From: Tyzzerella sp.
GTDB lineage: Bacteria > Bacillota > Clostridia > Lachnospirales > Lachnospiraceae
Direction of reading: 5' to 3'
DNA length: 64,000 bases
Assembly: GCA_017465565.1 (NCBI GenBank)
Contig: JAFTWA010000058.1
Span: 1 to 64,000 of the forward strand
Positions within the stretch are counted from its first letter, which is position 1, and the number at the start of each line of letters is the position of its first letter. A program made the translations under genes and the position numbers. Positions 1-64,000 of the stretch are shown here, in pieces. The notes below the pieces were generated by a model. It ran no database searches. It was not told the origin of the DNA and saw only the letters and a list, made by a program, of their open reading frames with translations.

Positions 1-2
1 AG

Positions 3-62
3 CGTGGACTCGGAATCCTAACACCGATGGAATTTTACCAAAAACAATTATTAGCAGCATAA
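3..62 (+). CDS. C-terminal tail of a possible transposase (5' end outside window)
   Basis: The first 60 bases read in one frame as a 19-residue tail ending in LTPMEFYQKQLLAA and a TAA stop. A TPMEF motif near the C-terminus is typical of the end of DDE integrase-core transposases, where it follows the catalytic glutamate helix. A perfect 10-bp hairpin follows directly, as expected at the end of a transcription unit. The assignment rests on a very short piece and could be wrong. Confidence 0.3.
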   Translation, partial: RGLGILTPMEFYQKQLLAA

Positions 63-65
63 AAA

Positions 66-91
66 TGTTGCCCGGCATATACCGGGCAACA
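66..91. terminator. hairpin terminator
   Basis: A perfect 10-bp inverted repeat (TGTTGCCCGG / CCGGGCAACA) with a 6-nt loop sits four bases after the stop at 62. The + side is followed by A-rich then T-rich sequence; the minus side runs straight into TTTTT. It probably ends transcription in both directions. Confidence 0.6.
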
Positions 92-397
92 CAAAAACTT
101 TATATTTTTTTACTTGTCTACTTGACGGGGCGCACACCAAAAATCGGGCGATAGGGGCTTATTTCATTTTTGGGAATATTATTCTGACGACTAAAAATGC
201 TGGTAAATTATGTTTTTCCATGCTACAATAAACAAAAGCATTATATTTCTAAGTTCTATGCGGTATAACCGTTTCTAAAAATCTATATTTTCATTTCTAA
301 GAAATCTCAATGCTTTCAAATTCCAATTAACAAAGCAGCGAGGTTTTATAGGAAGAACTGTGGGACCTCCTGCAATTTTCACAAAGGAGGTATGTGT
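92..397. other. A+T-rich leader without gene
   Basis: No convincing gene, RNA or repeat is seen here. The only clear signal is the ribosome site AAAGGAGG at 383-390, which places the start of the next gene at the ATG at 398 rather than at the ATG at 392, only one base after the site. Confidence 0.5.
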
Positions 398-1417
398 ATG
401 ACACAAGTGACACATCTGTCCCACAGTATAGAGGGGACGGTACATGCAGCACAGTATGATGAAGCTGCAAAACGGTTGGTCGCTGACAAGCAAGTTTTAG
501 CGCGTATTGTCAAGGGAACAATCGAAGAATTTAAAGACTATACCATTGACGAAATCATTGCAGCTATAGAAGAAGAGCCACAGGTTGCGATCAGAGAGGT
601 ATATCCAGGAAAACAATATAAGAGGCAGGCGCCAGGTGCAATCCACGGTATGAACACAGAAAGTGCTATTCCTGGAGAGGGGAAAGTTACATTTGATATT
701 TATTTTTATGTAATGACCAAGGAAAAAGAAAGTGTTAAAATTATCATTAACATTGAACTGCAAAAAGATTACTACGTAGGATATCATTTCGGGGCAAGAG
801 GAGTATTTTACGGGGCGCGAATGCTATCAGAACAGCTTGACAGAGATTTTACAGTGGATAATTATGACAATATGAAAAAGGTGTACTCTATTTGGATATG
901 CATGAATGCACCGGAAAAAGATGCAAATACGATTACAAGATGTTCGATGAAACAAGAAGAAGTATATGGCAACTTTTCAAAAGATGAGTTGTGTGATTTT
1001 ATAACAGTTATTATCGTTCGGTTGTCTGGAAAAGATAATCGCGATCAGAAGAATCAGTTGATTGACATGTTAACGGTACTGCTGTCAGATGAGATGGACG
1101 CGGAAACAAAGAAACGAGAATTATCAGAGAAACACGGTATGGTTATGACCGGGAAAATCGAAGGAGGTATGAAGAATATGTGTAACTTAGGGGAAGGTTT
1201 GATTGAAAAATACGCGGCAAAAGGACTTGCGCAAGGAATGGCGCAAGGAATGGCGCAAGGAATGGCAAAAGGAATGGAGCAAGGAATTAGTCATCTAGTC
1301 GAGGTTTGTCAGGAACTGGGACATGAAAAAGAGATTGTTATTTCGAAACTTATGGAAAAATACCAGCTTAGCCAGCAGGAAGCTGAAGAAAAGGTTGACG
1401 AGTATTGGAAGAAGTAA
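398..1417 (+). CDS. Rpn-family PD-(D/E)XK nuclease / transposase-like protein
   Basis: This 339-residue protein resembles the Rpn (recombination-promoting nuclease) family, DNA endonucleases of the PD-(D/E)XK fold, common in many near-identical copies in Lachnospiraceae. The core is visible: an Asp in TFDIYFYV about residue 105 and an E-x-Q strand motif (NIELQ) about residue 127, then the helix bearing the GYHFGARGVFYGARM pattern. Near the C-terminus there is a short glycine-methionine repeat (QGMA/KGME units, about residues 281-299) encoded by 12-bp direct repeats at about 1228-1287, a feature often seen in this family. The start at 398 is chosen because it lies 7 nt after AAAGGAGG. It is a single-gene unit closed by a terminator. 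Function in this host is unknown. Confidence 0.75.
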   Translation: MTQVTHLSHSIEGTVHAAQYDEAAKRLVADKQVLARIVKGTIEEFKDYTIDEIIAAIEEEPQVAIREVYPGKQYKRQAPGAIHGMNTESAIPGEGKVTFDIYFYVMTKEKESVKIIINIELQKDYYVGYHFGARGVFYGARMLSEQLDRDFTVDNYDNMKKVYSIWICMNAPEKDANTITRCSMKQEEVYGNFSKDELCDFITVIIVRLSGKDNRDQKNQLIDMLTVLLSDEMDAETKKRELSEKHGMVMTGKIEGGMKNMCNLGEGLIEKYAAKGLAQGMAQGMAQGMAKGMEQGISHLVEVCQELGHEKEIVISKLMEKYQLSQQEAEEKVDEYWKK

Positions 1418-1431
1418 ATATTGAATCTTTT

Positions 1432-1478
1432 AAAGGCGAGTGATATAATCGATTTCACATCGAAAGGCACTCGCCTTT
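1432..1478 (+). terminator. terminator after the Rpn-like gene
   Basis: An 11-bp perfect stem (AAAGGCGAGTG / CACTCGCCTTT) with a 25-nt loop lies 15 bases after the stop, followed by a T-rich stretch. Confidence 0.75.
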
Positions 1479-1608
1479 CATATATTTTCTACTTATTTGG
1501 AAGAACAGTCGAATATTTCAGCGCTTAAACTTTAATAATTTAAGTATAGCTTCTTTCATTTATTGGCGAAAATTACGGAATGAAATTTATGGAACAGGAA
1601 TAGTGTGT

Positions 1609-2526
1609 ATGTTGATTATTATTGTAGTATTTCTTACGGTTTTATATTTTATCTACCGCTATGCTTTTGGCACAGACCCGAAGCGTATTGCGGGAGATGA
1701 TGAAATACCAGAATATAAATCTTATGAGCAGTATGGGGAACAGATACGACGCAATGTAGCGGAAATGAAGGCGACGCCTTCGCAAAAGGTGACAATCACC
1801 ACCAAAGATGGTGTGAGACTTTATGGGCGATACTATCATGTGAATGATGGAGCGCCAATTGTAATTATGTTTCACGGATATCGCGGAAGCTCATTTCGCG
1901 ATGGAATGGGAGCGTTTAAGATTAGCCGAGATAATGGCTATAATATTTTGATGGTGGACCAGCGGGCGCACCGTGAAAGCAGCGGAAAGACGATTACATT
2001 TGGTGTGAAGGAGCGCTATGATTGTCTGGAATGGGTTCGGCATGTGATTTCGCATTTTGGAAAAGAGACGCAGATTATTTTGGTTGGTCTGTCAATGGGA
2101 GCGTCGACAGTTCTGATGGCGACAGGTTTGGATTTGCCGAATAATGTAAAAGGTGTGATTGCAGACTGTGGATACTCGGCTCCGAAGGATATTCTTGGGA
2201 AGGTGATTGGCATGATGAAGCTCCCAGTGGAACCAGTGTATTTGCTGGTAAGACTTAGTGCCATGTTATTCGGAGGATTTGACCCAGATTCAGCTTCGGC
2301 GACGGAAGCACTTCGTAATTGTAAAATACCGGTGCTTTTGATTCATGGGGAAGGGGACCACCTGGTGCCATGTGAGATGAGTCGCATGAATTATGAGGCT
2401 TGTAATAGTGAAGAGAAAGAGATATTTACCGTTCCGGATGCCGAGCATGGAATGAGTTACTTGTTGGACGAAAAAGGATATAGAGAGCGAGTGGAAGCAT
2501 TTTTGAAAAGAAACTTCGAAAGATAA
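1609..2526 (+). CDS. membrane-anchored alpha/beta hydrolase
   Basis: A serine hydrolase of the alpha/beta fold. An N-terminal hydrophobic segment (about residues 1-17) followed by a basic residue suggests a signal anchor with the catalytic domain outside. The triad is readable: nucleophile in GLSMG (about residue 163), Asp in HGEGDHLVP (about residue 246), His in DAEHGM (about residue 284); the oxyanion-hole HGYRGSS motif is at about residue 89. Such proteins are often annotated as esterase or peptidase-like; substrate unknown. The ATG at 1609 is preferred over the GTG at 1603 because it sits 8 nt after AGGAA. greA begins 15 bases downstream, so the two are probably co-transcribed. Confidence 0.8.
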   Translation: MLIIIVVFLTVLYFIYRYAFGTDPKRIAGDDEIPEYKSYEQYGEQIRRNVAEMKATPSQKVTITTKDGVRLYGRYYHVNDGAPIVIMFHGYRGSSFRDGMGAFKISRDNGYNILMVDQRAHRESSGKTITFGVKERYDCLEWVRHVISHFGKETQIILVGLSMGASTVLMATGLDLPNNVKGVIADCGYSAPKDILGKVIGMMKLPVEPVYLLVRLSAMLFGGFDPDSASATEALRNCKIPVLLIHGEGDHLVPCEMSRMNYEACNSEEKEIFTVPDAEHGMSYLLDEKGYRERVEAFLKRNFER

Positions 2527-2541
2527 ACAGGAGAGAGTTAT

Positions 2542-3045
2542 ATGTTTAATGAATTAACGCAAAAAGACATTGATGATATGATGGCAGAGGTGGAATACCG
2601 CAAGTGCGTAGTGCGGAAGGAACTTCTTGAGGATGTGAAAACGGCCAGAGCCCACGGCGATTTGAGTGAAAATTTCGAATATAAAGCGGCAAAGCAGGCG
2701 AAAAACCAGAATGAGAGTCGAATTCGATATTTGGAGAAAATGATTCGAACAGCCGTTATTGTCAGTGATGAATCAAAGGATGACGAGGTCGGAATCAATA
2801 AAATTGTGGAGTTGTATTTTGAAGATGACGACGAAGTAGAGGAGTTCAAGATTGTGACAACAGTTCGCGGGAATTCTCTCAAGAATCTTGTGAGCACGGA
2901 GTCGCCAATAGGCAAGGCGCTTATGGGACACAAGGTAGGTGACAGGGTTCGGATAGCAATTAATGCGAGTGCAGGCTATTATGTTGAAATTAAATCAATC
3001 AAAGCAGCTGCACAAGGAGAAGAAGAGGATTTGAGAAAGTTTTAA
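2542..3045 (+). CDS. greA: transcript cleavage factor GreA
   Basis: GreA enters the secondary channel of RNA polymerase and stimulates cleavage of backtracked RNA. The 167-residue length and architecture fit: an N-terminal coiled coil (about residues 5-75) carrying the tip motif GDLSENFEYKAAK, where the Asp and Glu position Mg2+ at the polymerase active site, then the C-terminal domain with SPIGKALMGHKVGD. The C-terminal tail is more acidic than in typical GreA. The gene follows the hydrolase gene closely with a good GGAGAG ribosome site. No terminator stem is obvious before the promoter at 3111. Confidence 0.92.
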   Translation: MFNELTQKDIDDMMAEVEYRKCVVRKELLEDVKTARAHGDLSENFEYKAAKQAKNQNESRIRYLEKMIRTAVIVSDESKDDEVGINKIVELYFEDDDEVEEFKIVTTVRGNSLKNLVSTESPIGKALMGHKVGDRVRIAINASAGYYVEIKSIKAAAQGEEEDLRKF

Positions 3046-3110
3046 AGTGTCGGAGAAATACCTCCATTTTTTGTTAAAAAAATAACCTGTCTGACAATTT
3101 TTAAATTAAA

Positions 3111-3139
3111 TTGACAATAATAATAGTATTTGTTATTAT
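3111..3139 (+). promoter_or_regulatory. near-consensus sigma-A promoter for the SDR gene
   Basis: TTGACA (3111-3116), a 17-bp spacer and TATTAT (3134-3139), with TG one base upstream of the -10 element (extended -10). This is one of the strongest promoters in the window; the predicted start is near 3146, giving a leader of about 36 nt ending in AGGAGGGAA. Confidence 0.8.
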
Positions 3140-3181
3140 TTTAGTAAGAAAAGAAGATAATTTGATTAGGAGGGAACTGAT

Positions 3182-3925
3182 ATGTTAAAAGGAAAGGTAG
3201 CAGTTATTACTGGAGGAACAAGAGGAATTGGAAGCGCGACTGTAAAGAAGTTTTTAGATAATGGTGCAACGGTAGCTGTTCTGGGTTCTCGTCAGGAGAC
3301 AGTAGACAGAGCAATCGCCAAATTAAAGGAGGAGAATCCAGATTATCCGGTGGTTGGATATTGGCCAGATTTAGGGAAATATAGTGAAATCGAGGAAGTA
3401 TTTTTGGATGTTAAAGAAAGGTTTGGGTCACTCGATATTCTGGTAAATAACGCGGGGATTTCGGCGAGAGACAAGATATATGATTATTCGGTAGAAGAAT
3501 TTTCAAAGATTATGGATTTGAATGTGAACGCTGTATTTTTATGTGCAAAAGCAGCGGCTCAGATTATGAAAGCGCAGGGTGGCGGAGTGATTCTAAATAC
3601 AAGCTCGATGGTTAGTATTTACGGTCAGCCTTCAGGATGCGGTTATCCTGCATCGAAATATGCTGTCAACGGACTTACAAAATCATTGGCAAGGGAGCTT
3701 GGCCCAGATAATATCCGTGTAAATGCGGTGGCACCTGGCGTGACAAAGACAGATATGGTAGCAGCGCTTCCAGAGGCTATGATTAAGCCGCTTATTGCGA
3801 CAATTCCGCTTCGCAGAGTTGGTGAGCCAGAAGATATTGCAAATGCATTTTTATTCCTCGCAAGCGATATGGCAAGCTATATTACTGGTACTGTTTTATC
3901 AGTAGACGGGGCTGCAATGAACTAA
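3182..3925 (+). CDS. SDR-family oxidoreductase (FabG/BaiA-like)
   Basis: A 247-residue classical short-chain dehydrogenase/reductase. Visible landmarks are the Rossmann glycine motif TGGTRGIG (residues 11-18), NNAG (about residue 89), the catalytic Ser in NTSSMVS, and Y-x-x-x-K in YPASK (about residue 158), plus the SDR C-terminal SVDGA. Its closest recalled resemblance is to FabG-type 3-oxoacyl reductases and to clostridial BaiA-like hydroxysteroid dehydrogenases (shared ITGGTRGIG, GYPASK, APGV-x-TDM, DGA stretches). It is a single-gene unit, not inside a fatty-acid or bai operon, so the substrate cannot be decided from context. Strong promoter upstream, terminator downstream. Confidence 0.85.
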   Translation: MLKGKVAVITGGTRGIGSATVKKFLDNGATVAVLGSRQETVDRAIAKLKEENPDYPVVGYWPDLGKYSEIEEVFLDVKERFGSLDILVNNAGISARDKIYDYSVEEFSKIMDLNVNAVFLCAKAAAQIMKAQGGGVILNTSSMVSIYGQPSGCGYPASKYAVNGLTKSLARELGPDNIRVNAVAPGVTKTDMVAALPEAMIKPLIATIPLRRVGEPEDIANAFLFLASDMASYITGTVLSVDGAAMN

Positions 3926-3964
3926 ACTATAAGTAATACTAATAAATACTCAATCATAAATAAA

Positions 3965-4004
3965 ATAGCCTAAAGTCTAGTAATCTATGTAGCCTTTAGG
4001 CTAT
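3965..4004 (+). terminator. terminator after the SDR gene
   Basis: A perfect 11-bp stem (ATAGCCTAAAG / CTTTAGGCTAT) with an 18-nt loop, followed by an A+T-rich stretch without a clean T-run. Confidence 0.6.
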
Positions 4005-4061
4005 AATTATTATGTTAATTTATGAATATATTACGACAACCGAAGAAAAGGAGAAAGATTC

Positions 4062-4775
4062 ATGGAAATGTTATCAATCGAAAAAGAATTACAGGGAAAT
4101 GCTTATCCAGGACGTGGGATTATTCTTGGTAAAACTCCAGATGGAACAAAGGCGGTAACGGCTTATTTCATCATGGGAAGAAGTGAGAACAGCAGAAACC
4201 GTGTATTTGTAACAGAAGGAGAAGGTATTCGTACGGAAGGCTACGACCCATCAAAATTAACAGATCCTAGCTTAATCATTTACGCACCGGTTCGCGTTTT
4301 GGGAAATAAAACAATTGTAACAAATGGTGACCAGACAGATACCATTTACGAAGGAATGGACAAACAACTCACATTTGAACAGTCATTAAGATGCAGAGAG
4401 TTTGAGCCAGATGCCCCAAACTACACACCTCGTATTTCGGGTATTATGCATATCGAAGGCGGAAAATACAACTATGCAATGTCTATTTTGAAGAGCAACA
4501 ATGGAAACCCAGATGCCTGCAACCGTTACACATTTGCATATGAAAATCCAGTAGCAGGAGAGGGTCATTTTATCCATACATACAAATGCGATGGCAACCC
4601 ACTTCCGAGCTTTGAAGGAGAACCAAAGCTAATTGGTATGCTGGATGATATGGAAGCATTTACAGAAATGTTATGGAACAGCTTAAACGAAGAAAATAAA
4701 GTTTCTTTATTCGTTCGTTATATCGATATTGCAACTGGAAAATATGAGACAAAGATTGTAAACAAGAATCAATAG
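4062..4775 (+). CDS. purO: IMP cyclohydrolase, PurO type
   Basis: Catalyses ring closure of FAICAR to IMP, the last step of de novo purine synthesis. The 237-residue protein lacks any resemblance to the N-terminal half of PurH and instead shows the PurO-type pattern: NAYPGRGI near residue 13, YFIMGRSENSRNRVF about residue 41, and YAPVRVLG near residue 75. PurO was first described in archaea; clostridia use a related form. It is followed 10 bases later by AICAR formyltransferase, so the two enzymes that PurH normally joins are encoded side by side as separate proteins. Ribosome site AAAAGGAG upstream of the ATG. Confidence 0.85.
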   Translation: MEMLSIEKELQGNAYPGRGIILGKTPDGTKAVTAYFIMGRSENSRNRVFVTEGEGIRTEGYDPSKLTDPSLIIYAPVRVLGNKTIVTNGDQTDTIYEGMDKQLTFEQSLRCREFEPDAPNYTPRISGIMHIEGGKYNYAMSILKSNNGNPDACNRYTFAYENPVAGEGHFIHTYKCDGNPLPSFEGEPKLIGMLDDMEAFTEMLWNSLNEENKVSLFVRYIDIATGKYETKIVNKNQ

Positions 4776-4785
4776 GAGACTAGAG

Positions 4786-5961
4786 ATGAAAGAATTAGAA
4801 TTAAAGTATGGATGTAATCCAAATCAGAAACCATCTAAGATTTATATGAATGAAGGCGAGCTTCCAATCAAGGTTTTGTGCGGAAGACCAGGTTATATCA
4901 ATTTCTTGGATGCATTTAATGGATGGCAGTTAGTAAAAGAATTAAAGAAAGCTACAGGGCTTCCTGCAGCAACTTCTTTCAAACACGTTTCACCAGCGGG
5001 AGCAGCAGTTGGTCTTCCTTTAGATGAAACTTTAGCAAAAATCTACTGGGTAGATGACTGTGGCGAATTATCACCACTTGCCTGTGCATATGCAAGAGCA
5101 AGAGGCGCAGACAGAATGTCTTCATTTGGTGATTTTATTTCCCTGTCAGATGTTTGTGATGTTGCAACAGCAAAATTAATTAAACGTGAAGTTTCTGATG
5201 GTGTAATCGCTCCAGGATATGAACCAGAAGCGTTAGAAATTTTAAAACAAAAGAAAAAAGGTAACTATGCCGTTATCGAAATCGATCCAGATTACGAACC
5301 AAATCCAATCGAACACAAAGAAGTATTTGGTATTACATTTGAACAAGGAAGAAATGAGCTTGTAATTGATGACGAATTATTAGCAAACGTAGTTACAGAC
5401 AATAAAGAAATTCCAGAAGAGGCTAAGATTGACCTTGCAATCGCACTGATTACACTCAAATATACACAGTCAAACTCAGTTTGCTATGCAAAGGGCGGAC
5501 AGGCAATCGGTATCGGTGCTGGACAACAATCTCGTATCCACTGTACACGCCTTGCTGGACAGAAAGCAGATAATTGGTGGTTACGCCAGTCTCCAAAGGT
5601 TTTAGGGCTACAATTTGTAGACGGTATCGGCAGAGCAGACAGAGATAACTCAATCGACTTATATATTGGCGAAGAATATATGGATGTCTTAGCTGATGGT
5701 GCTTGGGAAAAGATCTTTAAAGTAAAACCGGAAGTGTTTACAGCAGAGGAAAAACGCGCATGGTTAGACAAGATGGAAAATGTGGCACTTGGTTCAGATG
5801 CATTCTTCCCATTCGGCGACAATATCGAACGTGCTCACAAGAGCGGCGTGAAATACATTGCACAGCCAGGCGGTTCGGTTCGTGATGACAATGTAATCGA
5901 AACATGTAACAAATATAATATGGCAATGGCATTTACAGGAATTCGATTATTCCACCACTAA
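4786..5961 (+). CDS. purH: AICAR formyltransferase, stand-alone
   Basis: Transfers a formyl group from 10-formyl-THF to AICAR, giving FAICAR. At 391 residues it corresponds to the transformylase half of PurH without the IMP cyclohydrolase domain. Recognisable are the Lys-His pair in SFKHVSPAGAAVG (about residue 67), the equivalent of the KHxNPCG motif with PC replaced by PA, and a C-terminal QPGGSVRDDNVIETCN motif typical of PurH proteins. Together with the upstream cyclohydrolase it completes IMP synthesis; the remaining pur genes are not in the window. The unit ends in the terminator-like repeat at 6044-6095. Confidence 0.88.
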   Translation: MKELELKYGCNPNQKPSKIYMNEGELPIKVLCGRPGYINFLDAFNGWQLVKELKKATGLPAATSFKHVSPAGAAVGLPLDETLAKIYWVDDCGELSPLACAYARARGADRMSSFGDFISLSDVCDVATAKLIKREVSDGVIAPGYEPEALEILKQKKKGNYAVIEIDPDYEPNPIEHKEVFGITFEQGRNELVIDDELLANVVTDNKEIPEEAKIDLAIALITLKYTQSNSVCYAKGGQAIGIGAGQQSRIHCTRLAGQKADNWWLRQSPKVLGLQFVDGIGRADRDNSIDLYIGEEYMDVLADGAWEKIFKVKPEVFTAEEKRAWLDKMENVALGSDAFFPFGDNIERAHKSGVKYIAQPGGSVRDDNVIETCNKYNMAMAFTGIRLFHH

Positions 5962-5970
5962 GGTGTTTTG

Positions 5971-6028
5971 CTTGTCTTGCGGCGGCGTAAATTCCATCTT
6001 ACTTGTCTTGTGGCAACGTAAATTCCAT
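5971..6028 (+). repeat. two tandem 27-bp units (31-bp period) of a dispersed repeat
   Basis: Units at 5971-5997 and 6002-6028 share CTTGTCTTG-GGC--CGTAAATTCCAT with five differences or fewer. The same arrangement, inverted and diverged, is present at 8460-8517, where the unit ends in ATCACAT instead. Only two units per locus and no cas genes, so not a CRISPR array. Confidence 0.6.
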
Positions 6029-6110
6029 ATAGGAAAAAATTGTGCTCTGAGGCCCCACATATTCACCGAAAGCGGGGCCTCAGAGCTTGTTTTTTGTGCA
6101 TATGGCAAAA
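6019..6110 (+). repeat. dispersed hairpin element, copy A; acts as terminator of the purine genes
   Basis: The core is a perfect 13-bp stem (GCTCTGAGGCCCC 6044-6056 / GGGGCCTCAGAGC 6074-6086) with a 17-nt loop, then TTGTTTTTT. On the other strand the stem is followed by CAATTTTTT, so it should terminate both ways. Flanks TTCCATAT and GCATATGGCA are also conserved. A near-identical copy lies inverted at 8346-8434, and related sequence is inside the fold-back element at 43360-43520. The rest of the gap to 6235 shows no other feature. Confidence 0.75.
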
Positions 6111-6234
6111 AAGGCGAAAAAACCGTGAGTTTCAGGCGATTTTGGGGCCTAGAGAAGCAAAAAATTTGTATAAGCCCCGCAGGCGACATGCTTAAGCCAC
6201 TTCAGAGAACACCTTTATTTTTTATGAGCCTACA

Positions 6235-6268
6235 GAAAAAAAGAGCCTTAGATATAAACTAAGACTCC
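6235..6268 (-). terminator. terminator of glmM
   Basis: On the minus strand a 9-bp stem with one mismatch (GAGTCTTAG / CTAAGGCTC) is followed by a run of seven T, 20 bases after the glmM stop. Confidence 0.7.
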
Positions 6269-6287
6269 TTCAATAACAATATCAAAT

Positions 6288-7640
6288 TTATTCTACAATC
6301 AATCCTTCTGCACGAATCACATCGATTACTCCATCAACATACTTCGCACAAAGTTCATCTGTTGCAGCCTCAACCATAACACGAATCACAGGCTCTGTAC
6401 CGCTTTCACGTACTAAGATACGTCCGTCTTCGCCAAGTTCTTCTGTTACTTTTGCGATAGCAGCTACAACTGCTGGATTTTCTCTTGCTGTTTTCTTGTC
6501 AGCTACTCTTACGTTCTTTAAGAGTTGTGGGAAGATTTTTACTTCTTCTGCCAATGTACCAAGTAACTGTTTCTTTTCTAACATAACTTCCATAAGTAAT
6601 AATGAAGTCAGGATACCGTCACCTGTTGTTGCATATTTGCTGAAAATGATGTGTCCAGATTGTTCTCCACCGAGTGAGTAGTTGTTCTGTAACATATTTT
6701 CGTAAACATATTTGTCGCCTACAGCTGTCTTCTCATATTTCAAGCCAACTTTATCACAAGCTTTGTAAAGTCCAAGGTTTGACATGATGGTTGTAACGAT
6801 TGTGTCGCCATTTAATCTGCCTTGTTCTTTTAAGTATTTACCGCAGATGTAGAGAATTAGGTCGCCGTCTACTACATTACCATTTTCATCTACTGCAAGA
6901 CATCTGTCTGCATCACCATCGTATGCGAAACCAACGTCCAAATTATTATCTTTTACATATGCCTGTAAAACTTCAATATGTGTTGAACCACAGTTTGTGT
7001 TGATGTTTGTTCCATCTGGTTCGCTGTTGATTACATATGTCTTTGCGCCAAGTGCATCAAATACATTCTTCGCAATGGAAGAGGCACTTCCATTTGAACA
7101 ATCAAGCCCGACTCTTTTGCCTTTGAATGAACGAGTTGCCAATGAAATCAGACGACCGATGTAACGGTTTCTTCCTGCTGAATAGTCTACTGTACGACCG
7201 ATGTTTTCTTTTGTAGCGTATGGAATTTCGCCAACTTCGCCATCAATATAAGCTTCAATCTTTGCTTCTACATCAGCCTCCATCTTATGACCTTGTGCAT
7301 TGATTAATTTAATACCATTATCGTAAAATGGATTGTGGCTTGCTGAAATCATAATACCACAGTCAAAATCCTCAGTTCTTGTAATGTAAGAAACGCTTGG
7401 AGTTGTTGTTACATGCAGTAAATATACGTCAGCACCTGACGCGGTGAGACCTGCTGATAACGCGTCCTCAAACATATAACTGCTTCTTCTTGTATCCTTA
7501 CCGATTACGACTCTAACCTTATGGTCTGCATTTTGACCATAGTACCAGCCGATAAAACGTCCTACTTTAAATGCATGTTCTACTGTTAAATTCACATTAG
7601 CTTCCCCACGGAAACCGTCTGTTCCAAAATATTTTCCCAT
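6288..7640 (-). CDS. glmM: phosphoglucosamine mutase GlmM
   Basis: Interconverts glucosamine-6-P and glucosamine-1-P for UDP-GlcNAc and peptidoglycan synthesis. Length (450 residues) and motifs match: FGTDGFRG at the N-terminus, the phosphoserine loop ISASHNP with the active Ser at residue 101, the Mg2+ loop DGDADR (about residue 242), the sugar-binding GGEQSGH (about residue 327) and the phosphate-binding RESGTEPVIRVM near the C-terminus. Single gene with its own promoter and terminator. GAGGAAAT ribosome site precedes the ATG. Confidence 0.95.
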   Translation of the reverse strand: MGKYFGTDGFRGEANVNLTVEHAFKVGRFIGWYYGQNADHKVRVVIGKDTRRSSYMFEDALSAGLTASGADVYLLHVTTTPSVSYITRTEDFDCGIMISASHNPFYDNGIKLINAQGHKMEADVEAKIEAYIDGEVGEIPYATKENIGRTVDYSAGRNRYIGRLISLATRSFKGKRVGLDCSNGSASSIAKNVFDALGAKTYVINSEPDGTNINTNCGSTHIEVLQAYVKDNNLDVGFAYDGDADRCLAVDENGNVVDGDLILYICGKYLKEQGRLNGDTIVTTIMSNLGLYKACDKVGLKYEKTAVGDKYVYENMLQNNYSLGGEQSGHIIFSKYATTGDGILTSLLLMEVMLEKKQLLGTLAEEVKIFPQLLKNVRVADKKTARENPAVVAAIAKVTEELGEDGRILVRESGTEPVIRVMVEAATDELCAKYVDGVIDVIRAEGLIVE

Positions 7641-7700
7641 TTAAAATTTCCTCCCTAAATTTGACACATAAGCCAAATGTTTGCACAATTTTCTCTTGTT

Positions 7701-7729
7701 ATTATATACTTCTTCGAACAATAATACAA
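7701..7729 (-). promoter_or_regulatory. promoter of glmM
   Basis: On the minus strand a perfect TATAAT (7701-7706) is preceded at 17 bp by TTGTAT (7724-7729). It gives a leader of about 55 nt before the ATG at 7640. Confidence 0.55.
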
Positions 7730-7803
7730 CTTTTTTCTTTACTTTTCATATGTCATATGCTTCAATAAAAGATACCACAAAAAATTCAAGGAGGTTTATT
7801 TTT

Positions 7804-8343
7804 ATGATTTATGAAAAAATGCTCAGTGAGAGTCAGCGTCTCGGGCAACAGATTGATTCCTTGCAATCGCAAATACAAGATTTTCCCGAGGGAAAACTGA
7901 TTTGTTCTTCAAATGGCAGTAGAATCAAATGGCGGCAAAGCGATGGACATGAATCGGTTTACATTCCGAAAGGAAATCGACAGCTGGCTGAGCAACTAGC
8001 ACACAAAAAATACTTGTCACTTCAATTAAAAAACATGGCGCAAGAGAAAAAAGCCATTGATTTTTATCTTCGGCATCATGATTCAAATGCACCTTATAAG
8101 AAAAATGATAGTCATCCTGAAAATTTGATTATCGAAACCCATTCAGGAAATATTGTACGTTCAAAATCTGAAATGCTCATCGATATGTTTTTGTTCAAAA
8201 ACAAAATTCCTTTCCGTTATGAATATCAGTTGGAACTAAATGACATTATCCCATCTATTCAACTAATCACAACTTTTGAAACAAAGAAATCCCCTTTAAC
8301 TGCCGAAAATGTAGAAAGAATTGTACAACAATATTTTCTGTAG
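7804..8343 (+). pseudogene. internally shortened protein of a Lachnospiraceae nuclease-like family
   Basis: The ATG at 7804 is 9 nt after AAGGAGG, giving 179 residues; upstream in-frame ATGs lack a ribosome site. The N-terminal part is a coiled-coil-like segment followed by a KWRQSDG-HESVYIPKGNRQLAEQLA motif, then LVRSKSEMLIDMFL-type sequence (here IVRSKSEMLIDMF) and IPFRYEYQLEL. From memory of this family, full-length members continue with a PD-F and W-E-H-F-G nuclease-like core before IIPSIQLITT; here LEL-ND runs directly into IIPSIQLITTFETKKSPL. That looks like an in-frame deletion of about 50-60 residues that removes the presumed active site, and a second shortening before residue 110. 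The reading frame is open, so it may still be translated. The downstream repeat begins right after the stop. Confidence 0.5.
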
Positions 8344-8345
8344 TT

Positions 8346-8434
8346 GTTTTGCCATATGCACAAAAAACAAGCTCTGAGGCCCCGCTTTTGGTGAATATGT
8401 GGGGCTTCAGAGCACAATTTTTTTCTATATGGAA
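8346..8434 (-). repeat. dispersed hairpin element, copy B; terminator side of yitT-like gene
   Basis: Inverted copy of the element at 6019-6110: GCTCTGAGGCCCC at 8371-8383 pairs with GGGGCTTCAGAGC at 8401-8413 (one G-T pair). Read on the minus strand it comes after the YitT stop and runs into TTGTTTTTTG, so in both copies the element sits downstream of a gene in terminator orientation. The ATATGG and GCATATGGCA flanks are conserved. Confidence 0.75.
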
Positions 8435-8459
8435 TTCGCCCTGTGGCACAATGCGAAAC

Positions 8460-8517
8460 ATGTGATTTCCGCCGCCGCAAAGCAAGCAAAACATGTGATT
8501 TTCCGCCGCAAAGCAAG
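8460..8517 (-). repeat. two tandem units, copy B side
   Basis: Units at 8460-8486 and 8493-8517 (about 32-bp period) share CTTGCTTTGCGGCGG-AAATCACAT on the minus strand and match the tandem units at 5971-6028 in position and order relative to the hairpin. Confidence 0.55.
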
Positions 8518-8526
8518 AATGAATTT

Positions 8527-9369
8527 CTACACCGTGTGGAATCCCTTCCCAATAATCTCACTTGTGTTTGAAATCAGGATGAAAGCTCCCGGCTCTGTTT
8601 CTTTGATAAAGTTTCGAAGTCTCACTGCCTGATGACGGCTCATTGCAGTAAGTACTATGTACTTGTCTTTTCCAGAAAAAGCCCCTTTTGCATGAATAAT
8701 TGAGGCACTTCTATGAAGTTCATTTTTAATGAAATCACAGATTGGTTCTGGATTGTTACATACAACATTAAAGTATTTTGAAAGATTAAAACTTTCAATA
8801 AAGTTATCAATCATGAGCGAACGGATTGCAAGTCCCAAAAGGGAATAAAGTCCAGTCTTTATATCAAAAACAATAAAACTTGCCGCAGCAAAAAGCACAT
8901 CCGAATAAAGGAGTGCGCTTCCGATATTGACGCTGCTGTATTTTCTGAGAATGGCAGCGATAACATCCGTTCCACCGCTGGATGCTCCCATGTTGAAAAG
9001 TACGGCAGACGCAAATGCAGGCAGTGCAATCGCAAAGCAGAGCTCCAGCATTGGCTGGTCAGTAAGTGGCTGTGTCATTGGAAAGATATGTTCTAAAACA
9101 CTTAATGTTACGGAAAGTAAAATAGTACAATAGGTAGTTGAAATTGCAAATTCTTTTCCTAAAATAATAAGTCCAATGACTAATAACGCGACATTTGCAA
9201 TTGCCGAAAAAGTACTGGCTGAAAGAAGTCCTGTTTCTGCAACTAGTACGGCTAGTCCGGTAACCCCACCAAAACTAAAGTTGTTGGCAAACTTAAAAAA
9301 ATATATACCGATTGCCGTAATCATGATACTACCAGTTAAAATAAAATATCTTTTTATCTGTCCGAGCAT
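8527..9369 (-). CDS. YitT-family membrane protein (DUF161 + DUF2179)
   Basis: A 280-residue integral membrane protein. About five or six hydrophobic segments occupy residues 10-190, with the family's GGVTGLAVL and GASSGGTDVIA loops (about residues 34 and 128), followed by a soluble DUF2179 domain (about residues 205-280) with the GAFSGKDKYIVLTAMSRHQ pattern. Members are widespread in Firmicutes; transport function is suspected but unproven. On the minus strand the ATG follows CGGAGGAAA. The gene ends in the dispersed hairpin element. Confidence 0.88.
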   Translation of the reverse strand: MLGQIKRYFILTGSIMITAIGIYFFKFANNFSFGGVTGLAVLVAETGLLSASTFSAIANVALLVIGLIILGKEFAISTTYCTILLSVTLSVLEHIFPMTQPLTDQPMLELCFAIALPAFASAVLFNMGASSGGTDVIAAILRKYSSVNIGSALLYSDVLFAAASFIVFDIKTGLYSLLGLAIRSLMIDNFIESFNLSKYFNVVCNNPEPICDFIKNELHRSASIIHAKGAFSGKDKYIVLTAMSRHQAVRLRNFIKETEPGAFILISNTSEIIGKGFHTV

Positions 9370-9513
9370 CTCTTTTTTCCTCCGTATGTAAGACGTAAAG
9401 TCTCTTGTCTATCCGAATTGTAACGCTGCAAAAATTTAAAGTCAATGGGATTTATGAAGATTCATATTTTTACTATTTTTGCAGATAATATCCTTTGCAA
9501 GGAGGAGAGAAAA

Positions 9514-10803
9514 ATGTATCAATATTTGCCAATTACAGATGTTTACGCGAGAGAAATTTTAGATTCCCGTGGGAATCCGACAATAGAAGTAGAAGTTTTA
9601 GCAGGAGAAAATGTGAGAGGAAGAGCAAGTGTTCCATCGGGCGCGTCTACGGGACAATTTGAGGCGGTGGAACTGAGAGATAAAAACAGCAGATTTCACG
9701 GACAGGGAGTAGAACTGGCGGTGGAACATGTAAATACAAGGATTGCACCAGAAATAATCGGGATGAATGTGTTTGACCAGATAGGAATAGATAAGGTCAT
9801 GTTGCGGCTTGATGGTACGGAAAACAAAGCAAGCTTGGGAGCAAACGCAATACTAGGTGTATCAATGGCAGCAGCGAGAGCGGGGGCTAATGCACTGGAT
9901 ATTCCGCTCTATCAATATTTTGGCGGAATTCATGTAAAGAAAATGCCGGTTCCAATGATGAATATTTTAAATGGCGGAAAGCATGCGGATAATACTGTGG
10001 ATTTTCAGGAGTTTATGATTATGCCAGTGGGAGCGATAAGCTTCAAAGAAGGGTTACGCATGTGTGCAGAAATTTATCATGCATTAAAGAGATTGTTGAA
10101 AGAGAAAAAGATGAGTACCGGAGTTGGCGACGAAGGTGGGTTCGCGCCTGACCTTGCAAGTGCAAAAGACGCATTGCAATTAATTGTGGATGCGACGGAA
10201 AAGGCTGGCTACCAGAAAGGCAAGGATATTGTAATTGCGCTGGATGTGGCTGCATCAGAACTTTATAATAAAGATTTCAAAAAGTACGTGTTTGAGGGAG
10301 AAGATGTCATTCGCTCTTCCGAAGAAATGGTGGAATATTATGCAGGCTTGGTCAAAGAGTTTCCAATTGTATCTATTGAAGACCCATTAGATGAAGAAGA
10401 CTGGGAAGGCTGGAAATTAATCAGCGAAAGACTGGGAGACAGAGTACAGCTTGTCGGAGATGATTTGTTTGTGACAAACACAAAACGATTACAAAAAGGA
10501 ATTGAAAATCGCGTAGCCAATGCAATTCTCATTAAAGTAAATCAAATAGGAACTTTGACAGAAGCATTTGAAGCGATTGAACTCGCAAAAACTTCAGGCT
10601 ACAAAAATATCATCTCTCATCGTTCCGGAGAGACGGAGGATAGTATTATCGCAGATATTGCAGTAGCATTCCAGACAGGACAGATTAAGACCGGGGCACC
10701 ATGCCGCTCGGAGCGTGTTGCCAAGTATAATCAGCTTCTTCGAATCGAAGAAAGTCTTGGCGGAAGTGCACTTTATGAGAATCCTTTTGGAAAATTCAAG
10801 TAA
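9514..10803 (+). CDS. eno: enolase
   Basis: Converts 2-phosphoglycerate to phosphoenolpyruvate in glycolysis. The 429-residue protein has [16 protein letters not shown] at the N-terminus, the [10 protein letters not shown] loop, the Mg2+ ligands in [18 protein letters not shown] and GDDLFVTN, and the [10 protein letters not shown] loop. The ATG at 9514 is chosen because AAGGAGGAG lies 6-8 nt upstream; a longer in-frame reading to 9445 has no ribosome site and adds residues absent from enolases. secG follows after 66 bases. Confidence 0.96.
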
Positions 10804-10869
10804 GAAATGCTTGCAGTTACGAAACTCTTGTGTTAAAATATCTTTGTTATATGCGCAGGAGGTGTGGAA

Positions 10870-11112
10870 ATGGAAATCTTAAAAATCGTTTTAACAATTT
10901 TATTTGCTATAGACTGTATCGTTTTAACAGCGATCGTATTACTTCAGGAAGGTAAATCTAATGGACTCGGACAACTTGCTGGTGGAAATGATACTTACTG
11001 GGGACAAAATAAAGGACGTTCAAAAGAAGGCGTTTTAGTAGTTGTTACAAGAATCGCAGCAGTATTATTTGTTGTATTAGCAGCAGTATTAAACTTGGGC
11101 GTATTTGCATAG
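10870..11112 (+). CDS. secG: preprotein translocase subunit SecG
   Basis: SecG assists SecYEG-mediated export. The 80-residue protein has two hydrophobic helices (about residues 4-24 and 55-78) separated by the glycine-rich cytosolic loop LLQEGKSNGLGQLAGG, the family signature. The ATG at 10870 lies 7 nt after AGGAGG; the in-frame GTG at 10864 is too close. secG-rnr-smpB is a conserved Firmicute order; here a terminator separates secG from rnr. Confidence 0.93.
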   Translation: MEILKIVLTILFAIDCIVLTAIVLLQEGKSNGLGQLAGGNDTYWGQNKGRSKEGVLVVVTRIAAVLFVVLAAVLNLGVFA

Positions 11113-11132
11113 GATATAGTGATTGAAATTAG

Positions 11133-11170
11133 AAACACTCTTACTGAGAATGAAGTAAGAGTGTTTTTTT
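11133..11170 (+). terminator. terminator after secG
   Basis: A perfect 13-bp stem (AAACACTCTTACT / AGTAAGAGTGTTT) with an 8-nt loop ends in a run of T. Confidence 0.9.
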
Positions 11171-11254
11171 AACTAAGTATTCGTGCAAAACCCAGGTGTT
11201 TCTAAATAAAAATTGGGGATACTATAGTAAACTTAAGAGAGGAAAGAAGATAGA

Positions 11255-13375
11255 ATGGATGAGATATTTGAAAAACGAAAAAAACTGATTTACGAGTTTA
11301 TCTGCGACGAATTCTATGTACCGATGAAATTAAAAGAGCTTGCCATTCTATTGCAGGTTCCAAAGGAGCAGAGAAACGAGTTAAAGAAAGTGATGGATGC
11401 CCTGGAGGCAGAAGGGAAAGTGCGTGTTTCTTCCAAAGGGAAATATGTTAAGGGAGAGGCGAAGCATATTGTAGGAACCTTTACTGCAAATGCCAGAGGC
11501 TTTGGTTTTGTGACGGTGGAAGGTGAAGCGGAAGATATCTTTATTTCAGAAGACGATATTAACGGCGCTTTTCACAATGACCAGGTAGAAGTGATTATTA
11601 AAGCGTCACCTTCTGGAAAGAGAAAAGAAGGGAAAATAGTGAAAGTGTTATCCCACGGCACTACAACCTTAGTGGGATATTTTGAAAAGAGTAAGAATTT
11701 TGGATTTGTGATTCCAGACAACCAGAAGTTTGTAAAGGACGTATTTATTCCACTGGAGCGTTCCAAGGGCGCAGTGACCGGACACAAGGTTGTGGTGGAA
11801 CTCACAAAGTATGGCGGAGATAATAAGAAGCCAGAAGGAAAAGTAGTTGAGATTATTGGACATGTGAATGACCCTGGAACCGACATTATGTCGATTGTGA
11901 AAGGGTATGATTTGCCGACGGAGTTTCCAGAAAAGGTGCTGAATCAGGCAGAGCGTGTTGCGAAGGACGTAAGTACTGCCGATATGGCTGGACGCATGGA
12001 CCTTCGCGGCTGGCAGATGGTGACCATTGACGGGGAAGATGCCAAGGATTTAGACGATGCGATTTCCATTACACGAGACGGAAGCAACTATGTGCTTGGC
12101 GTGCATATTGCGGACGTGACAAATTATGTACAGGAAAATAGCGCTCTGGACCGCGAGGCACTTAAGCGCGGGACGAGCGTGTATTTGGTGGACCGCGTGA
12201 TTCCAATGCTTCCACATACGCTTTCGAACGGCATTTGTTCACTCAATGCAGGGGAGGACAGACTTGCACTAAGCTGTATTATGACGATTAATGAAAAAGG
12301 TTCGGTAATTGACCATAAAATTGCAGAGACAGTCGTTCATATTGATAAGCGAATGACTTACACGAGTGTGAAAAAGATTCTGGAGGAGAAAGACGCTGAT
12401 GAGATTGCAAAATACGAAGAGCTGGTTCCAATGTTTGAACTGATGGCTGAACTTTCAAGTGTTCTGCGAGGGAAACGCCAGCAGCGTGGTTCCATCGATT
12501 TCGATTTTCCGGAAACGAAGATGATACTCGATGCAGAAGGCCGTCCGATTGAAATCAAACCATATGACAGAAATGTTGCGACAAAGATTATCGAAGATTT
12601 CATGTTACTTGCAAATGAGACGGTAGCGGAGGATTATTTCTGGCAGGAGATTCCATTTGTTTATCGTACTCATGAAGCGCCAGATGAAGAAAAGATTAAG
12701 AAACTGGCGACGTTTATTCATAACTTTGGACATTCCATGCATATTTCCAATAAGGAAGTGCGTCCGAAGGAAATACAAAAGCTCCTGGCGAAGGTAGAGG
12801 GAACGGGCGAGGAGACGCTGATTAGCAGACTGGCTCTCCGCTCTATGAAACAGGCGAGATACACACCTGAAAATACAGGCCACTTTGGACTGGCAGCATC
12901 ATACTATTGCCATTTTACTTCACCAATCAGACGCTATCCTGATTTGCAGATTCATCGTATTATCAAAGAAAATCTTCGTGGAAGAATGAATGATGACAGA
13001 AGGGCACATTATGATAACATTCTTACGGAGGTTGCGAAAAAGTCGAGTGAAAGAGAACGTTTGGCAGAAGAGGCGGAACGTGAAACGATTAAGCTTAAGA
13101 AGGTGGAATACATGGAGGAGCACCTTGGAGAGGAATTCGAGGGTGTTATTTCCAGTGTCACAAAATGGGGAATCTATGTCGAACTTCCAAATACGATTGA
13201 AGGATTAATTCACGTGACAAATATGTATGATGACCACTATAATTATATAGAAGAAAACTATGAGATGGTCGGCGGGCATACGGGTAAGACCTATAAGCTT
13301 GGTGAGACCGTGCGGGTTCGGGTAATTGGCACAGACTTTTTACAGAGAACCATCGATTTCGAACTGGTAGAATAA
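11255..13375 (+). CDS. rnr: ribonuclease R
   Basis: A 3'-5' exoribonuclease that degrades structured RNA and, with tmRNA-SmpB, defective mRNAs. The 706 residues show an N-terminal helix-turn-helix, two cold-shock domains ([13 protein letters not shown] about residue 70; [16 protein letters not shown] about residue 142), the RNB catalytic domain with [14 protein letters not shown] (about residue 260, metal-binding Asp cluster), the [18 protein letters not shown] motif (about residue 550) and a C-terminal S1 domain (about residues 625-706). The usual lysine-rich tail of proteobacterial RNase R is absent. smpB starts 16 bases later. Confidence 0.95.
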
Positions 13376-13391
13376 GAGAGGAAAGAGAACC

Positions 13392-13859
13392 ATGGCGAAA
13401 GATTCAGTAAAATTAATTGCAAATAACAAAAAAGCATACCATGACTTTTTTATATTGGACACATACGAGGCAGGGATTGCACTTCACGGTACGGAAGTGA
13501 AATCTCTCCGTATGGGGAAATGCAGTATCAAGGAGGCATTTATCCGAATTGAAAATGGGGAAGTCTTCGTATACGGCATGCATATCAGTCCTTATGAAAA
13601 AGGAAATATTTTCAATAAAGACCCTTTGCGGGTGAAGAAGCTGCTCTTGCATAAGGCAGAGATTAATAAGCTTCTCGGAAAAATCAAAGAAAAGGGAATG
13701 TCAGTCGTTCCTTTGAAGGTGTATTTGAAGGGAAGTCTTGTGAAAGTAGAGATTGGTCTTGCAAAAGGTAAGAAGCTTTATGATAAACGTGATGATATTG
13801 CAAAGAAAGACCAGAAACGTGAAGCAGAAAGAGATTTCAAGGTTAGAAATATAGGTTAG
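13392..13859 (+). CDS. smpB: SsrA-binding protein SmpB
   Basis: Binds tmRNA and brings it to stalled ribosomes. The 155 residues have the SmpB pattern: [20 protein letters not shown]-type N-terminus, [18 protein letters not shown], the [12 protein letters not shown] helix, [27 protein letters not shown] and a basic C-terminal tail that enters the decoding centre. Its RNA partner ssrA is about 30 kb away on the other strand. Co-transcribed with rnr (16-base gap). Confidence 0.96.
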
Positions 13860-13869
13860 GAGTAAATAT

Positions 13870-14103
13870 ATGGTACCTAGAACAAAAGAAGAACTACGTA
13901 GGCTTGTGTCAGAAACGACGATTGAAATGTACGAAGAAATGACACCACAGCTTATTAAATTAATTGACGAGACAAAACATAACGATGAACTGACAGAGGC
14001 ACAAAAGCAGGATGAGATTAAGCTCCATATGATGGGGTATACAAAAGCCTGTACGAATGAGATTATTATAGAGGTGCTTGCAGAGATTTTGGGATTGGAG
14101 TAA
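13870..14103 (+). CDS. small hypothetical protein downstream of smpB
   Basis: A 77-residue, mostly helical, mildly acidic protein with no recognised motif, no signal peptide and no membrane segment. It follows smpB by 10 bases with AGGAG upstream of the ATG, so it belongs to the rnr-smpB unit. No function can be proposed. Confidence 0.65.
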   Translation: MVPRTKEELRRLVSETTIEMYEEMTPQLIKLIDETKHNDELTEAQKQDEIKLHMMGYTKACTNEIIIEVLAEILGLE

Positions 14104-14202
14104 AAGGTGTTGCAATATATAATGATTTGTTAGATAATACACCTATAAAATAATTTTTGTAGTTAATACATGACTGCAGAAGTAAGAACGAGGTGGAAGC
14201 TT

Positions 14203-14550
14203 ATGAAAAACAAATGGATGAAATTTTTATGCGGAACTATATTAGTATTGGCATGCATTAGCATTTCAGCCTGCCAAGCTACTGACAAATCAGGAGATGA
14301 CAAAGCACCAGTAGAAAATGAAACTCAAGATGAGCAAAACGATGATGTGCAGAATGAAGATGTTTCTGATGTATTAGACGGAGAAACGTATATTGATGAA
14401 GACTACGTTGACGAAGACTACATCGAAGACGAGCTTCTCGACGAAGACTACATCGAAGATGAGCTTCTCGACGAAGACTATGTTGAAGACGAGATTATCG
14501 AAGATGAGTATATTGAAGACGAATATATCGAGGAAGATATCACAGAATAA
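14203..14550 (+). CDS. putative lipoprotein with acidic tandem repeats
   Basis: A 115-residue exported protein. Signal peptide with basic N-terminus, hydrophobic core and lipobox ISAC, lipidated Cys at residue 24. Almost everything after it is Asp, Glu, Tyr, Ile, Leu and Val: from about residue 60 the sequence is built of ten-residue units of the type DEDYIEDELL, with no lysine or arginine. The units are encoded by 30-bp direct repeats. The start at 14203 follows GAGGTGG at 6-7 nt and gives a proper signal peptide; the in-frame ATG at 14170 would add an 11-residue charged leader. No family recognised; metal or cation binding at the cell surface is a guess from composition only. Confidence 0.7.
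   Translation: MKNKWMKFLCGTILVLACISISACQATDKSGDDKAPVENETQDEQNDDVQNEDVSDVLDGETYIDEDYVDEDYIEDELLDEDYIEDELLDEDYVEDEIIEDEYIEDEYIEEDITE
14410..14499 (+). repeat. 30-bp direct repeats inside the lipoprotein gene
   Basis: Three consecutive 30-bp units (14410-14439, 14440-14469, 14470-14499). The first two differ at a single base; the third is more diverged and a fourth, weaker unit follows. Such in-frame repeats can change copy number by slippage without breaking the frame. Confidence 0.8.
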
Positions 14551-14565
14551 TCTTTGGGATGAATG

Positions 14566-14617
14566 AACTGCCGTTGCTGGTTTGTGGATGAAACGCAACT
14601 AGCAACGGTAGTTTTTT
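14566..14617 (+). terminator. terminator after the lipoprotein gene
   Basis: A 13-bp stem with one G-T pair (AACTGCCGTTGCT / AGCAACGGTAGTT), a 22-nt loop and a T6 run. Confidence 0.85.
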
Positions 14618-14632
14618 GAAAAGGAGATAAAT

Positions 14633-15340
14633 ATGGGAATCAGAGCAATATTATTTGATTTAGACGGAACATTACTACCTATGGATCAGGATGAGTTTGT
14701 GAAGGCTTATTTTAAATTGTTGACCGCGCGACTTGCCACAATTGGATATGACCCCCAAAAATTTGGAGAATGTCTGTGGAAGGGTGTTGGGGCAATGGTG
14801 AAAAATGACGGCAGCCGTACCAATGAAGATGCATTTTGGGCAGTATTTACTGATATGTTTGGAAAAGAGACAATGAAAGATAAAGCCTTTGTTGACGAGT
14901 TTTACAAAGTTGAATTTAATCAGGTTCAGCCAGTTTGCGGATTCAACCCATTGGCGAAGACGATTGTTGATGAAGTAAAAGCAAGTGGCAAAATGGCAGT
15001 GCTCGCGACGAATCCATTATTTCCACCTGTGGCAACGGAAAACCGCATGCGCTGGGCTGGCCTTTCGCCAGATGATTTCCACCTATACACTACTTATGAC
15101 AATAGTAGATATTGCAAGCCAAATGCAAATTACTATCTCGAAATTTTGGATAAAATTGGCTGTAAACCAGAGGAATGCCTCATGGTAGGTAATGATGTTG
15201 ATGATGATATGGTTGTTGAGGCATTGGGAATGAAAACATTCTTACTTACAGATTGTCTTATCAATAAAAATGAAGTGGATATTTCAAAATATCCAAATGG
15301 AAGTTTTGAAGAATTAAGAGGGTATATAAAGACATTATAA
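14633..15340 (+). CDS. HAD-family hydrolase
   Basis: A 235-residue haloacid-dehalogenase-type phosphatase. Motif I is FDLDGTLL (nucleophile Asp9, acid/base Asp11), motif II LATNP (about residue 121), motif III a lysine near YCKPNANYY (about residue 163) and motif IV GNDVDDDMV (about residue 187). A helical cap lies between motifs I and II. Substrate unknown; such small HAD proteins act on sugar phosphates or nucleotides. It starts 12 bases before a response regulator gene ends the gap (15353), so it may share a transcript with the two-component system. Confidence 0.85.
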   Translation: MGIRAILFDLDGTLLPMDQDEFVKAYFKLLTARLATIGYDPQKFGECLWKGVGAMVKNDGSRTNEDAFWAVFTDMFGKETMKDKAFVDEFYKVEFNQVQPVCGFNPLAKTIVDEVKASGKMAVLATNPLFPPVATENRMRWAGLSPDDFHLYTTYDNSRYCKPNANYYLEILDKIGCKPEECLMVGNDVDDDMVVEALGMKTFLLTDCLINKNEVDISKYPNGSFEELRGYIKTL

Positions 15341-15352
15341 GAGGATAATGTT

Positions 15353-16021
15353 ATGACTAAGATTTTATTAGTGGAAGATGATAATAGTATTGTGACCAAT
15401 TTGACCGAGTTTTTGACAGCGGAAGGTTTTGACGTAAAGAATGCTGCAGGACAAACTGAGGCGTTACAGCTTGTAGAAAACGAGAAGTTTGACCTTGTAC
15501 TACTTGATGTATCTTTAGCGGATGGCAATGGTTTTGCGGTCTGCTCTGCGATTAAATCAGACTATGATATTCCAGTCATTTTCCTGACTGCATCGGGTGA
15601 TGAATACAGTACGGTTACCGGATTTGAACTGGGCGCAGATGACTACATAGCAAAGCCATTTCGCCCGCGCGTCCTTGTGTCACGTATTAAGAATATTCTC
15701 AGACTTACTGGGAATACAGGTACAGTTACCCTGCTTGGAGATGTTCTGGTAGATACGGTAAAAGGCACGGCAAGTAAAAATGGAAAAGATTTATATTTAT
15801 CCGCGCTCGAATACCGTCTGCTTCTAGTTTTCCTAAATAATCGCGGGGTGGTGCTTACAAGAACACAGTTATTGGAATCTATTTGGGATATTGCAGGCGA
15901 ATTTGTAAACGACAACACTTTGACGGTGTATATTAAGCGCCTTCGTGAAAAGATTGAAGATGATCCGCAGAATCCTGTCATTATAAAGACAGTTCGCGGA
16001 CTTGGATATAGGGTGGATTGA
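15353..16021 (+). CDS. OmpR-family response regulator
   Basis: A 222-residue DNA-binding regulator. Receiver domain residues 1-115 with acidic pocket EDD (8-10), phospho-acceptor Asp52 in LVLLDVSL, conserved Thr in LTAS and Lys in AKPF. Winged-helix output domain residues 128-222 with the YRLLLVFLNNRGVVLTR and KTVRGLGYRVD signatures. It overlaps the kinase gene by one base and lies just upstream of an ABC transporter, the arrangement of peptide-sensing and detoxification modules (BceRS/VanRS-like). Confidence 0.92.
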   Translation: MTKILLVEDDNSIVTNLTEFLTAEGFDVKNAAGQTEALQLVENEKFDLVLLDVSLADGNGFAVCSAIKSDYDIPVIFLTASGDEYSTVTGFELGADDYIAKPFRPRVLVSRIKNILRLTGNTGTVTLLGDVLVDTVKGTASKNGKDLYLSALEYRLLLVFLNNRGVVLTRTQLLESIWDIAGEFVNDNTLTVYIKRLREKIEDDPQNPVIIKTVRGLGYRVD

Positions 16022-17025
16022 TGATGAAGTTATTGCGAAATCCAGAGGTGAAAGGAACACTTCTTCTATATGGAATATTAGCGGTTGCGGCAACAATAGC
16101 GGCATATTATTTAGATAGCCAGTTTGGATTATTTACGTTCATACTTTGTGTTACATTTATACTAATATACTGGGGTGCTGCATATAGACGCTATAAGCAT
16201 CTTTCAGAGCTTGCTGCGGATGTGAATCGTATTCTGCATGGAGACAATCATATTTCCTTTGATAAGTTTTCGGAAGGGGAATTGGGAATCCTGCAGAGCG
16301 AGATTTACAAAATGACAGTTCGTCTGCGGGAACAGCAGCAGAGGCTGCAGGACGATAAGGTATATCTGGCAGATTCCATTGCGGATATTTCACATCAGAT
16401 TCGAACTCCATTGACGACCATTAATCTGTTAGTATCATTTCTCTCAGAGTCAGATATTTCGGATGAACGCCGATTAAAGCTGACGCATGAATTGTATGAA
16501 CTACTTTCGCGTATTGACTGGCTGATTACGACGCTGCTGAAAATTTCAAAATTGGATGCGGGAACAGTGCAGTTCAAGAAAGAAAACATGTCTCTTGAAA
16601 GTTTAATAAATCAAGCAGCAGCACCTCTGTTAATTCCGATGGAACTTCGGGCACAGGAATTTGCGGTGAAGACAGAAGGGGAGTTTAGCGGTGATATTTC
16701 TTGGACCTGTGAGGCGTTGGGAAATATAGTGAAAAACTGTATGGAGCATACACCGGATGGCGGCAGAATTGAGATAAGGGCTATGGAAAATGCTCTCTAT
16801 ACAGAAATCATAATTTCAGATAATGGAAAAGGTATTTCTAAAGAGGACTTACCACATGTTTTTGAGCGTTTCTATAAGGGGAAAAATTCAGATGGCAAGA
16901 GTTTTGGAATAGGCCTTGCTCTGGCAAGAATGATTGTCAGTGCCCAGAATGGGACAATAAAAGTAGAAAATATTACTCCGAATGGCGCAAAATTCACCAT
17001 TCGATTTTACAAGGGAATCGTCTAA
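16021..17025 (+). CDS. sensor histidine kinase
   Basis: Partner kinase of the preceding regulator, about 334 residues. Two membrane helices near the N-terminus (about residues 12-50) with only a few residues outside, so no extracellular sensor domain: an intramembrane-sensing type, which usually takes its signal from a neighbouring ABC transporter. Then a HAMP-like linker, H-box SHQIRTPLTTI (His125), N-box NIVKNCMEHT, and G-boxes DNGKGIS and GIGLAL. The stop of the regulator and the ATG share one base (TGATG). Confidence 0.9.
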   Translation: MMKLLRNPEVKGTLLLYGILAVAATIAAYYLDSQFGLFTFILCVTFILIYWGAAYRRYKHLSELAADVNRILHGDNHISFDKFSEGELGILQSEIYKMTVRLREQQQRLQDDKVYLADSIADISHQIRTPLTTINLLVSFLSESDISDERRLKLTHELYELLSRIDWLITTLLKISKLDAGTVQFKKENMSLESLINQAAAPLLIPMELRAQEFAVKTEGEFSGDISWTCEALGNIVKNCMEHTPDGGRIEIRAMENALYTEIIISDNGKGISKEDLPHVFERFYKGKNSDGKSFGIGLALARMIVSAQNGTIKVENITPNGAKFTIRFYKGIV

Positions 17026-17057
17026 ATTTAAGAGAAAGACGGTTCTTTTTTTAATAA

Positions 17058-17112
17058 AGTGACGTTTTTGTAATTTTAAAGTCACTGCCCTGTCATCTTG
17101 ACAAGATAAAAT
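17058..17112 (+). promoter_or_regulatory. putative operator and promoter for the ABC transporter
   Basis: Between kinase and transporter lie an inverted repeat AGTGAC / GTCACT (17058-17063, 17081-17086), GTCA repeated with an 11-bp period (17081, 17092), and TGTCA-TCT-TGACA (17091-17103), then a -10-like TAAAAT (17107-17112) without a good -35. Direct half-sites one helical turn apart just upstream of a weak promoter fit activation by an OmpR-type regulator. Inference only. Confidence 0.4.
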
Positions 17113-17144
17113 ATGCTTGTAAAAAGAAAAAGGAGATTTATGCT

Positions 17145-17828
17145 ATGGAAATATTAAGAGTTGAAAATCTTTGCAAAACTTACGGCAAAGGTGAAAATGA
17201 AGTGAAAGCACTGGACAATGTGTCTTTCTCTGTAAACAAAGGTGAATTTATAGCGATTATCGGGCCATCTGGTTCAGGGAAATCTACATTACTGCATATT
17301 TTAGGCGGTGTGGATAAACCAACAAGTGGAAAGGTATATATGGATGGCAGTGATGTGTATGCGCAGAACGAGGAGCAGCTTGCAGTGTTTCGTCGTCGTC
17401 AGGTGGGGCTTATCTATCAGTTTTACAATCTGATTCCAGTACTCAATGTTACTGAAAATATTACTTTACCTGTTCTGATGGATGGACAGAAAGTGAATAA
17501 TGAGCGTTTGAAGGAACTGCTTACCACATTAAAACTGAAGGGACGCGAGCATCATTTGCCAAACCAGCTTTCTGGAGGCCAGCAGCAGAGAGTTTCAATA
17601 GGAAGGGCTCTTATGAACGCACCTGCTGTAGTGCTTGCGGATGAGCCAACTGGAAACCTTGACAGCAAAAACAGTCAGGAAATCGTGGATTTACTGAAAA
17701 TGTCCAATGAGAAATACAATCAGACTTTGATTATTATTACTCACGATGAAAACATTGCTCTTCAGGCAGACCGCATCCTCGCTATTGAGGATGGTAAAAT
17801 TACTCGAGATGAGGTGATTCGCAGATGA
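17145..17828 (+). CDS. ABC transporter ATP-binding protein (MacB/BceA-type)
   Basis: A 227-residue ATPase: Walker [10 protein letters not shown] (about residue 41), Q-loop YQFYNLIP, signature LSGGQQQR (about residue 139), Walker [14 protein letters not shown] and H-loop ITHD. The ADEPTGNLD form is typical of the class that partners FtsX-like permeases. It overlaps the permease gene by 4 bases. Together with the upstream two-component pair it probably senses or removes an envelope-active peptide or antibiotic. Confidence 0.92.
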
Positions 17829-20437
17829 GCATCTTTCAAAAAGTAACTTTGCAGTCTCTTAAGAAAAATAAAACCCGCACCGTTGTTACGGTTATTGGAA
17901 TCGTTCTTTCAGCAGCTATGATTTGTGCGGTAACCACATTTGTTTCGAGTATATACAATTATGCACTGGAAAATGCCATTTATGTAGATGGAGACTGGCA
18001 TGGAAGTGCGCTGGATGCAAAGTGGAGAACCTATGAGGATATCTGGAATACGGGAGAGGTTTCTAACGCAGTTTATGCCCAGCAAGTAGGATATGCGATT
18101 GCGGAAGGGTGTCAGAATGAATACAAACCATACCTTTTCGTACTTGGTGTTTCGGAGGATTTTAGGGAAACCATGCCTGTTCATATTACGAGTGGTGAAT
18201 ACCCGGCAGACTCCAATGAGATTCTTTTGCCAGACCATCTGGCTCACAATGGCGGGGTTCAGTATGAACTTGGAGATACGTTGACTCTGGAACTTGGAGA
18301 CCGTATGAGTGAAGGATATGCCCTTGGACAGAACAATCCATATTTACATGAAGAGGAATCAGTGGGTGAAGAGTTAGCGGTTAGAGAAACGCGAGAATAT
18401 ACAGTGGTTGGTTTCTATGAGCGCCCGAGCTTCGAAGAATATTCAGCACCTGGCTATACGGCGATTACGATTAGAGACAAGGAAACATACTACCCTTATC
18501 TTTATAATGTCTGGTTTAAGATGGAAAAGGCAAAGGATGTCTATACCTTTATGGAAGAAAATCAGCTCTCGGGGAACACGAATTCAAGCGTACTGACTTA
18601 TTCTGGCGTTTCTAGATTGGATGGTTTCGATACGATGATCACTGCGCTTGCAGCCATTGTGATAGGTCTGATTATGTTTGGTTCTGTGTCACTGATTTAC
18701 AATGCTTTTGCGATTTCTGTATCAGAGAGAACAAAGCAGTTTGGCTTACTTTCTTCCGTTGGAGCAACCAAGAAGCAGCTTCGGAGAATGGTATTTTTTG
18801 AGGCATTAGTGGTGAGCGTTATTGGTATCCCTCTGGGGATTTTGGCAGGTGTAGGCGGAATTGGAGTCACACTCATGATTATCGGCCATAAATTTCAGGC
18901 ATGGATTGGCTATCCAATTCCACTGAGAGTGAGCGTGTCGCCGATATCTATTGTGATTGCCGCTGTCATAGCGCTGGTGACAGTGCTGATTTCTGCGTGG
19001 ATACCTTCAAAAAGGGCAACCAGAATTACTGCCGTGGAAGCAATACGCCAGAATCAGGATATTAGCGTAAAAGGAAAAACAGTGAAGACGTCAAAGCTGG
19101 TGTATAAATTGTTTGGGCTTCCAGGAATGCTTGCAAATAAGCATTATAAGCGTAACCGTAAAAAATACAGGGCAACGATTATAAGTCTGTTCATGAGTAT
19201 TGTTTTATTTGTATCAGCCTCAGCCTTTACCGATTATCTGATGGAATCGGTGACAGGAGGATTTGCTTCTTATGGTTATGATCTGCGGTTTATGTGTAAG
19301 GAAGAGGATTTGCAACAGGCTGGCATATCAAGGGATGAACTTTTAGAAAAGCTAGGTACAAGTAAAAGTGTCACCGATGCTGCTTATACACAATCCCGCT
19401 ATCTTGGAGGAAAGGTTCAGGGCGAGGAGGTTAGTACGATAATTACGTTTGTAAATGATTCTAAATTTGAGGAACTTCTAAAAGAGTATGAGTTGGACGA
19501 AGAGGCGTTTATGAATCCTGATAATCCATTGGCTGTGGCAGTGGATGGATTTGCAGCGTATGATCCTAATGAAGAAAAGTATGTGAAGAAAAATATTTTA
19601 GAATCTGACAATAGTAGGCTTGCCTTTTCTGTAGAGAAAGAGTTTGAAGGATATATTTACCACGGTCAGGTGCATCAGGAAGATGGAACGTTGGTAAATC
19701 AATATCTCAATCAGGAAACAGAAGAAATTATGACCTTGCCTATGGAGGAAGCTTACGAGGACATTGCACTGGAAACGGGGAAAATTATTTATGAAGCACC
19801 TTATTTCGTTGATGACTCATATGGATTAATTCTCATTTATCCAACCAGCTTGGCGGAAGCAGTGATTCCGTGTGTGGATATTGCAAATTACTCCTATCGA
19901 TATTTGTTTCAATCAGACAATCATAGTGAAAGCTATACTGCTATGGAAGAAATTCTTAGCGAAAATGGTTTTGATTATGGAAATTTAACTGATTATGCGG
20001 AAAGAGTGGAAGAGGATAGAAGTATTATCACAATCATTCAAGTGTTCTCTTATGGATTTATTGTGTTGATTTCTTTAATCGCAGCAGCAAATGTATTTAA
20101 CACGATTTCTACCAATATTAGTTTACGCCGGAGGGAGTTTGCGATGCTCAAATCAGTTGGTATGACGTCGAAGGGTTTCAATAGAATGATGAATTTTGAG
20201 TGTCTGCTTTACGGTTCAAGGGCGTTGCTTTATGGATTGCCGGTATCTATAGGAATTACTTATTTGATTTATCTGGCAGTGACTGCAGGGTATATGACAG
20301 AATTCCGGCTTCCATGGACAGCGATAGGAATTGCGGTATTGAGTGTGTTCGCGGTAGTGTTTGCGACAATGGTATATTCTATGAGAAAAATTAAGAAGGA
20401 TAATCCAATTGATGCATTGAAAAATGAAAATCTCTAG
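17825..20437 (+). CDS. FtsX-family ABC transporter permease
   Basis: An 870-residue permease: one N-terminal helix (about 18-45), an extracytoplasmic domain (about 46-270), three helices (about 275-400) carrying the FtsX signature with QFGLLSSVGATKKQL, then a second helix-domain-three-helix half (about 445-865) with REFAMLKSVGMTSKGF. That is a tandem FtsX layout with two extracellular domains, rather than the single large one of classical BceB. The ATG overlaps the end of the ATPase gene. No terminator stem is obvious after the stop. Confidence 0.88.
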   Translation: MSIFQKVTLQSLKKNKTRTVVTVIGIVLSAAMICAVTTFVSSIYNYALENAIYVDGDWHGSALDAKWRTYEDIWNTGEVSNAVYAQQVGYAIAEGCQNEYKPYLFVLGVSEDFRETMPVHITSGEYPADSNEILLPDHLAHNGGVQYELGDTLTLELGDRMSEGYALGQNNPYLHEEESVGEELAVRETREYTVVGFYERPSFEEYSAPGYTAITIRDKETYYPYLYNVWFKMEKAKDVYTFMEENQLSGNTNSSVLTYSGVSRLDGFDTMITALAAIVIGLIMFGSVSLIYNAFAISVSERTKQFGLLSSVGATKKQLRRMVFFEALVVSVIGIPLGILAGVGGIGVTLMIIGHKFQAWIGYPIPLRVSVSPISIVIAAVIALVTVLISAWIPSKRATRITAVEAIRQNQDISVKGKTVKTSKLVYKLFGLPGMLANKHYKRNRKKYRATIISLFMSIVLFVSASAFTDYLMESVTGGFASYGYDLRFMCKEEDLQQAGISRDELLEKLGTSKSVTDAAYTQSRYLGGKVQGEEVSTIITFVNDSKFEELLKEYELDEEAFMNPDNPLAVAVDGFAAYDPNEEKYVKKNILESDNSRLAFSVEKEFEGYIYHGQVHQEDGTLVNQYLNQETEEIMTLPMEEAYEDIALETGKIIYEAPYFVDDSYGLILIYPTSLAEAVIPCVDIANYSYRYLFQSDNHSESYTAMEEILSENGFDYGNLTDYAERVEEDRSIITIIQVFSYGFIVLISLIAAANVFNTISTNISLRRREFAMLKSVGMTSKGFNRMMNFECLLYGSRALLYGLPVSIGITYLIYLAVTAGYMTEFRLPWTAIGIAVLSVFAVVFATMVYSMRKIKKDNPIDALKNENL

Positions 20438-20443
20438 TAGACC

Positions 20444-20473
20444 TTGCTAAAGTTTTAGAAACAATGCTATAAT
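20444..20473 (+). promoter_or_regulatory. promoter of the zeta-like kinase gene
   Basis: TTGCTA (20444-20449), 18-bp spacer, extended -10 TGC-TATAAT with TATAAT at 20468-20473. A start near 20480 rules out the in-frame ATG at 20477 and supports the ATG at 20507. Confidence 0.6.
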
Positions 20474-20506
20474 TATATGAAATCTAGGTTATATGGGAGA
20501 TGTAGC

Positions 20507-21064
20507 ATGAAAATATATACAATTATCGCAGGTGTAAATGGTGCTGGTAAAAGCAGTCTTACAGGTGTGTTGCGCACTGAGATTACAAATCTTGGTAAAA
20601 TTATAGATGTTGATAAAATGATAGTAAAGTGTGGTGGCAATGTCATTGAAGGTGGAAAAAAATCGATTGAACTCATCGATGAATGTTTAGAAAAAGAAGT
20701 ATGCTTTACACAGGAAACCACATTGTCAGGACATAGAACTCTTAAGACTGTCAAGAAAGCAATCGATAAAGGCTATTATATTCGCCTTTATTATGTGGGA
20801 CTAAATACTGTTGAGGAAAGTATTGCCCGAATTGAAAATCGTGTCAAAAAAGGGGGACATGATATACCTGATTCCGATGTGCAACGTAGATTCGATAAAC
20901 GTTTTGAAGATTTATTAGCTGTTTTGCAATATTGTGATGAAGCGACATTTTATGATAATGAAAATGGCTTTGTTGCAGTTGCCGAATACAAGAATGGTGA
21001 GATATTACCAATTGGTAATTTGAAGCCTGAATGGCTTGTAAAGTTGTTAGAATATATGGAATAA
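20507..21064 (+). CDS. zeta-toxin-like P-loop kinase
   Basis: A 185-residue P-loop protein of the zeta toxin / AAA group. Walker A is GVNGAGKSS (about residues 8-16), followed by IIDVDKM, QETTLSG, and the RVKKGGHDIPDSDVQRRF region typical of zeta-type kinases. Zeta toxins phosphorylate UDP-N-acetyl sugars and block wall synthesis; many chromosomal relatives are uncharacterised. No epsilon-like antitoxin gene is visible on either side: the upstream neighbour is the ABC permease, downstream a terminator. It may be an orphan kinase or have lost its partner. Confidence 0.75.
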   Translation: MKIYTIIAGVNGAGKSSLTGVLRTEITNLGKIIDVDKMIVKCGGNVIEGGKKSIELIDECLEKEVCFTQETTLSGHRTLKTVKKAIDKGYYIRLYYVGLNTVEESIARIENRVKKGGHDIPDSDVQRRFDKRFEDLLAVLQYCDEATFYDNENGFVAVAEYKNGEILPIGNLKPEWLVKLLEYME

Positions 21065-21077
21065 TTTTTTACAATAA

Positions 21078-21109
21078 ATATGCGCGCTGCAATTTTGCAA
21101 CGCGCATAT
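21078..21109. terminator. bidirectional terminator between zeta-like gene and Nudix gene
   Basis: A 9-bp stem (ATATGCGCG / CGCGCATAT) extended inward by TGCAA / TTGCA past one mismatch; T-rich on both outer sides (ATTATTT on +, TTATTT then AAAAAATTAT complement on minus). It lies between convergent genes. Confidence 0.75.
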
Positions 21110-21110
21110 A

Positions 21111-21605
21111 TTATTTCATAAGCACTTTTCCATCAAGTACCGCCTCTACAAGTAGATTTCCTTGATATCTTAGTTTCAATGAGAAAAATGGGGCATCCTC
21201 GTCAAGAAGTCGATGAAAGATATGGTCACCTTCCCACAAGTTTAGATTATAAATATCTTTCTTTGAAACCCATTCCAGTGTTCCTTCATTGCAGGAAATC
21301 ATTTCTCCTTCAAAACCGTCAGCAGTAAAGAGATGCATATATTCCGCTTCCTCTAATCCATCAGTAATGAAGGTTACGATTCCGCGAAAACGATAAGATG
21401 TAAGGGTAAGTCCTGTTTCTTCTTTTACTTCTCGAAGTAAACATTCTTCTGGAGATTCGTTCACCTGAAAATGTCCGCCCACGCCAATCCATTTATCTTT
21501 ATTAATATCATTCTTTTTGGAAATGCGATGCAGCATCAGATAGCAGTCATCCTTCTCGATGTAGCAAAGAGTCGTCAGATTCTTAACATTTTTCTGGTTC
21601 ATCAT
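21111..21605 (-). CDS. Nudix hydrolase (MutT-like)
   Basis: Hydrolyses a nucleoside diphosphate linked to another group; 164 residues. The Nudix box is intact: GHFQVNESPEECLLREVKEE continuing TGL, matching G-x5-E-x7-R-E-x2-E-E-x-G. The GVGGH context and the W-V-S-K-K-D C-terminal part resemble 8-oxo-dGTP diphosphatases annotated in clostridia. The start overlaps the end of the cyclophilin gene by 23 bases, so translation is probably coupled. Weak ribosome site. Confidence 0.88.
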   Translation of the reverse strand: MMNQKNVKNLTTLCYIEKDDCYLMLHRISKKNDINKDKWIGVGGHFQVNESPEECLLREVKEETGLTLTSYRFRGIVTFITDGLEEAEYMHLFTADGFEGEMISCNEGTLEWVSKKDIYNLNLWEGDHIFHRLLDEDAPFFSLKLRYQGNLLVEAVLDGKVLMK

Positions 21606-22101
21606 AATTTACGCCTTGTGTATCCACTGTTACACATTTCATAACCTGGTCTTCGAATGGTCTGTCTCTGTAGTCTGTTGCAGTTTCAGCGATTTTATTT
21701 ACCACGTCCATACCTTCGATTACCTGACCGAATGCTGCATACTGTCCATCTAAGTGTGGAGAAGTCTGGTGCATGATGAAAAACTGTGAACCAGCTGAGT
21801 CTGGAACCATGGTACGAGCCATAGAAAGTACGCCAGGTGTGTGTTTTAAATCATTTTGAAAACCATTTTGTGTAAATTCACCTTTGATGCAGTATCCTGG
21901 ACCACCCATTCCTGTTCCGTCTGGACATCCGCCTTGAATCATGAAACCACGGATAACGCGGTGGAAGATGATTCCATTATAGTAGCCTTTTTTTACTAAT
22001 GAAATAAAGTTATTTACTGTATTTGGAGCAACCTCAGGATATAATTCAGCTTTGATAATCCCGCCGTTTTCCATTTCAAATGTTACAATTGGATTTGCCA
22101 T
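21583..22101 (-). CDS. peptidyl-prolyl cis-trans isomerase, cyclophilin type
   Basis: Accelerates proline isomerisation during folding; 172 residues, no signal peptide, so cytosolic. Cyclophilin landmarks: FHRVIRGFMIQGG (catalytic Arg, Phe and Gln), SMARTMVPDSAGSQFFI, and HLDGQYAAFGQVIEGMDVV. A single-domain enzyme like B. subtilis PpiB. First gene of a two-gene minus-strand unit with the Nudix gene. AAAGGAATTA precedes the ATG. Confidence 0.93.
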   Translation of the reverse strand: MANPIVTFEMENGGIIKAELYPEVAPNTVNNFISLVKKGYYNGIIFHRVIRGFMIQGGCPDGTGMGGPGYCIKGEFTQNGFQNDLKHTPGVLSMARTMVPDSAGSQFFIMHQTSPHLDGQYAAFGQVIEGMDVVNKIAETATDYRDRPFEDQVMKCVTVDTQGVNYDEPEKC

Positions 22102-22175
22102 AATTTTTAATTCCTTTCTGTCTTGAATTTATCTGCTTCATATTTTATAGTTCAGAGGAAGGTTTGTCAATGCCC

Positions 22176-22204
22176 TTGCAAATACAATGCGGATGAAGTA
22201 AAAT
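22176..22204 (+). promoter_or_regulatory. promoter of the ECF transporter genes
   Basis: TTGCAA (22176-22181), 17-bp spacer, TAAAAT (22199-22204), 46 bases before the start of the fused ATPase gene. Confidence 0.5.
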
Positions 22205-22249
22205 AGATTAGATAGACATGAAAACGCTATGAAGAAATGAGGAAAGTCT

Positions 22250-24025
22250 ATGAGCATGATTAAAACGAAGAATCTTGTATTTGAATATGAAAAACGTGAT
22301 GATGAAGGCAATATTATTGGAGCGCATCGTGCCATTGACGAAGTGAATCTTGATATAGAGCCAGGACAGTTTATTGCTATTTTAGGGCATAACGGTTCTG
22401 GGAAATCTACCCTTGCGAAACACATGAATGCTATTTTAGCGCCAAGTGAAGGCACTATGTGGGTAGACGGCAAAGATACGGGAGAGGAAGAGAATATCTG
22501 GGATGTGCGCCAGACTGCAGGCATGGTGTTTCAGAATCCGGATAACCAGATTATTGGAACAGTTGTGGAAGAAGACGTGGGATTTGGGCCTGAAAACTTA
22601 GGCGTGCCAACAGATGAGATTTGGAAACGTGTGGAAGAGAGTCTGTCTGCAGTGGGAATGATTGAATATCGTCATCATTCGCCAAATAAATTGTCTGGTG
22701 GACAGAAGCAGAGAGTGGCAATTGCCGGTGTAGTTGCAATGCGTCCAAAATGTATTGTGCTGGATGAGCCGACAGCCATGCTGGACCCAAATGGAAGAAA
22801 AGAGGTCCTAAGAACGGTAGAGGAACTTCGAAGGAAGGAACATGTAACAGTAATCCTGATTACACACTATATGGAAGAGGTAATCGGGGCAGACCGTGTG
22901 ATTGTTATGGATAGAGGTCACGTGGTTATGGATGGCACTACCAGAGAAATTTTCGGGCAGGTAGACCTGTTGAAGAAGTATAGACTTGATGTGCCACAGG
23001 TAACCTTGCTTGGTTACGAATTGAAGAAAAAAGGATATGATATTCCAGATGGAATTCTTTCGGTAGATGAACTTTTAGAAGCATTAGAAAAATGCAAAGC
23101 CGTGGACGTAAAAACAAAGGCTTCAGAGGTTTTTAATAGAAAGAAAGGTACTGTTATAAGCGAAAAGCAACAGCCAATCTTGAAATTAGACCATGTAAAT
23201 TATGTTTACAGTCCGGGAACTGCCTATGAAAAACATGCGGTAAAAGATATTAATCTGGATATTTACGAAGGTCAGTTTATTGGAGTGATTGGACATACAG
23301 GTTCTGGGAAGTCGACATTAATTCAGCATTTGAATGGATTAATCAAGGCGACAGACGGGGCGCTTTATTATAAGGGAGAAAATATTTACAGCGAGAAATA
23401 TAATCTCCGTGAGCTTCGCAACAATGTTGGACTGGTATTCCAGTATCCAGAACATCAGCTTTTTGAAATTGATGTGCTCTCAGATGTTTGTTTTGGTCCT
23501 AAGAACCAGGGGCTTTCTGACGAGGAAGCAAAGGAGCGTGCCTTAGAAGCGTTAAAGCTTGTGGGCCTTCCTGAGAAGTATTATGAAGCGTCACCATTTG
23601 ATTTGTCAGGCGGACAGAAGCGCCGGGTGGCAATTGCAGGTGTGCTTGCCATGAAGCCGAAGGTGCTTGTGCTGGATGAACCGACCGCAGGACTGGATCC
23701 TAAGGGGAGAGACGAGATTTTAGACCAGATTGCATATTTGCAAAGGGCTGGAAATCTTACTGTTATTCTGGTATCCCACAGTATGGAGGACATTGCAAAA
23801 TATGTGGACCGCATTGTGGTAATGAATAAAGGAAATAAAATGTATGATGCCGAGCCAAAAGAAGTGTTTGCGCATTATAAGGAATTGGAAAAAGTGGGAC
23901 TTGCTGCACCGCAGGTGACATACATGATGCATGCGCTTGCAGAGAGGGGGCTGCAGGTGAACACTGAGGCAACCACGATAGAAGAAGCTGTAGAGACTAT
24001 CTCGAAAGCATTGGAAAATAGATAG
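22250..24025 (+). CDS. energy-coupling factor ATPase, EcfA1-EcfA2 fusion
   Basis: One 591-residue chain holding two complete ECF ATPases. Half 1: Walker [10 protein letters not shown] (46-54), [11 protein letters not shown] (Q-loop and the ECF Q-helix), [21 protein letters not shown]. Half 2, from about residue 306: Walker [44 protein letters not shown] linker of about 45 residues joins them. Most Firmicutes encode ecfA1 and ecfA2 as adjacent genes; here the heterodimer is covalent. EcfT follows 8 bases later, completing the shared energising module for vitamin and metal uptake; no S component is adjacent. ATG at 22250 or 22256 are both possible. Confidence 0.93.
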
Positions 24026-24033
24026 GAGAAACT

Positions 24034-24825
24034 ATGATTAGAGATATTACAATCGGGCAATATTACCCAGCGAATAGTAAATTGCACCGTCTGGATCCGA
24101 GAGTCAAGATTATGTGTACGTTACTCTACTTGATTTCTCTGTTCCTGTTTGACAATATTGGTGGTTATATCGTTGCGACCGTATTTCTGGTATCCGTAAT
24201 CCGAATGTCAAAAGTACCGTTTAAGTTCATTGTAAGAGGTTTGCGGCCGATTATTATGCTGCTTATGATTACGGTGTTATTCAACTTGTTTTTGACAAAA
24301 GCGGGAGATGTTATTTTTAAGGTCTGGATTTTACAGGTTACAGATGAAGGCCTTGAAACTGCGTTTTTCATGGCAATCAGGTTGATTTACTTGATTTTAG
24401 GTTCCTCACTTATGACATTCACAACCACACCGAATGCACTTACCGATGGCATTGAAAAGCTGTTATGGCCATTCCAGAAAATCAAATTGCCAGTACATGA
24501 GATTGCAATGATGATGTCCATTGCCCTTCGTTTTATTCCGATTCTTTTGGAAGAAACCGATAAGATTATGAAGGCGCAGATTGCAAGAGGGGCAGACCTT
24601 GAAAGTGGAAACATCATTCAGAAGGCGAAGGCGATGATTCCAATTCTGGTACCTTTATTTGTATCCGCATTTCGTCGTGCAAACGACCTTGCAATGGCAA
24701 TGGAAGCAAGATGCTACCGTGGCGGAGAGGGTCGCACAAAGATGAAACCGCTGGTATATGAAAAGAAAGATTATATTGCGTATGCGATTACAATAATATA
24801 TTTTTTGGTGGCGTTGAGCGCGTAG
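24034..24825 (+). CDS. ecfT: energy-coupling factor transmembrane protein EcfT
   Basis: The scaffold that couples the EcfA ATPases to S components. 263 residues with about five membrane helices; LHRLDPRVKI near the N-terminus and the two Ala-Arg-Gly type coupling motifs ARGADLE (about residue 188) and AMEARCYRGG (about residue 229) that dock on the ATPases. Ends in a stop codon that lies within a REP-like palindrome (24821-24845). Followed by truA, a common order in clostridia (ecfA-ecfT-truA). Confidence 0.95.
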   Translation: MIRDITIGQYYPANSKLHRLDPRVKIMCTLLYLISLFLFDNIGGYIVATVFLVSVIRMSKVPFKFIVRGLRPIIMLLMITVLFNLFLTKAGDVIFKVWILQVTDEGLETAFFMAIRLIYLILGSSLMTFTTTPNALTDGIEKLLWPFQKIKLPVHEIAMMMSIALRFIPILLEETDKIMKAQIARGADLESGNIIQKAKAMIPILVPLFVSAFRRANDLAMAMEARCYRGGEGRTKMKPLVYEKKDYIAYAITIIYFLVALSA

Positions 24826-24875
24826 TAAAATTCAATTTGACTACGTCCCAAATTGAAGTTTGGGGTGTCCCCAAA
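24820..24875. repeat. REP-like palindromes between ecfT and truA
   Basis: Two units: CGTAGTAAAATT-C-AATTTGACTACG (24821-24845, one mismatch) and TTTGGGG-TGT-CCCCAAA (24859-24875, perfect). Both sequence types recur at 31515-31597. The ecfT stop codon lies in the first unit and the GAGG used by truA lies immediately after the second. Confidence 0.65.
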
Positions 24876-24887
24876 TGAGGTATAAGC

Positions 24888-25625
24888 ATGAAACGAATAA
24901 AATTAACCATCGCCTACGATGGTACAAATTATTGTGGCTGGCAGATTCAGCCAAACGGAATCACAATTGAAGAAGTCATCAATAAAGCATTATCAAAGCT
25001 GACAGGGGAAGAGATTCTCGTAATTGGAGCAAGCCGCACAGACTCGGGAGTACACGCCATGGGAAATGTCGCGGTATTCGACACGGAGACGACGATTCCG
25101 CCAGAGAAGATTGCGGCAGCACTGAACCAAAGGCTTCCAGATGATATTGTGATTACCAAATCAGAGGAAGTTCCGCTGGATTTCCATCCAAGATACTGCG
25201 ATTGCAGTAAGACATACGAATATCACATTATCAATACCAGGATTCCAGTTCCTACAAAAAGACTTACGAATTATTTTGTGTCATATGTACTTGATGTCGA
25301 CAAAATGCGACAAGCTTCGACATATCTTGTGGGAGAGCATGATTTTGTCAGCTTTTGCAATGTGAGAACGGATGTGGAGAACACCGTGCGTACGATTACA
25401 GCGCTGGATATTCTGACAAATGGAAACGAAATCACAATTCGTATTACAGGAAATGGATTCTTGTATAATATGGTACGCATTATTGTGGGAACTTTGATTC
25501 GCGTAGGGCGCGGATTTTATGAACCGGAAAAGGTAAAAGAAATATTAGAAGCAAAGGACCGAAAGGCTGCAGGGGTTACGGCACCAGCCCATGGTCTGAT
25601 GTTGATGGAGATTTGTTACAAATAG
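24888..25625 (+). CDS. truA: tRNA pseudouridine synthase A
   Basis: Makes pseudouridine at positions 38-40 of tRNA anticodon stems. 245 residues; catalytic Asp in GASRTDSGVHA (about residue 52), also YDGTNYCGWQ at the N-terminus, FHPRYCDCSKTYEYHI, and GNGFLYNMVRIIVGTL near the C-terminus. Terminator follows the stop. Confidence 0.95.
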   Translation: MKRIKLTIAYDGTNYCGWQIQPNGITIEEVINKALSKLTGEEILVIGASRTDSGVHAMGNVAVFDTETTIPPEKIAAALNQRLPDDIVITKSEEVPLDFHPRYCDCSKTYEYHIINTRIPVPTKRLTNYFVSYVLDVDKMRQASTYLVGEHDFVSFCNVRTDVENTVRTITALDILTNGNEITIRITGNGFLYNMVRIIVGTLIRVGRGFYEPEKVKEILEAKDRKAAGVTAPAHGLMLMEICYK

Positions 25626-25631
25626 CTAAAA

Positions 25632-25664
25632 GAGCAGGAAAATATTTCCTGTTCTTCTTTTTTT
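25632..25664 (+). terminator. terminator after truA
   Basis: Stem GAGCAGGAAA / TTTCCTGTTC (10 bp, one G-T pair), 3-nt loop, then CTTCTTTTTTT. Confidence 0.9.
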
Positions 25665-25738
25665 AGGCAGGAATATGTTTTCCGCAAAACTTCCATACTA
25701 AATGTGTAACAGCAACACAAAGTGAGGAGGAAAAAAAG

Positions 25739-25921
25739 ATGGCAGAAATTTCGGTTTTAGACTTACAAAACTTACGTCATTTAATCGGTGGTTATGATAC
25801 AACTCACTGCAAAATGACAGAGTACGCAAATCAGGCAACAGACCCTGAGGTGAAAAAATTATTTCAGGATGCAGCAGATTCAGCAATGAAAAACAAACAG
25901 GACTTAATGAAATTCTTATAA
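25739..25921 (+). CDS. small spore-coat-like protein
   Basis: A 60-residue helical protein after a strong GAGGAGG site. Its LRHLIGGYDTTHCKMTEYANQATDPEVKKLFQ pattern resembles the N-terminal half of CotF-type coat proteins or the companion small protein usually found beside CotF in clostridia. It precedes a CotF-like gene by 15 bases, so the pair is likely expressed in the mother cell during sporulation. Assignment is by likeness and context. Confidence 0.6.
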   Translation: MAEISVLDLQNLRHLIGGYDTTHCKMTEYANQATDPEVKKLFQDAADSAMKNKQDLMKFL

Positions 25922-25936
25922 GAGGAGGAGAAAGAT

Positions 25937-26194
25937 ATGAATGAAAAAGCAATGGTTTCTGACGCTCTTGTAGGAGTGAACGGAGAATTAAAAATGTTTG
26001 GAGAGATTATTCCGCAAACAGAGAACAAAGAATTAAAACAATGCTTAAAGCAAATCCGCAATGAATGTGAAATGTCACAGGAAAAGCTTTATCACATTGC
26101 ACGTGAAAAGAGCTACTATGTTCCAGCGTCAAAAGCTTCACAGCAAGAAGTACAGCATGTGAAAAACATTTTGACACAGCCAGCAATGAAATAA
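25937..26194 (+). CDS. CotF-family spore coat protein
   Basis: An 85-residue protein with the coat F pattern: MNEKAMVSDALVGVN at the start, a central amphipathic helix, then SYYVPASKASQQEVQ near the end. CotF proteins are small alpha-helical coat components. It forms a two-gene unit with the preceding small protein (GAGGAGGAG ribosome site) and is closed by a terminator. Evidence that the host forms endospores. Confidence 0.75.
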   Translation: MNEKAMVSDALVGVNGELKMFGEIIPQTENKELKQCLKQIRNECEMSQEKLYHIAREKSYYVPASKASQQEVQHVKNILTQPAMK

Positions 26195-26208
26195 TTCTCA
26201 ATAAAAAT

Positions 26209-26236
26209 GAACCGGGAAATGCTCCCGGTTCTATTT
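26209..26236 (+). terminator. terminator after the coat genes
   Basis: Perfect 9-bp stem GAACCGGGA / TCCCGGTTC with a 5-nt loop, then TATTTG; lies between convergent genes and may serve both. Confidence 0.75.
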
Positions 26237-26251
26237 GATTTAGAAGTATGT

Positions 26252-27328
26252 TTAAAAGAATACATTGTCGCCGATAATCGTTCCAGAGTGTCCGGAGCTG
26301 GAAGCACGAAAGCTTAAGCAATCGCCCACATTATTTTTGCCATTCAGGGCATCCTGGGCGGCGGCTACACAGGAATCTTTGACGCCACGCGCCAACACCT
26401 TCTCTACTTTTCCATCGCCAGCAGGTGAAAATTGTCCGCTTTGATAGATAACCCCGTAAAGGGTATCTGGGTAGTCTCTGTGCTTCATGCGGTTTACAAC
26501 TACAGAACCTACAGCAAGCATACCTTCGTAATTTCGGCTTCCGGCCTCGCATTCGATTAAGGCGGCTAAAAGCTCTAAATCGGTGGCAGTAAATTCAACC
26601 CCTGGTCTGGTGGTAGTTTCTATAGTAGAATTATTTGGCCTGTTGACAGCAGGTTTTTCAGGAATTACAGGTATAATTTCCTTTTTTGCCTCTTCTTCGG
26701 CTCTTCTGGCTTCTTCCCTGGCAACTTCCAGCTTTGTAGTATATTCGGATAAATCTGCAGAGGTCTCAGAAATTTTACTGTTCAATTCCTCTTCCTTTTG
26801 GTCCAAGTCATTTTGCAGTTCGTTTAAATATTTCTGATTTTCTTCCAGCTGCTTTTCCTTTGCCGCGATTTGTTTGCGTGTTTCGGAGAGCTCGTCTAAT
26901 ACTGCACGGTCATATTCTATGATGGAAGAATAGTATTCAGCATTATTTAGAAATTCTGCCATACTCTTTGAAGAAAATAGAATTTCTAAAAAAGAAGAGT
27001 TTCCATTTTCATACATATATTGAATTCGAAGGGTCATAGCGTCGTACTGTGCTTCTTCTTCACCTTTGGCGACTGCTAGTTCTTGTCTGGTTTTTTCAAG
27101 ACTAGAAGCAGTGTCCTGGATTTTGGATGTAATTGCATCCAGTTCCCTGCTCAGCGTCTCTAATTCGCTGTTCAAACCAGAGAGCTCCGACTCCAGATTT
27201 GATGTGGCATTTTCTAAATCATCAATGTCATCATCTGCCTGAACTGGGAATACATAAGTGAGAAGCAGTGCAACTGAAATGGAGAGAGCACCGATACGGC
27301 AGCATAATCTAGAATTAATAAATTTCAT
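26252..27328 (-). CDS. secreted cell-wall hydrolase with coiled coil and SleB/CwlJ-type domain
   Basis: A 358-residue exported protein. Signal peptide (residues 1-31, ending PVQADD), a long coiled coil (about 35-215) of the PcsB/EnvC kind, a short Pro-rich linker, and a C-terminal Hydrolase_2 domain (about 245-358) as in SleB and CwlJ, with the catalytic Glu in LIECEAGSRNYEGMLAVG and the VVNRM and FSPAGDG landmarks. SleB-type enzymes are lytic transglycosylases active on spore cortex; the coiled coil suggests control by a membrane partner. Next to coat genes, but on the opposite strand. Confidence 0.85.
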   Translation of the reverse strand: MKFINSRLCCRIGALSISVALLLTYVFPVQADDDIDDLENATSNLESELSGLNSELETLSRELDAITSKIQDTASSLEKTRQELAVAKGEEEAQYDAMTLRIQYMYENGNSSFLEILFSSKSMAEFLNNAEYYSSIIEYDRAVLDELSETRKQIAAKEKQLEENQKYLNELQNDLDQKEEELNSKISETSADLSEYTTKLEVAREEARRAEEEAKKEIIPVIPEKPAVNRPNNSTIETTTRPGVEFTATDLELLAALIECEAGSRNYEGMLAVGSVVVNRMKHRDYPDTLYGVIYQSGQFSPAGDGKVEKVLARGVKDSCVAAAQDALNGKNNVGDCLSFRASSSGHSGTIIGDNVFF

Positions 27329-27371
27329 TTTTAAATCCTTTCCAAACTATTACAGAATATTATACTATAAA

Positions 27372-27400
27372 TTGCGTTATGACGCAAATTTTGTTACAAT
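27372..27400 (+). promoter_or_regulatory. promoter overlapped by a palindrome
   Basis: TACAAT (27395-27400) with TG upstream, 17 bp after TTGCGT (27372-27377). The -35 is half of a perfect inverted repeat TTGCGT-TATG-ACGCAA (27372-27387), a possible operator. Confidence 0.45.
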
Positions 27401-27431
27401 AAAAATAGTATGTAACAAGTGAGGCGAAAAA

Positions 27432-28010
27432 ATGAGGAAATACGAAGAAAAAAATTATTTATTCGAAAATTTTAAAGATAAGATTTATCCATGGATAAAG
27501 GAAAGTCTGGTAGACCACGCAGCCCTGAATGGCAAATATATATCGCCAAATGATACACCGATTATTTCGTTTGTCGGTGATCTGATGATTATTTTTGCAA
27601 TTAAGCGCGGAGAAGATAAGTTTGAGATATTAAAGGACAATATGCTTCCACCAGGAACCGACATGGCAGAGCTTTATCATATTGCATGTCAGAATCTGGT
27701 GAGGGATGTAGAGTTTGTTATTTCAAATACGATGTATGGGGGATTTGGAATTCTTGCAGATGGACATCACGAAGCAAGCTCTCTTTGTTTTAAACACATC
27801 TGGTCTTTGTGTGTGGATAAGATTCAGGATGACCTGGCAATTATGGTGCCTGCGAAAGACATGGTGCTATTTGTGCCTGCAAGTGATGAGAAAGCAATTA
27901 CGGCTATGAAAAACTATGGCTTGGAAGCATTTGAACGTAATAAAGATAAAATCAGTAAAAAATTACTTCGATTCACAAAAGAAGAGAAGGAATTAGTAGT
28001 GTATGAATAA
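27432..28010 (+). CDS. hypothetical cytosolic protein
   Basis: 192 residues, no signal peptide or membrane segment. The pattern (N-terminal region with YEEKNYLFENFKDKIYPWI, middle GDLMIIFAIKRGEDKF, then NTMYGGFGILADGHHEAS and LAIMVPAKDMVLFVPASDE) suggests a mixed alpha/beta protein; it faintly recalls the DUF1444/DUF5688-type proteins of clostridia, but I do not recognise it firmly. It precedes uppP by 27 bases and may share its transcript. Confidence 0.6.
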   Translation: MRKYEEKNYLFENFKDKIYPWIKESLVDHAALNGKYISPNDTPIISFVGDLMIIFAIKRGEDKFEILKDNMLPPGTDMAELYHIACQNLVRDVEFVISNTMYGGFGILADGHHEASSLCFKHIWSLCVDKIQDDLAIMVPAKDMVLFVPASDEKAITAMKNYGLEAFERNKDKISKKLLRFTKEEKELVVYE

Positions 28011-28037
28011 AAATATTAAGCAGAAAGGATGAAGGAT

Positions 28038-28874
28038 ATGTTTGAATTTTTTAAAGTGATTCTTCTGGGAATCGTAGAAGGGATTACAGAGTGGCTGCCA
28101 ATCAGCAGTACAGGACATTTGATTTTAGTGGACGAATTCATTAAATTGAAGGCAAGCGATGCGTTTATGGAGATGTTTAACGTTGTAATTCAATTAGGCG
28201 CGATTATGGCGGTAGTTGTATTATATTTTAATAAGTTGAATCCATTCTCTAAAAGAAAGAGTAAAAAACAGAAGGTACATACAATTCAGCTTTGGATGAA
28301 GGTTGTAGTTGCCTGCATCCCTGCGGGAGTGCTGGGAATTCTGTTTGACGACTGGATGGAAGCACATTTCCACAATTACATCGTAGTATCAATTATGTTG
28401 ATTGTTTATGGTGTACTATTTATCTTGGTTGAAAACTGGAATAAGGTAAACAAGCCAAGCGTGACCAAGTTGTCGGCATTGACTTATAAAACAGCACTTT
28501 TGATTGGAGTATTCCAGGTATTGTCTCTGGTTCCAGGAACTTCGCGTTCGGGAGCGACTATCATTGGAGCACTTCTCCTTGGTGTTTCTAGACATGTGGC
28601 AGCGGAATTTACATTTTTCCTCGCCATTCCGGTTATGTTTGGTGCAAGTGGAATCAAACTCTTAAAGTTCTTCACAGAAGGCGGCGGATTTGTGGGTATG
28701 GAGCTTGCACTTTTAATCGTAGGCTGTATTGTTTCTTTTATTGTTTCGGTTATCGCAATCAAGTTCTTAATGGGCTATATCAAAAAGAACGACTTCAAAG
28801 TCTTTGGATACTACCGGATTATTCTCGGAATCCTTGTGCTCGCATATTTTGGAATCACAGCTCTGATGGCATAG
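28038..28874 (+). CDS. uppP: undecaprenyl-diphosphatase UppP (BacA)
   Basis: Dephosphorylates undecaprenyl pyrophosphate to recycle the wall carrier lipid; loss or excess changes bacitracin sensitivity. About 278 residues with eight membrane helices. Family motifs: [21 protein letters not shown] near the N-terminus and [18 protein letters not shown] (about residue 165). The ATG at 28038 is 9 nt after GAAAGG; the ATG at 28029 is directly beside that site and less likely. Confidence 0.94.
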
Positions 28875-28927
28875 CGTAAAATAGACATATATTCAGAAAA
28901 TATGCATAATAATGAATAAATAAACAC

Positions 28928-28955
28928 TTGACATTTTGGAGAATAGTAGTAGAAT
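28928..28955 (+). promoter_or_regulatory. promoter of the amino-acid ABC operon
   Basis: TTGACA (28928-28933), 16-bp spacer, TAGAAT (28950-28955), leader of about 55 nt. A perfect -35 fits the strong expression usual for binding-protein genes. Confidence 0.65.
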
Positions 28956-29016
28956 AGGACGAGTAATTGAATTTTTATGCAAAAATCAATATTAAAATTA
29001 TTTGGAGGAAAGAACT

Positions 29017-29892
29017 ATGAAAAAATTAGTAAGCTTATTATTAGCTGCTGTACTTGCATTATCAATGGTAGCATGTGGTAACACAGATACAGACGAAAAA
29101 GACGGGGCTGAAAATAAGGGACCTGTTACAGCTGAGGTTGTTGAATACGATCTTACAGAAGAACTTTATGCATTTGGTGTTGATAAGACACAACCAGAAC
29201 TTTTAGATAAGGTAAATGCATTTGTTAAGAAAATTAAAGAAGATGGTACATTAGAAGCTATCTGTGAAAAATATTTCGAAGGTGGCGAACCAACTCCAGT
29301 AACTTCTGCTAAATTAGACGAAACAAAAGATCAACTCGTTGTTGCTACAAACGCAGCATTCGAACCATTCGAATACATGGAAGGTGACAAGTACTTAGGT
29401 ATTGATATGGAAATCGCAGCTTTACTTGCGCAGGAGCTTGGTCAAGAACTCGTAATCCAAAACATGGATTTCGATGCTGTATGTCTTACAGTAGGTCAAC
29501 AAAAATGTGATATCGCAATGGCTGGTCTCACAGTTAGTGAAGACAGAGAAGAATACGTAACATTCTCAGAATCATACTATGAAGCTTCACAAAAATTAAT
29601 CGTAAGAAGCGATGATGACACATTTGCTGAATGTGAAAGCGCTGATGATGTTATCGCTCTTTTAAATGAAATGACAGAGGAAGTTTCTATCGGTGTTCAG
29701 GCTGGTACAACAGGACAGCTTTTTGTTGAAGGTGACGAAGACTGGGGCTTTGAAAAGCTTCCTGTAAAATGTGTTGCATATAAGAATGGTTCACTTGCAG
29801 TACAAGATATGTTAAATGGAAACATTGATTATGTAATTATCGATGCAGCACCAGCAGCTTCTATCACAGAAGCAATGAATGAAATGCAATAA
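29017..29892 (+). CDS. amino-acid ABC transporter binding lipoprotein, circularly permuted
   Basis: A 291-residue SBP_bac_3-type (polar amino acid) binding protein. Lipobox SMVAC, lipidated Cys20. The order of the fold is unusual: residues 43-88 (YDLTEELYAFGVDKTQPELL, then DKVNAFVKKIKEDGTLEAI and CEKYF) match the segment that normally closes the protein, whereas the normal first strand (QLVVATNAAFEPFEYMEGDK) begins only at residue 106 and the protein stops after DYVIIDAAPAAS, just before where the tail should follow. A linker of about 17 residues joins the two. Ligand-site features are otherwise intact (GTT in AGTTGQ, D-V-I-I-D). The ATG at 29017 is 8 nt after GGAGG. First gene of a complete importer operon. 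Confidence 0.9.
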   Translation: MKKLVSLLLAAVLALSMVACGNTDTDEKDGAENKGPVTAEVVEYDLTEELYAFGVDKTQPELLDKVNAFVKKIKEDGTLEAICEKYFEGGEPTPVTSAKLDETKDQLVVATNAAFEPFEYMEGDKYLGIDMEIAALLAQELGQELVIQNMDFDAVCLTVGQQKCDIAMAGLTVSEDREEYVTFSESYYEASQKLIVRSDDDTFAECESADDVIALLNEMTEEVSIGVQAGTTGQLFVEGDEDWGFEKLPVKCVAYKNGSLAVQDMLNGNIDYVIIDAAPAASITEAMNEMQ

Positions 29893-29915
29893 AGCTTTAG
29901 GGCTGGAGAAAAAGA

Positions 29916-30626
29916 ATGGGTAATTTTGAGAAAAAAATAGAAACGTTTATAACGATATTCTTTGAACAGGGCGGTTCCGCAAAGGTTCTGGAAGGTTTGG
30001 AAAATACGCTTACAATTGCTATAACGGGTCTGATTATCGGTATTTTAATCGGAACGGTGATTGCCACGATAAGAGTGCTTCCAAAATACAAGCTTTTACC
30101 GAGAATTCTGAATGCAATTTGTAGTTTTTATGTTGCAATGTTCAGAGGGACGCCAATGGTTGTTCAATTGCTGGTGTTCTATTATGTACTATTTCCAATT
30201 ATAGGACTTAAGATGACCAGTGTACAGGTTGCCATTATGGTGTTCGGATTAAATAGTGGAGCATATATTTCTGAAATTATGCGAGGCGGTATTCAATCTG
30301 TTGACCCAGGACAAATGGAAGCAGGCCGTGCAGTGGGACTAAGCTTTGGAACGACTATGATGAAAATCGTGATTCCACAGGCAGTTAAGAATATTCTTCC
30401 AACCATGGGAAATGAATTTATTGCGCTCATCAAAGAAACATCAGTAGTAAGTTTCGTCGGAGTAACAGACCTTTATTTCGCATTCAACTCAATTGGAAGT
30501 AATAGTTACGAGTTCATGGTTCCATATCTCGTAATGGCAGCAATTTATATTGTACTCGTACTTATTATCTCGCTGTTAATTAAATTGATGGAAAGGAGCT
30601 TACAGAAGAGTGATAGACGTAGTTAA
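29916..30626 (+). CDS. amino-acid ABC transporter permease (HisM/GlnP type)
   Basis: A 236-residue permease with about five membrane helices. [15 protein letters not shown] starts the transporter core; [18 protein letters not shown] and the EAA coupling loop [22 protein letters not shown] are the signature of the polar-amino-acid family. N-terminal about 25 residues are cytosolic. Its end overlaps the ATPase gene by 17 bases. Confidence 0.94.
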
Positions 30627-31440
30627 TCTTAGAAAAAGCTTTAATAAAGTAGATGTTCTGAATGGCATCAATGTGACCATCAATAAGGGAGATATTGTAG
30701 CAGTTATTGGACCTTCAGGTTCTGGAAAGAGTACATTTTTAAGATGTCTGAACTGCATGGAAGACCCTACAGGTGGAAGTATTATCTTCAAGGGTGTTGA
30801 TATTGCAGATATGAAAGTAGATATCAATGAGCACCGCCGCCATATGGGAATGGTATTCCAGCATTTTAACCTGTTTAATAACAAGACTGTATTGCAGAAT
30901 ATCATGCTGGCACCAGTACATTTGCAATGCAAGGATTTAAAGAAGCAGATGAGACAGAATCTCATCAACAGCATATTGAATATGTTCCGTGGAGAAAAGA
31001 ATAAAAAGGAAATCGTTCAGATTACAAAAAATAAGGAGCAGATTAAGCGCGAAGCGAAGGAACAGGCAATGACTCTGCTTAAGAGAATTGGCCTGGAGGA
31101 AAAAGCAAATGCTTATCCATCTACCTTATCGGGTGGGCAAAAGCAGCGTATCGCGATTATCCGTTCCCTTGCGATGAATCCGGATGTGATTTTATTCGAC
31201 GAACCAACTTCTGCATTAGACCCAGAAATGGTAGGAGAAGTATTGGAACTAATGAGGGAGCTGGCAGCGGAAGGCATGACCATGGTAGTGGTAACTCATG
31301 AAATGGGATTTGCAAAAGAGGTTGCAAACCGTGTAATCTTTATAGACGAAGGAGTTATCAAAGAAAGTAATTCTCCAAAAGAATTTTTCGAAAACCCACA
31401 AGACCCAAGACTCAAGGATTTTCTTGCAAAAGTTTTGTAA
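30610..31440 (+). CDS. amino-acid ABC transporter ATP-binding protein with an insertion
   Basis: A 276-residue GlnQ-type ATPase using a GTG start: Walker [10 protein letters not shown] (34-42), Q-loop VFQHFNLF, signature LSGGQKQR, Walker [15 protein letters not shown]-loop VVTHEMGFA. Typical members are about 240 residues. The extra length is a basic, helical insert of roughly 30-35 residues (about 108-145, around [20 protein letters not shown]) between the helical subdomain start and [12 protein letters not shown]. It faces where regulators bind in other importers, but its role is unknown. Alternative starts lack a better ribosome site. Confidence 0.93.
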
Positions 31441-31454
31441 TATATTGGATAGTG

Positions 31455-31487
31455 AGCGCAGACCAAAAAGGTTTGCGCTTTCTTTGT
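31455..31487 (+). terminator. terminator of the amino-acid ABC operon
   Basis: Stem AGCGCAGACC / GGTTTGCGCT (10 bp, one G-T pair), A5 loop, then TTCTTTG. Confidence 0.85.
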
Positions 31488-31514
31488 ATCTCAGATATAA
31501 TGGGAGTAGAAAAA

Positions 31515-31597
31515 GGGACACCCCTAAATTCAATTTGGGGACACCACAAAACGCAATTGGGGACGTAGTAAAATTTAATTTTACTACGTCCCCAATT
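31515..31597. repeat. REP-like palindrome cluster upstream of sfsA-mutY
   Basis: Contains GGGACACCCC and GGGGACACC units around AAATT-C-AATTT (31515-31546), then a perfect 21-bp inverted repeat with a one-base centre (31555-31575 / 31577-31597) built on GGGGACGTAGTAAAATT. The same two unit types occur at 24820-24875. The cluster ends 19 bases before the next start codon. Confidence 0.75.
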
Positions 31598-31615
31598 AAG
31601 AGAGGAGGGCGAACC

Positions 31616-33376
31616 ATGAAATATGAAAGAATGTATGAAGGCGCATTCATAGAGCGCCCGAATCGGTTTATCGCATATGTTGAGATTGCAGGACAGAAAG
31701 AAACTGTGCACGTGAAGAACACGGGACGATGTAAGGAACTTCTGCAGCCGGGCGCAACGGTTTTTGTGCAGAAAACGGCAAATCCTGAGCGGAAGACCCA
31801 GTGGGATTTGATTGGTGTGAAGAAGGGGGAACGTATGGTGAATATGGATTCCCAGATTCCAAATAAGGTAGTGGAGGAATGGATTCGAGAGGGAAATCTG
31901 TTTTCAAACGTATCTCTGGTAAGGCCGGAGACTACATATGGAAAGTCGAGGTTTGATTTATATATTGAGGCAGGCGGCCGCAAGATTTTTATGGAAATTA
32001 AGGGTGTAACCTTGGAAGAGGATGGTGTAGTGCGATTTCCAGATGCACCGACAGAGCGCGGCGTAAAGCACGTGAAAGAACTTATGGAAGCGGTAAAAGA
32101 AGGATATGAAGCTTATGTATTCTTCGTGATTCAGATGAAAGGTGTGAAATATTTTACTCCAAATGTGAAGACACATCCGGAATTTGCAGAAGCACTTCGG
32201 GAGGCAAGTGAGAGAGGCGTTAAGATACTTGCCTATGACTGTGAAATCTCAGAGGACAGCATTGAGATTCGTGAGGAAGTGCCAGTTTTTCTAGGCGAAG
32301 AACGCTTGATGAAGATAGTGGAGCCATTGGTGAATTGGTATCGTGAAAATAAGCGTGACCTCCCATGGAGACAGAATCCAAGTCCATACCATGTGTGGGT
32401 CTCGGAAATCATGCTGCAGCAGACAAGAGTGGAAGCAGTTAAGCCTTATTATGAAAGATTTTTAAAGGAACTTCCTGCAATTCAAGATTTGGCAGAAGCG
32501 GAGGAAGATAAGCTTCTGAAATTGTGGGAAGGACTTGGTTATTATAATCGTGTCCGCAATATGCAGAAGGCTGCAGTACAAGTTGTGGAAGAGTATGACG
32601 GCGCTTTTCCGCAGGATTATGAGCTTATTAGAAAATTAAAAGGAATTGGAAATTATACAGCTGGAGCAATCAGTTCTTTTGCCTTTGGAATTCCAAAGCC
32701 TGCGGTGGATGGGAACGTACTCCGAGTGATTTCCAGAATCACGGAAAGCTATGAAGATATTATGAAAGCAAGTGTCAGAACGAGGATGGAAGAGGAATTG
32801 GAAAAGGTCATTCCGGCTGACGCGGCCAGTGATTTTAACCAGGGACTGATTGAACTTGGAGCAATTGTCTGTGTGCCAAACGGTGCACCAAAGTGCGATG
32901 CATGTCCAGTCGCACAGTTTTGCAAGGCTTACCAGAATGAAACGCAGGCTGAACTTCCAGTGAAGAGTAAGGCAAAGGCGAGAAAAATAGAAGAGAAGAC
33001 GGTATTTATTTTTAAAGATGGAGAGAATGTTGCTATTCGGAAACGTCCAGCAAAGGGGCTCTTGGCGGGTCTTTACGAGCTGCCGAACATAGAAGGGCAT
33101 TTGACACAGGAAGGGGCGATTGCTTATAGTCAGAAGATTGGACTTGCACCCCTTCATATCAAACCGCTTGAAGAGGCGAAACATATTTTTAGTCATGTGG
33201 AGTGGCAGATGATTGGATATGCCATCCGGGTGGATGAGCTTGAAAAATCTTGTACGGAAAAAATGCTTTTTGTACATCCTGAGGAAGTAGAAAATGAATA
33301 TCCTATACCGGCAGCCTTTGAAAAATATGCAAAATGTGTTAATGTAAAGTTAGGACAAGAAAAGTACGAAGAATAA
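31616..33376 (+). CDS. SfsA-MutY fusion: DNA/RNA nuclease domain joined to adenine DNA glycosylase
   Basis: 586 residues. Residues 1-226 are a complete SfsA: GRCKELLQPG, SRFDLYIE (Asp114), FMEIKGVTL (Glu127, Lys129; PD-(D/E)XK-like centre) and FPDAPTERGVKH. Residues about 232-586 are MutY, which removes adenine opposite 8-oxoguanine: WVSEIMLQQTRVE (Glu264), helix-hairpin-helix LKGIGNYTAGAI (341-352), catalytic Asp365 in VDGNVLR, iron-sulfur cysteines 419, 427, 430, 436, and a C-terminal Nudix-like 8-oxoG recognition domain. The first cysteine gap is seven residues, one more than the usual C-x6-C-x2-C-x5-C. The ATG at 31616 follows GAGGAGGG; upstream in-frame sequence reads through the REP cluster and is not protein-like. 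Confidence 0.93.
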   Translation: MKYERMYEGAFIERPNRFIAYVEIAGQKETVHVKNTGRCKELLQPGATVFVQKTANPERKTQWDLIGVKKGERMVNMDSQIPNKVVEEWIREGNLFSNVSLVRPETTYGKSRFDLYIEAGGRKIFMEIKGVTLEEDGVVRFPDAPTERGVKHVKELMEAVKEGYEAYVFFVIQMKGVKYFTPNVKTHPEFAEALREASERGVKILAYDCEISEDSIEIREEVPVFLGEERLMKIVEPLVNWYRENKRDLPWRQNPSPYHVWVSEIMLQQTRVEAVKPYYERFLKELPAIQDLAEAEEDKLLKLWEGLGYYNRVRNMQKAAVQVVEEYDGAFPQDYELIRKLKGIGNYTAGAISSFAFGIPKPAVDGNVLRVISRITESYEDIMKASVRTRMEEELEKVIPADAASDFNQGLIELGAIVCVPNGAPKCDACPVAQFCKAYQNETQAELPVKSKAKARKIEEKTVFIFKDGENVAIRKRPAKGLLAGLYELPNIEGHLTQEGAIAYSQKIGLAPLHIKPLEEAKHIFSHVEWQMIGYAIRVDELEKSCTEKMLFVHPEEVENEYPIPAAFEKYAKCVNVKLGQEKYEE

Positions 33377-33388
33377 TGAGGTGAAATT

Positions 33389-34534
33389 ATGTATGATGTA
33401 ATTATCGTTGGAGCAGGAACAGCAGGCTGTGTGGCTGCGCGGGAACTTGCAGACAACAATAAAAAAGTGTTGATTATCGAAAAGAAGCGTCACATTGCGG
33501 GGAACTGCTATGATGAGAAGGATGAACATGGTGTGTTAATCCACGTATATGGACCACACATTTTTCATACAGGAAGAGAAGCAGTGTATGAATACCTTTC
33601 GCGTTTTACAGAATGGTATGCATTCAGACATGAAGTGGTTGCGAATGTACACGGCGAATATATGCCTGTTCCATTCAACTTACATACATTAAAGAAAGCT
33701 TACGGCGAAGAAAAGGGAAAAGAACTGGAAGAAAAACTAGTGTCAATCTATGGCATGGGAACGAAGGTTCCGATTCTTGAGCTTATGAATCATGAGGACG
33801 AGGATTTGCAGATGATTGGAAAGTATGTATATGATAACATTTATGTATACTATACCATGAAGCAGTGGGGCAAGAAGCCAGAGGAGATTGACCCGGCAGT
33901 AACAGCCAGGGTTCCAGTGAATGTATCCTATGACAACTGTTATTTTGCAGATAAATATCAGGGAGTGCCACTTCATGGATTTACACCAATGTATGAAAAA
34001 ATGGTCGACCATGAAAACATCCAAATCAAGCTTAACACAGAAGCAAAAGATGTGTTAGAGATCAGAGATAATAAGGTGTACTACGAAGGAGAAGCGTTTG
34101 GTGGACAAGTTATCTTTACAGGTCCAATCGACGAGTTCTTTGATTGTAAATACGGAAGACTTCCATACCGTACCTTACATTTTGATTTTGAATATTATGA
34201 GGAAGATGATTTCCAGGGACATTCTGTTGTAAACTACACAGTAGACCAGGATTACACAAGAATCACAGAGTACAAATATCTGACAGGCCAGAAATGTAAA
34301 GGAACAACGATTTCAAAAGAGTATCCGGGGGCTTACACAGGAGAAAATGGACAGATTCCATATTATTCGATTGCGAATGATGAAAATCATGCGCTTTATG
34401 CCAAGTATAAGAATGAAGTGGCAGAGATTCCAAATTTTCACTTACTTGGAAGACTGGCTGAATATCAATACTACAATATTGATGTGATGGTGGAAAAGGC
34501 GTTGGAGTTAGCTGCAAAACTGAATAACGAATAA
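33389..34534 (+). CDS. glf: UDP-galactopyranose mutase
   Basis: Flavoenzyme that converts UDP-galactopyranose to UDP-galactofuranose for surface polysaccharides. 381 residues; N-terminal FAD-binding VIIVGAGTAGCVAARELA, then the family motifs RHIAGNCYDEKDEHGVLIH-type, YGPHIFHT, and C-terminal LLGRLAEYQYYNIDVMVEKAL. Starts 13 bases after sfsA-mutY with GAGGTG upstream. With the galKTM operon about 5 kb on, the host handles galactose both as food and as a glycan component. Confidence 0.95.
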   Translation: MYDVIIVGAGTAGCVAARELADNNKKVLIIEKKRHIAGNCYDEKDEHGVLIHVYGPHIFHTGREAVYEYLSRFTEWYAFRHEVVANVHGEYMPVPFNLHTLKKAYGEEKGKELEEKLVSIYGMGTKVPILELMNHEDEDLQMIGKYVYDNIYVYYTMKQWGKKPEEIDPAVTARVPVNVSYDNCYFADKYQGVPLHGFTPMYEKMVDHENIQIKLNTEAKDVLEIRDNKVYYEGEAFGGQVIFTGPIDEFFDCKYGRLPYRTLHFDFEYYEEDDFQGHSVVNYTVDQDYTRITEYKYLTGQKCKGTTISKEYPGAYTGENGQIPYYSIANDENHALYAKYKNEVAEIPNFHLLGRLAEYQYYNIDVMVEKALELAAKLNNE

Positions 34535-34540
34535 AAAAGG

Positions 34541-34568
34541 CGGGAAGGTTATAAAAATAACTTTCCCG
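34541..34568. terminator. bidirectional terminator between glf and PAP2 gene
   Basis: Stem CGGGAAGGTTA / TAACTTTCCCG (one mismatch) with a 6-nt loop. On the minus strand it is followed by CCTTTTTTAT, on the plus strand by a weaker T-rich stretch. Confidence 0.7.
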
Positions 34569-34587
34569 TTCATGTTTGAGAGCCGTT

Positions 34588-35238
34588 TTAGATTGGCTGA
34601 TGTGACAGTGAGTGAGAATCCTTTGGATGACTTGCATATACAAAGTAATACATAATTACTGCAAAAATGCCAGCTCCGATTACGTCTACCACAGAATGTT
34701 GCTTTAGGAACATAGTCGACAAGATAATGAGAGCAGAGGTAATGAAAGATATATTTTGTACCCAGGCTTTCTGTTTTAACGGCTCGCTATTTGCAATGGC
34801 GATGTAGACACCAAGTGTATTATATACATGAATACTTGGAAATACATTGGTACAAGTGTCTGTCTGATATAGCATTTTCACCATATCTACAAAAATATTG
34901 TCTCTATCAAACGTGGTTGGACGAAGCAGCTGCCCGTTTGGAAAGAGGGTGGATATTATCAGAAACAGTGTCATTCCAATGATTAAAAATCCTGTCAGCC
35001 GATAAAAGTCTCTTTTGTTTGTGAAAAAGAAATAAAAAACGGCCACTATCATAAAGACAAACCAAAAGTAATATGGAATGATAAAATGTTCTATGAACGG
35101 TATTTTTTTGTCAAACTCTATCTGGATAACACTAAAATTACTAGTAATATTTTTCTCTATATAGTAAAACCATGGGAAATAAATGAAGCCATATAGAAAT
35201 ACCCATGCGTGTTTATATTTCTGGAACAAAGATTTCAA
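34588..35238 (-). CDS. PAP2-superfamily membrane phosphatase
   Basis: 216 residues with about six membrane helices. The acid-phosphatase motifs are spread as in PAP2: Q-L-L-R-P about residue 110, PSIHVYN (about residue 141) and KQHSVVDVIGAGIFA (about residue 185). Such enzymes remove phosphate from lipids such as phosphatidate or undecaprenyl phosphate. The gene directly precedes, on the same strand, downstream of a diacylglycerol-kinase-like gene (20-base gap), so the pair may act on opposite phosphorylation states of one lipid. Confidence 0.82.
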   Translation of the reverse strand: MKSLFQKYKHAWVFLYGFIYFPWFYYIEKNITSNFSVIQIEFDKKIPFIEHFIIPYYFWFVFMIVAVFYFFFTNKRDFYRLTGFLIIGMTLFLIISTLFPNGQLLRPTTFDRDNIFVDMVKMLYQTDTCTNVFPSIHVYNTLGVYIAIANSEPLKQKAWVQNISFITSALIILSTMFLKQHSVVDVIGAGIFAVIMYYFVYASHPKDSHSLSHQPI

Positions 35239-35258
35239 AGTATATACCTCTCAAGTTC

Positions 35259-36182
35259 TTATGATTTAGTCGTGATAATACGCAATTTCTCTGGTGCACA
35301 GCATACGGAAATATCATTTTGCAGGAAAATAGGTTCTCCATCTGTATGAAGTGGCAGAGGACGAGAGGTTTGAATACGGAAATTCGCACCTCTGTGCATA
35401 TAAACGCCTTTAAAGCGTGTATGTATTCCGGCGAAAGCCATAGGGAATAGCATTAGTGCTTTCAGCTTAGAAACGCCAGCAACCACGCAAATATCAAGCT
35501 TGTCATCATCGTTTTTAGCGTCTGGTGCAAATTTCGCACCGCCACCTTCATAACGGTTATTCATGATTGCTGCAAAATATGCTTTCTCATATGTGATTTC
35601 TTTGGTGTCATCAATGGTAAACTGGAATTTGCATGGTGAAATCACAATCAAACGATGAAGTGCCACACATACATAAGTAAGTTTACCCAATTTTAATTTA
35701 TTTAAAAATTTTTTTACGCGAGATACAACTACTTCGTGGCAAATATCTGCGTCAAACCCAATTCCTGCACTGACTGCGAAACGGCGCAGCTTATTTTTGT
35801 AGCGCATTTCACCTACATTCATAGGATGCAAATTCGGACGAGTGAGAATTGCATTTAAAGCGTCTGTTGGATTGGTTGGAAGCTCGAGTCCTCTTGCAAA
35901 ATCGTTGCTTGAACCAATTGGAATATATCCCAAAATAGTTTTATCAAAGTGGGCAATGCCATTTACCACTTCGTTGACTGTTCCGTCTCCTCCAAGGGCA
36001 ACGATGGTATGTTCCTCGCCATCAGATGTGATTTCGCGGGTAATTGCAGTTGCATGTTTCTGGTATTTCGTGAAGAAAACCTGATATTCTATATTTTTTT
36101 TTCGGAGTATTGCTTCTAATTCATTCCAAACGGATTTTCCAAGTCCAGAGCGGGCATTTGGATTTACAATAAAACTGTACAT
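35259..36182 (-). CDS. YegS/DgkB-type lipid kinase
   Basis: 307 residues with the diacylglycerol kinase catalytic fold: IVNPNARSGLGKSVW at the start, ATP-binding VALGGDGTVNEVVNGI (about residue 63), IPIGSSNDFARGLELP, and the C-terminal KFAPDAKNDDDKLDICVV and LHTDGEP motifs. It phosphorylates diacylglycerol or a related lipid. The ATG at 36182 follows AAAGGAGGAAA; the in-frame reading further upstream has no ribosome site. Confidence 0.88.
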   Translation of the reverse strand: MYSFIVNPNARSGLGKSVWNELEAILRKKNIEYQVFFTKYQKHATAITREITSDGEEHTIVALGGDGTVNEVVNGIAHFDKTILGYIPIGSSNDFARGLELPTNPTDALNAILTRPNLHPMNVGEMRYKNKLRRFAVSAGIGFDADICHEVVVSRVKKFLNKLKLGKLTYVCVALHRLIVISPCKFQFTIDDTKEITYEKAYFAAIMNNRYEGGGAKFAPDAKNDDDKLDICVVAGVSKLKALMLFPMAFAGIHTRFKGVYMHRGANFRIQTSRPLPLHTDGEPIFLQNDISVCCAPEKLRIITTKS

Positions 36183-36325
36183 TTTGGGTTTCCTCCTTTG
36201 AATGCAATCGCTTATCTTATATTGTAACAATTTTTAAATGGAGATTCAATAAAAACATAAATTTTGTATACAAAAGTGAAAAAACAATAAAAATGAAGAA
36301 AAATGAGTATGTGTAAAGAAAAAAA

Positions 36326-36377
36326 TCTCAAATAATGAGAGGTTCGCGTTGAAATATTGGGAGTATCATAGTATAAT
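36326..36377 (+). promoter_or_regulatory. promoter and candidate operator of the XRE-ImmA-PIN operon
   Basis: TTGAAA (36349-36354), 17-bp spacer, TATAAT (36372-36377). Just upstream lies the perfect inverted repeat TCTCA-AATAA-TGAGA (36326-36340), a plausible site for the XRE protein encoded next. The leader is about 27 nt. Confidence 0.65.
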
Positions 36378-36409
36378 GTGAAAAAGTAATTGTGGGGTGA
36401 AGGGAAAGT

Positions 36410-36775
36410 ATGAGTAGATTTATTGATAATGTCAACAAGTTTCTCGAGGTGAGAAAAATAAAGCAGACATACATTAGTATGAAAAGTGGAATTGAAGTAC
36501 GTAAACTATCACGCATTTTAAATGGTGTGCAAGATGTAAGCAGCACAGATATGGAGAAGATTGCGGAGTCCTTAGGGCAAACGGTGTCCTATTTTTTGGA
36601 AGAGCCCTTTAGAGTGGAGCCGTTCGAAAATTATTTATATAATGAGATGGCTTTTTATATAGGAGAACCTAGTGAAGGACAAAGGATAATTGCACAAAAG
36701 TTATTGGACTTGATTGAAAATGCAGATGAGATCTTCAGTGCCAGAGAAGATATATTAACAGCAATCGTGGAGTGA
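36410..36775 (+). CDS. XRE-family helix-turn-helix regulator
   Basis: 121 residues. An N-terminal HTH_3 domain (about residues 4-62) is readable in FLEVRKIKQTYISMKSGIEVRKLSRILNG-type sequence with the DMEKIAESLGQTVSYFL helix, followed by an acidic helical tail. In front of an ImmA/IrrE-type peptidase gene, such XRE proteins are usually repressors cleaved by that peptidase (as ImmR by ImmA and DdrO by IrrE). First gene of a three-gene operon; the next gene starts 4 bases after its stop. Confidence 0.85.
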   Translation: MSRFIDNVNKFLEVRKIKQTYISMKSGIEVRKLSRILNGVQDVSSTDMEKIAESLGQTVSYFLEEPFRVEPFENYLYNEMAFYIGEPSEGQRIIAQKLLDLIENADEIFSAREDILTAIVE

Positions 36776-36779
36776 TAAT

Positions 36780-37607
36780 ATGACAATTGAACGTTTTAGA
36801 AATATCGTAAAATATAATATAGACCATCAGTCTTGGATGGAAGAAAGAGCAAGACAGTTTCGGGAAAAACTGGGAATTATACAAGAGAGAAACCTGTCAA
36901 ATTTGTTGCTTTTGTCTAAGTCAGCATTAGATAAAGAAAATTATCGTGTATTCGAAATGCCATTTTCGGATACAGAAATTGGTGCTGTATCATACAAAAA
37001 GGTAAATGGCGGATATATTATTTTGAACTCTTCTTTAGCAAAAGTTAACATGAATTTTGCGCTGGCACATGAGTTTTATCACATTTTCTATCAAAAGAAA
37101 GCTCATGGGCGCAGAATGGAGCTGTATATGAGTGAAAAATACGGTGATTATGAAGAAGAACATGAGGCAAATTTGTTTGCAGGAATATTAATGATGCCCA
37201 AATTTGTTTTTCAGTATATGATTGCTCGTTTTTCAATGGAGCAGACACCAGAGGACACAGAACTTACACTTCTGGCGAAGCTGATGAGTTATTTTGAAGT
37301 TCCGTATATGGCTGTTCTTATCCGTTGCTATGAATTAAATTTATTGCAGGATAGAGAGATACTAGAACAGTTGCTGAATGTAGATAAAGAGAGAATACAA
37401 GAGGAATTTTCCCGCCTTTGGTTAAAAGAACAAATGCTGCGTCCTTCATATAACGATGAGTTTCCTAGATTTAAAGAATTGGTATCGAGAATAGGAAAAA
37501 GGAATATTGAGGAAGGTCTCATGACTCGGCAGGCTGTGAAAAAGGTATTGAGCAACATGGATGAAGTATATCAGATAATCAAGGGGGACTTGCATGACGA
37601 TAAATAG
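36780..37607 (+). CDS. ImmA/IrrE-family metallo-endopeptidase
   Basis: 275 residues. Zinc site H97-E98-F-Y-H101 in FALAHEFYHIFY with the downstream glutamate in EEHEANLFAG (Glu129), the ImmA/IrrE (Peptidase_M78-like) arrangement. The C-terminal 130 residues are helical and unassigned. ImmA cleaves the ICEBs1 repressor and IrrE cleaves DdrO after DNA damage; by analogy this enzyme may cut the neighbouring XRE protein. Its end overlaps the PIN-like gene by 14 bases, so translation is coupled. Confidence 0.87.
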   Translation: MTIERFRNIVKYNIDHQSWMEERARQFREKLGIIQERNLSNLLLLSKSALDKENYRVFEMPFSDTEIGAVSYKKVNGGYIILNSSLAKVNMNFALAHEFYHIFYQKKAHGRRMELYMSEKYGDYEEEHEANLFAGILMMPKFVFQYMIARFSMEQTPEDTELTLLAKLMSYFEVPYMAVLIRCYELNLLQDREILEQLLNVDKERIQEEFSRLWLKEQMLRPSYNDEFPRFKELVSRIGKRNIEEGLMTRQAVKKVLSNMDEVYQIIKGDLHDDK

Positions 37608-38502
37608 CATGAGTTGGCCGAAAGAGATAATCTGTGACTCGAATGACGCCATCCGAGAAATAGTTTTAGCCCGAAGATGTTACTTCTACGACACCAGTGC
37701 ATTTCGCAATCATGCCAGTGTGTCGAACCGCAAACTGATTTTACAATATATAAAACAGATGCAGGGGATTGTAATTATTACAAAAAGTGTGCTGCTGGAA
37801 TTATGTTATCCGAATAGTGGGTTTTGGGAAGAGCATGTGAAATACCTAAATGAAATGGCAGAGATGGAACTGAAGGTATTGTTTATAAATGAAGAAGATA
37901 TTGTTGAACTGTTACAAAGCTGTTATAACAGTACTGCACAAATTAATTTATGGTTATCTTATGCGGTGAAATGTGTGAAAAGCAGATGTAGTGCTATAGA
38001 AACTATATTATTACAAGAACACGATTTAAAAAAAGAAGTGTTTGTCAATTGCAGTGGTCAAGATAGTTTGCTGGGAAGACGGTTTTTTGAAAAAATGAGA
38101 CTGAACAAAAAGTCGGGTGATAATTTGGGAGAGGAATTGATTAGTGTATGCTTTCATATGTTAACAAATATGCCTGAAAGTGGAAATTATAAGTATATTA
38201 TGTTGACAGACGACAAGTATGCGGTACGTCTGCTTGGGAAAGTGAAGCAGAATGTAATGAGTTCTGATGCTAAAAAGTACATTTCAGCACATACGAGTGC
38301 GAATTTGTGCTGGCATATGAAAAATGCCGGTATTATAACCTGCAAGGAAGAGATTATCGAGATTTTAAATGGAGAAAGAGGGAATGAACAGATAACGTGT
38401 TGTTATTCTGAAACATATGCCCTCTTTCCGGAAATGCAATCAGTGAGGTGTGAAGTGCTGGCAGAACAGGTTATGCAAGGAGCAGTGAAAATTTATATGT
38501 AA
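37594..38502 (+). CDS. PIN-like putative ribonuclease (unrecognised family)
   Basis: 302 residues, not a firm family match. The spacing of acidic residues fits a PIN nuclease fold: YFYDTSAF (Asp33) in a first strand, VLLELC (Glu69), a mid-protein GDNLGEELIS helix (Asp176, Glu180-181) and a strand ending MLTDDKYA (Asp206-207). PIN domains are Mg2+ ribonucleases often used as toxins. The 95 residues after that are unassigned and rich in Cys and His. The gene overlaps the peptidase gene and its 3' end overlaps the convergent AraC gene by 10 bases. The ATG at 37594 follows AAGGGGG by about 6 nt. Confidence 0.6.
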   Translation: MTINSMSWPKEIICDSNDAIREIVLARRCYFYDTSAFRNHASVSNRKLILQYIKQMQGIVIITKSVLLELCYPNSGFWEEHVKYLNEMAEMELKVLFINEEDIVELLQSCYNSTAQINLWLSYAVKCVKSRCSAIETILLQEHDLKKEVFVNCSGQDSLLGRRFFEKMRLNKKSGDNLGEELISVCFHMLTNMPESGNYKYIMLTDDKYAVRLLGKVKQNVMSSDAKKYISAHTSANLCWHMKNAGIITCKEEIIEILNGERGNEQITCCYSETYALFPEMQSVRCEVLAEQVMQGAVKIYM

Positions 38503-39398
38503 GGAATATTGTTAAATTTGGGTGTTTTATTTTTGTATTCCATCGGTGTGCATTTCATGTATCTTTTGAAAATCTGGCTGTAGTAGGAAGGGCTGGAAAA
38601 ACCTACCATAGATGCAACCTCTGTAATACTGTCCGTTTTCTTTAATAGCGGAAGGCTGTTTTGAATTTTCAGGTATAAAATATAGTCGAAGATAGTCATT
38701 CCCATGTGCTTTTTGAAGAAACGACAGCATTCGCTCTTGCAGATATTTGCAGACTTTGCTACATCTTCCAGAGACAACTCCTGGTTATAGTGCTCCTCAA
38801 TGAAAAGGAGGATATCACGGAGGCGCTGAAGATGTTGCTTTGGTTTTGGCGCATGATCAGGCTGCAAAGAAAAATATTGATAAAATTTTTGCCAGATATT
38901 CAAAAGCAGCATATGTACCCGTAACTCGAAGTCTGCAGGTTCATTCTGGGACAACTCATATATTTGACGAATATTTTCGAGAACCTCTTTCTGCCAGAGA
39001 ACGGAAGTTTTTAGAACAAGTGAAGCCCATAACTCGTTGAAGGTTATGAAATTAACATATTTGGTACTTAGGATACTATTTTCATATCCATATAAAAAAC
39101 GAGGATGGAATGTGACGGATAAATAAGTACATTCCTTGCCATCCTTCATGTGTCCTGAATGCAGGGAGTTGCTGTTGCAAAATATGCCATCGCCAGCGGA
39201 AAGCATATAGGTATTATCTTCAACCTGATACTCAATTTCTCCCGACAAAATAAGAGTCAGCTCTACCTCTGGATGCCAGTGCCATAGAAAAAGTCCCTTC
39301 TCATAAGACTCTATTTTTTCAATACTTATATTTACTGGAAATGCATAATTTCCATGTTCTTTTAGTTCTTTTTGGTTTTTCTGTGTAATAATCTGCAT
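38493..39398 (-). CDS. AraC-family regulator with cupin domain, next to gal genes
   Basis: About 301 residues from the ATG at 39398 (an upstream TTG at 39428 is possible). N-terminal cupin (about residues 20-110) with LWHWHPEVELTLILSGEIEYQV, two C-terminal helix-turn-helix motifs (about 200-295) with LSLEDVAKSANICKSECCRFFKKHMG and ITEVASMVGFSSPSYYSQIFKRY. Transcribed away from galK-galT-galM with 120 bases between, so it is the likely sugar-responsive activator of that operon. Confidence 0.88.
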   Translation of the reverse strand: MQIITQKNQKELKEHGNYAFPVNISIEKIESYEKGLFLWHWHPEVELTLILSGEIEYQVEDNTYMLSAGDGIFCNSNSLHSGHMKDGKECTYLSVTFHPRFLYGYENSILSTKYVNFITFNELWASLVLKTSVLWQKEVLENIRQIYELSQNEPADFELRVHMLLLNIWQKFYQYFSLQPDHAPKPKQHLQRLRDILLFIEEHYNQELSLEDVAKSANICKSECCRFFKKHMGMTIFDYILYLKIQNSLPLLKKTDSITEVASMVGFSSPSYYSQIFKRYMKCTPMEYKNKTPKFNNIPYI

Positions 39399-39520
39399 AA
39401 ATCTCAATATCCTTATAGAATAGTCCAATATTGTTATTGTGAAAACAAAAAAATCTCACTATCATTATAAATGTAAAGCAAAAAGACTATATTTGCAAGA
39501 GAAAGAAGGTCGAATGTAAC
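39399..39520 (+). promoter_or_regulatory. divergent control region of gal operon
   Basis: A -10-like TATAAA at 39466-39471 has no recognisable -35 at 17 bp, which fits an activator-dependent promoter. Candidate AraC sites cannot be picked out with confidence. Confidence 0.35.
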
Positions 39521-40687
39521 ATGTTAGAAAAATTAAGACAGGAATTTGAAAAAAAATTTGGGGCTCACGGAGATGTACGCGCATATTTTGCGCCAGGCCG
39601 TGTAAACTTAATCGGTGAACATACAGATTACAATGGTGGTCATGTATTTCCATGTGCACTCACAATCGGTACATATGCAATCGCGAGAAAAAGAGACGAT
39701 AACAAATTGAGATTTTACTCTATGAACTTTGACAAGATGGGGATCGTTGACACAGATTTAGATGATTTAACGCCTTACAAGGCAGCAGGCTGGACAAATT
39801 ATCCGAAGGGAGTTATCTGGGCATTTGAAAAGAGAGGCATGAAGCTCCCAGCAGGTCTTGATGTTTTGATTTACGGAAATATTCCAAATGGTTCAGGACT
39901 TTCTTCTTCTGCATCATTGGAAGTGTTAACAGGTATCATGTTAAAAGACATGTTTGGCTTTGATGTGTCTATGGTAGACATTGCGCTTATCGGACAATAC
40001 TCAGAAAATAACTACAACGGATGTAACTGTGGTATCATGGACCAGTTTGCAAGTGCGATGGGAAAGAAGGATAATGCAATTTTCTTAGATACAAATACAT
40101 TGGAATATGAATATGCGCCAGTTGTATTAGAAGATGCAAAAATTGTTATTGTAAATAGTAAGGTAAAACACAGCCTTGTGGATTCTGCCTACAATGACCG
40201 CAGAAATGAATGTGAGACAGCTTTGAAGGAACTTCAAGAAGTAATTGATATCAAAACACTTGGTGATTTGACAGAAGAGGAATTTGAAGCTCATAAGGAT
40301 GCAATCAAGTCTGAAATCAGACAAAGACGCGCAAAACATGCTGTATATGAAAATCAAAGAGCAATCAAAGCTGTGGCAGCTCTTAAGGCAGGGGATATTG
40401 AAACATTCGGTAAGCTTATGAATGCTTCTCACGTTTCGCTTCGTGACGACTATGAAGTATCTTGTAAAGAAATCGATATCTTAGTAGACCTTGCATGGGC
40501 AATTGACGGCGTAGTTGGTTCACGTATCACAGGCGGCGGATTCGGGGGCTGCACAGTAAGTATCGTAAAGAATGACGCAGTTGATAATTTTGTATCTACA
40601 ATCGATGCAAAATACGAGGAAAAAGTAGGACACAAAGCAGAAATCTATGTAGTAGATATCGGTGAAGGAGCACACGTTTTAAACTAG
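39521..40687 (+). CDS. galK: galactokinase
   Basis: Phosphorylates alpha-D-galactose, second step of the Leloir route. 388 residues of the GHMP kinase fold: GRVNLIGEHTDYNGG (about residue 25), the ATP loop GNIPNGSGLSSSASLE (about residue 122) and GGGFGGCTVS (about residue 342). First gene of galK-galT-galM, 10-11 base gaps. No signal peptide. Confidence 0.96.
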   Translation: MLEKLRQEFEKKFGAHGDVRAYFAPGRVNLIGEHTDYNGGHVFPCALTIGTYAIARKRDDNKLRFYSMNFDKMGIVDTDLDDLTPYKAAGWTNYPKGVIWAFEKRGMKLPAGLDVLIYGNIPNGSGLSSSASLEVLTGIMLKDMFGFDVSMVDIALIGQYSENNYNGCNCGIMDQFASAMGKKDNAIFLDTNTLEYEYAPVVLEDAKIVIVNSKVKHSLVDSAYNDRRNECETALKELQEVIDIKTLGDLTEEEFEAHKDAIKSEIRQRRAKHAVYENQRAIKAVAALKAGDIETFGKLMNASHVSLRDDYEVSCKEIDILVDLAWAIDGVVGSRITGGGFGGCTVSIVKNDAVDNFVSTIDAKYEEKVGHKAEIYVVDIGEGAHVLN

Positions 40688-40697
40688 GAGGACAACT

Positions 40698-42188
40698 ATG
40701 TTTTTTACAAATATTAAAAAATTAGTGCAGTATGGAATTAATACTGGACTCACACCAGAATGTGAACGTATTTATACAACAAACTTATTGTTAGACTTAT
40801 TTAAAGAAGACAATTACGAGGACACAGATATTTCTGGAGAAGAAATTGTATTAGAAGAGGTGCTCGCGGCATTATTGGATGAAGCAGTTGCGAGAGGTAT
40901 TATTGAAGACAGCATTGTATACCGCGACCTCTTTGATACCAAGCTGATGAACTGTCTGATGCCAAGACCAGCACAGGTGCAGGAAGAATTTTCACTCCGA
41001 TATGAAGTATCTCCAAAGGAAGCGACAGATTATTTCTACAAATTAAGTCAGGACAGCGATTATATTCGCCGCTATCGTGTTGCGAAGGACCGCAAATGGA
41101 AGGTGGACAGTGCATACGGTGAAATTGATATTACGATTAACCTCTCAAAACCAGAGAAGGATCCTAAGGCAATCGCAGCAGCAAAGCTTGCAAAGGCAAG
41201 CAGCTATCCAAAATGTCTTCTCTGTGTAGAAAATGAAGGATATGCTGGGCGTGTAAATCATCCTGCAAGAGAAAATCACCGTATTATGCCAATTACAGTA
41301 AACGACAGCGCGTGGGGCTTCCAGTATTCTCCATATGTGTACTATAACGAACACTGTATCGTATTTAATGGGCAGCACACACCAATGAAAATTGAAAAAG
41401 CAACATTTATTAAGCTTTTTGATTTTGTAAAATTGTTCCCACATTATTTTCTTGGTTCAAACGCAGACCTTCCAATCGTTGGCGGTTCAATTTTAAGCCA
41501 TGACCATTTCCAGGGCGGACATTATACATTTGCCATGGCAAAAGCAGAAGTGGAAGAGACATTTGAAATCAAAGGTTTTGAGGACGTAGAAGTTGGTATT
41601 GTAAAATGGCCATTATCGGTACTTCGTCTCAGAGGAAAGGATGAAAAACGTTTGATTGACCTTGGAGCACACATCTTGGATGTTTGGAGAGGCTACACAG
41701 ACGAAGCAGCATTTGTATTCGCAGAGACAGACGGAGAACCACACAATACAATTACTCCAATTGCAAGAAAGGTTGGAGATACGTTTGAATTGGATTTGGC
41801 ACTTCGCAATAACATTACAACAGAAGAGCATCCACTTGGCGTTTACCATCCACATGCAGAGCGCCATAACATCAAGAAAGAAAATATCGGTCTTATCGAA
41901 GTTATGGGTCTTGCTGTACTTCCAGCACGTCTCAAAGAAGAGATGGAAATTCTGGCGGATTATCTTGTGAATGGCAAGGATATTAGAAGCAATGAAAAGA
42001 TTGAAAAACATGCTGAATGGGTAGAAACATTTGTTTCAAAATACGATGCCCTCACAGAGAAAAACGTAATGGGAATTCTGGAAAAAGAGATTGGAATTGT
42101 ATTTACAAAGGTTCTGGAAGATGCAGGTGTATTCAAGTGCACAGCTGAGGGCAGAGAAGCATTTAAGCGGTTTATTGCCACATTATAG
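40698..42188 (+). CDS. galT: UDP-glucose-hexose-1-phosphate uridylyltransferase, class II
   Basis: Exchanges UMP between UDP-glucose and galactose-1-phosphate. The 496-residue length is that of the Firmicute class II GalT, not the 350-residue E. coli type. The active-site histidines lie in GGSILSHDHFQGGHY (about residue 263); PARENHRIMPI and KCLLCVENEGYAGRVNHP (about residue 172) are further markers of the class. Middle gene of the Leloir operon; galE is not in the window. Confidence 0.95.
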   Translation: MFFTNIKKLVQYGINTGLTPECERIYTTNLLLDLFKEDNYEDTDISGEEIVLEEVLAALLDEAVARGIIEDSIVYRDLFDTKLMNCLMPRPAQVQEEFSLRYEVSPKEATDYFYKLSQDSDYIRRYRVAKDRKWKVDSAYGEIDITINLSKPEKDPKAIAAAKLAKASSYPKCLLCVENEGYAGRVNHPARENHRIMPITVNDSAWGFQYSPYVYYNEHCIVFNGQHTPMKIEKATFIKLFDFVKLFPHYFLGSNADLPIVGGSILSHDHFQGGHYTFAMAKAEVEETFEIKGFEDVEVGIVKWPLSVLRLRGKDEKRLIDLGAHILDVWRGYTDEAAFVFAETDGEPHNTITPIARKVGDTFELDLALRNNITTEEHPLGVYHPHAERHNIKKENIGLIEVMGLAVLPARLKEEMEILADYLVNGKDIRSNEKIEKHAEWVETFVSKYDALTEKNVMGILEKEIGIVFTKVLEDAGVFKCTAEGREAFKRFIATL

Positions 42189-42199
42189 GAGGATTTTTT

Positions 42200-43231
42200 A
42201 TGCAGACAAGAAGTTTTGGGAAAAGCAAAAATGGTGAAGAAACAACTTTATACACATTTACAAATAAAAATGGTATGACTATGGAAGTGACTGATTTTGG
42301 TGCAACATTGTATGCGCTTATGGTGCCAGATAAGGATGGAAATCCATGTGATGTGGTGCTTGGTTATGACACTCCAGTACAATATGGAAATAGTGGAACT
42401 GGATTTGGTGCTACCATCGGAAGAAATGGTAACCGTATCGGTAAAGCGCAGTTTACACTGAATGGAAAAACATATGAGTTAGACAAAAATAATAATGGAA
42501 ATAACTTACATAGCGGTAAGAATCATTACCAGCACCGTATGTGGACTGTAAAAGAAACGACAGAAAATAGTATTACACTTTCGCTTCACAGTCCAGATGG
42601 TGACCAGGGATTTCCAGGAACATTTGATGTAGATGTAACTTACACAATCACAGATGACAATGAACTTAGAATTGATTACAATGGTGTGTCTGATGCAGAT
42701 ACTATCGTAAATATGACAAACCACAGCTATTTTAACTTGAATGGACATGCTTCAGGAAGCATCGAACAGCACGAACTTTGGATGGATGCAGATGCATTTA
42801 CACCAACAGACGTGGAACTTATTCCAACAGGTGAGATTAGACCGGTAGAAGGAACACCAATGGATTTCCGTGTGAAGAAGTTAGTGGGAAGAGACATTGA
42901 TGCGGATTATGAAGCGTTGACATTTGGTGGTGGATATGACCACAACTGGTGTCTCAATAATAACGGGGAATTCAAGAAGGTTATAGAGCTTGCAGCAGAT
43001 GTAAGTGGAATCAAGATGGAAGTTTACACAGACCTTCCGGGTGTTCAGATTTACGCAGGTAATTACCTGAAAAACGAACCTGGAAAAGGCGGAATCTTCT
43101 ATAAGAAACGTCAAGGAATCTGCTTTGAGACTCAAGGATACCCAGATTCTATGAATCATGACAACTTCCCAAGTGTTGTATGTAAGGCTGGGGAAGCCTA
43201 TAAGACAACAACAATTTACAAGTTTGTATAG
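42200..43231 (+). CDS. galM: aldose 1-epimerase (galactose mutarotase)
   Basis: Interconverts alpha and beta galactose so that GalK can use it. 343 residues, beta-sandwich mutarotase: FGATIGRNGNRIGKAQF, the first catalytic His in NNLHSGKNHYQHRMW (about residue 105), NMTNHSYFNLNGH with the second His (about residue 176), DHNWCL, and the catalytic Glu in CFETQGYPDSMNH (about residue 310). No signal peptide, so intracellular. Last gene of the operon. Confidence 0.95.
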   Translation: MQTRSFGKSKNGEETTLYTFTNKNGMTMEVTDFGATLYALMVPDKDGNPCDVVLGYDTPVQYGNSGTGFGATIGRNGNRIGKAQFTLNGKTYELDKNNNGNNLHSGKNHYQHRMWTVKETTENSITLSLHSPDGDQGFPGTFDVDVTYTITDDNELRIDYNGVSDADTIVNMTNHSYFNLNGHASGSIEQHELWMDADAFTPTDVELIPTGEIRPVEGTPMDFRVKKLVGRDIDADYEALTFGGGYDHNWCLNNNGEFKKVIELAADVSGIKMEVYTDLPGVQIYAGNYLKNEPGKGGIFYKKRQGICFETQGYPDSMNHDNFPSVVCKAGEAYKTTTIYKFV

Positions 43232-43242
43232 AAATGCAAAGA

Positions 43243-43645
43243 AAAAGGGGCTATTGCAAAAGTAGTATAGCCGAGTCGGAAAAATATCCGTGATTTAAGA
43301 CACAAGTTCATTGTTTGGATGGATTTGTGTCTTTTATTATGCATAAAACTGAATATTGCAAAAAAAGTTCCATATAGAGAAAAATTGATTCTTCAGGCCC
43401 CGAAATCATAGTAAAATCCAGAAAAATTCCTTGTTTTTTCCCTATGGCAGAAAATAATTTCGTGCAGCCCTGGGTTTTGCTCAAAAGCGGGGCTTGGCAA
43501 CAGAATTTTTCTCTATATGGAATTTTTTGCAATATTCAGTTTTATGCATAATAAAAGACACAAATCCATCCAAACAATGAACTTGTGTCTTAAATCACGG
43601 ATATTTTTCCGATTCGGCTATACTACTTTTGCAATAGCCCCTTTT
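43243..43645. repeat. 400-bp fold-back inverted repeat between galM and ssrA
   Basis: Arms of 144 bp (43243-43386) and 142 bp (43504-43645) are inverted copies differing at about three positions; loop 117 bp. Each arm starts AAAAGGGGCTATTGCAAAAG and contains smaller hairpins: GGCTAT / ATAGCC, CGGAAAAATATCCG, and AAGACACAA / TTGTGTCTT followed by TTATTAT, which could end transcription entering from either side (galM from the left, ssrA from the right). The inner arm ends and loop hold sequence related to the repeats at 6019-6110 and 8346-8434 (TTCCATATAGAGAAAAATT, AGGCCCC, TTGTTTTTT, TATGGCA). No reading frame worth calling. Looks like a non-autonomous fold-back element; no target duplication could be seen. 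Confidence 0.85.
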
Positions 43646-43647
43646 AG

Positions 43648-43992
43648 TGGACCTGAGGGGAATCGAACCCCTGTCCGAAAGCCCATCCATCAAGGCATCT
43701 CCCATCACAGTCATTATTTTGACATTCCCTCCATCAGACGCCTAATGACAGGCTTCTGACTTTAGTAGCTTCATAAGTTCTTCCATCCCCTCAAAGCTTT
43801 GGGAACGAAGTGCCTCACCTCGTTGAAGCCGGACGCTTAGGCAGTGAGCGACCTAAGGCCGACTGCTGCCACTAGGCAGCGTACGCTAAATTATCGTTTG
43901 CGTTTAATTTTAAAGTACGGATTGTTACGCGGTCCCGCCCCGCGGATGGCTTCCTCAACTTCAAAACCCCCGTCGAAACCAGTACAAGCCCT
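43648..43992 (-). ncRNA. ssrA: transfer-messenger RNA
   Basis: tmRNA rescues stalled ribosomes. On the minus strand the 5' part reads GGGCTTGTACTGGTTTCGACGGGGGT, the tag frame is at 43901-43872, and the 3' part ends with a T-arm (GGGGTTCGATTCCCC) and AGGTCCA. GGGCTT pairs with AGGTCC, with two G-U pairs, to form the acceptor stem. Discriminator A is at 43648; the next genomic bases are CTA, so CCA is not encoded. The length, about 345 nt, fits one-piece tmRNA with pseudoknots (a run GCGGGGCGGGACCGC is part of one). SmpB is encoded at 13392. The 5' leader of about 28 nt would be removed by RNase P. Confidence 0.95.
43872..43901 (-). other. tmRNA tag-peptide frame
   Basis: GCA AAC GAT AAT TTA GCG TAC GCT GCC TAG gives ANDNLAYAA. 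The AA ending and length match clostridial degradation tags recognised by ClpXP. Confidence 0.9.
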
Positions 43993-44025
43993 AAAGTAAC
44001 GTGTCTGGTTCGCAAACGTATATGA

Positions 44026-44054
44026 ATTATAAATTAAGAAAAGGTACTTGTCAA
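44026..44054 (-). promoter_or_regulatory. ssrA: consensus promoter of ssrA
   Basis: On the minus strand TTGACA (44054-44049), exactly 17 bp, TATAAT (44031-44026): a perfect sigma-A consensus, as expected for an abundant stable RNA. Confidence 0.9.
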
Positions 44055-44076
44055 GGTCTTGTGTTTTTTCTTCCTT

Positions 44077-44085
44077 TGTTATACT
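44077..44085 (+). promoter_or_regulatory. extended -10 promoter of the M50-LytTR-GHKL operon
   Basis: TGT-TATACT (44077-44085) with no good -35 at the right distance; a TTGTGT lies only 15 bp upstream. It faces away from the ssrA promoter, the two -35 regions being about 10 bp apart. Confidence 0.4.
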
Positions 44086-44119
44086 ATTTTTGTATGTTTA
44101 ATGAAATACAGGTGATTTT

Positions 44120-45214
44120 ATGAAAAAAGCATTAGTTATGGTTCTTAGCATGATTATCGGTGGCGCAGGTGGATTCTTTGGTGCCATGTACATTGATTCT
44201 TTGGGTGGTTCTTTGATGGATTTGGCCCTGTTTGTGGTGGCGATTGCAGTGGCATCTTATCTGCAAATCATCATACATGAGGGAGGACATTTAATCTTTG
44301 GTCTCCTTACAGGCTATCGTTTTGTTTCTTTTCGAATTGGAAGTATTATGATTTACAGACATAAAGGACAAATAAAGTTTGGAAAATATTCTCTTGCAGG
44401 AACCGGTGGGCAATGCCTTTTGTCACCGCCTGACATGATAGATGGAAAGATGCCATATGTGCTTTATAATCTGGGTGGCATCATTATGAACCTAGTTGCG
44501 TCGCTGTTCTGCGCGCTGATTCTTTTCGTTAAGCCAGGGATGTTGATTTCTTGTTTCTGTGTTGGAATGATAGCAATAGGAATTCTTATCATAATCACAA
44601 ATGGATTGCCAATTCAAATGGGTGAAGTGGATAACGACGGCCGAAATGCCATGAACATGGGGAAAAGTCCAGAGGCACTCCGGAGTCTTTGGCTTCAACT
44701 GAAAATTAACGAGTATATGACGGAAGGGATTCGCCTGAAGGATATGCCAGAAGAGTGGTTTTTAATGCCAACAGAAGAAGCGATGGCAAATGGCATGGTG
44801 GCATCGATAGGCGTATTTCACTGTAACCGTCTGATGGACGAAGGGGATTTTCCAAAAGCAGGGCAGAAGATAGAAGAACTTCTGGCAATGAAGACGGGAA
44901 TGATTGGGATTTACAGAAGTCTTCTCACGCTGGATTTGGTTTACTGTGAGCTTATGGGTGAGAGAAGAAAAGAAATATTAGACCGGATGAAGCAGAAAGA
45001 TATGACATCACTCATGAAAGCCATGAAAAATTTCCCGGCTGTCCTTCGGTCGCAGTATGCATATGCTGCTCTGGAAGAAAAAGATATGCAGAAGGCAGGT
45101 CAAATAAAGAAGAATTTTGAAAAGATAAAAAACAGTTATCCATATCCACAGGAAATTGAGGGAGAATGTGAACTTATAAAGAATGTAGATAGTATGAGGG
45201 ATAGTAATGAATAA
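44120..45214 (+). CDS. M50-like membrane metalloprotease (site-2 protease family)
   Basis: 364 residues. Four to six membrane helices in the first 170 residues; the zinc motif HEGGH (H53-E54-G-G-H57) lies at the end of the second helix as in S2P enzymes, and the second half of the site is the ITNGLPIQMGEVDNDGRNAM segment (about residue 163-180), equivalent to the N-x-P-x-x-LDG motif with DNDG. The C-terminal 180 residues form a soluble helical, TPR-like domain. S2P enzymes cut membrane-embedded substrates such as anti-sigma factors and pheromone precursors (Eep). Its end overlaps the response regulator gene by 8 bases, so it is part of that signalling unit. Confidence 0.8.
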   Translation: MKKALVMVLSMIIGGAGGFFGAMYIDSLGGSLMDLALFVVAIAVASYLQIIIHEGGHLIFGLLTGYRFVSFRIGSIMIYRHKGQIKFGKYSLAGTGGQCLLSPPDMIDGKMPYVLYNLGGIIMNLVASLFCALILFVKPGMLISCFCVGMIAIGILIIITNGLPIQMGEVDNDGRNAMNMGKSPEALRSLWLQLKINEYMTEGIRLKDMPEEWFLMPTEEAMANGMVASIGVFHCNRLMDEGDFPKAGQKIEELLAMKTGMIGIYRSLLTLDLVYCELMGERRKEILDRMKQKDMTSLMKAMKNFPAVLRSQYAYAALEEKDMQKAGQIKKNFEKIKNSYPYPQEIEGECELIKNVDSMRDSNE

Positions 45215-45923
45215 GAAGTATCGCATTGCTATCGTGGAAGATGAATTGGAATTCCGCGAACAGCTACAGAATTATTTAAAAAAATATGAAGAAGAAAATG
45301 GTATTTCTTTCCATATCTCTGAGTTTGAAGATGGAACAGATATCGTAGAAAATTATAAAAATGAATACGATATTATTTTATTGGACATAGAGATGCCGAA
45401 GTTAAATGGCATGGACGCAGCAGAAATGATTCGTGAGAAAGATGAAAATGTGGTTATCATGTTTATCACGAATATGGCACAGTATGCAATTCGAGGTTAT
45501 TCTGTAGGGGCACTCGATTTTGTGATGAAACCGATTACATATTATACCTTTGCCATGAAGATGACAAGGGCGCTTAAGCGAGCGCAAAAGCGGGAACAGA
45601 AATCGCTTATGTTAAATACGCCAGATGGAATCAAAACATTGCAAATCAAACAGATTTATTATGTGAAAATAGAAAACCGCATGTTACATTACTTTACGGA
45701 TGAAGGTGAAATTATAGTACGGGGAACACTTCAGAGTGCAGAAGAACTTTTAAAGCCATATCCGTTTGCAAAGTGTAATCAGGCATATCTTGTAAATTTG
45801 ATGCATGTAAAAGAAGTGAGGAAAAGCATTGCAACTGTAGGACCATATGAAGTGGAAATCAGCAGAAGAAATAAAACAGCATTTCTCCAAGCACTGACAG
45901 AGTCGATGGGAGGTAACCTATAA
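45207..45923 (+). CDS. LytTR-family response regulator (AgrA-like)
   Basis: 238 residues. Receiver domain 1-125 with EDE pocket (11-13), phospho-acceptor Asp60 in IILLDIEMP, Thr in FITN and Lys in VMKP; LytTR DNA-binding domain 135-235 with IYYVKIENRMLHYFTDEG and FAKCNQAYLVNLMHVKEV. This output domain binds paired direct repeats and is the hallmark of peptide quorum-sensing and bacteriocin regulators. The kinase gene starts at its last base. Confidence 0.93.
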   Translation: MNKKYRIAIVEDELEFREQLQNYLKKYEEENGISFHISEFEDGTDIVENYKNEYDIILLDIEMPKLNGMDAAEMIREKDENVVIMFITNMAQYAIRGYSVGALDFVMKPITYYTFAMKMTRALKRAQKREQKSLMLNTPDGIKTLQIKQIYYVKIENRMLHYFTDEGEIIVRGTLQSAEELLKPYPFAKCNQAYLVNLMHVKEVRKSIATVGPYEVEISRRNKTAFLQALTESMGGNL

Positions 45924-47206
45924 TGGGAATATTGCAAATCTGGATTCTGCAGATGACCTTTTGGGTGAGCGGAGCGATTTTCTCATGCTCAATGGAAAAA
46001 AGAGAACGTTTTGGAGTCAGGGCAGGTATCTTTGCGATTCTGGCAATTGTTGAAGGAATCATTTTTCAACTTTTATGGGGCGGACAAATGTGGCTTGTGC
46101 TGGGCGGACGAGTTGTCTCTGCTGTTTTGATGGTTATTATTCTTTGGTGTTGCTGGCAGATAACCTGGACAGTCTCAGTTTACAATGCTATCTGGGGAAT
46201 GTCTGTGTGGCAGCTTGCGTTAGAACTGTGGAAGGTGGCCCGATTTTGGGAAAACAGTGTGTTTATAGAAAATGTGCTGGCGGATGTTTTGTTGATTTTG
46301 GGTTTGTTCGGTGGAAGTTTTGTTATATGCGCCTGTACTATAGCGAGATGGATGCCAAAAGACCGAAAAAAGAAAATTGGTCCTAGACAATTATCATCGG
46401 CAATTTTAATATTTTTAATTATTGAAATGCTGGCATATTCACCGACATTAAGTGGATTTACTGCATACAACGAAGATTGGAAATTCTTATATTTATCTCA
46501 ATTAATGTGTCTGGTAATTTTATACCTGCAAAATGAACTTTTTAAGAAGAGTGAAATGAAGCAGGAATTAGCACTTATGAATCTTCTATGGAAAAAAGAG
46601 CAGGACCAGTACCAGCTTACAAAAGAGAATATTGCACTGATTAATCAAAAAAGCCATGATTTAAAGCATCAGATAAGGGCGCTTCGTAAGGCAAGCAAGG
46701 AAGAATTAGATACATACTTGGATGAGATGGAAGACAGTGTTCGTATCTATGAGGCAATTGTAAAAACTGGGAATGATGTTTTTGATACAATTCTGACAGA
46801 GAAAAGTCTCTACTGTAAAGACAGGGGGATACAGGTTTCCTGTGTGGCAGATGGAAGTCAGATGGATTTTATTAATACAGTTGATTTATACGCAATACTT
46901 GGAAATGCAATGGACAATGCAATTGAAGCGGTTGAAAAATTCGATGAATTGGAAAAACGTCAGATTGATGTTATGATTTACCGACAACAGAATTTCCTGG
47001 TAATGAACATTATTAATCCAATCGATGGAAATCTGATTTACGAGGGTGAATTTCCTGTAACAACAAAAGGTGATAAGAAGTTTCATGGTTATGGACTTAG
47101 AAGTATAAAATATATTTTGAATAAATATGATGGTGTCTTAAATATTAGCGAGGAAGATGGGTGTTTTTCTTTGAAAATTTTAATACCGATTCCGAATGAA
47201 CAATAA
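45923..47206 (+). CDS. GHKL sensor histidine kinase (AgrC-like)
   Basis: 427 residues. Six or seven membrane helices fill residues 5-205, the usual peptide-sensing module of AgrC-type kinases. Then a coiled coil, the H-box INQKSHDLKHQI with His245, and a GHKL ATPase domain with NAMDNAIEAVEKF (N-box) and KFHGYGLRSIKYIL (G-box). Pairs with the LytTR regulator before it. No AgrB or AgrD gene lies nearby; the co-transcribed M50 protease takes that place. Terminator follows. Confidence 0.92.
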   Translation: MGILQIWILQMTFWVSGAIFSCSMEKRERFGVRAGIFAILAIVEGIIFQLLWGGQMWLVLGGRVVSAVLMVIILWCCWQITWTVSVYNAIWGMSVWQLALELWKVARFWENSVFIENVLADVLLILGLFGGSFVICACTIARWMPKDRKKKIGPRQLSSAILIFLIIEMLAYSPTLSGFTAYNEDWKFLYLSQLMCLVILYLQNELFKKSEMKQELALMNLLWKKEQDQYQLTKENIALINQKSHDLKHQIRALRKASKEELDTYLDEMEDSVRIYEAIVKTGNDVFDTILTEKSLYCKDRGIQVSCVADGSQMDFINTVDLYAILGNAMDNAIEAVEKFDELEKRQIDVMIYRQQNFLVMNIINPIDGNLIYEGEFPVTTKGDKKFHGYGLRSIKYILNKYDGVLNISEEDGCFSLKILIPIPNEQ

Positions 47207-47247
47207 AAGAGGTTTTGTTCGTCAAAATGACGAATAGAACCTCTTTT
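47205..47247 (+). terminator. terminator of the M50-LytTR-GHKL operon
   Basis: AAAAGAGGTT / AACCTCTTTT outer stem and TTCGTCA-AAA-TGACGAA inner stem, then TTTTTAC. It includes the stop codon's last bases. Confidence 0.85.
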
Positions 47248-47294
47248 TACTTACCGCTTAGGACACAAAAACGACCGCTTGTGAAATTTCGATA

Positions 47295-47421
47295 AAAGTT
47301 GGTAGAAATTGATATAATTTATGGGTAAATTGCCCAAAATCACTGGAAATTGTGTAAATATGCATGTTATAATGATAGAAATGTATATTGGCAAAATGCG
47401 TGATGCTATACGTTTTGCCAA
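47295..47421 (+). promoter_or_regulatory. control region of the GH2-GH3-GPH operon
   Basis: Two -10 elements: TATAAT at 47313-47318 and extended TGT-TATAAT at 47368-47373 (TGGAAA 18 bp upstream). Downstream of the second is an inverted repeat TTGGCAAAATGCG (47388-47400) / CGTTTTGCCAA (47411-47421), which could be a repressor operator or a leader hairpin. A single LytTR-like half-site AAAGTTGGT lies at 47295-47303. Confidence 0.5.
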
Positions 47422-47447
47422 TAATGTGGTAAGAAAGGGGAAAATGG

Positions 47448-49382
47448 ATGAGAAAGATCACAAAACTCATGGCCGGATGGAGTTTTACCGACCAACAGGG
47501 AAACAGAACAGCTGTTCAATTGCCACATACATGGAATGCGAAGGACGGACAAGACGGTGGAAATGACTACTGGCGTGGCACATTGGTATATGACAATCAT
47601 TTTGCGAAACCAGAATACAATGCAGAAAAAGAATGTGTATACTTACAATTCCATGGTATTAATGCAAGTGCAAATATTATTTTGAATGACGAATCTGTAT
47701 GTAAACATGATGGAGGATATTCCACATTTCGTGTAGAAGTAACAGAGAAACTCAAGGAAGATAATAGTATCGTTATTGAAGTGGATAACAGTGTAAATGA
47801 CCGTGTATATCCACAAAAAGCAGATTTTACATTTTATGGTGGAATCTATCGTGATATTGAAATTTTAGTGGTTTCGAAAGAACACTTTGATTTGGACTAT
47901 TATGGTGGTCCAGGTATGAAATATGTAACAAAAGTGTCTGGAAAAGATGCAGAGGTACATGTAAATACTTATATAAATGAAGCGGCAAAGAGTGCAAACG
48001 CTAAAGTTGTAGTTGAACTATCCGATGACAGGGGAAATGTAGTTGCAGATGCAGAAGGCTTGGATGTAACTCTTGATATTCCAAACGTACATCTCTGGGA
48101 TGGTTTGGAAGACCCATATTTATATCAAATTAAAGCTACTTTAATTAAAAATGGAAATGAAGTAGACGAAATTTCATGTAACTGCGGTGTTCGTACATTT
48201 GAATTCAGTCCAAAAGACGGATTTCATCTGAATGGAAGACCATATCCACTTCACGGTGTGTCTCGTCATCAGGATTTTAAAGGTATTGGAAATGCAATTT
48301 CAAGAGCAGAACATGACAGAGATATGGAACTTATCCGTGAATTAGGTGCGAATACGATTCGTTTGGCACACTATCAGCATGACCAGTATTTCTATGATTT
48401 ATGTGATAAAGCCGGAATGATTGTCTGGGCGGAAATTCCTTACATTTCAGAGCATTTGGCAAACGGAAATGAGAACACAATTTCACAGATGAAGGAATTG
48501 ATTATTCAGAATTACAATCATCCAAGTATTGTGGTTTGGGGTGTTTCAAACGAAATTACAATTTCAGGAAGACAGTACAAGAAGCAAATGCTTGCAAACC
48601 ACCATGCATTAAATGACTTGTGTCATGAAATGGACCCTACTCGTCCAACAACACTTGCTTGTTATGCAATGTGTCCACACTGGCATCCAGTTGCTCACAT
48701 CACCGATTTGGTTGGATGGAACTTATATCTTGGATGGTATGTGCCATTCTTGTGGTTAAATGATTTATGGATTAAATTTTGGCATTTCCTATATCCAAAC
48801 CGCTGCTTGTGTTATTCAGAGTACGGTGCAGAGGGTATGCCAAATCTTCACTCTAAGAAACCAAAACGTGGAGATAATTCAGAAGAATACCATTCTAAAT
48901 ATCATGAATATATGCTCGAATGCTTCAAACGCTTCCCATATATGTGGGCGCATTACTACTGGAATATGTTTGACTTCGCGGCAGATGCCCGTAATCAGGG
49001 CGGCGAGCCAGGTATGAACCATAAAGGTTTAATTACATTTGACCGTAAGACAAAGAAAGATGCATTCTACTTATACAAAGCATACTGGAATAAGAAGGAT
49101 AAATTCGTTTATCTTGCTGGCAGACGCTATGAATACCGCAGCGCAGCGCAGCAGACGATTACAGTTTACTCTAACTTAGATGAAGTTTCTTTATATCACA
49201 ATGGCAAACTTGTTGGAACCAAGAAGGGCGAAAACGTATTCAAATTTGATATTACTTTAGAAGCAGAGAATAAGTTAGAAGTAAAAGCAGGTGATTACAC
49301 AGACAGCTGTGTGATTTATAAAGTAGATGAAGAGAAACCAGAATATCGCTTGGCAAAAGGCGATAGTTCGAACTGGATGTAA
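47448..49382 (+). CDS. glycoside hydrolase family 2 (beta-galactosidase/beta-glucuronidase type)
   Basis: 644 residues, no signal peptide, so intracellular. GH2 layout: N-terminal sugar-binding sandwich with LPHTWNAKDGQDGGNDYWRG (about residues 25-45), immunoglobulin-like domain (about 180-270), TIM barrel (about 275-580) with acid/base Glu in VVWGVSNEIT (about residue 369) and nucleophile Glu in CYSEYGAEGM (about residue 463). The protein ends soon after the barrel with one short beta domain, without the large C-terminal domains of LacZ. Operon with a membrane GH3 and a GPH symporter, so it probably finishes off an imported oligosaccharide. Confidence 0.9.
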   Translation: MRKITKLMAGWSFTDQQGNRTAVQLPHTWNAKDGQDGGNDYWRGTLVYDNHFAKPEYNAEKECVYLQFHGINASANIILNDESVCKHDGGYSTFRVEVTEKLKEDNSIVIEVDNSVNDRVYPQKADFTFYGGIYRDIEILVVSKEHFDLDYYGGPGMKYVTKVSGKDAEVHVNTYINEAAKSANAKVVVELSDDRGNVVADAEGLDVTLDIPNVHLWDGLEDPYLYQIKATLIKNGNEVDEISCNCGVRTFEFSPKDGFHLNGRPYPLHGVSRHQDFKGIGNAISRAEHDRDMELIRELGANTIRLAHYQHDQYFYDLCDKAGMIVWAEIPYISEHLANGNENTISQMKELIIQNYNHPSIVVWGVSNEITISGRQYKKQMLANHHALNDLCHEMDPTRPTTLACYAMCPHWHPVAHITDLVGWNLYLGWYVPFLWLNDLWIKFWHFLYPNRCLCYSEYGAEGMPNLHSKKPKRGDNSEEYHSKYHEYMLECFKRFPYMWAHYYWNMFDFAADARNQGGEPGMNHKGLITFDRKTKKDAFYLYKAYWNKKDKFVYLAGRRYEYRSAAQQTITVYSNLDEVSLYHNGKLVGTKKGENVFKFDITLEAENKLEVKAGDYTDSCVIYKVDEEKPEYRLAKGDSSNWM

Positions 49383-49416
49383 TTCATCTAACATAAAAAG
49401 AAAGGGAGAAAAATTT

Positions 49417-52400
49417 ATGGACAAGAAAGAAATCAAGGCTCGCAAAAAAGCCTACAAAAAAGCTTTGAGAAAGGCTAGAAGACCTTGGAAATTCTTAACT
49501 ATCCTCAGTGCACCTCTTGCAATTATTTTCACAGTGATGTTGATTATTGTTTCAATGTTTGACAACACAGTTGCATTATTTGTAGGTGGTACATTCTGGA
49601 AATTAGAAAACGAAGATCCAAGTGCAATTTACTATGAAAGTGATTTTGCAACAAATGAAGAAAGAATTGAAAAAGGTGCTGAACTTGTAAAAAAAGTTGA
49701 AGCAGAAGGTGCATCTCTTTTAACAAATGAAAACAAAGCACTTCCACTTGCGAGTGGCTCTAAAGTAAGCTTGTTCTCAACTTCATCTGTAAACATTGTT
49801 TATGGTGGTACAGGTTCGGCAAACGTAGATGCTTCACAATGTGATAACTTAAAAACAGCATTAGAGAAAGAAGATTTTACGGTAAATCCAACATTATGGG
49901 ATTTCTACTTGACAGGTGAGGCTGCTGAATATACACGCGGTAATGCAGGGGCTGTAGTGCAAGACTCTGCAACAGCTAGTGGATATGGAACAGCAGAAAT
50001 TGTAGAAGCTCCATGGAAGCTCTACACAGAAGATGTAATTAATTCTGTTGGCGAATATGGTGATGCAGCAATCGTTGTATTATCACGTATCGGTGGAGAA
50101 GGTGCAGACAGCTATTTCGATGATAAATTAGGTGATGGTAAAAACTATCTTGCATTAAACGATATCGAAAAAGAAATGATGACTAATATCAAAGCATTAA
50201 AAGATGCTGGAAAAATTAGCAAAATCGTGGTATTAATTAATACTTCAAACGCTCTTCAGGTTGATTTCTTAAAGAACAACGAGTATGGAGTAGACGCTGC
50301 ACTTTGGATTGGCGGTGTAGGACAGACAGGTCTCAATGCGGTGGCTGAAATCTTAAGTGGTAAAGTGAACCCATCAGGCAGCCTGCCAGATACATACTGC
50401 TATGACAACTACTCAAGCCCAGTTATGCAAAACTTTACACCAGTTGTTTACGAAGGCGACACAAGCAAGATTCCTGCACATGCAGATACATACATGGTAT
50501 ACCAAGAAGGTATCTATGTAGGTTACAAATATTATGAAACACGTTACGAAGATTACGTAATGGGTACAGGTAATGCAGGTGAATACGCTTATGGCGATGA
50601 CGTTGCATTCCCATTCGGTTATGGTCTCAGCTATACAGAATTCGAATACAGCGATATGACGCTTGCCTATGATGAAGCTACAACAACATATACAATCAAC
50701 GTGAAAGTTACAAACAAAGGTGAAGTAGCAGGTAAAGAAACAGTTCAAATCTACGTTTCTAGCCCATACACACAATACGATATTGATAACAAAGTGGAAA
50801 AAGCTTCCGTATCATTAGTTGGATTTGATAAGACAGACATCTTAGAGCCAGGCGCATCTGAAACATTGACAATCGAAGTGGATGGCGACTATGTAGCAAG
50901 CTACGACGCTTATGGCGCTGGCACATATATCTTAGACGCTGGTGATTACTACTTCACAGCAGCTACAGATGCCCACAATGCAGCGAACAACGTATTAGCA
51001 GCAAAAGGTTACACAGCAGAAAGTACAAATGGCCGTATGGACGCAGCTGGTAATGCTTCATTAGTAACAAAATGGAACAATCCAGAATTAGACACTGTCA
51101 CCTACGCTACAAGCGATGCTGGTACAGAAATCAATAACAAATTAAATGCTTCTGACCCTAACATGAACGAAGAAGTAGACGACATTGTATACTTGACACG
51201 TAATGACTGGGAAGGTACAATGCCAAGCTTAGAAAAGACAGTTAAAATCGTATTGAACGAGTATCTAATTCAAGCTTTACAAGATCAACAATACACTTCA
51301 GACCCAAGTTCTGCAGTATCAATGCCTAGACTTGGTGCAGACAACGGTTTGAGACTTTACGACATGATCGGTCTTGATTATGACGATCCAAAATGGGACG
51401 AGTTATTAGATCAACTTACATTTGATGAAATGGTTTCATTGATTGGTGATTCATTCCACTGGACAATGCCTGTAATATCAGTTCAGGCACCTGGAACACG
51501 TGATGAAAATGGTCCTCAGGGATTAACAGTTGCTTTATTCGGCAGCCAGCTTGGTGTTGAAACGACAGCCCTTACTTCAGAAGACGTGTTAGCAGCTACA
51601 TTTAACAAAGATTTAGTATATGAAATTGGTAATATCGTAGGTAACGACTGTTTAGAAGCAGAAATCACATTCCTCTATGGTCCTGGTGCAAATACACACA
51701 GATCTCCATATGGTGGACGTAACTTCGAATACTATTCAGAAGATGCTGTTTTATCATCAGAAATTGGTAAAGCAGAAGTAAAAGGTATTGAAGACAAAGG
51801 TGTATTCGTAGTAATGAAACACTTTGCATTGAATGATTGTGAACAAGACAGAATCGGTCTTGGTGTTTGGTTAAACGAACAAGCTGCTCGTGAAATCTAT
51901 TTAAGAGCATTCCAAGGTGCCTTAGAAGACTCACAAGCTGGTGGAAATGGTGTTATGATGGCTTATACTCGTTGGGGTGCTCAATGGTCAGGTGCTAACG
52001 CAGGACTAGTTAAGGGTATCTTAAACGAAGAATGGCAATGTAATGGTCTTCAAATTACTGACAACGTACTCAACACAATGGTTAATGGCGTTGATGGTGT
52101 AATGGGCGGAACCACAACATACGATTCAATGCTTACATTCATGATTACTAATAATGGATTAGCAAAATATGAAGACGATCCTGTAGTAGTTTCAGCTATG
52201 AGAGAAGCTTGTCACCATAACTTGTATGCAATTGCAAATTCACAGGCAATGAATGGTATCGGAGCAAACACAACAATTGAAAGAACAGAGCCTACAGTTA
52301 AAGTTATGTGTCAGATCTTATCTTGTGGATTCTGGTTCTTGCTTGTACTCTCGCTGGTACTCTGGATTATCAAAGTAAGCAAGTTCAGAAAATCAGAAGA

Positions 52401-52446
52401 ATATATCAGCTATAAAGAATTTAGAAAATCATTAAAAAACAAATAA
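49417..52446 (+). CDS. membrane-anchored GH3 glycosidase with inverted domain order
   Basis: 1009 residues. GH3 normally runs catalytic TIM barrel, then C-domain, then Fn3-like. Here the C-domain comes first (about residues 75-400, NPSGSLPDTY and FPFGYGLSYTEF), then Fn3-like (about 410-520), then the barrel (about 665-950) with KHFALNDCEQDR and the nucleophile segment LQITDN, where the usual SDW reads TDN. The order is known from some rumen beta-glucosidases. Basic N-terminus plus a helix at about 27-50, and a second helix at about 965-985 with a basic tail, place both ends inside and the enzyme outside. The ATG at 49417 follows AAAGGGAG. Confidence 0.9.
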   Translation: MDKKEIKARKKAYKKALRKARRPWKFLTILSAPLAIIFTVMLIIVSMFDNTVALFVGGTFWKLENEDPSAIYYESDFATNEERIEKGAELVKKVEAEGASLLTNENKALPLASGSKVSLFSTSSVNIVYGGTGSANVDASQCDNLKTALEKEDFTVNPTLWDFYLTGEAAEYTRGNAGAVVQDSATASGYGTAEIVEAPWKLYTEDVINSVGEYGDAAIVVLSRIGGEGADSYFDDKLGDGKNYLALNDIEKEMMTNIKALKDAGKISKIVVLINTSNALQVDFLKNNEYGVDAALWIGGVGQTGLNAVAEILSGKVNPSGSLPDTYCYDNYSSPVMQNFTPVVYEGDTSKIPAHADTYMVYQEGIYVGYKYYETRYEDYVMGTGNAGEYAYGDDVAFPFGYGLSYTEFEYSDMTLAYDEATTTYTINVKVTNKGEVAGKETVQIYVSSPYTQYDIDNKVEKASVSLVGFDKTDILEPGASETLTIEVDGDYVASYDAYGAGTYILDAGDYYFTAATDAHNAANNVLAAKGYTAESTNGRMDAAGNASLVTKWNNPELDTVTYATSDAGTEINNKLNASDPNMNEEVDDIVYLTRNDWEGTMPSLEKTVKIVLNEYLIQALQDQQYTSDPSSAVSMPRLGADNGLRLYDMIGLDYDDPKWDELLDQLTFDEMVSLIGDSFHWTMPVISVQAPGTRDENGPQGLTVALFGSQLGVETTALTSEDVLAATFNKDLVYEIGNIVGNDCLEAEITFLYGPGANTHRSPYGGRNFEYYSEDAVLSSEIGKAEVKGIEDKGVFVVMKHFALNDCEQDRIGLGVWLNEQAAREIYLRAFQGALEDSQAGGNGVMMAYTRWGAQWSGANAGLVKGILNEEWQCNGLQITDNVLNTMVNGVDGVMGGTTTYDSMLTFMITNNGLAKYEDDPVVVSAMREACHHNLYAIANSQAMNGIGANTTIERTEPTVKVMCQILSCGFWFLLVLSLVLWIIKVSKFRKSEEYISYKEFRKSLKNK

Positions 52447-52468
52447 TTAAAGTAAGAAGGAATAATAA

Positions 52469-54031
52469 ATGGGAAACGAACAAAAAGCAGCAAACACAGG
52501 AGTGAACCGTGCTAAGATGTATCAATTGGCACTGTTCCCACTCAACAACGGTGCGACAAACGTTTATTATGTATTAATCTTGTCTTATATCGCAACATTC
52601 GGTAACAATGTACTAGGTATTGCTACTGTATTTGCATCAGTAATGGTAACAGGTATGCGTGTATTTGATGCCATTACTGACCCAATCATTGGGGCATTAA
52701 TGGACCGTACAAATGGTAAATTTGGTAAGTTCAGACCGTTCATCGTAATTGGTAACGCGATTATGGCAATTTCTGTTATTGTGTTATACATGGTAACACC
52801 ACTTATCCCGGCAGATATGGTTGGCTTGCGTTATGCGGCATTTATACTCTTATATGCAGTATGGGTAATCGGATACACATTCCAGACATCAGTAACTCGT
52901 TCTGGACAGACTGTATTGACAAATGACCCTAACCAAAGACCATTATTCACAATTTTTAATACCATTGGTTCTATGGCAGGTATGGGACTTATGCAGTTTT
53001 TGGCGCCAATCGTTCGTTCAAACGTAGCGGACTATGACAGTGCAAGCTTTTATGCATTCTTAACGCCAATTGGCGTGGGCGTATCGATTGTTCTTAGTAT
53101 TTTAGCTATCATCGGTATCTGGGAAAAGGATAACTCAAAATACTTTGGTATCGGTGGAGACAAGCAAGAAAAGACAAAGATGTCAGAATATATCGAAATC
53201 ATCAAAAACAACAATCCAATGCAGCGCTTAATGGTTGCAGGTGCTGGATGTAAATTGGCATTATCGATTGCGACAAACTTAACAGTACTTTGTATGTTAT
53301 ACGGGTGTATGATGGGCAACTACGATGGATTATACTTACCAATGATGGTAGTTGGTTATGTATGCTCGGTACCATTCTTCATGTTGACAGTGCGTACCTC
53401 TCAAAAACAGGGTCAAAAGGCGTCCTTAATGAAGTACGTAGCAATTGCATTTGTATGCTATATCGGTGTTTTAGCACTGCTCCTTCTCTGGAAGCAGGGC
53501 AATCCAGCATGGAATATGAGATTGGATGTATCTTTTAAACTGTTCGGTGGAAATATAGATTTTAGTTTTGGTACCAACTTATATACAATCTTATTCATTA
53601 TCTTCTTTGGTATTGGATATGGAGCATACTACTCAACAGCAGATATGCCAATCCCAATGGTAGCTGACTGTTCAGACTACGAAACATACCGCTCAGGAAA
53701 ATACATTCCAGGTATCATGGGAACATTATTCTCATTAGTAGATAAATTAGTATCTTCATTATCAGCTACAGTAGTAGGTATTGCAGTTTCTGTTATCGGA
53801 TTGGAAAACCTGCCAACAGCTGAAACTCCATATGCACCAGGAATGAACTGGGTTGTTATCGTATTATTCTGTATCATCCCAATGGTGGCTTGGGCAATTA
53901 CGTTACTCGTAATGAAGGGCTATGAATTAACGGGTCCCCGTATGAAAGAGATTCAAGCAATCAATACACAGCGTAAGGAAGCAATCGCTAATGGAATGAG
54001 TATGGAAGAAGCAATGGAAAAATACAAATAA
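52469..54031 (+). CDS. GPH-family sugar-cation symporter
   Basis: 520 residues, 12 membrane helices of the glycoside-pentoside-hexuronide (GPH/MelB) family. Markers: FDAITDPIIGALMDRTNGKFGKFRP (about residue 65; the D-x-x-x-D cation-site helix and loop), TNDPNQRPLF, and DCSDYETYRSGKYIPGIMGT (about residue 398). Follows the GH3 gene by 22 bases. The three genes form a simple uptake and cleavage unit: outer GH3, transporter, inner GH2. Confidence 0.93.
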   Translation: MGNEQKAANTGVNRAKMYQLALFPLNNGATNVYYVLILSYIATFGNNVLGIATVFASVMVTGMRVFDAITDPIIGALMDRTNGKFGKFRPFIVIGNAIMAISVIVLYMVTPLIPADMVGLRYAAFILLYAVWVIGYTFQTSVTRSGQTVLTNDPNQRPLFTIFNTIGSMAGMGLMQFLAPIVRSNVADYDSASFYAFLTPIGVGVSIVLSILAIIGIWEKDNSKYFGIGGDKQEKTKMSEYIEIIKNNNPMQRLMVAGAGCKLALSIATNLTVLCMLYGCMMGNYDGLYLPMMVVGYVCSVPFFMLTVRTSQKQGQKASLMKYVAIAFVCYIGVLALLLLWKQGNPAWNMRLDVSFKLFGGNIDFSFGTNLYTILFIIFFGIGYGAYYSTADMPIPMVADCSDYETYRSGKYIPGIMGTLFSLVDKLVSSLSATVVGIAVSVIGLENLPTAETPYAPGMNWVVIVLFCIIPMVAWAITLLVMKGYELTGPRMKEIQAINTQRKEAIANGMSMEEAMEKYK

Positions 54032-54048
54032 ACTTCTAAAGAAAAGCA

Positions 54049-54081
54049 GCTCTGGAGAAATATCTCTGGAGCTTCTTTTTT
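54049..54081 (+). terminator. terminator of the GH operon
   Basis: GCTC-TG-GAGA / TCTC-TG-GAGC stem with a 2x2 internal loop and AATA apex, then TTCTTTTTT. Confidence 0.75.
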
Positions 54082-54096
54082 GTTTGCAGAATAGAT

Positions 54097-54124
54097 GGAT
54101 ATTTGATATCAAAAATAGTATAAT
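54097..54124 (+). promoter_or_regulatory. promoter of second two-component system
   Basis: TATAAT at 54119-54124 with a weak TGGATA-like -35 at about 17 bp. Confidence 0.4.
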
Positions 54125-54190
54125 GGAAACACAGATTTTACATAAATCTCTGATAGTATGGAAATAAGTAGACTATGAAGAGGTGTGATT

Positions 54191-54868
54191 ATGCAAAAAA
54201 TGAAAATTTTAGTTGTAGATGACGAAAGTAGAATGCGTAAATTAATCCGCGACTTTTTAGAGCGGGAAGGATATCAGATTCTGGAGGCAGCGGACGGAGT
54301 AGAAGCTTTAGATTTATTTTATGAATATAAGGATATTGATTTGATGATTCTGGATGTGATGATGCCGAAAATGGATGGCTGGCAGGTGTGTAAGGAGGTA
54401 CGTGAACGCTCCAAGGTACCAATTATGATGCTGACTGCACGTGCAGAAGAACAGAGCGAATTAAAGGGATTTGAACTGGGAGTGGACGAGTACATTGCAA
54501 AACCATTTAGCCCAAAGATTCTTGTGGCAAGAGTGGGTGCCCTCCTGAAACGCGCGAAAAATGCGGTGGAAGAAGCTTCCATTAATGCTGGCGGCATTGT
54601 GATTGACAAGAACGCCCATTTGGTAACCATTGATGGTGAGGTTGTGGATTTGAGTGTAAAAGAATTTGAACTTCTCACATATTTTATTGAGAACCAGAAG
54701 ATTGCATTGTCGCGGGAGAAGATTTTAAATCATGTGTGGAATTATGATTATTTTGGTGATGCGAGAACGATTGACACACATGTGAAAAAGCTCCGCAGCA
54801 AAATGGGTGAAAAAGGAAATTACATTAAAACAATCTGGGGAATGGGATATAAGTTTGAGGTGGAATAA
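54191..54868 (+). CDS. OmpR-family response regulator
   Basis: 225 residues. Receiver with VVDDESRMRKLIRDFL, phospho-acceptor Asp about residue 53 in LMILDVMMPKMDG, LTAR and AKPF; winged-helix domain with LSVKEFELLTYFIENQKIALSREKIL and KTIWGMGYKFE. Closest in style to PhoB/WalR/ResD-type regulators. The ATG at 54191 follows AAGAGGTG; the ATG at 54200 is also possible. Shares a base with the kinase gene. Confidence 0.92.
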   Translation: MQKMKILVVDDESRMRKLIRDFLEREGYQILEAADGVEALDLFYEYKDIDLMILDVMMPKMDGWQVCKEVRERSKVPIMMLTARAEEQSELKGFELGVDEYIAKPFSPKILVARVGALLKRAKNAVEEASINAGGIVIDKNAHLVTIDGEVVDLSVKEFELLTYFIENQKIALSREKILNHVWNYDYFGDARTIDTHVKKLRSKMGEKGNYIKTIWGMGYKFEVE

Positions 54869-56349
54869 TGAAGAAATCAATAAGACGGCAGATTGCCACG
54901 ATTTTTATTGCTTTAGTATGCTCAATTCTTGTGATTTCAATTTTGATTAACAGCCAGTTCCTGGAAAGCTACTATATTCATAATAAACAATCAACATTAA
55001 TAGAGCTTTACAGCGAAATTAATAGGAAAGTGACAACTGGAAAAGTCATCACGGAAGAGACACGGGCAGCGCTGAGTGAATTAGTCGAGAATGGAAATAT
55101 TACATTTGTAGTCATTGACCAGGCGAATGCACAGACCCTGACAGCTACACCGAATGATATGAAGACCAAGGAAATGGTGGCGCAGCTGGTGGAGTATTTA
55201 TTCAGCCAAAATCCTATGAATGTAACTGTATTAAAACGCAGTGAGACATATCAGATTCATAGCACCAGTGATAGGGTAAGTGGCGGTGAGTACATTGAGA
55301 TGTGGGGATATTTGGATGATGGAAAAGCATTTCTGCTAAGAAGTCCGCTGGAAAGTATTCGGGAAAGTGTAGCTTTGGCAAACGAGTTCTTGATTTATAT
55401 TGTCATCGTGATGGTTGTTGTGGGAAGTATTTTTGTATGGTATTTTTCAAAACGGATTACGAATCCAATTTTGGAGCTTGCCAATCTTTCAAAGCGCATG
55501 GCGGATTTGGATTTCGAAGCGAAATATACAAGCGGTGGAAAGAACGAAATCGGCGTACTTGGAGAGAATTTCAACAGTATGTCTGAAAAGCTGGAGCAGA
55601 CTGTTTCAGAACTTAAAAATGCAAACTACGAGCTTAAGAAGGATATTGAGAAAAAGGAAAAAATCGATACCATGCGTACCGAGTTTATCGGAAATGTATC
55701 CCATGAGCTGAAGACTCCAATTGCATTAATTCAAGGCTACGCGGAGGGGCTGAAGGAAGGAATTTCGGAAGACCCGGAAAGCAGAGCATTTTATTGTGAT
55801 GTTATTTTAGATGAAGCCAATAAGATGAATCAGATGGTAAAAAATCTGTTGACACTGAATCAATTAGAATTTGGGCAAGAAGAGGTTTCCTTTGAGCGCT
55901 TTAATCTGGTAGAATTAATAGAGGGCGTAATCCAAAGCTGTGAAATTTTAATTCAGCAAAAGAGAGCAGAGGTGCGGTTTGAAACGAAAGAGCCAATATA
56001 TGTGTGGGCGGATGAGTTTAAAGTAGAGCAGGTGTTCCGAAACTACTTGAGCAATGCTTTAAATCATGTGGAAAACGAGCGGATTATTGATATCCGCATC
56101 AGCCGAAATGACGAGAAGGAGACTGCCCACGTGTCGGTATTTAATACTGGCAAACGAATTCCAGAAGAAGACATTGACCAAATCTGGAATAAGTTTTATA
56201 AAGTAGACAAGGCGCATACAAGAGAATATGGTGGAAATGGCATAGGACTTTCGATTGTAAAGGCCATTATGGAATCCTTCCAGAAGGAGTACGGCGTTAT
56301 AAACTATGAAAATGGGGTCGCTTTCTGGTTTGAATTAGACTTGAAATAG
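54868..56349 (+). CDS. sensor histidine kinase with HAMP domain
   Basis: 493 residues: helix 1 (about 8-30), an extracellular domain of about 130 residues, helix 2 (about 170-193), HAMP (about 195-247, ITNPILELANLSKRMADLDF), coiled coil, H-box VSHELKTPIALIQGYAEGL (His about residue 282), N-box FRNYLSNALNHV and G-box GNGIGLSIVKAIM. Cognate partner of the regulator before it. The signal is unknown; the extracellular part is compatible with a PAS-like fold. Confidence 0.92.
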   Translation: MKKSIRRQIATIFIALVCSILVISILINSQFLESYYIHNKQSTLIELYSEINRKVTTGKVITEETRAALSELVENGNITFVVIDQANAQTLTATPNDMKTKEMVAQLVEYLFSQNPMNVTVLKRSETYQIHSTSDRVSGGEYIEMWGYLDDGKAFLLRSPLESIRESVALANEFLIYIVIVMVVVGSIFVWYFSKRITNPILELANLSKRMADLDFEAKYTSGGKNEIGVLGENFNSMSEKLEQTVSELKNANYELKKDIEKKEKIDTMRTEFIGNVSHELKTPIALIQGYAEGLKEGISEDPESRAFYCDVILDEANKMNQMVKNLLTLNQLEFGQEEVSFERFNLVELIEGVIQSCEILIQQKRAEVRFETKEPIYVWADEFKVEQVFRNYLSNALNHVENERIIDIRISRNDEKETAHVSVFNTGKRIPEEDIDQIWNKFYKVDKAHTREYGGNGIGLSIVKAIMESFQKEYGVINYENGVAFWFELDLK

Positions 56350-56363
56350 GAGGCAGAAGATAG

Positions 56364-56972
56364 ATGATTGCAATCATTGATTATGATGCAGGGAATATAA
56401 AAAGTGTAGAGAAAGCGCTGCAGAGGATGGGCGCTGACGTAGTGATTACAAAAGATGCCGAGGAGATTCTTCAGGCAGATAAAGTTATTCTTCCAGGTGT
56501 AGGAGCCTTTGGTGATGCAATGGCGAATCTGAAGAAATATAATCTGGATGACGTGATTTATAAGGTGGTGGAAAATGGAACACCATTCTTGGGAATCTGT
56601 CTTGGATTGCAGCTCTTATTTGAGAGAAGTGACGAGACACCAGGTGTGGATGGACTCGGAATTCTGAAGGGGGAAATTTTGCGTATCCCAGAATGTGGAG
56701 ACTTGAAAATTCCACATATGGGATGGAATTCACTAAAGCTTCAGAATCAGGGACGACTGTTTGCAGGTCTTTCTGAGGAGTCGTATGTGTACTTTGTGCA
56801 TTCTTATTATTTAAAGGCAGAAGAGGAGGAAATTGTCAAAGCCACAGCAGAGTATGGCGTGACAATTCACGCTTCGGTAGAAAAGGGAAATGTATTTGCC
56901 TGTCAGTTTCATCCGGAAAAGAGCAGTGATGTGGGCTTACAGATTCTGAAAAATTTTGTGGAACTTAATTAG
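56364..56972 (+). CDS. hisH: imidazole glycerol phosphate synthase, glutaminase subunit
   Basis: Supplies ammonia to HisF for the fifth step of histidine synthesis. 202 residues, class I amidotransferase: nucleophile Cys in [11 protein letters not shown] (about residue 79), catalytic His-x-Glu in CQFHPEKSS (about residue 181). Starts 14 bases after the kinase gene and is followed by hisF. The other his genes are not here. Confidence 0.95.
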
Positions 56973-56983
56973 GAGACAACGAG

Positions 56984-57745
56984 ATGTTTACAAAAAGAAT
57001 TATTCCTTGTTTAGATGTACATAATGGGCGCGTCGTGAAGGGCGTGAATTTCGTGGATTTAGTGGATGCAGGTGACCCTGTGGCAATTGCGAAAGCTTAC
57101 GATGAAGCAGGCGCGGATGAGATTGTATTTTTAGATATTACAGCATCCTCGGATGCCAGAGAAACTGTGGTGGATATGGTGCGGCAGGTCGCGGCAAATG
57201 TATTTATTCCATTTACAGTTGGCGGAGGAATCCGCACGGTCGATGATTTTAAAGCGCTGCTTCGAGAAGGCGCAGATAAGATTTCGATTAATTCTTCGGC
57301 GATTAACAGGCCGGAGTTAATCAGCGAGGCGGCGGAAAAGTTTGGAAGCCAGTGTGTGGTTGTTGCAATTGATGCAAAGAAACGGGCAGACGGAACTGGC
57401 TGGAATATTTATAAAAACGGCGGACGCATTGATGTGGGGATTGATGCAGTGGAGTGGGCGAAGAAGGTTGAAGCGCTCGGTGCCGGAGAGATTCTTCTTA
57501 CGAGCATGGATGGCGACGGAACCAAGGCAGGATACGATTTGGAGCTTACCAGAGCCATTTCGGAAAGCGTCTCAATTCCAGTGATTGCATCCGGCGGCGC
57601 TGGAACCCTGGAGCATTTCCATGAGGCGTTAACAGAAGGGAAAGCAGATGCGGCACTTGCGGCTTCGTTATTCCATTTTAAAGAGTTAGAAATTCGGGAA
57701 GTAAAACAGTATCTGAGAGAAAAAGGCGTTTCGGTCAGATTATAG
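56984..57745 (+). CDS. hisF: imidazole glycerol phosphate synthase, cyclase subunit
   Basis: TIM barrel that builds the imidazole ring from PRFAR and ammonia. 253 residues, the usual length; catalytic Asp11 in [15 protein letters not shown] and Asp about residue 130 in VVVAIDAKK, with phosphate-binding GGGIRT and SGGAGT. Forms the heterodimer with HisH encoded 11 bases upstream. Confidence 0.96.
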
Positions 57746-57754
57746 GAGGTAATT

Positions 57755-58429
57755 ATGCCGGCTATTAATGGCGATTGGTTAGAAGCATTAAAAGGTGAAT
57801 TTGGAAAAGAATATTATAGAAAATTATTTGCTAAGGTGAACGAGGAATACCGCTCATACCGGATTTTTCCACCGGCAAATGATGTGTTTAACGCATTTCA
57901 TTTGACTCCGCTAAAAGAGGTTAAGGTGGTTATCTTGGGGCAGGACCCATATCATGGGGAAAGCCAGGCGCATGGCCTTTGCTTTTCTGTAAAGCCAGAG
58001 GTGGAAATTCCACCATCTTTAGTGAATATTTATAAAGAACTGCATGACGACCTGGGATGCACAGTACCAAGTCATGGGTATCTGGAAAAATGGGCAAAGC
58101 AGGGTGTGTTGATGCTAAATACAGTGCTTACGGTACGCGCGCATCAGGCGAATTCCCATCGTGGCATTGGCTGGGAGGAATTTACGGACGCTGCCATCCG
58201 AGTTTTGAATACACAGGACAGACCGATTGTATTTATCCTGTGGGGTAGACCAGCACAGATGAAGAAGTCGATGTTACATAATCCAAAGCATCTGATTTTG
58301 GAAGCACCACATCCAAGTCCACTGTCATCCTATCGGGGATTCTTTGGAAGTAAACCATTTAGTCAGACAAATAGATTTTTAGAACAACATGGCGTGGCAC
58401 CAATTGACTGGCAGATTGAAGAAGTTTAG
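57755..58429 (+). CDS. ung: uracil-DNA glycosylase
   Basis: Removes uracil from DNA. 224 residues of family 1: water-activating motif [18 protein letters not shown] (Asp about residue 64) and C-terminal [13 protein letters not shown] with the catalytic His (about residue 189). Nine bases after hisF with GGAGG; second DNA base-repair gene in the window besides mutY. Confidence 0.96.
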
Positions 58430-58439
58430 GAGGCCATTT

Positions 58440-59864
58440 ATGAGGGAAAGATATGATTTGTTAATTATCGGTGCCGGACCGGGCGGATATGTGGCTGCGA
58501 AGAAAGCGGCCCGTCTTGGAATGTCAGTTCTCATTGTAGATAAAAAGGAAGTGGGTGGAACCTGCGTAAACCGTGGATGTATTTCCACGAAAGCACTGAT
58601 TCATTCAGCCATGCTTTTTCACGATATGAAAGAGTGCGAAATGTTTGGTCTTTCAGCCGAAAATGTAAACTTTGACCTGCAGAAAATTTATGAATATAAG
58701 GACCAGTCCGCAGCAGCAATGCGCCAGGATTTGGAAACGGAATTTGCAGAACTCGGGATTCGTTTTGTGAAGGGTAAAGCGGTAATTCATGGCGGAAAGA
58801 ATGTACATATAACCATGGATGACGGAAGCGTGGAGATTTGTCACGGTAAAAATATCCTGATAGCTACTGGCGCAAAAGCAAGATATGCAGATATTCCGGG
58901 AATGGAGCTTCCAGGCGTGATGACAAGCGAAGAACTTCTGACTTCAAATGAAAGTCAATATGGAAGGCTTCTCATCCTGGGCGGTGGTGTTATTGGTCTG
59001 GAGCTTGCGACTGTGTTTAATGCGCTTGGAACAGAGGTAACGGTTATTGAATCGGCTGGCAGATTGCTTCCTAAAATGGATAAAGAGTTCTCAGAAGCCC
59101 TGGAAGAGATTCTGGTGGAAAGAGGAATTAAGATATATAAAGAAAGCGTGTTAGAGCGCGTGACAGATAAGAACGGCTTACATTGCCACTTTGTTGCTAA
59201 TGGTGAGAGCAAGAAAGTAGACGTAGATGCGGTTCTGGTGTCAGTCGGAAGAAAGCCAAATACAGAAGGATTATTTGCACCAGATTTACCAATCCGCACG
59301 GAAAAGGGTGCTGTTGTGGTAGATGATTTCTTTATGACAAGTATTCCGGGAATCTATGCGATTGGCGATGTGATTGGCGGTGTACAGCTTGCCCATGTTG
59401 CATCTGCGCAGGCTAGTTATGTAGTGGAACGTATGAATGATTTGGAGCCGACTAATATACTGGATATGGTGCCAACGGGGCTCTTTGTAAAGATGTCCAT
59501 TATTCCAAGCTGTCTCTACACTGACCCAGAGATTGCGTCGGTGGGGCTTTCAGAAGAAGAGGCTAAGAAATACGGCGTTCCAGTAAGATGCGGAAGATGT
59601 ATTATGAAGACAAATGGCCAGTCGATTATTAAGAAAGAGAGAACTGGTGTTATTAAAGTTGTATTTGCAGCAGACAGCGATGTGCTTTTAGGAGCACAGA
59701 TGCTTTGCCCGAGGGCAACCGATATGATAGGGGAGCTTGCGACGGCCGTTGCAAATGGTCTTACTTCGAGACAGCTCATGTATGCAATGAGGGCTCATCC
59801 AACATTTAATGAGGCGATTGCGAGTGCGGTGGAAGACAGCAGGGGACAGAAGATTTCTTGGTAA
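58440..59864 (+). CDS. lpdA: dihydrolipoyl dehydrogenase
   Basis: Flavoprotein disulfide reductase that reoxidises lipoamide. 474 residues: FAD loop IIGAGPGGYVAAKKAA, redox pair GGTCVNRGC (Cys-x4-Cys), NAD loop LILGGGVIGLELATVFNALG, FAD motif GIYAIGDVIGG, and the C-terminal His-Glu pair in AHPTFNEAI. The ATG at 58440 follows TAGGAGG by 6 nt, overlapping nothing. No lipoyl-carrier enzyme genes are adjacent, so its complex (glycine cleavage or a 2-oxoacid dehydrogenase) is unknown. Confidence 0.9.
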   Translation: MRERYDLLIIGAGPGGYVAAKKAARLGMSVLIVDKKEVGGTCVNRGCISTKALIHSAMLFHDMKECEMFGLSAENVNFDLQKIYEYKDQSAAAMRQDLETEFAELGIRFVKGKAVIHGGKNVHITMDDGSVEICHGKNILIATGAKARYADIPGMELPGVMTSEELLTSNESQYGRLLILGGGVIGLELATVFNALGTEVTVIESAGRLLPKMDKEFSEALEEILVERGIKIYKESVLERVTDKNGLHCHFVANGESKKVDVDAVLVSVGRKPNTEGLFAPDLPIRTEKGAVVVDDFFMTSIPGIYAIGDVIGGVQLAHVASAQASYVVERMNDLEPTNILDMVPTGLFVKMSIIPSCLYTDPEIASVGLSEEEAKKYGVPVRCGRCIMKTNGQSIIKKERTGVIKVVFAADSDVLLGAQMLCPRATDMIGELATAVANGLTSRQLMYAMRAHPTFNEAIASAVEDSRGQKISW

Positions 59865-59903
59865 TCTGTTTGAGTAGAATAGTTTTAGGCGGTCGAAAGC
59901 AAG

Positions 59904-60157
59904 TTTTTGGGTATATGCAAAATTTTTGGAATCCTATACCCAAAGTGAGCAATGAAAACCACAAATTCTCTTGCTTATTTATCTGTTTTGGGCATATAGA
60001 GAAAAAGTATATTTAAATACCCATGAATTTGATGATTTTGTGGGTATGGCGGACATATTTTCATGCATATACCCAATGGGGTAGAAAAACACGACGTTTT
60101 TATATAAAATTAAGAAGAAATTGGGTATAGAGCGTAAAAAATATGTATATACCCAAA
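59904..60157. repeat. 254-bp element with imperfect terminal inverted repeats
   Basis: The gap 59865-60244 holds a family of GGGTATA / TATACCC motifs. The left end TTTTTGGGTATATGCAAAAT (59904-59923) and right end (60136-60157, reading TTTGGGTATATACATATTTT on the minus strand) are inverted; internal TATACCCAAAGTGA occurs at 59935 and again at the right end, with further CATATACCCAA and TTGGGTATAG copies between. No gene is seen. Probably a small non-autonomous element or a decayed regulatory repeat. Confidence 0.55.
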
Positions 60158-60244
60158 GTGAAAAATAACATGATAAAAAAGGGCAGGATATTGATAGAGT
60201 ATCTTGCCTTTTGTCGTCTTTATAAGTATAAGGAGGCGGTGAGT

Positions 60245-61036
60245 ATGAGAAAGAAGAAAATATGGATACCGATTTTAATAGTTTTTGGAATTTTAGTCTT
60301 CGGATTATTTATAATGTATCGCTATTCTCTAGGTATTACGGTAGGTCGCTGTTTGGTTGCCGTTGATGGTTCGTACCTTCTTGTAGATGACAACAGTCCG
60401 ACAAAAATATCAAATTGTTCATCAAATGAAGAACTGTTTTCGAATTTGAAAACCGGGGATAAGATTCTTGTAGTTCATGATGGTGTAAATGAGAGCTATC
60501 CAGGACAGACAGGGGCATATTTCTGTCTGCGTCTTGGGGGCGGAAGTATAGATGATATTTCTGATGAAGTGATTAGTGAACTTACGGAACTTGGCTGGCT
60601 TAAAGGCGATGTAGAGGATATGGTTTTAGAAAACACGAAAAGAGTGGAGTATAGTTACGAAGATAAATACATGTCTCTAGAGATTCCGGAAGGCTGGAAG
60701 TATTCTATTACAGAATACAGTGAAAGTGCCTATGCAGTGGGGATTAGCTTCTGGCCAGAGGGATACTCAGAAGGGAAACTTTCCTTACAATACTTTCTGA
60801 GTGGATTTGGCGTGTGTGGTACGGGTTTGACAGAATCTGATATTACACTTGGCAATATGAAGGCAAAGAGAGGAATTTATGACGGTGATGCCCTTTGGAG
60901 TTTCATTAGTTTTATTCCTACAGCAAGAGATTACGCTGTTATAAATGAAGGTGCAGAAGAATGGTGGCAGGAGCACGGTGACATGGCGATGGCAATTCTT
61001 CAAACGATTCAAATCGGCGGAACGGAAGTGCAGTAA
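60245..61036 (+). CDS. membrane-anchored hypothetical protein
   Basis: 263 residues. Basic N-terminus and one hydrophobic segment (about residues 6-27), the rest extracytoplasmic. Contains a small beta-rich stretch (CLVAVDGSYLLVDDN, then GDKILVVHDGVNESYPGQTGAYF) that could be an OB-like or DUF3221-like fold, then a second beta domain with YMSLEIPEGWKYSI. The ATG at 60245 lies 8 nt after AGGAGG; the longer in-frame reading passes through the repeat element. I do not recognise a family. Confidence 0.65.
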   Translation: MRKKKIWIPILIVFGILVFGLFIMYRYSLGITVGRCLVAVDGSYLLVDDNSPTKISNCSSNEELFSNLKTGDKILVVHDGVNESYPGQTGAYFCLRLGGGSIDDISDEVISELTELGWLKGDVEDMVLENTKRVEYSYEDKYMSLEIPEGWKYSITEYSESAYAVGISFWPEGYSEGKLSLQYFLSGFGVCGTGLTESDITLGNMKAKRGIYDGDALWSFISFIPTARDYAVINEGAEEWWQEHGDMAMAILQTIQIGGTEVQ

Positions 61037-61086
61037 GAATATTTTTTTGAAGTCCGTACATACTATCTGAGAAAGGAGTGGTATGC

Positions 61087-61230
61087 ATGGAAAAGAAAAA
61101 GGAAAAAGACAAGATAAAGATTTATAAAGACGATTACGACGATGACAATATTCCAGAAATAGACCTTCCGAAAACTACGGATGTTATTCCGGATGAGGTG
61201 CCACGTCGTGATGGTCCTGGTGGCGAATAG
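61087..61230 (+). CDS. 47-residue acidic/basic small protein ending GPGGE
   Basis: A short gene with a good ribosome site (AAAGGAG at 61072-61078, 8 nt before the ATG) and its own terminator, whose stem starts inside the last codons. The product begins MEKKKEKDKIKIYKDDYDDD and ends VPRRDGPGGE: a lysine-rich start, an Asp cluster, then a Pro-rich tail. No signal peptide. It may be co-transcribed with the membrane protein 50 bases upstream. Unknown function; a peptide precursor, a chaperone-like charge-rich peptide or a small regulator are all open. Confidence 0.55.
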   Translation: MEKKKEKDKIKIYKDDYDDDNIPEIDLPKTTDVIPDEVPRRDGPGGE

Positions 61231-61247
61231 GATACTCCTATTCGCCA
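61221..61247 (+). terminator. terminator overlapping the small gene's stop
   Basis: Perfect 12-bp stem TGGCGAATAGGA / TCCTATTCGCCA with a TAC loop, then TCATTTTCTTG. The TAG stop is in the left arm. The stretch 61248-61407 shows no gene. Confidence 0.8.
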
Positions 61248-61407
61248 TCATTTTCTTGTAAATTAAGAATATTTGTGTTAGACTGACTATACACTTCAAG
61301 CATTCTATTATTCTAAATTTTCATGGCAGTTCGCCAAAATATTTCAATGTTTGAGTTAATATAATATGGAAAAGAGGGATGCCTATGATTGTAAAATATT
61401 TTACTAA

Positions 61408-61436
61408 TTGACATACGTAATTTTACGTATTAAAAT
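61408..61436 (+). promoter_or_regulatory. hicAB promoter with palindromic operator in the spacer
   Basis: TTGACA (61408-61413), 17-bp spacer, TAAAAT (61431-61436). The bases 61413-61430 form the perfect 18-bp palindrome ATACGTAATTTTACGTAT, which occupies the whole spacer, ideal for autorepression by the HicB dimer. Confidence 0.75.
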
Positions 61437-61466
61437 AAAGTTTAGATAAGGTGGTAGATACAGAAG

Positions 61467-61655
61467 ATGCCAATGACACCAAAAGAGGTGATAAAGTATC
61501 TCAAGAAAAACGGTTTTAAAGTAATAAGCCAAAGAGGTTCCCATATAAAAATGAAAAATAGTAAAACAGGTAGGCAGACAACAGTTCCTAATCATTCCAA
61601 ATCTATGAAAAAAGGTTTGGAAGATGCAATCTTGAAACAAGCAGGATTAAAATAA
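61467..61655 (+). CDS. hicA: HicA mRNA interferase toxin
   Basis: 62 residues, the usual HicA size and double-stranded-RNA-binding-like fold: TPKEVIKYLKKNGFKVISQRGSHIKM with the catalytic His (about residue 26, GSH), then RQTTVPNHSKSMKKGLEDAILKQAGL. Cleaves mRNA and tmRNA when free. Toxin first, antitoxin second, 17 bases apart. AAGGTGG lies 12 nt upstream of the start; the Met at residue 3 is an alternative start. Confidence 0.93.
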   Translation: MPMTPKEVIKYLKKNGFKVISQRGSHIKMKNSKTGRQTTVPNHSKSMKKGLEDAILKQAGLK

Positions 61656-61672
61656 TATAGGAGGTAACTAAC

Positions 61673-62071
61673 ATGAACAAATTGTTTTATCCAGCAATTT
61701 TCCATAATGCAGAAGAAGGTGGATTCTGGATATCTTTTCCGGATTTCCCAGAGTGTCTCACAGAAGGCGATGATATGGAACAGGCCTATGAAATGGCGGT
61801 TGATGCTTTGGGACTTGTTATTACAAGTAGAACAGAGGAGGGCGAAATAATACCGAAAGCTTCGCAGGCAGATGAAATTACTGCTGAAGACGGGGTGGTT
61901 GTAATCGTTGAATTCGACATGCTGGCATATCAGAAAAAGCATAATTCAAAAGCTGTAAAGAAGACTTTGAGTATTCCAGAGTGGCTTAATGAGGAAGCCA
62001 TAGCAGCAGGTATAAATTTTTCGCAAGTATTACAAGAGGCTTTGATGTTAAAACTAAATATAAGTAGATAA
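61673..62071 (+). CDS. hicB: HicB antitoxin
   Basis: 132 residues. N-terminal HicB domain (about 4-65) with YPAIFHNAEEGGFWISFPDFPECLTEGDD and AYEMAVDALGL, which blocks HicA; C-terminal ribbon-helix-helix (about 98-130) with KKTLSIPEWLNEEAIAAGINFSQVLQEAL for binding the operator at 61413-61430. Strong TAGGAGG ribosome site, as expected for the partner that must be in excess. Confidence 0.93.
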   Translation: MNKLFYPAIFHNAEEGGFWISFPDFPECLTEGDDMEQAYEMAVDALGLVITSRTEEGEIIPKASQADEITAEDGVVVIVEFDMLAYQKKHNSKAVKKTLSIPEWLNEEAIAAGINFSQVLQEALMLKLNISR

Positions 62072-62075
62072 TTTG

Positions 62076-62101
62076 GGTCGCTGTTTTTGAAAGCAGCGAC
62101 C
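62076..62101 (+). terminator. hairpin after hicB
   Basis: 8-bp stem GGTCGCTG / CAGCGACC with a 10-nt loop, without a clear T-run; may only partly end transcription. Confidence 0.5.
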
Positions 62102-62153
62102 TCATTGACTATTACCCAAAATAAGAGTAGAATCTTAGCAAAAGGAGGTACGA

Positions 62154-63386
62154 ATGTTTATGAATCAAAAAGTTTATGAAAATTATGCTAAGCTGGCAGT
62201 GAAAATCGGTATTAACCTTCAGGAGGGTCAGGATGTAATGATTACCGCATCCACTCGTGTCGGCGAGTTTGTAAAAGAAATCGTGAAGGTATGCTATGAA
62301 AATAAGGCGAGAAGTGTTCGTGTTGAATGGACAAATGAAGAAATTGAAAAATTGCGCTGGTTAAATGAAGATGTAGATGTGATGTCAGAAGTTTTAACAT
62401 GGCAGGAAGAAAAGGCGAAACATCAGGCGGAAACGTTGCCTTGTAAGATTTTTGTTGACGATGCTGACCCAGAAGCATATGCAGGTGTTGATGTATCGAA
62501 AATGGCAGCAGTTCGTAAAGCAAGATTTTCTGTATTAAAAAAATACCGTGATATGGAAGATAATAAGAATCAATGGTTAATTGTTGCGGTCCCATCTCCA
62601 AACTGGGCGAAGAAAGTATTTCCAGAATTAGAAACGGAAGAAGCGGTTGCAAAACTCTGGGATGCGATTATCAAGACAATGCGTCTGGATGCAGATGACC
62701 CAGTTCAGGCTTGGGAAAACCATATTGCAAACTTGAATGACAAGAGCACAAAATTAAATGACATGAATCTCGATTATTTGACATACAAGGCGGCTAATGG
62801 AACAGATTTGACAGTGAAATTACAGCCAAATCATATCTGGCTAAGTGCAAGGGAAACAAACTTAAAAGGCATTGATTTTACCGCTAATATGCCAACGGAA
62901 GAAGTGTTTACAATGCCAAAACGTGATGGCGTTAATGGTGTGGTTATGTCTACAAAACCACTTTCGTTACATGGACAGCTGGTAGAAAACTTCAAGGTAA
63001 CATTTAAAGATGGAAAGGCAGTGGAAGTAACAGCGGAAAAGGGTGTAGATGTATTAGAAAATATGTTAAATATGGACGAAAGCAGCCGGTATTTAGGTGA
63101 GGTTGCGCTTGTTCCATTCGACTCACCAATTAATGAGACAGGGTTATTGTTCTCAAATACATTATTTGATGAAAACGCCTGCTGTCATTTGGCATTTGGT
63201 TTTGCGTTCAAGAGCAACATCAAAGGCTATGAAAATATGACAGAAGAGGACTTCAAAGAAGTTGGTTATAATGATTCTGTTAACCATGTTGACTTTATGA
63301 TCGGAAGCGAAGATTTAGAAATCATTGGATATGACTTTGATGGTAATGCACACAAAATCTTTGAAAACGGAGTTTGGGCAATCTAA
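62154..63386 (+). CDS. M29-family aminopeptidase
   Basis: 410 residues of the thermophilic metallopeptidase family M29 (AmpS/PepS/aminopeptidase T), cytosolic. Metal-binding part in the C-terminal half: FTANMPTEEVFTMPKRDGVNGVV with Glu ligands, PFDSPINETGLLFSNTLFDENACCHLAFG (Glu and His) and NHVDFMIGSEDLEI-G (His, Asp). Removes N-terminal residues from peptides. AAAGGAGG is 5 nt before the ATG at 62154; the ATG at 62160 is equally possible. A long hairpin follows. Confidence 0.9.
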   Translation: MFMNQKVYENYAKLAVKIGINLQEGQDVMITASTRVGEFVKEIVKVCYENKARSVRVEWTNEEIEKLRWLNEDVDVMSEVLTWQEEKAKHQAETLPCKIFVDDADPEAYAGVDVSKMAAVRKARFSVLKKYRDMEDNKNQWLIVAVPSPNWAKKVFPELETEEAVAKLWDAIIKTMRLDADDPVQAWENHIANLNDKSTKLNDMNLDYLTYKAANGTDLTVKLQPNHIWLSARETNLKGIDFTANMPTEEVFTMPKRDGVNGVVMSTKPLSLHGQLVENFKVTFKDGKAVEVTAEKGVDVLENMLNMDESSRYLGEVALVPFDSPINETGLLFSNTLFDENACCHLAFGFAFKSNIKGYENMTEEDFKEVGYNDSVNHVDFMIGSEDLEIIGYDFDGNAHKIFENGVWAI

Positions 63387-63408
63387 TAGCATTATAACAA
63401 TTAGTGTA

Positions 63409-63476
63409 AAGGAGCGGTTGCAAAATTAAGAAAAGCTCATTTTTTGATTTTTCTCTTAATTTTGCAACCGCTCCTT
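63409..63476. terminator. 23-bp perfect hairpin between convergent genes
   Basis: Perfect inverted repeat, left arm 63409-63431, right arm 63454-63476, 22-nt loop. The arm starts AAGGAGCGGTTGCAAAATTA, close to the arm start of the fold-back element at 43243 (AAAGGGGCTATTGCAAAAGTA). It probably ends both the aminopeptidase and Uma2 transcripts, but is longer than an ordinary terminator and could be a remnant element. Confidence 0.7.
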
Positions 63477-63496
63477 CTTCATATGTCTTTCTTAGA

Positions 63497-64000
63497 TTAA
63501 TTGTCAGGGTCCCCGTATAAGAAAGCAGCATCCTGCAACATTTCACGAAGGTCAATCCTGCATTCACCATCCCAGATTGCAACAGGAATTTCTGTGTCGA
63601 AACCATAAATGACCGGATAATTGTCGGAAGCAAAATCATAAACAAGGATGTGTTGTTTTTCTGGGTCTACAAGCCAAAACTCGCGTACACCAGCATTCAG
63701 ATATTTGTTGAGCTTTATTATAGTATCCTTCTTTCTGTTAGAAGGAGATAGAACTTCCACCACAAAATCTGGTGCACCGTAGACATTGCGGTTGCGGACC
63801 TTTGTGCGGTCACAGACAACCAGAACATCCGGCTCTACCATAGTCTTGTTGTCGCAATCTAATTGCACTCCCATCGGTGAAACTAGTGGAAGGCAGGAGC
63901 CTTTCTTATTTTTTACAAAAAGTTTTAGCTGCAGATAAATTTCTCCTACAATGAGTTGATGTATCGTCAGCGGAGTTGCCATATCGTAAAATACACCGTC
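63497..64000 (-). CDS. Uma2-family PD-(D/E)XK endonuclease-like protein (partial, 5' end outside window)
   Basis: The frame is open to the last base of the window: six codons (DGVFYD) precede the internal Met at 63982, and full Uma2 proteins have about 25 residues before this point, so the true start lies beyond 64000. Seen here: 168 residues with TIHQLIVGEIYLQL, VEPDVLVVCD (metal Asp), APDFVVEVLSPSNRKKDTIIKL (Glu) and YLNAGVREFWLVDPE. Uma2 genes are very common in cyanobacteria and clostridia, often in many copies; their role is not settled. Confidence 0.88.
   Translation of the reverse strand, partial: DGVFYDMATPLTIHQLIVGEIYLQLKLFVKNKKGSCLPLVSPMGVQLDCDNKTMVEPDVLVVCDRTKVRNRNVYGAPDFVVEVLSPSNRKKDTIIKLNKYLNAGVREFWLVDPEKQHILVYDFASDNYPVIYGFDTEIPVAIWDGECRIDLREMLQDAAFLYGDPDN

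Follow-up and report, generated by a model that had tools for sequence, protein, structure and literature searches.

The gene P0001 (29017..29892, forward strand) lies within a 64,000-nucleotide stretch of Tyzzerella sp. DNA (the window) and encodes a lipoprotein of 291 residues, which the ORF list, Pfam, phmmer and segment profiles identify as a circularly permuted member of the SBP_bac_3 family. The ORF is preceded by a GGAGG stretch. The signal peptide (29017..29076) ends at the lipobox cysteine Cys20, present in 59 of 59 aligned relatives. It is followed by the moved C-terminal segment, denoted CS (residues 38-90, 29128..29286), which phmmer, profiles and AlphaFold2 delimit as a strand, a return strand and two helices. 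A new linker (residues 91-105, 29287..29331), located by the spacing of the CS and N1 profiles and by pLDDT, connects the former C- and N-termini. Next come N1, the canonical N-terminal segment (VVATNAAFEPFEY ... KLIV; 29332..29616), and C2, the second-lobe segment (IGVQAGTT ... IIDAAPA ... EMQ; 29668..29889), with which the protein now ends. All of these features are on the forward strand. The segment order is CS - linker - N1 - C2, as against N1-C2-CS in unpermuted SBP_bac_3 proteins. We refer to the arrangement group of P0001 (CS-N1-C2) as A1; the lipobox pattern is found in 97 of 102 A1 ORFs, and in these 102 (some genes counted twice) the spacing of the CS and N1 profiles is 18-19 residues.

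P0001 is followed on the same strand by an amino-acid ABC permease [BPD_transp_1, 29916..30626, E = 2e-23; HEQRo_perm_3TM 76.8 bits, cut-off 42.2] and an amino-acid ABC ATPase (30610..31440, E = 2.6e-35) with a GTG start in the ORF list and an insertion at about 30922-31029, so that both partners of an amino-acid importer are present. Nine ligand-site positions (G170, T172, R177, G230, T231, T232, D276, P279 and A280), which we take to be ligand contacts, are invariant across 59 sequences. The operon, the family and these motifs together speak for a predicted amino-acid importer, and P0001 probably has the same function as its relatives: it would bind an amino acid between its two lobes and hand it over to the permease. 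Cys156 (29482-29484) is invariant (59/59) and Cys206 (29632-29634) at least 90% conserved in the type A alignment, making a disulphide between them possible in the permuted protein. No RNA family was found near the operon at Rfam gathering thresholds, the only match elsewhere in the window being a tmRNA gene at 43645-43991 (reverse strand). By eye, the ORF at 31424-33376 seems to consist of an SfsA-like N-terminal part and a MutY-like adenine glycosylase part.

P0001 matches PF00497 (SBP_bac_3) with 111.6 bits (cut-off 26.4), the match being split over two stretches. Against PDB chains, phmmer aligns residues 106-282 with residues 11-173 of AncQR (4zv1) and residues 41-87 with its residues 185-231, of 233 (i-Evalue 0.0077). 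In AncCDT-1 (5t0w), residues 98-281 of P0001 correspond to 14-186 and residues 37-88 to 195-246 (i-Evalue 0.00013); in both chains the two matching stretches come in swapped order. Segment profiles built from eight unpermuted relatives only find every SBP_bac_3 segment once and in rotated order, with 46.1 bits for CS (41-87), 115.8 bits for N1 (106-196) and 47.6 bits for C2 (222-285); 2000 shuffles of P0001 give no more than 8.1, 8.3 and 9.1 respectively. Circular permutation is the reading that these results support best. The original prediction, which described a circularly permuted amino-acid-binding protein with the moved part first, then a linker, then the normal N-terminal strand, and which proposed separate profile searches of the segments, is borne out. 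It had placed the moved part at residues 43-88; a C-terminal segment does stand in front, but it starts earlier (about 38-88) and has an extra strand. In unpermuted relatives the helix that follows the IDxxPA motif precedes this opening strand, and the C-terminus of A1 proteins lies directly after the IDxxPA helix, which agrees with the claim that the chain stops where the moved part should begin. The stop codon of P0001 is 23 bases ahead of the permease ORF, leaving no space for a lost C-terminus. A type A cut within the hinge strand was considered and dropped, since the moved part retains its first strand, which now lies at the new N-terminus.

The AlphaFold2 model of P0001, made with 59 aligned type A proteins as input, has a mean pLDDT of 90.9 and a pTM of 0.77. 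In the model, residues 39-87 form two strands and two helices, with block means of 90-98 across residues 41-90, and the linker region (residues 91-110) has pLDDT block means of 97 and 97. CS would presumably pack as in the canonical fold. Over 49 positions, CS of 102 A1 proteins and the C-terminus of 83 unpermuted proteins correlate in site entropy (rho = 0.76) and hydropathy (rho = 0.87), with 0.38 and 0.26 as the best of 48 circular shifts. The sequences show CS in A1 to be constrained like a canonical C-terminus, a result that speaks to constraint and not to place in the fold. The original ends would be joined by the linker of about 18 residues, and the new ends opened in lobe 2, between the helix behind IDxxPA and the last strand before the return to lobe 1. 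From the alignment and the topology of glutamine-binding protein, the new N-terminus would lie on lobe 2, and the lipid anchor would hang on lobe 2, not lobe 1.

The A1 arrangement is a conserved one. A search of 61 genomes (that of the window and relatives) gives nine full-length permuted proteins including P0001, all CS-N1-C2, with a drop from E = 2.4e-94 for the last of them to 8.7e-36 for the following match. In named bacterial genomes the order is CS-N1-C2 in 80 of 80 loci examined, out of 543 query-related candidates, and permease and ATPase follow the gene at 78 of them, the sequence ending just behind the gene at the other two (L050 and L101). Hosts include Blautia, Dorea, Faecalicatena contorta, Mediterraneibacter massiliensis, Cuneatibacter caecimuris and two Acetivibrio species. 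Relatives of P0001 at E <= 1e-60 occur in at least 32 of 299 Lachnospiraceae genomes and at least two of 299 genomes sampled across the phylum; both figures include the genome of the window and are lower bounds (at most eight candidates were scored per genome); the weakest of the 32 is 43% identical across residues 18-281. The original prediction pointed to similar sequences in other Lachnospiraceae and took the permutation to be probably a lineage trait, which fits these counts; the two Acetivibrio records extend A1 beyond the Lachnospiraceae. A1 forms a single clade (100/100) in a tree of 81 hand-chosen rows. No close unpermuted sister of this clade was found, and its branch in that tree measures 0.98 changes per column.

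A second permuted arrangement (type B, order C2-CS-N1, as distinct from type A, CS-N1-C2) was recognized in some relatives from the order of their segment matches. The arrangements were then sorted by searching with an unpermuted relative written twice, the matched coordinates giving the rotation. Sorted by coordinates in this way, the 150 matches listed, out of a larger total, for 200 Lachnospiraceae genomes comprise 91 unpermuted rows (two of them from one tandem ORF), 44 of type B (one partial) and 15 of type A. The matches listed for 299 genomes across the phylum include one single-domain, B-like row from outside the class (G812) and a long ORF of 779 residues with a shifted matched range (G866). 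Segment profiles assign the ORFs of 279 loci, where some genes occur under two locus names, to CS-N1-C2 (110), N1-C2-CS (93), C2-CS-N1 (67) and other orders (15); because all three forms went into the retraining of these profiles, their E-values do not count as independent evidence. Pfam gives an ordinary SBP_bac_3 match for A- and B-type proteins alike, and annotation thus hides the permutation. No B-type relatives were found in viral contigs. Behind one type A operon (L040) there is a second, different SBP_bac_3 protein (6515-7354 of that locus) in which, as in type B, CS precedes N1; its C2 is recognizable only by eye and is undetected by the profile.

Fusion of the binding domain to a permease occurs in 20 ORFs, 19 of type B and one of type A (L088); all 20 match the window permease with E = 2e-36 or better, and one (L271) also includes the ATPase. 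Several ORFs carry tandem B-register domains together with the permease: three units in L265 and L266, two in L267 and L270 (the latter with the ATPase also fused) and two in L268, where C2 of the second unit is undetected. In the unpermuted register, an ORF of 973 residues (genome G227, recorded as both L113 and L264) has three near-identical domains and a permease, and gives the impression of having been amplified in tandem recently. Residues 26-247 of a B-type protein align with residues 100-322 of PDB entry 6h30, a range that runs from the last part of one domain into the first part of the following one. Among the best 60 PDB matches of this protein, only the tandem 6h30 covers the B order as a single run in its best stretch. 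The GlnPQ-type tandem 6h30 is itself unpermuted, whereas the B protein has only one domain, in a register that occurs within such a tandem.

The insertion in the ATPase is a separate matter. The matches of the window ATPase to GlnQ and TcyN are each split in two, and the insertion lies between Walker A and LSGGQ, which are 139 residues apart. Of 79 ATPases at A1 loci, 78 have a spacing of 112-139 and one (L091) of 103, against 102 or 103 in 94 other ATPases (a few genes counted twice). As these 94 include six operons of A2, a further type A group, and seven type B operons, the idea that permutation brings the insertion with it is not supported, and the insertion is a trait of the A1 transporter clade.

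The third type A group, A3, offers a recent case, seen in a pair of genomes of one genus: L199 is of type A, L196 is unpermuted, and their flanks are colinear (67% identity upstream, 81% downstream). A CS block of 149 nt lies just behind the signal peptide in L199 and at the 3' end in L196, with 81% identity between them; N1-C2 of the two are 83% identical. The moved block and the remainder are thus similarly near the same unpermuted gene, which argues against a paralogue as the source there. A match is found in 56 of 59 genomes from this genus, with the A range in 16 and the unpermuted range in 40 (four weak extra rows left out), and of 30 loci read, 12 are type A and 18 unpermuted. The flanks were compared using L297 (same gene as L199) as the reference for the 29 other loci. 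The downstream flank matches in all 29 (781-1148 of 1506 nt), and the upstream flank over more than 1200 nt in 17 (nine permuted, eight unpermuted) and over 0-398 nt in the remaining 12, among them the permuted L290 and L301. Both flanks are therefore common to ten permuted (L297 included) and eight unpermuted loci of the 30. A quick tree of the genus places the 12 permuted genes on one side of a branch with a support of only 72; with midpoint rooting only, the deeper rows are unpermuted. The permuted L297 ends in GGCTGATAA, the same as the unpermuted L283, and the permuted L291 ends differently; that L297 ends as if CS had been lost and the stop kept is only a hint. The same kind of rearrangement appears, on these alignments, to have occurred within a single genus, beside an unpermuted counterpart at the same locus.

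We lean towards a route in which a gene or domain would have been duplicated in tandem and fused in frame, with the outer parts then lost. Two observations favour it over a move in one step: tandem arrays are found in either register, and the B protein crosses the domain boundary of 6h30 in one run. The alternative, that type A forms arose by a single move of the CS block of about 150 bp to just behind the signal peptide, has in its favour that the flanks and signal peptide of the A3 pair are colinear and that the sequences looked at show no trace of a second copy. We nevertheless consider it rather unlikely: type B is less simply made in this manner, as its whole N1 segment would have to be relocated, there are tandem arrays in both registers, and the end of the A3 linker has a stretch that resembles an unpermuted mature N-terminus. 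Duplication, fusion and loss thus remains our preferred route.

The number of origins was addressed with trees for which the segments of all arrangements were put in one order. Permuted and unpermuted rows are intermixed in these trees, and 11 changes of arrangement are needed in a FastTree tree of 175 of 270 rows (near-copies removed, 15 other-order ORFs left out) and nine in the 81-row tree. Approximately unbiased (AU) tests reject a single clade for all type A rows (p = 0.0003), for A2 and A3 together (p = 0.0001) and for all B rows (p = 0.012). Type B without L016, L243 and L244 is not rejected as one clade (p = 0.30), nor is it when L018 and L021 are also removed (p = 0.24). A2 is also rejected as one clade (p = 0.0105) despite its common linker KYISGxxHDLxFQ, a conflict that may point to transfer, recombination or reversal. 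As group names were given only after the first tree, all of these p-values are optimistic. We take these comparisons to mean that type A had at least two origins and probably three, and type B at least one and probably two. A single ancient permutation followed by reversals could appeal to the reduced set of B rows that holds together and to the fact that change counts cannot separate gain from loss. We judge it very unlikely given the three rejected clades, the linkers of A1, A2 and A3, which by eye are unlike one another, and the unpermuted deeper rows of the midpoint-rooted A3 genus.

Most improbable of all is that P0001 is an SBP_bac_3 protein cut short at its C-terminal end and extended at the N-terminus by a non-packing domain, whose likeness to the lost part would be due to chance or to fusion with a paralogue's tail, for, while CS of A1 does differ in detail from other C-termini (YAFGVDK.QPELL), its score with unpermuted-only profiles far exceeds that of any shuffle, core positions are invariant in the type A alignment, its constraint profile is that of the canonical C-terminus, its AlphaFold2 model is confident, and in L199 CS is about as close as the other segments to one and the same unpermuted gene.

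Taken as a whole, P0001 is in our view very probably the binding lipoprotein of a polar-amino-acid ABC importer with a permuted SBP_bac_3 fold, for which tandem duplication, in-frame fusion and loss is the likely origin. A wider proposal, which we put forward as evenly balanced between true and false, is that SBP_bac_3 of Clostridia is a recurrent natural circular permutant in which two cut sites at the edges of C2 were used repeatedly. The rotation would come about by register sliding in tandem arrays, and selection may favour the moved lipid anchor (or, in the 19 B ORFs, the fused permease).

The SBP_bac_3 (PF00497) proteins GlnH, AncQR and ArtJ share with P0001 the three segments, lipoprotein export, the set of binding protein, permease and ATPase, and the motifs; they differ in that the order of P0001 is rotated and its mature ends lie at the cut beside C2. 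The closest published parallel is TpMglB-2 (Tp0684) of Treponema pallidum, described as a naturally permuted, tethered, glucose-binding ABC ligand-binding lipoprotein of 'Type Ic / Cluster Bc' (PMC4990184). Its authors report that treponemes and Gram-positive bacteria contain relatives of it and raise the idea of a connection with membrane tethering (PMC4990184). Both are natural permutations in an ABC ligand-binding lipoprotein, the tethering of P0001 being predicted from its lipobox. TpMglB-2 belongs to one subclass of the Type I (Cluster B) sugar family, whereas the permuted forms here belong to the amino-acid family SBP_bac_3, use two cut sites and arose more than once; a Pfam scan of P0001 with E up to 1 returned only SBP_bac_3 and Lig_chan-Glu_bd and no Type I sugar-binding family. 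Circularly permuted constructs of ribose-binding protein (PMC10601554) are likewise permuted periplasmic binding proteins, but they are laboratory-made and of another fold type. In the literature searched, where subscription journals were thinly covered, no natural permutation in SBP_bac_3 or amino-acid-binding proteins was found. Natural permutation of an ABC ligand-binding protein has thus already been published for TpMglB-2, and what is new here is the case in an amino-acid family and its unusual recurrence. The possible effect of relocating the anchor is an idea like the one advanced for TpMglB-2 (PMC4990184).

At one locus in one genus, permuted and unpermuted versions are both found, which allows near neighbours to be compared for the steps of permutation and for its effects on binding, transport and anchoring. 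Most of the natural circular permutations known are old events, long since completed, and the Clostridia SBP_bac_3 proteins would offer a natural case for studying how a protein is rewired.
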